Below are positions 1-25,171 of a stretch of 25,171 nt of DNA, in pieces. Each line of letters begins with the position of its first letter. Position 1 is the first letter of the stretch. Under the pieces are notes generated by a model that did not search any database, was not told where the DNA came from, and saw only the letters and a program-made list of their open reading frames with translations. Source of the stretch: a virus; the IMG/VR virus record IMGVR_UViG_3300035126_000873, positions 1 through 25,171 of that record; one strand, 5' to 3'. The translations under genes were made by a program, and so were the position numbers.

Positions 1-2
1 AT

Positions 3-1478
3 AAGCACATTATGCCCGATGGTCGCGAAAAGATCTTTGCTCCAGAAGATGTAATCCATTTCCATATCTATAGAAAGACACATCAATTAGCAGGAACTCC
101 ATCATGGATTCCAGTTCTCGATGACATAACCGCTCTTCGCCGCATCGAAGAAAACGTCGAGAACTTAGTTCACCAGCACATTCACCCCTTGTTCCAATAC
201 AAGGTAGGCACAGAACTCGCGCCAATGAAGCGCTATGAGGACGGCCTAACAGAGTGTGATATTGTCAGATCCAAGATTCAGGATATGGCAAACGACGGAA
301 TGATCATCACACCTGAACGCCATGAAATCAAAGGCCTTGGCTCAGAGAGCCGAGCACTCAGAGCTGAGACATACCTCGAGTACTTTAAGAAGAGAGTGAT
401 CTCTGGCTCTGGCCTTTCGGAATTGGACTTTGGTTATGGTGATACAAGCAATAGAGCTACCGCTGATACAATGTCCAAATTGGCCATTGACAACGTGAAG
501 TTCTATCAGCAGTGCATGGCAGATATTATCAACTTCCAAATGGTCAGAGAGCTAATGCTCGAGAGCACGTTCCAGTACGACCATTCTGATGATGAGCAAA
601 GAGTAGAGCTGCAGTTCAATGAAATCGATTTGGAATCGCAAATCAAGATGCAGAATCACTTCATGCTTATGTATCAGGGGAATGCGATTACCGAGACAGA
701 AGCTCGTAAGCATATGGGGAAGGAGCCTCTTGGTGACGACAATCGAGAGGATACATTCTTACATCGTGTAGATAAGCAGAGGGCAGAATGGCAGGTAGAG
801 GCAGATATTAGCAAAGCAAGAGCCCAGGCGGCCAATAGGCAACAGCCAACTAATCAGCACGGAAAGAAGTCTGGCCCAGAAAAGAGGAAATCCTCTGCAG
901 AGAGAGATGCAGTTGCGGCAGAAACATATAACCAACTTGCAGAAGATATCAAGAGATTTAAGGGGCGCACTGTAAACCTCGGCTATATCAATCAACTCTT
1001 CTTAGCAACGGCGGAAAGAGCTAAGTATCTGTTCCAGTCGTCAATCGAGAATGCAGTATTCCGAGGTGCCAGGACATATCCACTTTCTCTTGCTCTTCGT
1101 CTAGAGCTAGAAGCAATCAACAAACGTGTCAGAAGAGATTTTGAGACAGATGTTGATCGTCTTTTCCGAGACGCATCGATAGAGACAGCGTCCCAACTTG
1201 CAAGCAAGGATGAGGAGCGTCTGGCTATCGATGTATTGGAATATCGTATTCGTTTCATTGAGCGCACATTGCTCCACAAAGCCTACATACTAGGGAAAGT
1301 GGCTGCCATGCGGAATAATGGAGTTCAGCAAGCTATTGTTAAATCCGATCCTGAAGGCGAAGACTACCAAATTTGGCATAACATCGTTATTGACTTGAAT
1401 GATATCTCACTTGAGAATTTGCCACCTTATCATCCAAATTGTCAGTGTGACCTAGAACCGGAGCCATCAAATGCCTGA
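3..1478 (+). CDS. Portal protein with MuF-like C-terminal domain (5' partial)
   Basis: The frame is open to the left edge, so the N-terminus is missing; the first ATG, at 12, is probably internal. The visible N-terminal part resembles the stem and crown half of a phage portal, the dodecameric DNA channel at the capsid vertex (for example APEDVIHFHIYRK, then GLSELDFGYGDTSNRATAD and an acidic helical stretch). From about residue 295 the protein changes to a helical region ending in LPPYHPNCQCDLEP. That ending is the hallmark of the SPP1 gp7/Mu gpF minor head protein family, normally a separate gene just downstream of the portal. I therefore read this as a portal-MuF fusion. It overlaps the protease gene by 8 bases (ATGCCTGA), which implies translational coupling. 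The portal assignment rests on recognised motifs and gene order, not on a search. Confidence 0.82.
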   Translation, partial: KHIMPDGREKIFAPEDVIHFHIYRKTHQLAGTPSWIPVLDDITALRRIEENVENLVHQHIHPLFQYKVGTELAPMKRYEDGLTECDIVRSKIQDMANDGMIITPERHEIKGLGSESRALRAETYLEYFKKRVISGSGLSELDFGYGDTSNRATADTMSKLAIDNVKFYQQCMADIINFQMVRELMLESTFQYDHSDDEQRVELQFNEIDLESQIKMQNHFMLMYQGNAITETEARKHMGKEPLGDDNREDTFLHRVDKQRAEWQVEADISKARAQAANRQQPTNQHGKKSGPEKRKSSAERDAVAAETYNQLAEDIKRFKGRTVNLGYINQLFLATAERAKYLFQSSIENAVFRGARTYPLSLALRLELEAINKRVRRDFETDVDRLFRDASIETASQLASKDEERLAIDVLEYRIRFIERTLLHKAYILGKVAAMRNNGVQQAIVKSDPEGEDYQIWHNIVIDLNDISLENLPPYHPNCQCDLEPEPSNA

Positions 1479-3360
1479 CATACTTCATCCTTCGAAATGG
1501 GCAAAGCCAATAGCCGACTTTAGAGACTTCTCTAGTTTCGTCGCTACCCCTATTGCCATAGAAGCTGGAAAACAGCATCTATTCGAGACCAAGGACAGTA
1601 CCGAACCATCTGGTTATAGACTCCGTGCGAAAGTCCGTATGACCTTCGCTGGTATCCGAACCAGAAATAAGGCCGTCTATCTCCCAGACGAGCACTACAA
1701 ATCAGCCATCACCTTTATCAAGCCATACCCAAAGCCAATTCAGCTCCACCACCAAGATGACAGAGATCCCATTGGCCGTGTAATAGATGTAAGGTATATC
1801 GACACGACTAATGAAGCAGTGAATGTTGATAGTCGTGTCGGCGGCATAATGAAAGTATTCAAGGATTCTAAGGCCAAGCCGATTGCTCGCCTGGGAACAA
1901 TCCCAACATTCTTGAGTATGTCCCAGAACAACCAGTATCGTGGTGTCGGGCACATCTTAGGATTGTGGGACGTAACAGATCCAGACGCTATCCGTAAAAT
2001 CTTGGACGGTAGATATCTAACTGTCTCTACAGGAATGGCCCCTCGTAGCGCATACTGCTCAGCTTGTGCACTGCAAGGAGAGCTAATCGATTGGGCTCGT
2101 CAGGTTTGTGAGCACGAACCAGGGGAGATTGTTGATGGAGTTGAGTGCGTCAAGGTCCCGATGAATTACGACTGGGAAGAAGTTTCACCAGTCAACCATC
2201 CAGCTGCACAATTAGCTCAGATCATCGAAGTCGGCAACGACATAACTTTCGCAGATGCTATCCAGAAGAACCAACCTATTGCATATCCTCTCTTTGAAGA
2301 CTGCTTCGCGGTGAAGAACGATACGGTCGTAAGACTTACTGATTCTGCTAATGTTGATGCGGATAATCTTTTTGATTGGACAAATGTAAATAAGTTGGAT
2401 AACAATGCAAATACCCCACACATTCACCAAGCTAATGTAATTGGAGAAATGAAACAAGATCGGGGACTTGACCAAAAAGGACTAACAATGAAACTAACTG
2501 AACTTACAAAGGATACAGCTTCAAATTATGAAGCAATCGCCAAGCACCTCGACGGTGCTGCACGCCTTACCGGCGATCTTTTGAAGGACCTGGAAGACTC
2601 TGTCTTCATTGGACCCAACCGTACGTTCCCGGTACGAGACCTCAAGCACGCCGAAGCAATCAAGTCATTGCTCGAGGAGATTGAGGACTCTGATTCCAAG
2701 GCTGCTATCCTTGAGTCGCTGACTGATAAGGTCACAGCACTTACTTCCCCTGGTGACTCTCCCGCTGAAGAGTCCACGGAAGTAAGCGTTGAAGATTCGG
2801 CAGCCCCAACAGATGAAACAAACGATCTAGTTTCTATCACAAAAGATGCACTAGCTGTCTACGAAGCAAACGCAGATAAGCTTTCTGATCTAACTACAGA
2901 AAGAGACATTCTAAAGCAGCGTGTCGCCTCGCTGAAGGCTGAAGTTCAGTCTCTCACTGCAGCACAGGCTGATACTCTTAAGGCTTATAAGAGCATGCTC
3001 GCTGACGCTCTCGTAGATGCTCAGATCTCTCATGGCTTCAAGATTGAAGACAAGGTCGAGACGGCAAGAGTCTTTACTGAGCGCAGCATCGACTCCCTGA
3101 GAAATTCTCTACAGGATCTTAAGGCTCAGGCTGTAAATGGCGCAGCACGCAAGCCAACTGGCGAACGTGTTGAGGATCCAAGAACAGCTGACTCTGCAGA
3201 CACGAAAGAAAGAGTTGAAGCAGTTGATAGAAACAAGTATAAGGTAATCTTCGAGACTTACTACGATAAGTACTATGGTCCTGAAGGTCCATCAGCAGCA
3301 AAAAGATATCTTCAGGATGCGCGTGCAAAGGGACTAATCCCAGCCAACGTACAGCCATAA
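1471..3360 (+). CDS. Prohead protease fused to scaffold domain
   Basis: 629 residues. The N-terminal half (about 45-255) looks like a phage prohead (capsid maturation) serine protease of the U9/U35 type: QLHHQDDRDPIGRV at 91-104 carries the candidate catalytic His, and YLTVSTGM at 182-189 carries the candidate nucleophile Ser186. A Cys/His cluster (C196, C199, C213, H215) follows at once and may bind zinc. Residues about 260-340 form an Asn/Asp-rich linker coded by AT-rich DNA. Residues 340-629 are acidic, helical and partly coiled coil (TTERDILKQRVASLKAEVQS), as in scaffolding proteins. Such proteins direct procapsid assembly and are then cleaved by the protease. The lambda C/Nu3 pair has the same in-frame layout. 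Overlap with the portal gene upstream and a 20-base gap to the next gene fit one operon. Confidence 0.8.
   Translation: MPDILHPSKWAKPIADFRDFSSFVATPIAIEAGKQHLFETKDSTEPSGYRLRAKVRMTFAGIRTRNKAVYLPDEHYKSAITFIKPYPKPIQLHHQDDRDPIGRVIDVRYIDTTNEAVNVDSRVGGIMKVFKDSKAKPIARLGTIPTFLSMSQNNQYRGVGHILGLWDVTDPDAIRKILDGRYLTVSTGMAPRSAYCSACALQGELIDWARQVCEHEPGEIVDGVECVKVPMNYDWEEVSPVNHPAAQLAQIIEVGNDITFADAIQKNQPIAYPLFEDCFAVKNDTVVRLTDSANVDADNLFDWTNVNKLDNNANTPHIHQANVIGEMKQDRGLDQKGLTMKLTELTKDTASNYEAIAKHLDGAARLTGDLLKDLEDSVFIGPNRTFPVRDLKHAEAIKSLLEEIEDSDSKAAILESLTDKVTALTSPGDSPAEESTEVSVEDSAAPTDETNDLVSITKDALAVYEANADKLSDLTTERDILKQRVASLKAEVQSLTAAQADTLKAYKSMLADALVDAQISHGFKIEDKVETARVFTERSIDSLRNSLQDLKAQAVNGAARKPTGERVEDPRTADSADTKERVEAVDRNKYKVIFETYYDKYYGPEGPSAAKRYLQDARAKGLIPANVQP
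2477..2490 (+). promoter_or_regulatory. Internal ribosome binding site for nested scaffold
   Basis: AAGGA at 2477-2481 lies 6 bases before the in-frame ATG at 2488, in the middle of the protease-scaffold gene. The DNA just upstream (about 2335-2480) is AT-rich, which would keep the site unstructured. An earlier in-frame ATG at 2449 follows GGAGA by only 1-2 bases, too close for good initiation. Confidence 0.6.
2488..3360 (+). CDS. Nested in-frame scaffolding protein
   Basis: Starting at the internal ATG (MKLTELTKD...) gives a 290-residue protein identical to the C-terminal half of the protease-scaffold fusion. It has an acidic helical N-terminus, an Asp/Glu/Ser/Thr-rich middle, a coiled coil around TTERDILKQRVASLKAEVQS and a basic C-terminal tail (AAKRYLQDARAKGLIPANVQ). 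This is the arrangement of lambda Nu3, where scaffold is made in excess over the protease from an internal start. The evidence is the start position and its Shine-Dalgarno match; that the product is made is inference. The boundary agrees with the domain boundary, since the start falls just after the Asn-rich linker. Confidence 0.55.
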   Translation: MKLTELTKDTASNYEAIAKHLDGAARLTGDLLKDLEDSVFIGPNRTFPVRDLKHAEAIKSLLEEIEDSDSKAAILESLTDKVTALTSPGDSPAEESTEVSVEDSAAPTDETNDLVSITKDALAVYEANADKLSDLTTERDILKQRVASLKAEVQSLTAAQADTLKAYKSMLADALVDAQISHGFKIEDKVETARVFTERSIDSLRNSLQDLKAQAVNGAARKPTGERVEDPRTADSADTKERVEAVDRNKYKVIFETYYDKYYGPEGPSAAKRYLQDARAKGLIPANVQP

Positions 3361-3380
3361 TTTTGGAGGACATTTAAGAA

Positions 3381-4499
3381 ATGGCAGTTTACAACCCAAC
3401 AATTAAGAGGTACGCAAGAGACTTCGGCGTGATGGTCCCAAACGTGGAGTTCTGTCCAACAGAATATCCGCGTTTACATGCACACGTAGCCCCATACTTG
3501 CCTCTTCAGCTTTTCGTCGAGAAGCATAACGAATACTACGTTGTGCTTCAGGGCAAGGTCGTAGCTCTTGATAGCATGGGCTTCCTTGTTCCAGCCGGTT
3601 ACGCTATTGAGCAGGAGACAGCAGAAGGTCTGGCAAACTGGGGAAGCGGCAACGTTAACTTCACGTCGGCTAATGCCAGTGCTGATTTTATCCGCTACTC
3701 ACAGGCAGATGTCGACAACGGTGTAAAGAACTCTCGCGGTATTGCAGTAACGCTGAACGAGCCAGTTATCTATTCTATGATTAGAATGGATGGTAACCCT
3801 CTTCAGGCATATAGCGATAGCGACGCGACAGTCGACTGCGACGGTGCTATGACATTCGCTGTTACGATTGGTGATCATATTGGTTGTGCATCGGGCTCTT
3901 GGCTCCGCACATCGATGGACACAATCAGCCGCGCTTCAAACGCACACTTGTTCAATACGGGTTCGGCAACAGGCATGGAAGCTCGCAAGGCAGAGGATGA
4001 TGGCACTCTAGAGCGTAATGAGCACTGGCGTCTCCAGATGGAGCCAAAGACAGTCCGTACGAACTACTGCTTGATCCTCCCAGTCGTAGATTCGTATGAT
4101 CCGTTGATCGAGGGTCAGATGGTTGCTGTTGCTGATGACATCACAGACTTCGTCCGTGGTTCTCGCGTAACATTCGACCGTGACTCGAACATCGTTGTTG
4201 CAGAGCCGGAGGCAGTCACTGTAGGTGGTGCACTCCAGGCTGACATCCAGGATGCTGTAGATGCTGCGCTTGCTAGCTTGAAGAAGTACCACAACCGTAT
4301 CGTCGGTCAGGTAATCAAGATCGATACTCGTCACCCGAAGTCTCTCCTTGATAAGGTCAAGACTCGCTGGGACGCATCGATTCCGGGCTTCGAGGCTCTC
4401 GACCGCATGCCAGGTTCGGCAACTGACGGATACCCTGACAACATGCATAAAGCACAGTCAACAATGGGCGAAGTCGTAATCAGCCTATTCATGCGCTAA
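3381..4499 (+). CDS. Putative head decoration/structural protein
   Basis: 372 residues between the scaffold and the major capsid gene, where lambda-like phages place the decoration protein. A stretch near residues 45-75 (EYYVVLQGKVVALDSMGFLV, then PAGYAIE) looks like the short beta-rich segment common in phage capsid-surface proteins. The rest is mixed beta, with repeated references to a Gly-rich core and a helical stretch near 280-300 (ALQADIQDAVDAALASLKK). No signal peptide or membrane segment is seen. It is much longer than lambda D, so an exact role is uncertain; it could also be a minor capsid or vertex protein. GGAGGA lies upstream of the start, and the stop is followed directly by the GGAGT of the next gene. 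Confidence 0.5.
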   Translation: MAVYNPTIKRYARDFGVMVPNVEFCPTEYPRLHAHVAPYLPLQLFVEKHNEYYVVLQGKVVALDSMGFLVPAGYAIEQETAEGLANWGSGNVNFTSANASADFIRYSQADVDNGVKNSRGIAVTLNEPVIYSMIRMDGNPLQAYSDSDATVDCDGAMTFAVTIGDHIGCASGSWLRTSMDTISRASNAHLFNTGSATGMEARKAEDDGTLERNEHWRLQMEPKTVRTNYCLILPVVDSYDPLIEGQMVAVADDITDFVRGSRVTFDRDSNIVVAEPEAVTVGGALQADIQDAVDAALASLKKYHNRIVGQVIKIDTRHPKSLLDKVKTRWDASIPGFEALDRMPGSATDGYPDNMHKAQSTMGEVVISLFMR

Positions 4500-4512
4500 G
4501 GAGTAAACCAAG

Positions 4513-5823
4513 ATGGCTATTAGAGATATGAATCAGCTTAGAAAGATGCCATTCCACGAAGTGGACGCAAAGGCTGATGTAAAGTTCAAGGACTTTGAGT
4601 ACGCTTGGCGTTCTCCAAAGCACCAGCTTCCAGATGGCAAAGAACTGAAGATGAAGGACGTTCTGACTATGTGGGAATCCCCATTGTGGGTTCCTAAGGT
4701 CATTAACAACAACATCCAGGAAGCAATCGAGCCTATGCTTATTGCAACCAACATGTTGCAGCGTCTTCCATTCAATGGCTACGGGACATTCGTCGACATG
4801 CCAGTCATGGGTGCTGTAGACGGTGATTTCGAGGTTGGCGAGCTTGAGACGTTCCCTGAATTGCGTGTGACCTATGGTCCAGCAGCTCAGATCGCTAACG
4901 CGCCAGCCAAGTACGGTGTTGCCGTGAAGTTCTCGGATGAGGTACTCCGCTACTCTCAGTTCGACGTAATCACGATGGCAACTCGTCAGGCTGCTCGCGC
5001 TCTAGCACGTAACAAGGAAGAGAAGATTTGGAATATGTGGTACAAGCTTGCTCGTGTAACCCACGACAACTTGAGCCCATTGAATTCGGCATTTGGTACG
5101 ACAACTGGTCGCGATTTGACAGGTGCACAGAACGGTACTATCACGATGGACGACGTCTTCGAGATGTACGCACAGGTTCTAGCTCATGGTTATACCCCGA
5201 ACCTCTTGTTCGTTCATCCTTTGACATGGCTCATGTTCCTCCAGGACGCTCAGCTTCGTGCTTTCGCCCAGATGAACCAGCAGGCTTGGTACCCAGGTCA
5301 GTGGACAGGCAACCCAGCTCATCAGGATTTCCCTGCTGGCTTCGGTGGTCAGGCTCTACCGGGTGGTCAGGCTCGTTCGTGGCCTAACCAGAACGGTCAC
5401 GTTCCTAAGGATGGAGACGGAAACGTTCTACCAATCGGTGCAGATGGCGAATATCAGAACTTGCGCACAGCTCCAGTTCTACCAAGTTATCTTGGCTTGC
5501 CTTTCCGTATCGTTGTTAGCCCCTGGGTTCCTTATGATGTGTCCTCGAACACCACAAGCATCATCATGGCAGATAGCAATGAGCTTGGGTTCTACATCGA
5601 AGAGCATGGTCCTAAGTCGAATGAGTGGACAGACCCTGAGACTGACATCCTGAAGATCAAGATTTCCGAGCGTTACTTGATTCGTCCAAAGGATAGAGGC
5701 CTAGGTTTGGCAATTGCAAAGAACATTGTAGTAGACAGCAACAAGATCATCCTCCCAGCAACGGCACACATTGATGTGGCTGGAAGCATCTCTGCTGCAA
5801 CTCGTAACGTAGCTGTTCCCTAA
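4513..5823 (+). CDS. Major capsid protein, HK97 fold
   Basis: 436 residues. After a charged N-terminal arm, the protein shows the features of an HK97-type shell protein: an extended segment (LTMWESPLWVPKVINNNIQE) and an E-loop-like region (MPVMGAVDGDFEVGELETFP). A helix follows (ITMATRQAARALARNKEEKI), then an A-domain core with NLLFVHPLTWLMFLQD and IVVSPWVPYD. A Gly/Pro/Gln/Asn-rich insert (about residues 262-310) interrupts the A domain. The stop of the preceding gene is fused to the ribosome binding site (TAAGGAGT). TAATTAATTAG at its own end gives stops in all three frames and is followed by a strong terminator. Being the most abundant virion protein explains both. Confidence 0.85.
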   Translation: MAIRDMNQLRKMPFHEVDAKADVKFKDFEYAWRSPKHQLPDGKELKMKDVLTMWESPLWVPKVINNNIQEAIEPMLIATNMLQRLPFNGYGTFVDMPVMGAVDGDFEVGELETFPELRVTYGPAAQIANAPAKYGVAVKFSDEVLRYSQFDVITMATRQAARALARNKEEKIWNMWYKLARVTHDNLSPLNSAFGTTTGRDLTGAQNGTITMDDVFEMYAQVLAHGYTPNLLFVHPLTWLMFLQDAQLRAFAQMNQQAWYPGQWTGNPAHQDFPAGFGGQALPGGQARSWPNQNGHVPKDGDGNVLPIGADGEYQNLRTAPVLPSYLGLPFRIVVSPWVPYDVSSNTTSIIMADSNELGFYIEEHGPKSNEWTDPETDILKIKISERYLIRPKDRGLGLAIAKNIVVDSNKIILPATAHIDVAGSISAATRNVAVP

Positions 5824-5846
5824 TTAATTAGGCTGAACTGAATGCT

Positions 5847-5886
5847 AGGGCCCTCGCCTGATAAGGTGTCAGGGCCCTTTTTATTA
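5847..5886 (+). terminator. Rho-independent terminator after major capsid gene
   Basis: Self-complementary AGGGCCCT blocks (5847-5854 and 5871-5878) pair as an outer stem around an inner CGCCT-GATA-AGGTG stem-loop with a small TC bulge. A T-run (TTTTTATT) follows. Because the next genes lie on the same strand only 10 bases beyond, it probably lowers transcription of downstream genes relative to capsid rather than ending the unit. Confidence 0.82.
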
Positions 5887-5896
5887 GGAGTCAAAA

Positions 5897-6343
5897 ATGT
5901 CACAGGTTGATTTTTCAAAAGTATCAATTGTCGATAGAGTCGACACTCTAGAGTCCGATGCTGCGGATCTCCAGGTCGGTCAACTCTACGCTTCGCTTAC
6001 CGCTGCTGCCGAAGTTGGCAATGTCCGTGCTGTCGCTATTCAGGTAAAGGACTTCAGTGGCACAAATGTTGCTGCTGCTTGTAAGTTCCACTGCCAGGTA
6101 TTCGACGCAAACATGCTAGCTGCTGTTGTCGGCTCTTGGCGCCTAGCCGAAACTGGTGCTGGATCAGAAATTACTACTACGGCCAAACCGTCTCTAATTA
6201 TCCAGACAAGTGCGAATGGGGCTGCTACTGTGTCGGTAACAGATGTTGCTGGTGCATCAAACACGACTGTTTATCTAAAGGTGAGTCCTCTAGGCAACTT
6301 CGGTCGTGACGAGTACATCGCACTTACATTCGATAACGCCTAA
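5897..6343 (+). CDS. Small Ig-like virion protein (hypothetical)
   Basis: 148 residues, AGGAG ribosome binding site 6 bases before the ATG. After a short N-terminal helix (VDRVDTLESDAADLQVGQLY), the protein is nearly all beta: VRAVAIQVKDFSGTNVAAAC, a repeated Ala/Thr-rich core, and NGAATVSVTDVAGASNTTVY. That alternation resembles an Ig-like or bacterial Big-type sandwich. No signal peptide or transmembrane segment is present. Its place just after the major capsid gene suggests a capsid-surface or fibre-base protein, but I do not recognise a named family. The stop is again TAATTAATT, as at the end of the capsid gene. Confidence 0.5.
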   Translation: MSQVDFSKVSIVDRVDTLESDAADLQVGQLYASLTAAAEVGNVRAVAIQVKDFSGTNVAAACKFHCQVFDANMLAAVVGSWRLAETGAGSEITTTAKPSLIIQTSANGAATVSVTDVAGASNTTVYLKVSPLGNFGRDEYIALTFDNA

Positions 6344-6359
6344 TTAATTTAGGTTTTAC

Positions 6360-6389
6360 TGGACAAGGTTAATTGAGCAGACATATACT
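6360..6389 (+). promoter_or_regulatory. Candidate sigma70-like promoter
   Basis: TGGACA (6360-6365, 5/6 match to TTGACA), an 18-base spacer, then TATACT (6384-6389, 5/6 match to TATAAT). The start point would fall near 6395-6397, inside the hairpin that follows. Only motif matches support it. Confidence 0.45.
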
Positions 6390-6390
6390 T

Positions 6391-6414
6391 ACTCCGGTTA
6401 ACCTAAACTGGAGT
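6391..6414 (+). promoter_or_regulatory. Hairpin covering ribosome binding site
   Basis: ACTCCGGTT (6391-6399) pairs with AACTGGAGT (6406-6414), 9 bp with one G-U pair and a 6-base loop. The 3' arm contains GGAG (6410-6413), the Shine-Dalgarno of the gene starting at 6422. Read-through transcripts would therefore hide the site. Confidence 0.5.
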
Positions 6415-6421
6415 AAACATT

Positions 6422-6955
6422 ATGCATATTTACCTGAACCCACCTCGTGCCTTCTGGCAAATCCCAGATACTAATATCACTTTAATGAAGGCGAAGCCTC
6501 TGAGAGAGATCTCAGAGGCTGAACTATCCAAGCTCTCAGTAGAGCAGCGAACTATTCTCGACAAATCTTTAGAGTCTGGAGTTGTTCGTTCTATCGACTC
6601 AGAGAGTCCACTACTTGGATCTCTTGGGGCAGGGGGATTGGATATCCTTGCCCTCTCCGCTGCTGAGATTCAGCGTAAGCATATTTCAAGAATCGTAATG
6701 CAAAGAAGGGCTGGTCTTGCCGAACTAAACTCTCTTCTGGAAAGAGAGAAGGCGAAACCCTCCCCTCGAGAAGATGTGATTACAGTAATCAAGTATGGAA
6801 TTGAGCGCATTCATCAAGAAGATCCAGATACCCTTGAAGATAAGTTCTACAGGGAAATAGAAGTGATCGAGGACGTTATTGAGCCAGAAGTGCCAGTAGA
6901 GGCACCTAAGAAGACCCGCACAAGGATGAATAAGCTGGCCATGGAGACTAACTAA
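6422..6955 (+). CDS. Hypothetical protein, helical
   Basis: 177 residues, family not recognised. The N-terminus (MHIYLNPPRAFWQIPDTNIT) is extended and Pro-rich. Residues about 25-115 are predicted helical and charged, with ISRIVMQRRAGLAELNSLLE as a possible coiled coil. The C-terminus has an acidic stretch ending in a basic tail (PKKTRTRMNKLAMETN). There is no signal peptide or membrane segment. It follows the structured leader and is 3 bases from the IPT-domain gene, so it is probably a minor virion or assembly protein of this cassette. The ATG at 6422 has GGAG 8 bases upstream. Confidence 0.5.
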   Translation: MHIYLNPPRAFWQIPDTNITLMKAKPLREISEAELSKLSVEQRTILDKSLESGVVRSIDSESPLLGSLGAGGLDILALSAAEIQRKHISRIVMQRRAGLAELNSLLEREKAKPSPREDVITVIKYGIERIHQEDPDTLEDKFYREIEVIEDVIEPEVPVEAPKKTRTRMNKLAMETN

Positions 6956-6958
6956 CAA

Positions 6959-7540
6959 ATGAAGCAACCATATCTTAACTCGTTGATGGCATCACTATTA
7001 GCCGAACCCAGTCTAATTGCAGACGGTTTTGCCGATGGGAACGTTGATACTACGATCACCGAAACGAAGACGTTCTTGAGAGACACCACAGACGAGGATT
7101 CAGACGTGGTTTTCACAAGGCAGATAGAGAAGAATGCTGATGGCGACATTCTCTCAATTTCAACATGGTCGATAGCCAATGCTCCGACTGTCACAGATGT
7201 CTCAACAGACCAAGACGACGACGCAACCGTGGCCCGCTCAGGGACAACGGAACTGACCATTACGGGGTCTAACTTCGGTGCTGAAGACACAGACATAGAA
7301 GTCTACTTATTTGTCCGTCAGAGGAATAAGGTCGACTGTATCGCCCCTACGCCATTCAAGAATAGGATCAGAATCCCAGCAACTATCACCAGCATATCTG
7401 TTGGGGATGATGAGATCGTAGCTGAGGTCACCCTGGAGAGTCTCTATGGATATGACCCAGGTCCAGGCCCATGCGAAGTTCTGGTCTTTAACCACAAGCG
7501 TCTTCTTGTCTCAGAAGAATTTCAACTAACGGTTCTCTAA
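6959..7540 (+). CDS. IPT/TIG-type Ig-domain protein
   Basis: 193 residues. The N-terminal third (MKQPYLNSLMASLLAEPS...) is variable and acidic. Residues about 75-125 look like an IPT/TIG Ig-like domain: APTVTDVS, then the turn LTITGSNFGAEDTDIEVYLF typical of that family. A second beta-rich region ends in GPCEVLVFNHKRLLVSEEFQ. IPT domains occur in phage surface and fibre proteins that bind cell-surface sugars; that role here is inference. No ribosome binding site stands out beyond the coupling from the gene 3 bases upstream. TAATG at 7538-7542 overlaps the next start by one base. Confidence 0.55.
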   Translation: MKQPYLNSLMASLLAEPSLIADGFADGNVDTTITETKTFLRDTTDEDSDVVFTRQIEKNADGDILSISTWSIANAPTVTDVSTDQDDDATVARSGTTELTITGSNFGAEDTDIEVYLFVRQRNKVDCIAPTPFKNRIRIPATITSISVGDDEIVAEVTLESLYGYDPGPGPCEVLVFNHKRLLVSEEFQLTVL

Positions 7541-7992
7541 TGCGTAGACACTCGTACCTCCGTGCAGGAGCAATCAATTCCCAAAATGGCTCTTCTGGAG
7601 GTACGGTCGTCGTCGTTCCTGGCGAAGATAGCGTGTGGTCCTGCGACCCCGGTCTTCCTCTAAACTCTCTCGTCTATATTTCATCTTCAAATACTGTTGC
7701 AGAAGCCGATGGCTCTTCTCAGGATACTATGACATCCATAGGTTTTGTCTCGTCAAAGAGTGGCTCATCTTGTAGCGTCCATTCGGCTGGGGAACTTGCA
7801 GGCTTCGAGGGCCTAATCCCTGGGCGTACATACTATGCGGGTAAAGAACCAGGGACAATCTGGACCCCAACAGAAGAAGATGAAACTTTTCCTCTTGTCG
7901 TTCAGGTCGTGGGCAAGGCTAAAACTGAAGAAGTTCTATTAGTTATGATCAACCCAGGCCCATTTATTCTCTTCCCTCCAATATCCCCTTAA
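7540..7992 (+). CDS. Putative fibre/capsid-surface accessory protein
   Basis: 150 residues. After a Gly/Ser-rich start, the sequence SLVYISSSNTVAEADGSSQD followed by MTSIGFVSSK and LAGFEGLIPGRTYYAGKEPG follows the pattern of small beta modules common in phage fibre and virion-surface proteins. These typically read 'G-vY-v-s-ntV-kA', 'm-avGvv', then 'l-PG-tYY'. It lacks a signal peptide. The gene is coupled to the IPT-domain gene by a TAATG overlap and stands just before the fibre gene, so all three may act together on the particle surface. A separate enzymatic activity is not suggested. Confidence 0.5.
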   Translation: MRRHSYLRAGAINSQNGSSGGTVVVVPGEDSVWSCDPGLPLNSLVYISSSNTVAEADGSSQDTMTSIGFVSSKSGSSCSVHSAGELAGFEGLIPGRTYYAGKEPGTIWTPTEEDETFPLVVQVVGKAKTEEVLLVMINPGPFILFPPISP

Positions 7993-8073
7993 CTAGCACC
8001 ACCGCACAGTTATTGATTTCCTGAAACTTGGCAAGCATGATTTGTATTAACTGTCAAGTGTAAAACTTATAAC

Positions 8074-8094
8074 GCTTATATATTTCTTATAAGC
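8074..8094 (+). promoter_or_regulatory. AT-rich leader hairpin before fibre gene
   Basis: GCTTATA (8074-8080) and TATAAGC (8088-8094) form a 7-bp stem just before the AGGGGGAG ribosome binding site. An upstream CTTATAA (8066-8072) could pair with the same 3' arm instead. The rest of the 113-base gap (7993-8105) is AT-rich; I see no clear -35/-10 pair. Confidence 0.35.
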
Positions 8095-8105
8095 AGGGGG
8101 AGACA

Positions 8106-9839
8106 ATGGCAAAGGCATATACATTTAGCGCTTCAGGTGGTTTGGTCCCTGTTGATGCCCTAGAAGCTGCCACATCTATTAATATCGCCAGCAGCGCATT
8201 CGTCGCTGATACCAACGGTATTACAATGGGCTCGAACAAGGATATTACCTTGTCAGGTGGTGGCGAGATTCTCGGCCTGCCAACTACCCCATCAGCATCA
8301 GATGCAGCTGCCTCGAAGGCATATGTGCAGTCGTACGCTGATAGCGTAGCATCAGGTCTTGATGTCAAGAAGAGCGTAGTCGCGGCAACTACCGCTGCTC
8401 TAACAGATGCCGTAACTTATGACAATGGAGCTTCTGGTGTTGGGGCCACGCTGACAAGCAACTCGAATGCTGCCATGCAGCAGGTAGACGGTGTGTCTCT
8501 TTCTGCCGGCGACAGAGTCCTCATCAAGGATCAGGCAGACCCAGAGCAGAACGGTATCTATGTTGTGACTAACGCTGGTAACATTATCTCTGCTCCATAC
8601 ATTCTTACTCGTGCAACCGACGCAGATACTGGTGGGGCAAATGGTGAGATGACTCCGGGCATGTTCTGTTTCGTAGAGCAGGGTTCGACTAACGCAGACA
8701 CAGGTTGGGTGCTCAGCTCCCCTGATACGGCCATCACAATGGGAACTACCGAAGTTACATTCACTCAGTTCTCCAGTTCAGGTACGATTACAGCTGGCGC
8801 AGGCCTGACAAAGACAGGTGGCATAATCGATGTGGTCTCGGGCAACTCGGCCATCGTAGTTAATACTAACGATATCACATTGACTCTTGCCACGAACTCT
8901 GGTCTTGAAATCAGCTCAGGACTGAAGATGGATCTCGATAGCAACTCTGGCTTGGCCCTCGGAGCTGGAGGTGTGAAGCTTGATGTGAGTGCACTGGCAA
9001 GCGGCGCAGGCGTATTTAGCGGAAGCACCATTGATGATGACTACTTCCCTTACTACGATGTTGCTAACTCCGCAACGAAGTATGTCGGCTTCGCTCAGCT
9101 TGCAAGCACAATGGCAGGAAATGGCCTTGCTGCTTCTGGTGGTGTACTTGCCCTTGCCCTCAGCGAGCTAAGCACAAAGGCATCTCCAGATTCTCTTGAC
9201 ATGATTACGCTTGTTGATGCATCAGACAGCAGCAGCAAGAAGGCCTCGATGGCTTCGCTTGCGGCAATCATGGCCGGCCTGTTGGACGGCGGAGCTCTTG
9301 TTGTAGAAAGTGATGAGCTGGCAGTGAATGTGGACAATAGCACAATCGAGATTAGTTCTGACGCGATCCAGGTCAAGGACCTCGGTATCACCGAAGATAA
9401 GCTCGCTGCAAGCTCTGTCACCGCTGATAAGCTGCTGCTTTCTTCGGACTCGTCAAGTCTTGTCTCGAATGCGGCCATCACTGCTCCACTAAACAAGGCT
9501 GCTTATGTTGTTACCGCAACTGGCAAGGTCGCCCTAGCTGCAAACAGCCAGGCTGGCATGCATGTCCAGGGTCTGCTTGGTAACGGTTCGGACATCTCTG
9601 CAGCCAATGAGGACGTCAGCCTCTATACTGTCGACGGATCCTTCCTCTCGATTGCATCGGCTGCACGAGATTCGGCGAACTTTACCCCTGGTGCAATCGT
9701 ATACGCAATTGCTTCTGGATTGCTAACAACAGACTTTGCGAACGACATCGACTCGGGAGACTGGTGTTGCCCTGTCGGAACTTCTGTAGGCACAGACTCC
9801 TTAATTCTTAGAATCGGGCTGCCTTTCCAGAAAGCCTAA
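8106..9839 (+). CDS. Tail or head fibre protein
   Basis: 577 residues, AGGGGGAG before the ATG. Residues about 50-85 (EILGLPTTPSASDAAASKAY) and 84-244 form a module I recognise from many phage fibres. Its signposts are QQVDGVSLSAGDRVLIKDQ, QNGIYVV, TRATDADTGG, EQGSTNADTGWVL and AGAGLTKTGG. Next come low-complexity Ser/Ala/Asp repeats, including GITEDKLAASSVTADKL, typical of trimeric beta-rich shafts. The C-terminal about 110 residues (from PLNKAAYVVTATGKVAL) form a separate tip-like domain with a CC pair (GDWCCPVG). Host recognition is the expected job. Because it lies among head genes rather than after the baseplate, it could be a head fibre. A terminator follows. Confidence 0.78.
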   Translation: MAKAYTFSASGGLVPVDALEAATSINIASSAFVADTNGITMGSNKDITLSGGGEILGLPTTPSASDAAASKAYVQSYADSVASGLDVKKSVVAATTAALTDAVTYDNGASGVGATLTSNSNAAMQQVDGVSLSAGDRVLIKDQADPEQNGIYVVTNAGNIISAPYILTRATDADTGGANGEMTPGMFCFVEQGSTNADTGWVLSSPDTAITMGTTEVTFTQFSSSGTITAGAGLTKTGGIIDVVSGNSAIVVNTNDITLTLATNSGLEISSGLKMDLDSNSGLALGAGGVKLDVSALASGAGVFSGSTIDDDYFPYYDVANSATKYVGFAQLASTMAGNGLAASGGVLALALSELSTKASPDSLDMITLVDASDSSSKKASMASLAAIMAGLLDGGALVVESDELAVNVDNSTIEISSDAIQVKDLGITEDKLAASSVTADKLLLSSDSSSLVSNAAITAPLNKAAYVVTATGKVALAANSQAGMHVQGLLGNGSDISAANEDVSLYTVDGSFLSIASAARDSANFTPGAIVYAIASGLLTTDFANDIDSGDWCCPVGTSVGTDSLILRIGLPFQKA

Positions 9840-9864
9840 TTTAGTTCGATAGTGAATGGTTTTG

Positions 9865-9897
9865 AAAGGGGAGCTTGCGCTCCCCTTTTTCTTTTTC
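9865..9897 (+). terminator. Rho-independent terminator after fibre gene
   Basis: AAAGGGGAGC (9865-9874), loop TTGC, GCTCCCCTTT (9879-9888): a perfect 10-bp stem followed by TTTTTCTTTTTCT. The core closely resembles the terminator at 17472. Confidence 0.9.
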
Positions 9898-9903
9898 TAT
9901 AAT
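9875..9903 (+). promoter_or_regulatory. Candidate promoter overlapping terminator
   Basis: A perfect -10 box, TATAAT (9898-9903), has TTGCGC (9875-9880) at 17 bases in the -35 position, inside the terminator loop and 3' arm. The -35 match is only 3/6, so this is weak unless an activator or phage sigma factor is used. Confidence 0.3.
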
Positions 9904-9950
9904 CATGCTGAATCAAGTCATTGATTAGATTATTGAACTTTTGATTATAG
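9897..9950 (+). promoter_or_regulatory. Structured leader with inverted repeat over RBS
   Basis: CTATAATCA (9897-9905) and TGATTATAG (9942-9950) are exact inverted repeats. Nested inside is AATCAA-GTCA-TTGATT (9911-9926). The 3' arm runs into the TAGGA ribosome binding site (9948-9952) of the next gene, while the 5' arm contains the TATAAT box. Confidence 0.45.
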
Positions 9951-9958
9951 GATTAAGT

Positions 9959-10330
9959 ATGATCGAGAAAAGAAAAGTCCCCGATGCGGATATGGAAATC
10001 ATTAGAAACATGGACCAGCAACTTGAATCGTTAGTAAAGATGCACCACAAAGTTCGAAAAGATTTTCTACGCGCAGAAGCCGTCCTGCTCAGAGAGCATG
10101 GCACTTGTGAGAGAGAATTGAAGACATTTGTTGTTGGACTGTTAAAATCGTTTGATGTCCCAGAAGAAGATATAAAGAATTGGCGACTAAATGTCGAAGA
10201 AGGAGAATTCACGAAAGAAGGAGAAGAGCCTGAAGCAGTCCCTGAGCCAGAGGCTATAGAAGAGCCCGAACCTGAACTTTCGAAAGAAGCTAAGGCCCTT
10301 CAGGAAATTCGTAAGAAATATAAGAGGTAA
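9959..10330 (+). CDS. Hypothetical acidic helical protein
   Basis: 123 residues from the ATG at 9959, chosen because TAGGA lies 6 bases upstream; a TTG at 9941 would add six residues but has no ribosome binding site. The N-terminal two-thirds is strongly helical and probably coiled coil (MEIIRNMDQQLESLVKMHHK). The C-terminal third is a Pro/Glu-rich acidic linker (EPEAVPEPEAIEEPEPE) that ends in a basic tail (LQEIRKKYKR). I do not recognise a family. It may be a small assembly or connector protein. The next gene starts 2 bases after its stop. Confidence 0.55.
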   Translation: MIEKRKVPDADMEIIRNMDQQLESLVKMHHKVRKDFLRAEAVLLREHGTCERELKTFVVGLLKSFDVPEEDIKNWRLNVEEGEFTKEGEEPEAVPEPEAIEEPEPELSKEAKALQEIRKKYKR

Positions 10331-10332
10331 AA

Positions 10333-11334
10333 ATGGAAATTTCCGCCACTAGCCCAGAGAACGAAGACGAAGGACGTCCCTTAAACACAGTTATATCTGT
10401 AACTTTTGATGAGGAGATTGATCCAGATAGCATCCAGGCGGGCGCATTCATCGTCACGACTAGTACAAGCAAGCTAGTGGTCCAGGGGCCCTCTCTGGAG
10501 AATTTAACTCCCGAACCACCTCACAGCTATCTTACTTCTGACGTATTCACCGGTATCGTTGAAGGTGTCATAACAACAGAGGACAACCTTACATTCGTAT
10601 TCACACCAAATTCACCACTCTCCCCCAATGCCACTTACAAAGTAATCCTTGGCACAAAAGTTGTTTCTAAAACAATTGGCTCTGTTGAGAGTGGCGCCGA
10701 GAATACATCTACTGGAAGCATCCTCCTAAAGGGTCCATACGTGGGCGAGGACGACACATTCGTAATTACAATACGAAGTACTGGCTTGCTCGGCACAGCC
10801 ACCTTCTCATACCACAAGACATCAGGGGGATTAGAGTCTTCCGTCCTGGTCACAGATCGACTCGTTGAGCTCGAAGATGGAATCTTCGCCATATTCACAG
10901 CTGGTAATTTTGCCCTCAACGATACATTCTCATTTGACGTTTACGAAGGCGTACCTCTAAGCGAGATCAACAGCTTTACCTTCTATACTGGGGCTTCCAC
11001 ATATGTAGAAGTAAACGATGAGATCCCATCATTCAAAATTGCCCAGCGAGAAGTAGATGGCTTTAGGAGGATCGACAATGTTCCTTCGGTGGATAGCGGC
11101 ACTCTCGCCCTAGTGAGTATTGTTCCATCGGACCGAGCTTCAAATGTCCCACTCGGATTCGAGACGATTACTTTAACATTTAACAAAGATATTGACCCAG
11201 ATTCAGTATCAGATGCTTTTATTGAAGTCTTAATGGAAAATCTCCCGCTTGATGAAACCGAACAGATGTCTGTCCCGATGTTCGTTTCGGCAACTGTCAG
11301 TGGCAAAAAACTCATACTAAGATTTCAGGGGTAA
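10333..11334 (+). CDS. SbsA-type Ig-like (Big_5) virion protein
   Basis: 333 residues. It begins with an SbsA-type Ig-like domain: SPENEDEGRPLNTVISVTFD, EIDPDSI, and FTPNSPLSPNATYKVILG. Within it (about 130-215) sits a second beta module of a kind seen in phage structural proteins (GPYVGEDDTFVITIRSTGLL, GTATFSYHKTSGG, then NDTFSFDVYEG). The first domain then closes with SFTFYTG. A second Big_5 domain starts near 257 (VSIVPSDRASNVPLGFETIT, then DIDPDSVSDAF) but stops after SGKKLILRFQG, before its last strands. Those strands appear at the N-terminus of the gene at 12300. No signal peptide is seen. It is probably a surface or neck-associated structural protein. Confidence 0.65.
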   Translation: MEISATSPENEDEGRPLNTVISVTFDEEIDPDSIQAGAFIVTTSTSKLVVQGPSLENLTPEPPHSYLTSDVFTGIVEGVITTEDNLTFVFTPNSPLSPNATYKVILGTKVVSKTIGSVESGAENTSTGSILLKGPYVGEDDTFVITIRSTGLLGTATFSYHKTSGGLESSVLVTDRLVELEDGIFAIFTAGNFALNDTFSFDVYEGVPLSEINSFTFYTGASTYVEVNDEIPSFKIAQREVDGFRRIDNVPSVDSGTLALVSIVPSDRASNVPLGFETITLTFNKDIDPDSVSDAFIEVLMENLPLDETEQMSVPMFVSATVSGKKLILRFQG

Positions 11335-11338
11335 ATAG

Positions 11339-11908
11339 ATGGCCGCTACAATAATTATCAATGAGTGGAATGGTTCTGTTGGAGCCCAATCAGCAACTTC
11401 AAAAGCTGGATCCACTGTGAAGTTTAAGTCTGCAGATGACGCAATTGTCAGTACCGATAACCCATTGGTGAAACCAAATGCAGGTGTCTATAGGTCTTAT
11501 GAAAAGTGGCTGAGATGTTATATTTCTGACCTAGGAGATTCTGCTTCAGTCTCAAATATCGAAGTATTCACAACAGGCACTCCCAACACAGGAATCTCGG
11601 TCTGGGCAGCTACATTCGATACGTATTGTGATGCTAATGGAGATGCAGAAGCAGATCCTCATGCTCCAAGGATTGGAGGCTATAGCAGTGCCAATGCCCT
11701 TCCACAACCAAAAACAAATCTATTCCTAGCAACTTCTACAGATCCTATTTCCTTAGGAGCTGGACCGTTCTCTGAGAATCAAGCTGATGGGGATATTGTA
11801 GAGGCAGGTGTCGGTAGTTACCTTGCCCTTCAGATGGAAGTATTGCCAAGTGCGACAACTGGTTCTACAAGAAGCTATCAAGTTATCGTTCGGTACGACG
11901 AGGAATAA
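11339..11908 (+). CDS. Hypothetical beta-rich virion protein
   Basis: 189 residues, family not firmly recognised. The sequence is beta-rich with few long helices. YRSYEKWLRCYISDLGDSAS and GISVWAATFDTYCDANGDAE resemble a small structural protein seen in phage neck/tail regions, and the end (TTGSTRSYQVIVRYDEE) looks like the final strand of a sandwich. No membrane segment or signal peptide. The start lies 4 bases after the previous stop, with GGGG at 11328-11331 as a possible ribosome binding site, and it is followed directly by the next ATG. It is one of two genes lying between the halves of a split Ig-like domain. Confidence 0.5.
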   Translation: MAATIIINEWNGSVGAQSATSKAGSTVKFKSADDAIVSTDNPLVKPNAGVYRSYEKWLRCYISDLGDSASVSNIEVFTTGTPNTGISVWAATFDTYCDANGDAEADPHAPRIGGYSSANALPQPKTNLFLATSTDPISLGAGPFSENQADGDIVEAGVGSYLALQMEVLPSATTGSTRSYQVIVRYDEE

Positions 11909-12307
11909 ATGACTAAGGATAGGTTCAGGTGGCATTTTACTTTCAGGGTCCAGCCACTAGATGAGGTAACTATAGAAGAAGATCATCCGGATATGGCGTT
12001 CCTCAAGGGTCTTGCTGATTGCCACTTGGTTGCTGCAACATTAATTGATGTCGATCACTTCTCTTTATTCGAGGAAGAGGAAAGACAATTCCAATCAGTT
12101 ATTCACTCAATAAGATTAGAGCCTTGTAAGTTGTCTAGGGTCTTTAGAAGAGTTGAGGTTAATCTTACGACAGGGACTAAACGTATTATTCCGGCATTCA
12201 CCTATAGGGCGGACACAGAGCACCACTGTTTCGCTTTTCCTGACATCGTCGTCTTAACGGACAATTCGAAATTCTCAAGAGAAGCATGGGGAGACGAAGA
12301 TGATTAA
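11909..12307 (+). CDS. Hypothetical protein
   Basis: 132 residues, not recognised. The N-terminus is basic-aromatic (MTKDRFRWHFTFRVQPLDEV); the middle has a helix and beta strands (RQFQSVIHSIRLEPCKLSRV) and the C-terminus is acidic (SREAWGDEDD). The compact alternation suggests a small globular structural protein. The ATG follows the preceding TAA without a gap, and the last 8 bases overlap the start of the next gene, a tight coupling that fits a neck or virion cassette. There is no sign of truncation. Confidence 0.5.
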   Translation: MTKDRFRWHFTFRVQPLDEVTIEEDHPDMAFLKGLADCHLVAATLIDVDHFSLFEEEERQFQSVIHSIRLEPCKLSRVFRRVEVNLTTGTKRIIPAFTYRADTEHHCFAFPDIVVLTDNSKFSREAWGDEDD

Positions 12308-12992
12308 TTTTTCACTAGAAGCTACAATCGCCCCCAGCAGACCAGTAGGCAATAGAATCATTTTTGTGACAGTATCTGGAATCAGAGCCCTAGACGGCTC
12401 GGCTCTCAATGGTGCTGTAACAACTCATTTCACTACAGCATTCTCGCCATTCTATTCTAATGTCATGCGTGTACGTTTAATTGCTGGAGAGTTCCTCACT
12501 GACGTTCCAGACGATACAGTCAATCAGCTAGTACAATATTTCTCTCGTCAAGCAGATCTAATGAACTTCTGTCCAGACGTAGCAGCTATCAATCCGACGA
12601 CATATGCCAGCTACAGAAGCAGATGGGTTACAGCTTCAGTTATAGTTAGTCTTTTGTCTGGTAGCTCTATTAATGCAATGATGCAAAAGAGACTAGGCGA
12701 TTTCATGGTCAAAAGAGACAAGGCAGCTCAGGACCTGTATAAGGGGCAGCTCGAAGAGCTCCGCCAGCTCACAGACATACTACAAGATGGGGGTTTCTAT
12801 GGGCGCACTCTGGATGTGGCAGTGAAGGGGATTAACAACCCTGACACCCCTGATTTTGGACGCCTATGGGCTCGCCCCGAAAACTACACAGGACAAGTTA
12901 TCCCCGCTGCGAACTCAAGAGGAGTATATGCTAGAAGCTCCGATGGAGCCGCTCAGAGACGTAGTAAGAAGAATTTCAGGGACAGATACTAA
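12300..12992 (+). CDS. Putative head-tail adaptor with half Ig domain
   Basis: 230 residues. Residues about 13-52 (PSRPVGNRIIFVTVSGIRAL, DGSALNGAVTTHFTT) match the last two strands of an SbsA-type Ig-like domain whose first part seems to end the gene at 10333-11334. From about residue 55 (YSNVMRVRLIAGEFLTDVPD, DTVNQLVQYFSRQAD) the protein becomes helical, as in neck adaptor proteins that sit under the portal. QLEELRQLTDILQDGG is a further helix and the C-terminus is basic and Ser/Arg-rich (AAQRRSKKNFRDRY). Position before the stopper-like and tail-terminator-like genes supports an adaptor role, which is inference. It overlaps both neighbours (8 bases, then 1 base). Confidence 0.55.
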   Translation: MINFSLEATIAPSRPVGNRIIFVTVSGIRALDGSALNGAVTTHFTTAFSPFYSNVMRVRLIAGEFLTDVPDDTVNQLVQYFSRQADLMNFCPDVAAINPTTYASYRSRWVTASVIVSLLSGSSINAMMQKRLGDFMVKRDKAAQDLYKGQLEELRQLTDILQDGGFYGRTLDVAVKGINNPDTPDFGRLWARPENYTGQVIPAANSRGVYARSSDGAAQRRSKKNFRDRY

Positions 12993-13540
12993 TGAGATCC
13001 TTTCGCCCCTTCAGCAACACAGCAGGCCGCTTAGAACTGGACCTCAGAAAAGAGCTCAACAAATTTATGTTTGGAGCTTCTGATGAACTAGGTAAGGGCG
13101 GCCTATTCATCTTACGCAAGATGGATACAAGATCCGGAATTGTCTATCCAAATTCAGAAACAGATCTGATTGCATGTGAATGCAAAGATACCCCAGAGAA
13201 TGAACCTGAAATTGATTATAGGTGTGACAAGTGCGATGGAGAGGGGTACTTATTCAAGGACATCATCGTCCCGGGCTACAAGACAAATAGATTCGAGTAT
13301 CAAGACGTCGAGAAGTATAAGCAATGGGGAAAGCATACGATCTCAATGTCATTCTTCTACATTGAGTATTTTGATCCTGTCTCACACTATGATAAAGTTC
13401 TTGAACCCACAATTGATCTTGAGGGGAAGATTGTAACTCCAGTGGAAATTCTACAGTCGCATAATATCCATATGGCAGAACGTTTCCGAGGAGATCATGG
13501 CAGAACGGAATACTGGCGATTAAGCTGTTTCTCAGAGTAA
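12992..13540 (+). CDS. Putative neck/head-closure protein with Cys motif
   Basis: 182 residues. A Cys-rich segment near residues 62-85 (CECKDTPENEPEIDY, RCDKCDGEGYLFKD) has the C-x-C and C-x2-C-x-G-x-G spacing of a small zinc ribbon, seen in some phage neck proteins. Around it is a beta-rich body (KYKQWGKHTISMSFFYIEYF) and a C-terminus with EYWRLSCFSE. It starts inside the stop of the preceding gene (TAATG). Its place between the adaptor-like and terminator-like genes suggests a stopper or head-closure role. Zinc binding is inferred from the cysteine spacing; the function is not proved by the sequence. Confidence 0.5.
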   Translation: MRSFRPFSNTAGRLELDLRKELNKFMFGASDELGKGGLFILRKMDTRSGIVYPNSETDLIACECKDTPENEPEIDYRCDKCDGEGYLFKDIIVPGYKTNRFEYQDVEKYKQWGKHTISMSFFYIEYFDPVSHYDKVLEPTIDLEGKIVTPVEILQSHNIHMAERFRGDHGRTEYWRLSCFSE

Positions 13541-13546
13541 CTCTGA
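13532..13546 (+). other. Hairpin with stop codon as loop
   Basis: TCAGAG-TAA-CTCTGA: a 6-bp perfect stem whose 3-base loop is exactly the TAA stop of the preceding gene. There is no T-run, so it is not a terminator; it may affect ribosome release or reinitiation. Confidence 0.35.
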
Positions 13547-13587
13547 ATACGGTACATTAACCTACTCAAATAGTTATTGGTAAAACA

Positions 13588-14274
13588 TTGGAAAATAAAC
13601 AGATCCTTGAAGCATCAATTGATAATTATCTAGCCCAACTAACCAGTCAGGCTGCAGAAGAGGCACGTAGTCCTAGATTACGCTCTCCACTTCCTGCAAC
13701 TGATATAGATGGGTTCTTTAGATTAGTAGGGCAAGCTTTGAAGCGTCAGCAAGAAATTGATGGCGCCAAGAAGGAAATCTTTTACACAGAAGAATTCCCC
13801 GAAAAAGATGATAATATCAATGGTGAAGTCATCACTTATAGTGTAGTAAGTAGATTGCCTGGCACCTATGAAAGAAAAACAGTCGGAGCCGCGATGAATG
13901 AAGGAAATATTCGTCAAAGGCGAAAGATGTTAAGAGAATCAATCATAGATCCAGATCATCCAGGTTCTAACATCTACACATTCGGGCAATGGTTCGACAA
14001 CAGAGTTGAATTTGATATCATCGCCCAGAATAACAAAACCGCAAATCAACGGGCCCTTTGGTTCGAAGATTTTATAGATTCATGGACATGGTTCTTCGAA
14101 GCGAATGGCGTAAATCATATCAGATACGAAGGGCGTGGCGCTGATGCAGTGATCACCCCCGAAAATAAGAAGATTGTCATCCGCCCCCTGATATATTATG
14201 TCCACACGGAAAAAGTAACAGTTGTTCGTGAACACACGCTTCGCAGCTTAATCGTTGCAAGTTCCCTTAGTTAA
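13588..14274 (+). CDS. Putative tail terminator/tail completion protein
   Basis: 228 residues from a TTG start. No ATG exists between the in-frame stop at 13558 and the conserved body, and no good ribosome binding site is seen, so initiation looks weak. The middle and C-terminal half have a recognisable pattern: FGQWFDNRVEFDIIAQNNKT, ANQRALWFEDFIDSWTWFF, NGVNHIRYEGRG and RPLIYYVHTEKV. This fits the small alpha/beta proteins that cap the tail tube or complete the tail next to the sheath gene. The N-terminus is a helical leader (ILEASIDNYLAQLTSQAAEE). The gene lies just before the sheath gene, 12 bases away, as expected for a tail terminator. Confidence 0.55.
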   Translation: MENKQILEASIDNYLAQLTSQAAEEARSPRLRSPLPATDIDGFFRLVGQALKRQQEIDGAKKEIFYTEEFPEKDDNINGEVITYSVVSRLPGTYERKTVGAAMNEGNIRQRRKMLRESIIDPDHPGSNIYTFGQWFDNRVEFDIIAQNNKTANQRALWFEDFIDSWTWFFEANGVNHIRYEGRGADAVITPENKKIVIRPLIYYVHTEKVTVVREHTLRSLIVASSLS

Positions 14275-14286
14275 GGAGTACTACTA

Positions 14287-16776
14287 ATGGCAGACAAGTT
14301 CCCAAATATTCCAGGTATCGTAGTAGGTATCCGCGACGGTAGCCTTCGTCCAGAAGCTCCGCCAGCAGGCCCTACTGTTGTCGTACTTGGCACAGCAAAG
14401 AAGGGTCCTTCTAAGAGCGAGACGAGAGTTGCTTCCGGAAGCTCTGCTCTATCAAGATTCGGGCTAAGCGGCACCCTCGGTCGTGGCCTTGTTGAGGTCT
14501 TCCAAGGGGGAGGCGATAACGCTCTGGCGTTCCGTGTTCTCGCTACGAAGGGTAAGATCGAGCACATTGGAGATGTGACCGGAGCAGCAGGCTACACAGT
14601 TGAAACAGCTGCAGAAGGTTCGGATGCTCTGAGCAAGATCAGCGTTCTCTACGACAACGCTCTCGATCTTCTAAAGGTTTTCGATGCAGCTTCAGGCCAG
14701 CTCGTTTATTCTAACGATCCAGATGCTCCTGTCGACCTAGGTGTCGTAACTGTCACTGGAGAAAAGGCGCTCGATAATGCTTTTGGCTCCATTGGTTTGC
14801 AGGTCAAGGTTCTCGCTGATGAAGCAGCCCAGATCTTCACAACCGATGATGGCGCCCCAACAGTCATAACTCTGACAGATGCCGCAACTAGGCTTGCTCT
14901 CTTGCAGCCACTATCTGCAACGAATGCTTATGTTGTCCAGCTCCGTAAGTCTAATGGTGCTGTAATCGCAGAGCGTGCAGTCGAATCTTTCGACGCAACA
15001 CAGAAGACAGTCACACTTGCAAGTGCGATTACGGTAAACGCAGGCAACTTCGCAGAAGCAGCAGATCACGAAGTTCGCTTTATCTCGACTGTAAAGCCTA
15101 TCCGTGCAGACAAGATCCTTACTAATAGAATTTATGCGAATAACGGAACGAACGTACAGCCGCTATTGGTCACCCCAGGCTCCGACTTTAACGGTCTGCC
15201 AAAGGTCGCCAATGACGAAGGTTGGACGGTTGACGTAACAAGCTCTGTTGGCGCTCTTGCAGTTGACGAAGTATCTCCTGCCAAGATGAATATGTACGAA
15301 GCGATGGAAGATGCTTTCATGGCTTTGGAAGCTACAGATTTTTCGGTAATCGTAATGCCAGGTGTGTATGCTGACGACCCTGCTCTTGATGGCAGAACCA
15401 CCGGTGCAACAGCACTTCCAGATGAGGCATTGGCAGATGTCACCGAAGTAAACACTATCGCGGGTTTCGCAGATCGCGTTGACGTGACCTTTGACGATGC
15501 TGGTGCTCGCACTACAGCAGTCACTGCTCTTGCAACAGGTGGACGTGGCGCATTCTGGGCAGTATTCACTACGGCTCAAGGTTCTGCCTTCGGCGATAAC
15601 CTTACTGAGGGAGAACTGGTTCGTACGGCTCGTGTTCTTTCTTGGGAAGAAGATGCAGATGACGACACAGTTTTAAGACTCTTCTTCGACCGTGACGTAA
15701 GCTTCTCTGTTGATGACAATGGCCTTGTGGTCGCTGCAGCAAGCCCAACAATGGCTGTATACCAAACAGATCAGCTCTTTTACCATCGTTCGGTAGAGGT
15801 TGACGGCAAGCTTCGCCACATGTGGTACCCAGAAGCAACTGACGAAGATGGCTATACCTATCACGAAGTCAACTTCGCTTACCGTCTCGCTCAGTTCTGC
15901 CAAGAGATGACAGAGAACGAAGTCGCCATCAATGGTGTCATCGGTGTTCGTCCTCCTACAAACCATTTCAGTGCTGCTGCAATGGCTCAGTGGATTGGTA
16001 AATCTCCAGCCTTCATTGAGGGAGATGTCAGTGTAAACGGAACCGGTCTGCTTGGTAACAAGTTCGTGGCTGGCCTCTTGATGGAGGACAACTCACAGTT
16101 CGACCCAGGCTACAAGGCAACTGAGACTGGAGATCTTGATGATGATGAGATTTTGCTCGACGGTAACGACTTCGAGATTGATATGGGTAAGTTCTTGAGC
16201 ACAGTAGCTTCATGGCCGATTTTGAGCAATGATGCTGATACTTCAGGACTAGGCTATATCAACTCTGGCGCTGCTCTTTATGCTGGTTTGCTCGCTGGAC
16301 TCCCATCGTGGAGAGGCGCTACAGCTAAGTTCATCGGTGGCCGTGGAATCAGACTCCCAATGAAGCTCGCAAAGCGTCATCAGGATTCTTTGGCAAAAGC
16401 ACGTTATGTTGTGTTCGACCAGCGTCCAGAAGGCGTAATTGTAGTAGACGCACCGTCTTCTGCCCTGCCAACTTCTGACTTCACACGTAACATGACAGTG
16501 AGATTGGTTTCTGAAGCGGTTAAGATCTGCCGCGATGTGTCTCGTCCGTTCCTTGGTGACCCACTTAGTGGGATCAAGAAGGCCGGTCTCGAGACAGCCC
16601 TCAAGAAGGGCCTATCGGATCTGCAGAGAGCTTCTGGTGGTGCCCTAGAGGCATTCAATCTAGCTCTGACGCAGACTGCGCTAGACAAGATTCGTGGCAC
16701 TGCAAAGTTAACCCTAACGTTACAGGTCATCAACGAACTACGTAAGATCACTGTAGACGTTGCTCTAGCTCAGTAA
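14287..16776 (+). CDS. Contractile tail sheath protein
   Basis: 829 residues. The N-terminus (FPNIPGIVVGIRDGSLRPEA, GPTVVVLGTAKKGPSK, LVEVFQGGGDNALAFRVL) and the C-terminal about 170 residues are the conserved sheath core. The latter carries INSGAALYAGLLAGLPSWRG, KLAKRHQDSLAKARYVVFDQ, RLVSEAVKICRDVSRPFLGD and LTLQVINELRKITVDVALAQ. In myoviruses these ends interlock neighbouring subunits during contraction. The middle holds several insert domains, which make it longer than many sheaths. The ribosome binding site is fused to the preceding stop (TAAGGAGT), as for the capsid and first tube genes. Its presence shows the particle is a myovirus. Confidence 0.93.
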   Translation: MADKFPNIPGIVVGIRDGSLRPEAPPAGPTVVVLGTAKKGPSKSETRVASGSSALSRFGLSGTLGRGLVEVFQGGGDNALAFRVLATKGKIEHIGDVTGAAGYTVETAAEGSDALSKISVLYDNALDLLKVFDAASGQLVYSNDPDAPVDLGVVTVTGEKALDNAFGSIGLQVKVLADEAAQIFTTDDGAPTVITLTDAATRLALLQPLSATNAYVVQLRKSNGAVIAERAVESFDATQKTVTLASAITVNAGNFAEAADHEVRFISTVKPIRADKILTNRIYANNGTNVQPLLVTPGSDFNGLPKVANDEGWTVDVTSSVGALAVDEVSPAKMNMYEAMEDAFMALEATDFSVIVMPGVYADDPALDGRTTGATALPDEALADVTEVNTIAGFADRVDVTFDDAGARTTAVTALATGGRGAFWAVFTTAQGSAFGDNLTEGELVRTARVLSWEEDADDDTVLRLFFDRDVSFSVDDNGLVVAAASPTMAVYQTDQLFYHRSVEVDGKLRHMWYPEATDEDGYTYHEVNFAYRLAQFCQEMTENEVAINGVIGVRPPTNHFSAAAMAQWIGKSPAFIEGDVSVNGTGLLGNKFVAGLLMEDNSQFDPGYKATETGDLDDDEILLDGNDFEIDMGKFLSTVASWPILSNDADTSGLGYINSGAALYAGLLAGLPSWRGATAKFIGGRGIRLPMKLAKRHQDSLAKARYVVFDQRPEGVIVVDAPSSALPTSDFTRNMTVRLVSEAVKICRDVSRPFLGDPLSGIKKAGLETALKKGLSDLQRASGGALEAFNLALTQTALDKIRGTAKLTLTLQVINELRKITVDVALAQ

Positions 16777-16788
16777 GGAGTTTAGTCA

Positions 16789-17433
16789 ATGGCAAATCCG
16801 CAACTCAGCAGCCAGTTTATCAGATCATACAATAGCTTCGGCGGTGTTGATATTCGTGCTGTATTCGGCAACAAAGTAATCGGAACGCTCCAGGGTATCT
16901 CCTGGAGCGTAACCCGTGAGAAGGCCCCAATCTATACGATGGGTGACCCTGATCCTCGAGCATTCGCTAGGGGAAAGCGTGGTATCGCTGGCTCGCTAGT
17001 ATTCATCCAGTTCGACAGACATGCCCTTCTCCATGAAATGGAGTCGGCTAAGTTCTGGGCCGATAAGGATAGCTTGCGACCAGACGGCCTAGACGATGGC
17101 ACCATTTCCGCCCTTGACCCAAACTCGGGGAACAGCCCAAGTGCAACTGCCTTCCAAGCAGAGACAAACTTCGGTTCAAGTCCTCGTGACGATCAGACTG
17201 CGGTTAAGCCTTGGTTCTCAGACCAAATTCCACCATTCGATATTACACTTGCAGCAGCCAATGAGTATGGTGCGGCAGCAACAATGCGTATCTACGGTGT
17301 AGAAATTCTGAACGAAGGTTCGGGTGTTTCTATCGATGACATCGTCCTCGAGCACCAGATGACATTCGTCTGTCGTACAATCGACCCATGGCGTACAGCG
17401 AAGCAGGCCTTCGTAGATCCAAACAGTGTCTAA
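16789..17433 (+). CDS. Tail tube protein (paralogue 1)
   Basis: 214 residues, directly after the sheath gene where the tube gene is expected. SYNSFGGVDIRAVFGN, LQGISWSVTREKAPIYTMGD and GIAGSLVFIQFDRHALLHEM form the N-terminal half of the tube sandwich. PPFDITLAAANEYGAAATMR, IYGVEILNEGSG and MTFVCRTIDPWR form the rest. Residues about 95-135 are a Ser/Asn/Asp-rich insert absent from paralogue 2. Hexameric rings of this protein would form the DNA channel inside the sheath. TAAGGAGT joins it to the sheath gene, and a structured region with a terminator follows. Of the three tube-like genes this is the best candidate for the main tube subunit, because of its position, strong ribosome binding site and the terminator behind it. 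Confidence 0.82.
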   Translation: MANPQLSSQFIRSYNSFGGVDIRAVFGNKVIGTLQGISWSVTREKAPIYTMGDPDPRAFARGKRGIAGSLVFIQFDRHALLHEMESAKFWADKDSLRPDGLDDGTISALDPNSGNSPSATAFQAETNFGSSPRDDQTAVKPWFSDQIPPFDITLAAANEYGAAATMRIYGVEILNEGSGVSIDDIVLEHQMTFVCRTIDPWRTAKQAFVDPNSV

Positions 17434-17444
17434 ACAAACTGTTT
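17421..17444 (+). promoter_or_regulatory. Inverted repeat across stop codon and -35 box
   Basis: AAACAGT (17421-17427) and ACTGTTT (17438-17444) are exact inverted repeats around a 10-base spacer that includes the TAA stop. The right arm overlaps the first bases of a perfect TTGACA, so it could be an operator or an RNA hairpin. Confidence 0.35.
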
Positions 17445-17469
17445 GACATATAAAAGGATCTTCTGTAAT
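17443..17469 (+). promoter_or_regulatory. Candidate promoter before second tube gene
   Basis: TTGACA (17443-17448) is a perfect -35 box; TGTAAT (17464-17469) is a 5/6 -10 box, at a short 15-base spacing. The start point would fall around 17475, inside the first arm of the terminator, so its transcripts could not form that terminator. Confidence 0.4.
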
Positions 17470-17471
17470 TG

Positions 17472-17506
17472 AAAAGGGGAGTTTCCTGACGGGAGCTCCC
17501 CTTTTT
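17472..17506 (+). terminator. Rho-independent terminator after tube gene
   Basis: AAAAGGGGAG (17472-17481) pairs with CTCCCCTTTT (17496-17505), with a 14-base loop and a T-rich tail (TTTTTCTTTTCT). It closely resembles the terminator after the fibre gene. The next gene begins 17 bases later on the same strand. Confidence 0.85.
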
Positions 17507-17522
17507 CTTTTCTGGAGATTCA

Positions 17523-18185
17523 ATGGCCGACCTAACCTATAAAGAGAGCATCTTCTCACAGTCATACAACTCATACGCGGGTACAGATATCCGCGCTATG
17601 ATATCTATGCCAGCGGCAAATGGGCAGGATCCCATTTTCAAAGTCTTAGGAAACCTACAGACAATCTCATATAGCATCTTCCGTGAAAAGTACCCTGTGC
17701 GTGCCCTCGGCCACGTCGGGGAAAAGGGTCGTACTCGTGGCACTCGTACCATCGCTGGTTCGATGGTCTTTACTGTATTCGATAGACACGTTCTTTTTGA
17801 TTTGCTTAGAAGAAATCCAGGGGATGTGAATTCAAATGCCGTAACTCCCACAAGCCTGGCGGACCTATCGTATGTAATGGTAGACCAATTGCCTCAGTTC
17901 GACATCGTTATCCATTTTGCTAATGAATATGGGTATGCCTCCGAGTTAGTAATCTTCGGAGTGGAAATTTCTGCTGAAGGTCAGGTCATGTCAGTAGAAG
18001 ACCTTATCACGGAAAACACAGTACAGTATACAGCAACTCATATGGCCTTAATGCGTCCAGGTGGGTATACTTCTCCGCTATCACAACCTTCCGAACCTGT
18101 TGAAAACTTCACATCATTAATGAACCGAGAAGCCTCTCCAGCAATGCAAGAGCTAATCCGCAAAACACGTAATCCATATAGGTAA
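17523..18185 (+). CDS. Tail tube-fold protein (paralogue 2)
   Basis: 220 residues, clearly related to the preceding tube protein. Compare SYNSYAGTDIRAM, LQTISYSIFREKYPVRALGH, RTIAGSMVFTVFDRHVLFDL, PQFDIVIHFANEYGYASELV and IFGVEISAEGQVMSVEDLI. It adds an insert near residue 30 and a C-terminal tail of about 45 residues (TSPLSQPSEPVENFTSLMNR) absent from paralogue 1. It may be a tube-initiator or baseplate-proximal ring, or a tail-end protein, rather than the bulk tube subunit; that is inference. A possible ribosome binding site is GGAG at 17514-17517. The next ATG is 6 bases after its stop. Confidence 0.72.
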   Translation: MADLTYKESIFSQSYNSYAGTDIRAMISMPAANGQDPIFKVLGNLQTISYSIFREKYPVRALGHVGEKGRTRGTRTIAGSMVFTVFDRHVLFDLLRRNPGDVNSNAVTPTSLADLSYVMVDQLPQFDIVIHFANEYGYASELVIFGVEISAEGQVMSVEDLITENTVQYTATHMALMRPGGYTSPLSQPSEPVENFTSLMNREASPAMQELIRKTRNPYR

Positions 18186-18190
18186 GATAA

Positions 18191-19429
18191 ATGGCATTAG
18201 ATCAAGCAACTAGAGATAGAATTTCAGGGGATAGCGATACGATGCAGAGGAACTCCGACGCATGGTCTAGAGTCCCCGAGGGTACTCAACTGCCAAGCGG
18301 ACGGGTATTTAGTCGTAACGTCACAAATGGGTTCACTATCAATACGACTACAGAGCAGGCGTTGGCGGATGATAGATGGGTGCAGCAGAATTACGGGAAT
18401 CAATCTGGCGGCGGTACTGTAAATAGACAAGCGGCTACTCGTATTCCATCGGAGCAACAGTCCCAGCAGCCACCTGCCCCTCCAGCAAAAACAGTAAGCC
18501 GAGATGACCCCCGTCGCCCAAAAGCTGAAGAAGTTCAAGACCTTGACGCTGCACTTGCAGGACTAGGGCCGCCAACAAATCCAGCAGTTGATGATATTAC
18601 CCTAGCTCAGGTCAGGGCCATCTCAGACCCTGCACAAGCATTATGGAATTCTGGCGGGCTTAGAACACTGATGCTCGAGCAAGAAGAAAGGCGCAAGGCC
18701 GAGCTCGAAGCAGAAAAGCGGAGAAACGCAGCCAAGACTGCAAGTAAATATATCCCTCAATATTACAGTGGGACACAGGCTCAGATATACTTTGATGATG
18801 TGTTGATAGACGAAATCGTCCAGATCCAATATTCAACAGCAACTAATAAGATGCCAATCTATGGATACGCCTCCGAGCTATTCGACACAGTGGCCAGCGG
18901 CAACCTCTTGGTGCAGGGGAATTTCGTAATCAACTTTGTTGAGGCAGGTTATTTGGCAATCATTGCTGCTGCAATGCTAGAGAAGAAGTTTGGGGTAAAT
19001 GCAATCGGGAGACGCTCACAGCGCAAGTGGGTCAGCGAGGAGCGCAGAAGCGCACCAAACTCAATACTTCAGGTCTCCACAAGCCCCACGAGCATTCTCA
19101 CCCCTGGTTCATATCTAAGTAACCAGGCTATAAACCAAGTACGTGGGCTTGGGAATAAGGAATTCAGGGCATTAGCGAGAGAAGCAAACATAAACAAACT
19201 CAGTCAATCAAACCAATTCTCTGGAATTCCCCAAGGATATAACACACGTTTTGACCTGATGGCTCCATTCGATATCTACGCAGTCTTCGGAGATTACACA
19301 GATCCGGAAGCAGATCACACAGTCCGCAAGCTAAAGAATGTCTACTTGACAGGACAGGCACAAACGATTATATCTAGTGGAGAACCTGTCGGCGAGGTCT
19401 ATAATTTCATATGTCGGACGATTGAATAA
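18191..19429 (+). CDS. Tube-fold protein with disordered N-terminal arm (paralogue 3)
   Basis: 412 residues. The first about 160 are low-complexity, Gln/Pro/Ser-rich and probably disordered (PSEQQSQQPPAPPAKTV); a short charged coil follows (LEQEERRKAELEAEKRRNAA). The rest carries tube-fold signposts: YYSGTQAQIYFDDVLIDEIV, QIQYSTATNKMPIYGYASEL, GNLLVQGNFVINFVEAGYLA, then MAPFDIYAVFGDY, LKNVYLTGQAQTIISSGEPV and a final strand NFICRTIE. This resembles baseplate-hub or initiator versions of tube proteins. Its last nine codons are repeated at the end of the next gene, an HNH endonuclease. Its stop overlaps the HNH start (TAATG). Confidence 0.62.
   Translation: MALDQATRDRISGDSDTMQRNSDAWSRVPEGTQLPSGRVFSRNVTNGFTINTTTEQALADDRWVQQNYGNQSGGGTVNRQAATRIPSEQQSQQPPAPPAKTVSRDDPRRPKAEEVQDLDAALAGLGPPTNPAVDDITLAQVRAISDPAQALWNSGGLRTLMLEQEERRKAELEAEKRRNAAKTASKYIPQYYSGTQAQIYFDDVLIDEIVQIQYSTATNKMPIYGYASELFDTVASGNLLVQGNFVINFVEAGYLAIIAAAMLEKKFGVNAIGRRSQRKWVSEERRSAPNSILQVSTSPTSILTPGSYLSNQAINQVRGLGNKEFRALAREANINKLSQSNQFSGIPQGYNTRFDLMAPFDIYAVFGDYTDPEADHTVRKLKNVYLTGQAQTIISSGEPVGEVYNFICRTIE
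19403..19429 (+). repeat. Upstream copy of 27-base terminal repeat
   Basis: Nine codons at the end of the tube-like gene (NFICRTIE and stop) match 20083-20109 at the end of the HNH gene (NFIARTIE and stop): 21 of 27 bases and 8 of 9 codons agree. Three of the differing codons are synonymous. Confidence 0.75.
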
Positions 19430-20109
19430 TGGAAGATGTTAAGAAGATCTTAGAAAAGACAAGAAGTTATAAACTAACTTCTGAACAAACGGGTGTATCT
19501 GTAAAGAACTTAACTTCATGGAATCATCGACATTGGCACATCCAGATTACACCATGGCCCGAAGATAGAGTTCTAATGTTAACGACAAAATTCGCAACAA
19601 CATCTGACAAGATGCTCGCTGGCGAACTCGGGCTATCCGACAGGCAAATCCAATCGAAAGCACGACAGTTGGGCCTCTATAAAACAGAGGGCTATTTAGA
19701 TATCCTCCGTCAAGAAACAGCGAAAAATATTGCCTCAGGACCTCAGAGACACCAGTCAGAGCCAGGACAAGGACCTCCAACTAAATTTGGTCCTGAGCAT
19801 CAGAATTGGATAGCAGACCGGAGCAAAGTCAAGGGACCTAGACGTAAACAATATAGGTTCTCAGTGGTGACAGCACGGCAGGTAGATTCAGAACAGCTGG
19901 GATATTGTAATAGATGTGATACTCTTATAGAGACAAGAAAGGAATTTGATCATATAATTCCAGTAGCAATTGGCGGCTCTAGTCTTAGAGAAAATTGTCA
20001 GATGCTATGTCAACCATGTCATCTAGTAAAGACAAAGCAAGAACGCCAACTCACATACAACTATAACCCAATGTATAAAGACAATTTTATAGCAAGGACA
20101 ATTGAATAA
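19429..20109 (+). CDS. HNH homing-type endonuclease
   Basis: 226 residues. The nuclease core is at about 158-203: zinc-ligand pairs C160/C163 and C194/C197, DHIIP with D174-H175 as the catalytic pair, GG at 182-183, N189 and the CH of QMLCQPCHLVKTKQE, which is the beta-beta-alpha-metal motif. The N-terminal half holds helix-turn-helix-like stretches (TSEQTGVSVKNLTSW and DKMLAGELGLSDRQIQSKAR), likely for DNA recognition. It is a free-standing, mobile type of enzyme that cuts alleles lacking the insertion. It separates two tail genes, lacks its own ribosome binding site and is coupled by TAATG. Its last residues NFIARTIE copy the end of the preceding tube-like gene. Confidence 0.88.
   Translation: MEDVKKILEKTRSYKLTSEQTGVSVKNLTSWNHRHWHIQITPWPEDRVLMLTTKFATTSDKMLAGELGLSDRQIQSKARQLGLYKTEGYLDILRQETAKNIASGPQRHQSEPGQGPPTKFGPEHQNWIADRSKVKGPRRKQYRFSVVTARQVDSEQLGYCNRCDTLIETRKEFDHIIPVAIGGSSLRENCQMLCQPCHLVKTKQERQLTYNYNPMYKDNFIARTIE
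20083..20109 (+). repeat. Downstream copy of 27-base terminal repeat
   Basis: The copy at the end of the HNH gene. The two copies bracket the whole endonuclease gene, as expected if it arrived with a homologous 3' end or duplicated its target. Confidence 0.75.
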
Positions 20110-20117
20110 GGATGCCA

Positions 20118-20609
20118 ATGAAAGTAACACCGAAGACAGCAGCAGTTAGCGAATTTCTAGAAGCAGACGAGCCAGAAGTGAAGGAGCCAGAAGTAGAGGA
20201 AGAGGAAGAAATCCTCGATCCATTGGACGCCATGGCTAAGCAGTTCCCCGACGCCCCACCACGCAGAATGGTAGAGGGATGGAAGGAGCTTTATGGAGAC
20301 GTCTATGCATTCGTCCCAGACGCTACGTCTCTGTATTTGCTAAGACCATTACGCCGCATTGAACACAAGAACATTGCTAAGGAAATCAGGATGTTCTCCG
20401 AAGGTCCAACAGCAAGAGAAGATCCCGCTCTAGTTGAAGAAATGATGCATGAGAAGGTTGTCATGCTTTGCTTGCTGTACCCATCTGCCTCTCCTCAGTT
20501 CTTGACGATGAGTAAAGCTGGGCTAATGCCAACACTCTTTAACCTTGTGATGGAGCACTCGAAGTTCTTGTCACAGCAGAAAGCCCTAGAAGTTTGCTAC
20601 AAGCTCTAA
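20118..20609 (+). CDS. Putative tail assembly chaperone 1
   Basis: 163 residues from the ATG at 20118, preferred because AAGGA (20108-20112) lies 5 bases upstream; the ATG at 20112 overlaps that site. The N-terminal about 35 residues are acidic and Glu-rich (EPEVKEPEVEEEEEILDP). The body (EGWKELYGDVYAFVPDATSL, YLLRPLRRIEHKNIAKEI, then MMHEKVVMLCLLYP) has the pattern of small phage tail assembly chaperones, which coat the tape measure protein. Their genes sit between tube and tape measure, as here. A frameshift product, common for such chaperones, is not evident. The ribosome binding site overlaps the HNH stop codon. Confidence 0.5.
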   Translation: MKVTPKTAAVSEFLEADEPEVKEPEVEEEEEILDPLDAMAKQFPDAPPRRMVEGWKELYGDVYAFVPDATSLYLLRPLRRIEHKNIAKEIRMFSEGPTAREDPALVEEMMHEKVVMLCLLYPSASPQFLTMSKAGLMPTLFNLVMEHSKFLSQQKALEVCYKL

Positions 20610-20618
20610 GGAAAGTTT

Positions 20619-20864
20619 ATGAATCCTAACAGTAGATCAGTAAGAGCCTACAGAGGCTTTAAGTGGACAGAGAAGCTATCATTTGAATGTCTCGGGGAGG
20701 GCGATGTTTTCGTCCTCTACGAGGCAGACGGAAAGCAGGTTACAGGGGAGAAGAACGGCAAGAAGGTTACAGTCTTCAAGGCCACAAGCTCTCCTCGCAA
20801 GATCAGCGGCATCTGGGGCATTGACGCAGAGCCATACACTGAAAATGTTCCGGAGATCAAGTAA
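20619..20864 (+). CDS. Small hypothetical protein
   Basis: 81 residues, not recognised. It is basic and beta-rich: VRAYRGFKWTEKLSFECLGE, GDVFVLYEADGKQVTG, then KKVTVFKATSSPRKISGIWG. AAGGAAAG precedes the ATG at a suitable distance. It overlaps the next gene by TAATG, so the two are probably translated together. Lying between the two chaperone-like genes, it is likely a minor tail-assembly or virion protein. A frame shifted by one base (20683-20871) is a shadow. Confidence 0.5.
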   Translation: MNPNSRSVRAYRGFKWTEKLSFECLGEGDVFVLYEADGKQVTGEKNGKKVTVFKATSSPRKISGIWGIDAEPYTENVPEIK

Positions 20865-21325
20865 TGGATAGACCAGATTTATTAAAGCTCGTTAAGAACG
20901 AGGTAGTTCTAGTCGAGGAAACAACGACTGTCATCGCAAACCCAGATGGCTCTGGAGGCATCGAGATCGTCACCCAGAGGGTAGATGAGAAGCCCATCCA
21001 AGGGGCCTTAACTTTTAAGGATGAAGAGTGGGAGAACGTAGAGCCTAAGATTCTAGAAGTAGCCGAGCAGGCACGTGGTCCCGCGCACCAACATCTTAGA
21101 GAAGCTCTCGCCCCAAGAGCGACCATGGTCTACGAGACTGATACCATGAAGGTCACCTGGGGGCTAAATGGAGTAGGCGAAAGTGTCACTCCAGTATCGA
21201 CAGTCTTTGTCCGCTCAGGTAGGACCTCTGACTGGACTCGCCTTGATGGCGCCCAGTCATTCAGTTTCTCTCTAGACGTCAACGCCCCACTTCCAACAGT
21301 CCATCTCACAATGGTGCCACTATGA
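20864..21325 (+). CDS. Hypothetical protein
   Basis: 153 residues, not recognised. The first half is acidic and mixed (LLKLVKNEVVLVEETTTVIA, EEWENVEPKILEVAEQARGP). The second half is beta-rich and looks like a sandwich (MKVTWGLNGVGESVTPVSTV, TRLDGAQSFSFSLDVNAPLP). No signal peptide or membrane segment. It is coupled to the 81-residue gene by TAATG and to the following micro-ORF by ATGA. Being in the tail module, it may be a minor tail protein; no more can be said from the sequence. Confidence 0.5.
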   Translation: MDRPDLLKLVKNEVVLVEETTTVIANPDGSGGIEIVTQRVDEKPIQGALTFKDEEWENVEPKILEVAEQARGPAHQHLREALAPRATMVYETDTMKVTWGLNGVGESVTPVSTVFVRSGRTSDWTRLDGAQSFSFSLDVNAPLPTVHLTMVPL

Positions 21326-21390
21326 GCGCAACAATCTCTATTAAGGGACAAGTAGAAAAACCAACAAGAGATATTCCTATCAGACGCTAA
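21322..21390 (+). CDS. Coupled 22-residue micro-ORF
   Basis: MSATISIKGQVEKPTRDIPI followed by RR and a stop. The start overlaps the preceding stop (ATGA) and lacks its own ribosome binding site. It could be a small protein, a leader that brings ribosomes to the next gene, or chance. Confidence 0.3.
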   Translation: MSATISIKGQVEKPTRDIPIRR

Positions 21391-21396
21391 CCAATA

Positions 21397-21411
21397 CTGA
21401 GGTTCTCTCAG
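21397..21411 (+). promoter_or_regulatory. Small hairpin just before start codon
   Basis: CTGAG (21397-21401) and CTCAG (21407-21411) form a 5-bp stem that ends one base before the ATG at 21413. GAGG (21399-21402), the only Shine-Dalgarno candidate, lies in the 5' arm. Confidence 0.3.
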
Positions 21412-21412
21412 A

Positions 21413-22144
21413 ATGCATTATTTAACAAGCAAGGTAGCGACCTCATCGCTATACCAAACTCTATTCGATGATGGCTACGTTGTTTGGACTCCCCTCCCCT
21501 GGTCAGAGTACAAAAAGCTCCGTGAAGCGCGCCTCATAAGAGGCGCCGACATCGACATCGACCTAGAAGAATTCGTATACAACAAGTGCGTCATCTTCTC
21601 TTCTTATGACGAAGAGCCCCCTCCAGAATTAGACATCGAAGATAAGATGCTATTCGTGGAAGACTGCCGGCTGGATCAACCAGCCGGCGTCGTCTCTACG
21701 GTAGTAAAGGCTATCTTATATTTCTCAGGCGCCCTCAAGGCCGACACAATTATCCAACAGCTTGACTCTCAGCGTGGTGCCATAGACAACATAGAGGACC
21801 AACTGACAGTGGCCATCTGTAGAGCCTTCCCATCTTACACTCCCGAGGATATTGAGAAGATGGAATGGCAGACAGTGCTCAAAAGAGCAGCTCAAGCAGA
21901 AGCTACATTGATGGGCAGGGTAATCGAGCCACCATTCAGAATAGTTACTGAAGAGGATATCGAGAAAGAGAAGAGGAAGCACAAGATCGATATCCAGAAA
22001 GAGATTAAGGATATGAGTAGAGAATGGAATGATATCCAAGATCCAAGACAGCTCGAAAGAGAGATCGACACAATGAGAAGGGAGAAGCAACAACAGCAGT
22101 CTCAGCTACGTGAAGAATTCTTTAGACAAAAGGGAATGAGATAA
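21413..22144 (+). CDS. Putative tail assembly chaperone 2
   Basis: 243 residues. The N-terminal part (YVVWTPLPWSEYKKLREARL, EEFVYNKCVIFSSYDEE) and the middle (PAGVVSTVVKAILYFSGAL; AICRAFPSYTPEDIEKMEWQ; RAAQAEATLMGRV) resemble chaperone-type proteins encoded upstream of phage tape measures. The C-terminus is a long charged coiled coil (QLEREIDTMRREKQQQQSQL). It may be a partner of the similar-looking gene at 20118. Whether it is a true chaperone or a baseplate-associated protein is not settled by the sequence. A leader hairpin covers its weak ribosome binding site. Confidence 0.45.
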   Translation: MHYLTSKVATSSLYQTLFDDGYVVWTPLPWSEYKKLREARLIRGADIDIDLEEFVYNKCVIFSSYDEEPPPELDIEDKMLFVEDCRLDQPAGVVSTVVKAILYFSGALKADTIIQQLDSQRGAIDNIEDQLTVAICRAFPSYTPEDIEKMEWQTVLKRAAQAEATLMGRVIEPPFRIVTEEDIEKEKRKHKIDIQKEIKDMSREWNDIQDPRQLEREIDTMRREKQQQQSQLREEFFRQKGMR

Positions 22145-25100
22145 ATGGCCACAAACACACCCATCCAAGGGATAGATAGACGTCCATTCATCGAGGTAAC
22201 CGGCCACGAGCAAGCCGATTACAATAGATGGACAAACGCACTTAAGTATGCTGCGTTTGGTTCTATTGCCATTGTGGGTGTACGGTGGGCCTCAACTACT
22301 ATAAAAATCCAAGTAGATCCTAATAAATTCAAATACTTATCTGGAGGCCTAGACAAGGTTGGCCAGACACCTTGGTACGAAGTTCGGGGAAAAACAAAGC
22401 TCGCGAATGGGAAGATAGAGGCAACCGTAGGTGATTTCCTTCTCGAGGGGACTAAGTATTTCGAGGAATTATTTGGGGGCATCCCAAGAACATTCGGCCT
22501 CTATGGTGCGCTAGGCAGACAGACCTTTACAAATGCAAACTCGAGGCTACACATCCCTGCCTCTGCTCTGGAGGGGGCTCAAAGCCATTATGAGGCGCTA
22601 ATAGGAAGGAGTCTCTTCCCCGAAGAGGAGCTGCACGGATTCCAGGTAGCTCCATTCTCGGAAGCAGACCTCGAAGAATACGTTCGCTCCAAGGCTGCCC
22701 GCGAGTCATTAACTCTATCAAATCAAGAGATTAAGAGTGAAGTAGCCAAACTGGTAGAAGGTGGTATCGCCTCACCAGGCAAGGCCCCTGGTCTCTTTAG
22801 TCTAGACGAACATGGAGCCATCAAGGAACTTGTATCTCCTGATGTAAGGATTGGTGTCCGACGTTGGGATATGGGAGGGCCAATTGATCCGGCGACAGGA
22901 CACTCCAAGTACCAACAGGTAATCCGTGATATGGACACATTGTCTGAGACGATGGGCGCAAGACCCATTAGTCACACAAATGAATTTCCATACATGGTCT
23001 ACAAGACTCCAGAGTCGACAAAGTTAACAGGAACAACTCGAGAACTAGTCGAAACCTTCATAGATCCTAAGCTGGTAGAGAAGGGCGCAGATTCTGTCAT
23101 GGGGCCCAAGGCTAGGGCCGTAATGCAAGAGGGCGAAGTCTTTACGAAGAAGATGAGTGAACGCTATCTTCGAATGTTAGATCAGCCACTTGAGGCCATC
23201 GAAGACCTCGTTGGTAAACAGGATCTATTCGCTGGAGTCCGCAAGACAAAGAGCTATGCCTTCTTAAAGAACCTATTCGGGACTGGTGGAGACTACAGCG
23301 GTTCGACAATGGACCTCTGGGGTAGACATGCAAAGCGGATTATCCCACTCGCGCTAGGGCTCACGGCGGCCTACGAGTTAGGCAGTCGAGTGACAGAACT
23401 TGTCTCTGACAAATCTCTAGCTCAGGTCGGTGGTGCAGCAGTTGGCGCGACCCAGAGAATCTATGCGAGCATCTCGGATAAGCTGGGCCTCACAAGTCTC
23501 AACAAGGCCCAAGAGAGAGAAGCCGAGGGATCTCATAGACTACTCGGAGTGCTAGCCTTCCCCTTTGCAGGAGCTGTGACTGGGGCGACTATAGCTTCCA
23601 TAACTAATCCTATTGCTGCTGAGGCGGGCAAAACCGGATGGCTTGCCGCGAGAGAAGAAGTCCACCAGCTGCCAGATGCCATGGGGGCACTCAAGAGGGA
23701 TCTCCCTATAGTCGGCGACTTAAGCAAGCCTATGACTAGAGGGAGAAAGTTTGGCATCATCGGTGCTGCTATCGGTGGAGCCATGAGCTTGCCATTCCTC
23801 CTCGGAGCACTTGGCTCTAACAAAGACTACGATGAAGTTGTCGCAGAACAACGAGGAGAAACAGAAGTAGCTGTCCGCAAGGGTGCCTTCTGGGAAATGG
23901 GCAGAACAGATATCGAAGGGGAGCAGACGCAGTATTACCGCCCAAACTGGTACGCTCGTCTAATGGATTCCCCTGCCGACGAACTTCAGTTCGGAGATTA
24001 CGCAGACAAACCATTCAGCAGAATGATTAAAAGCGTTATCGATCCGTACTGGAGAGAGAAAGAACTCTACTACGAACGTCCATATCCTATCACAGGACCA
24101 GACACAAGTGGCTTCGGTCCACTCGGCACTCTCTGGGGTATGACTATTGGACGAGTTCTCAAGCCGCCCAAGGTCATGCATGAGGATGAGGTATCTCCAG
24201 GAGGAAGAGAAGGAGTTTCTGCTGGCGAAGTAGTACTTTTTGGAAAGAACGTATCTGAGGCCCCTAGCGAGGCATTAGGCGGCCTTGGTCCGCCCGCCGC
24301 TGCATCACCCTACGACCAGTCCTTCTTGGCTGGGGAAATGGCATATAAGGCCACGGAAGCATCAGGTTTACCTGGCTTCATCTTCTCTGCTGTAAAGAAG
24401 GCCGTGACGGGGAGCAGCGACTTCGGTGTAGACCAACCAGTTCTCGCCAGCTTTGCTGACGTGGGATCAATGAGAGATCAGTTTTGGGACTCAAATATCG
24501 GTGGTGGTTTTACCACAACAGAAGCTCTTCGACGTTTCATTCCAAAGGAGCGCTTCCAGTTGGAGAAGGTAAACCCAATTCAGAACGAAATGCCATCATG
24601 GATGCCAGGTCCTGAAAATTATATCGACTTCAGCCATGGCGATCCATATCAGGCAATCCCGGAAGGTGAATACAGACTTCCAGGAAGCGGATACGAATCT
24701 AGATTTAAAGAACTTGCTGGTGTCAATCCTGAGGATTATCCAGACATTCATAAGTATAGAATCCTTGGCGACATCGCTCCATTCTCTCAGCAGTTCAAAG
24801 ATATATCCAAGAAGATAGAAGGTCTTGCGTCATCCGGCAGTCTCTCCGAGAAAGATCTAGCTCTCTACGAAGGCACCAAGGTTGAGTTGAGAGAAAGAGA
24901 ACAGAAGGTAAAGTTCAGAGAAGAGCCAGATTCTTTGATAGGGAAATATTGGGCTGGTATCACTAAAGCAGGCAGAATGAATCCAGTGGAACACCTACTG
25001 CCAATTTCTCCCGTGCATAAGTTCGCAGGTCCAGTAGACTCTATAACAGAATACGAAGACAGGAACCTGTATAGCACTAGATCGCCAAGCTGGGACAGCC

Positions 25101-25171
25101 CTATCGAGGACTTTATCAAGCCAGCATTGTACAATGCAGCTCATGCTTTTGGCTACGAAGGCATTCCAGAT
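22145..25171 (+). CDS. Long virion protein, candidate tape measure (3' partial)
   Basis: An open frame of 1009 codons from the ATG at 22145 with no stop before the window edge. AAGGGA lies upstream and the ATG directly follows the previous stop. Several strong hydrophobic segments appear (about residues 33-49, 399-415, 465-490 and 537-557), as tape measure proteins often have. LLGVLAFPFAGAVTGATIAS and IIGAAIGGAMSLPFLLGALG are examples. Further on is a Tyr/Trp/Pro-rich segment (QYYRPNWYARLMDSP, near 595-610) that I associate with very long structural proteins of some large phages, but I cannot name a family with certainty. Position after the chaperone-like genes supports tape measure; an internal virion protein is the main alternative. 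Confidence 0.5.
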   Translation, partial: MATNTPIQGIDRRPFIEVTGHEQADYNRWTNALKYAAFGSIAIVGVRWASTTIKIQVDPNKFKYLSGGLDKVGQTPWYEVRGKTKLANGKIEATVGDFLLEGTKYFEELFGGIPRTFGLYGALGRQTFTNANSRLHIPASALEGAQSHYEALIGRSLFPEEELHGFQVAPFSEADLEEYVRSKAARESLTLSNQEIKSEVAKLVEGGIASPGKAPGLFSLDEHGAIKELVSPDVRIGVRRWDMGGPIDPATGHSKYQQVIRDMDTLSETMGARPISHTNEFPYMVYKTPESTKLTGTTRELVETFIDPKLVEKGADSVMGPKARAVMQEGEVFTKKMSERYLRMLDQPLEAIEDLVGKQDLFAGVRKTKSYAFLKNLFGTGGDYSGSTMDLWGRHAKRIIPLALGLTAAYELGSRVTELVSDKSLAQVGGAAVGATQRIYASISDKLGLTSLNKAQEREAEGSHRLLGVLAFPFAGAVTGATIASITNPIAAEAGKTGWLAAREEVHQLPDAMGALKRDLPIVGDLSKPMTRGRKFGIIGAAIGGAMSLPFLLGALGSNKDYDEVVAEQRGETEVAVRKGAFWEMGRTDIEGEQTQYYRPNWYARLMDSPADELQFGDYADKPFSRMIKSVIDPYWREKELYYERPYPITGPDTSGFGPLGTLWGMTIGRVLKPPKVMHEDEVSPGGREGVSAGEVVLFGKNVSEAPSEALGGLGPPAAASPYDQSFLAGEMAYKATEASGLPGFIFSAVKKAVTGSSDFGVDQPVLASFADVGSMRDQFWDSNIGGGFTTTEALRRFIPKERFQLEKVNPIQNEMPSWMPGPENYIDFSHGDPYQAIPEGEYRLPGSGYESRFKELAGVNPEDYPDIHKYRILGDIAPFSQQFKDISKKIEGLASSGSLSEKDLALYEGTKVELREREQKVKFREEPDSLIGKYWAGITKAGRMNPVEHLLPISPVHKFAGPVDSITEYEDRNLYSTRSPSWDSPIEDFIKPALYNAAHAFGYEGIPD

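Follow-up and report, generated by a model that had tools for sequence, protein, structure and literature searches.

A phage HNH endonuclease gene that seems to have entered the end of a tail-tube gene together with a replacement 3' end

Introduction

A homing gene that disrupts an essential gene kills the genome of its host, and such genes are therefore expected in intergenic positions, introns or inteins. Among the described systems that come close to the locus reported here are the mobile ORFs (mORFs) of fungal mitochondria, found in atp6 of Allomyces macrogynus and in atp6, atp9, cox2 and nad3 of Glomus sp., which carry a C-terminus of the host gene (PMC3630166). The inserted C-terminus is diverged, while the displaced native one is identical or nearly identical to that of an insert-free relative; in Glomus the enzymes belong to the LAGLIDADG or GIY-YIG type, with replacement tails of about 50-240 bp (PMC3630166). 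T4-like phages harbor the freestanding HNH homing endonucleases MobA-MobE, with mobE lying behind nrdA, where stop and start codons overlap as UAAUGA, and with mobE or mobA splitting nrdA or gene 60 (PMC2988022). Finally, hidden HNH insertions of the ShiLan type have been described in phage methylase genes (PMC11855218).

Here we analyze a viral contig of 25,171 bp, hereafter called the window, in which an HNH gene directly follows the third of three tail-tube genes and ends like it. A previous sequence-only reading of this DNA had claimed that the last nine codons of the tube gene recur as a copy at the end of the HNH gene, and had considered it likely that the endonuclease entered at the 3' end of the tube gene, carrying along or duplicating the tail of a related allele.

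Results

Two adjacent genes share their last strand

The features of the locus are given below in window coordinates; L004 stands for IMGVR_UViG_3300020193_000026, a syntenic relative whose aligned pieces are about 73-80% identical in DNA.

18191-19429, + strand: third tail-tube gene, 412 aa, apparently a hybrid that is native through AATTT at 19407 and has a putatively imported end beyond
19403-19429, + strand: putative replacement tail NFICRTIE-stop, imported or recoded, 21/27 against L004; its AATTT start is common to both copies
19408-20087, + strand: 680-bp insert as defined by alignment to L004, its edges uncertain by the 5 shared bases AATTT
19429-20109, + strand: HNH endonuclease gene, 226 aa, whose ATG overlaps the tube stop codon (TAATG)
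20083-20109, + strand: probable native tail of the tube gene, now the last eight HNH codons plus stop, 27/27 against L004 5670-5696
20108-20120, + strand: probable native junction (stop codon, AAGGA ribosome-binding region, ATG of the next gene), kept as in L004

The last 27 bases of the tube gene (19403-19429) are AATTTCATATGTCGGACGATTGAATAA and encode NFICRTIE and a stop, and those of the HNH gene (20083-20109) are AATTTTATAGCAAGGACAATTGAATAA and encode NFIARTIE and a stop. As the sequence-only reading had stated, both ends agree at 21/27 bases with three synonymous codon differences (TTC/TTT, CGG/AGG and ACG/ACA); TGT/GCA makes the only residue change (Cys/Ala), so that 7/8 residues are identical. 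In short spelling, the upstream copy at the tube end is TTCATATGTCGGACG, also given as TTCATATGTCGG, and the downstream copy at the HNH end is TTTATAGCAAGG. These two copies form the longest direct repeat within 18.7-20.7 kb and lie exactly 680 bp apart from start to start; because 680 is not divisible by three, the HNH frame is offset from the tube frame. A degenerate codon pattern for the tail strand has exactly two matches in the window, both of them these gene ends, where 0.01 would be expected, and 7/8 identical residues at two given gene ends would arise by chance with a probability of about 2.5e-8. The DNA likeness alone is unremarkable, 22/30 arising by chance near other HNH genes; what is striking is that the ends of two neighboring genes, aligned at their stops, encode the matching peptide in frame, together with the relative L004.

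Two contigs named as from other metagenomes, L002 and L003, carry the same arrangement with one mismatch to the window over 11.2 kb, and the sole L003 difference near the element, at 21005, lies outside it, which rules out an assembly slip. L003 (48.7 kb) is otherwise identical to the window; of its 12 differences ten cluster at 4542-5160, inside a single gene (4513-5823) that is probably the capsid gene, and this cluster is likely a recombination patch. The window also holds, at 20864-21325, a 153-aa gene with a TAATG start overlap that is absent from L004, where its neighbors are adjacent; no tail duplication was seen for it.

Among 110 other distinct viral HNH genes, chosen by motif from viral contigs and hence a motif-selected sample and no census of homing endonucleases, none ends like the gene that precedes it; the best case reaches 5/8 residues and is arginine-rich low complexity. 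Across 75,640 pairs of ORF ends in 1.9 Mb of fetched DNA, at least 7/8 residues were shared only by the window pair and by one pair in contig L120 (reverse strand, 77-504), where successive small genes end near-identically (TTTAA.AC.AAAGAGAAATGA, 24/30 bases). The latter is a repeated unit of gene end and ribosome-binding region between small non-HNH genes; it warns that likeness of gene ends in the DNA would be insufficient by itself.

An allele without the HNH gene gives the direction of the insertion

The two 50-kb contigs of the window's phage and of L004 are syntenic around the locus, and a PF01844 search of the 56-kb L004 contig found no HNH gene. The L004 tube gene (L004:4422-5696) is uninterrupted and directly adjoins the next gene. 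Its last 27 bases match the end of the HNH gene at 27/27 positions and the end of the window's tube gene at 21/27. After the stop codon, the junctions read TAA-AGGATACCAATGAAAGTAACA and TAA-GGATGCCAATGAAAGTAACA in the comparison of L004 with the window, and the junction to the next gene (20118-20609) differs in L004 by one A indel and one substitution. Since the single tube end of L004 equals the end of the HNH gene, the downstream copy would be the native tail and the upstream copy the one supplied by the insert. The relative without an HNH gene that the sequence-only reading had proposed to look for has an intact tube gene whose end is the downstream copy and whose junction to the gene at 20118 is the same, and the ribosome-binding region said to be kept is visible in both. 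Entry at the 3' end of the tube gene with a tail carried along is supported by L004 as well; the claimed direction has to be reversed, the HNH gene ending on what appears to be the original tail and the tube gene on the imported one.

Homology to L004 on the upstream side extends through GTCTATAATTT in the tube gene, and the 60 bases before the tail copy of the HNH gene match the native upstream sequence at merely 13/60 positions. The alignment shows the 680 bp to be missing from L004, and excising them from within AATTT rejoins the flanks in frame to give a tube gene ending VYNFIARTIE-stop. The simplest reading is that a 680-bp insert sits inside the codons AAT TTT and has displaced the native tail downstream, and that the present end of the tube gene either came in as part of the insert or was recoded in place. 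Identity to L004 is about 88% in the flanks, compared with 21/27 for the upstream tail copy. Counted after AATTT, the upstream copy has 6/22 changes against L004, which compares with 10/83 in the flanks (p about 0.1) and with 0/22 in the native copy (p 0.02). The apparent recoding of the upstream tail is thus short (6 changes) and statistically modest, not significantly above the flanks, and would be compatible with immunity. We prefer a tail from another phage over a change in place; no donor with an NFICRTIE tail was found among 37 tube homologues. The comparison draws on one close empty allele (L004, about 79% identical) and on one element-bearing lineage: alignment-based scans for further close relatives returned the same three contigs, and a DNA search of the phage collection gave no match.

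The tail is predicted to be the last strand of a contractile-type tube protein

A motif scan with VQG.F.INF yielded 43 matches to the tube profile, 37 of them distinct. A Y.F motif lies near the C-terminal end in 35 of these 37, and the second residue behind the F is Ala in 30 cases, Cys in three (the window and two distant homologues) and Gly in two. An alignment of 29 rows has E219, Y221 and F223 (numbered within the C-terminal domain) in every row, and these residues define an E.Y.F strand. An AlphaFold run with three sequences was uninformative (pLDDT 30), and the model built instead from the 29-row alignment has a mean pLDDT of 68, rising to about 90 in approximately the last 50 residues; it places residues 218-225 in the last, C-terminal strand. 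Foldseek searches returned tube proteins of diffocin, phage 812, phiCD508, PVC and AFP in the PDB (E down to 3.6e-06) and phage tube and structural proteins in BFVD. The product of the target gene is thus predicted to have a contractile-type tail-tube fold, the tail being its last strand, and, the insertion point lying inside this strand, the fold would lose part of it without the replacement tail. That NFI-RTIE belongs to the tube fold and not to an HNH domain had been anticipated from the sequence; it agrees with the model and with the 37 homologues, which generally carry this end, and none of the 110 other HNH genes has at its end the tail of the gene that precedes it.

The order of sheath, tube 1-3 and next genes is the same in two annotated phages; Bacillus phage KLEB27-3 and Moorella phage MTATph1, large phages with contractile tails, share target family and this gene order with the window; gp179/gp180 of Bacillus phage G match its tube protein structurally. 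Among the 37 distinct homologues, an HNH gene or a second tail behind tube 3 occurs in the window's own phage only. A pattern scan of genome contigs gave six matches, one of which is in Paenibacillus sp. TCA20. In contig L013 (reverse strand, 3723-5169) a tube-3 homologue is split into overlapping frames (3723-4508 and 4495-5169) with stretches that look by eye like peptidoglycan-binding ones, and L011 (Moorella phage MTATph1) has at 5026-5382, between two tube-type genes, a gene annotated as S-adenosylmethionine decarboxylase.

The first tube gene of the window reads FVCRTID (17359-17385), as already seen in the sequence-only reading. It is worth mentioning that this stretch and the putatively imported tail (19403-19429) both carry TTC and TGTCG, and that the match of the latter to the first tube gene is as good as that to the native tail (15/21 by hand count); because of this sharing and this equal match, conversion from the paralogous first tube gene is possible.

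The HNH protein has no close relatives in the collections searched

Pfam HNH (PF01844) matches residues 160-203 of the HNH protein with E=5.5e-10, above the gathering cut-off; the motif residues D-H, N and C-H are all present and PHROG HNH families match the product. The N-terminal half, for which a single weak match was obtained (phrog_323, residues 43-102), may bind DNA. With a GC content of 0.41 and a GC3 of 0.335, both the lowest among the 11 genes measured, the HNH gene has a composition consistent with a foreign origin. No close homologue was found in the phage collection, where tblastn gave weak domain-level matches only, nor in viral contigs outside the same phage, and HNH homologues ending NFIARTIE at unrelated loci, which would have spoken against the sequence-only reading, were not found. 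No inverted repeats bearing on the question occur at the locus.

Discussion

Taken together, our results argue, with a probability that we put at about 0.8, that an HNH gene without intron or intein was inserted into the codons of the last strand (AAT TTT ATA) of an essential tube gene as a 680-bp cassette led by a replacement 3' end. The architecture itself is well supported. Judged from the sequence, the hybrid tube gene seems to end on an imported, recoded tail, so that the tube protein would stay whole. The HNH frame, as it reads, starts at the tube stop (TAATG), runs into what we take to be the displaced native tail and apparently borrows its stop codon; behind that tail, the ribosome-binding region of the next gene appears unharmed.

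Other histories can be told for the two tails. The 27-bp tail may have been duplicated in situ when the HNH gene integrated, as a target-site or tandem duplication, and the upstream copy may later have changed under selection to escape cutting, with no foreign donor at all. The copies are indeed co-linear and merely 27 bp long, six changes are possible in place, and the paralogous first tube gene (FVCRTID) could have donated TGTCG by conversion. We nevertheless hold this to be unlikely, given that the downstream copy has no change against L004 while the upstream one has six, three adjacent bases among them (Ala to Cys), that the flanks are less diverged, that CGG is rarely used here (3% of Arg) and that the inserted tail of the fungal precedents is thought to derive from a foreign donor. 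One may also turn the scheme round and regard the upstream copy as the native tail, vertically inherited, the HNH gene and a second tail having come from an L004-like phage by co-conversion. This would leave no reason for a donor tail behind the HNH gene unless the same event had happened in the donor; moreover, homology to the empty allele is continuous through the downstream copy only, and Ala is the common state of the family. Even though 21/27 is close to the general 79% identity to L004, hence ordinary divergence for this gene pair, and stretches of 27/27 are less common (11 of about 1160 windows), such a scenario strikes us as improbable.

A self-splicing intron or an intein, with the native tail restored by splicing, seems very improbable to us. 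A conserved codon run in a structural gene is a typical site for introns with HNH genes, but no Rfam family covers the insert at the gathering threshold or at E<=10, the RNA fold of the insert has a z-score of only -1.7, nearly the entire 680 bp is taken up by the HNH frame, and the upstream tube frame is closed by a stop codon after eight codons that make a functional-looking tail. Almost negligible, in our view, is the chance that the likeness reflects mere coincidence or a stop/ribosome-binding module shared by neighboring gene ends; the small genes of L120 prove that repeated gene ends exist, yet the likeness in the window covers NFI-RTIE, a conserved strand of the tube fold, and L004 identifies the HNH end as a tube end.

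If an HNH gene did insert with a replacement tail, it is tempting to propose how. Homing and cleavage by the enzyme, like the immunity of a filled allele, are inferred; the distribution of the HNH gene, whose protein has no close relatives, shows a presence/absence polymorphism and falls short of demonstrating mobility. The enzyme would cut or nick HNH-less tube genes near the junction AATTT/ATA, repair would invade the donor from the left via the conserved tube sequence and copy the donor tail and the HNH gene, and the copied insert would rejoin the native tail of the recipient at the 5-bp match AATTT. The sealing of the right end at AATTT would explain why the HNH gene has no stop codon of its own. 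The filled allele would be immune through the alteration of both halves of the site, as 6 of the 22 bases that follow AATTT are recoded in the left copy and the left half-site is missing from the right one. The HNH protein would be expected at low level through translational coupling, a mode of expression suggested for mobE, which follows nrdA in T4.

A selfish gene seems to have entered the coding sequence of an essential virion gene and to have made good the damage by means of a spare end that would also mask the target. On this reading the cut site can be predicted with a precision of a few bases, and there is a simple signature by which more cases could be searched for, namely a diverged tail, an endonuclease and a native tail in succession; it would also link a phenomenon of fungal mitochondria to phages.

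In the T4 Mob enzymes, as in the window, an HNH gene lies beside or within an essential gene, starts over the upstream stop (UAAUG) and has a low expected expression, but the T4 genes sit between genes or split a gene into two polypeptides, and a replacement tail with a displaced native one is not described for such enzymes in PMC2988022. The ShiLan-type insertions likewise place an HNH element within phage coding sequence without intron or intein; there, the insert is read through in the frame of the host gene with the HNH in another frame, whereas in the window the host gene ends on the replacement tail without read-through. No phage case that combines a replacement tail with displacement of the native one was found in the literature searched, which was largely open-access. 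The likeness to the fungal mORFs goes further: in both, an endonuclease ORF that is not part of an intron lies close to the 3' terminus of an essential gene, a diverged replacement C-terminus is in frame with the host gene, and the native one downstream is closer to the empty relative (27/27 in the window, against 21/27 for the inserted one). ORF and gene are in phase in some of the fungal cases. The window differs in having an HNH enzyme, a tailed phage as host, a replacement tail of 24 sense bases and an endonuclease ORF whose last codons and stop are those of the native tail. On balance, we lean, if only slightly, towards regarding it as a phage counterpart of the fungal tail-carrying mobile ORFs, in which homing genes would settle in essential virion genes without intron or intein by means of a recoded, cleavage-resistant 3' end, and end on the displaced native tail, leaving the downstream operon undisturbed.
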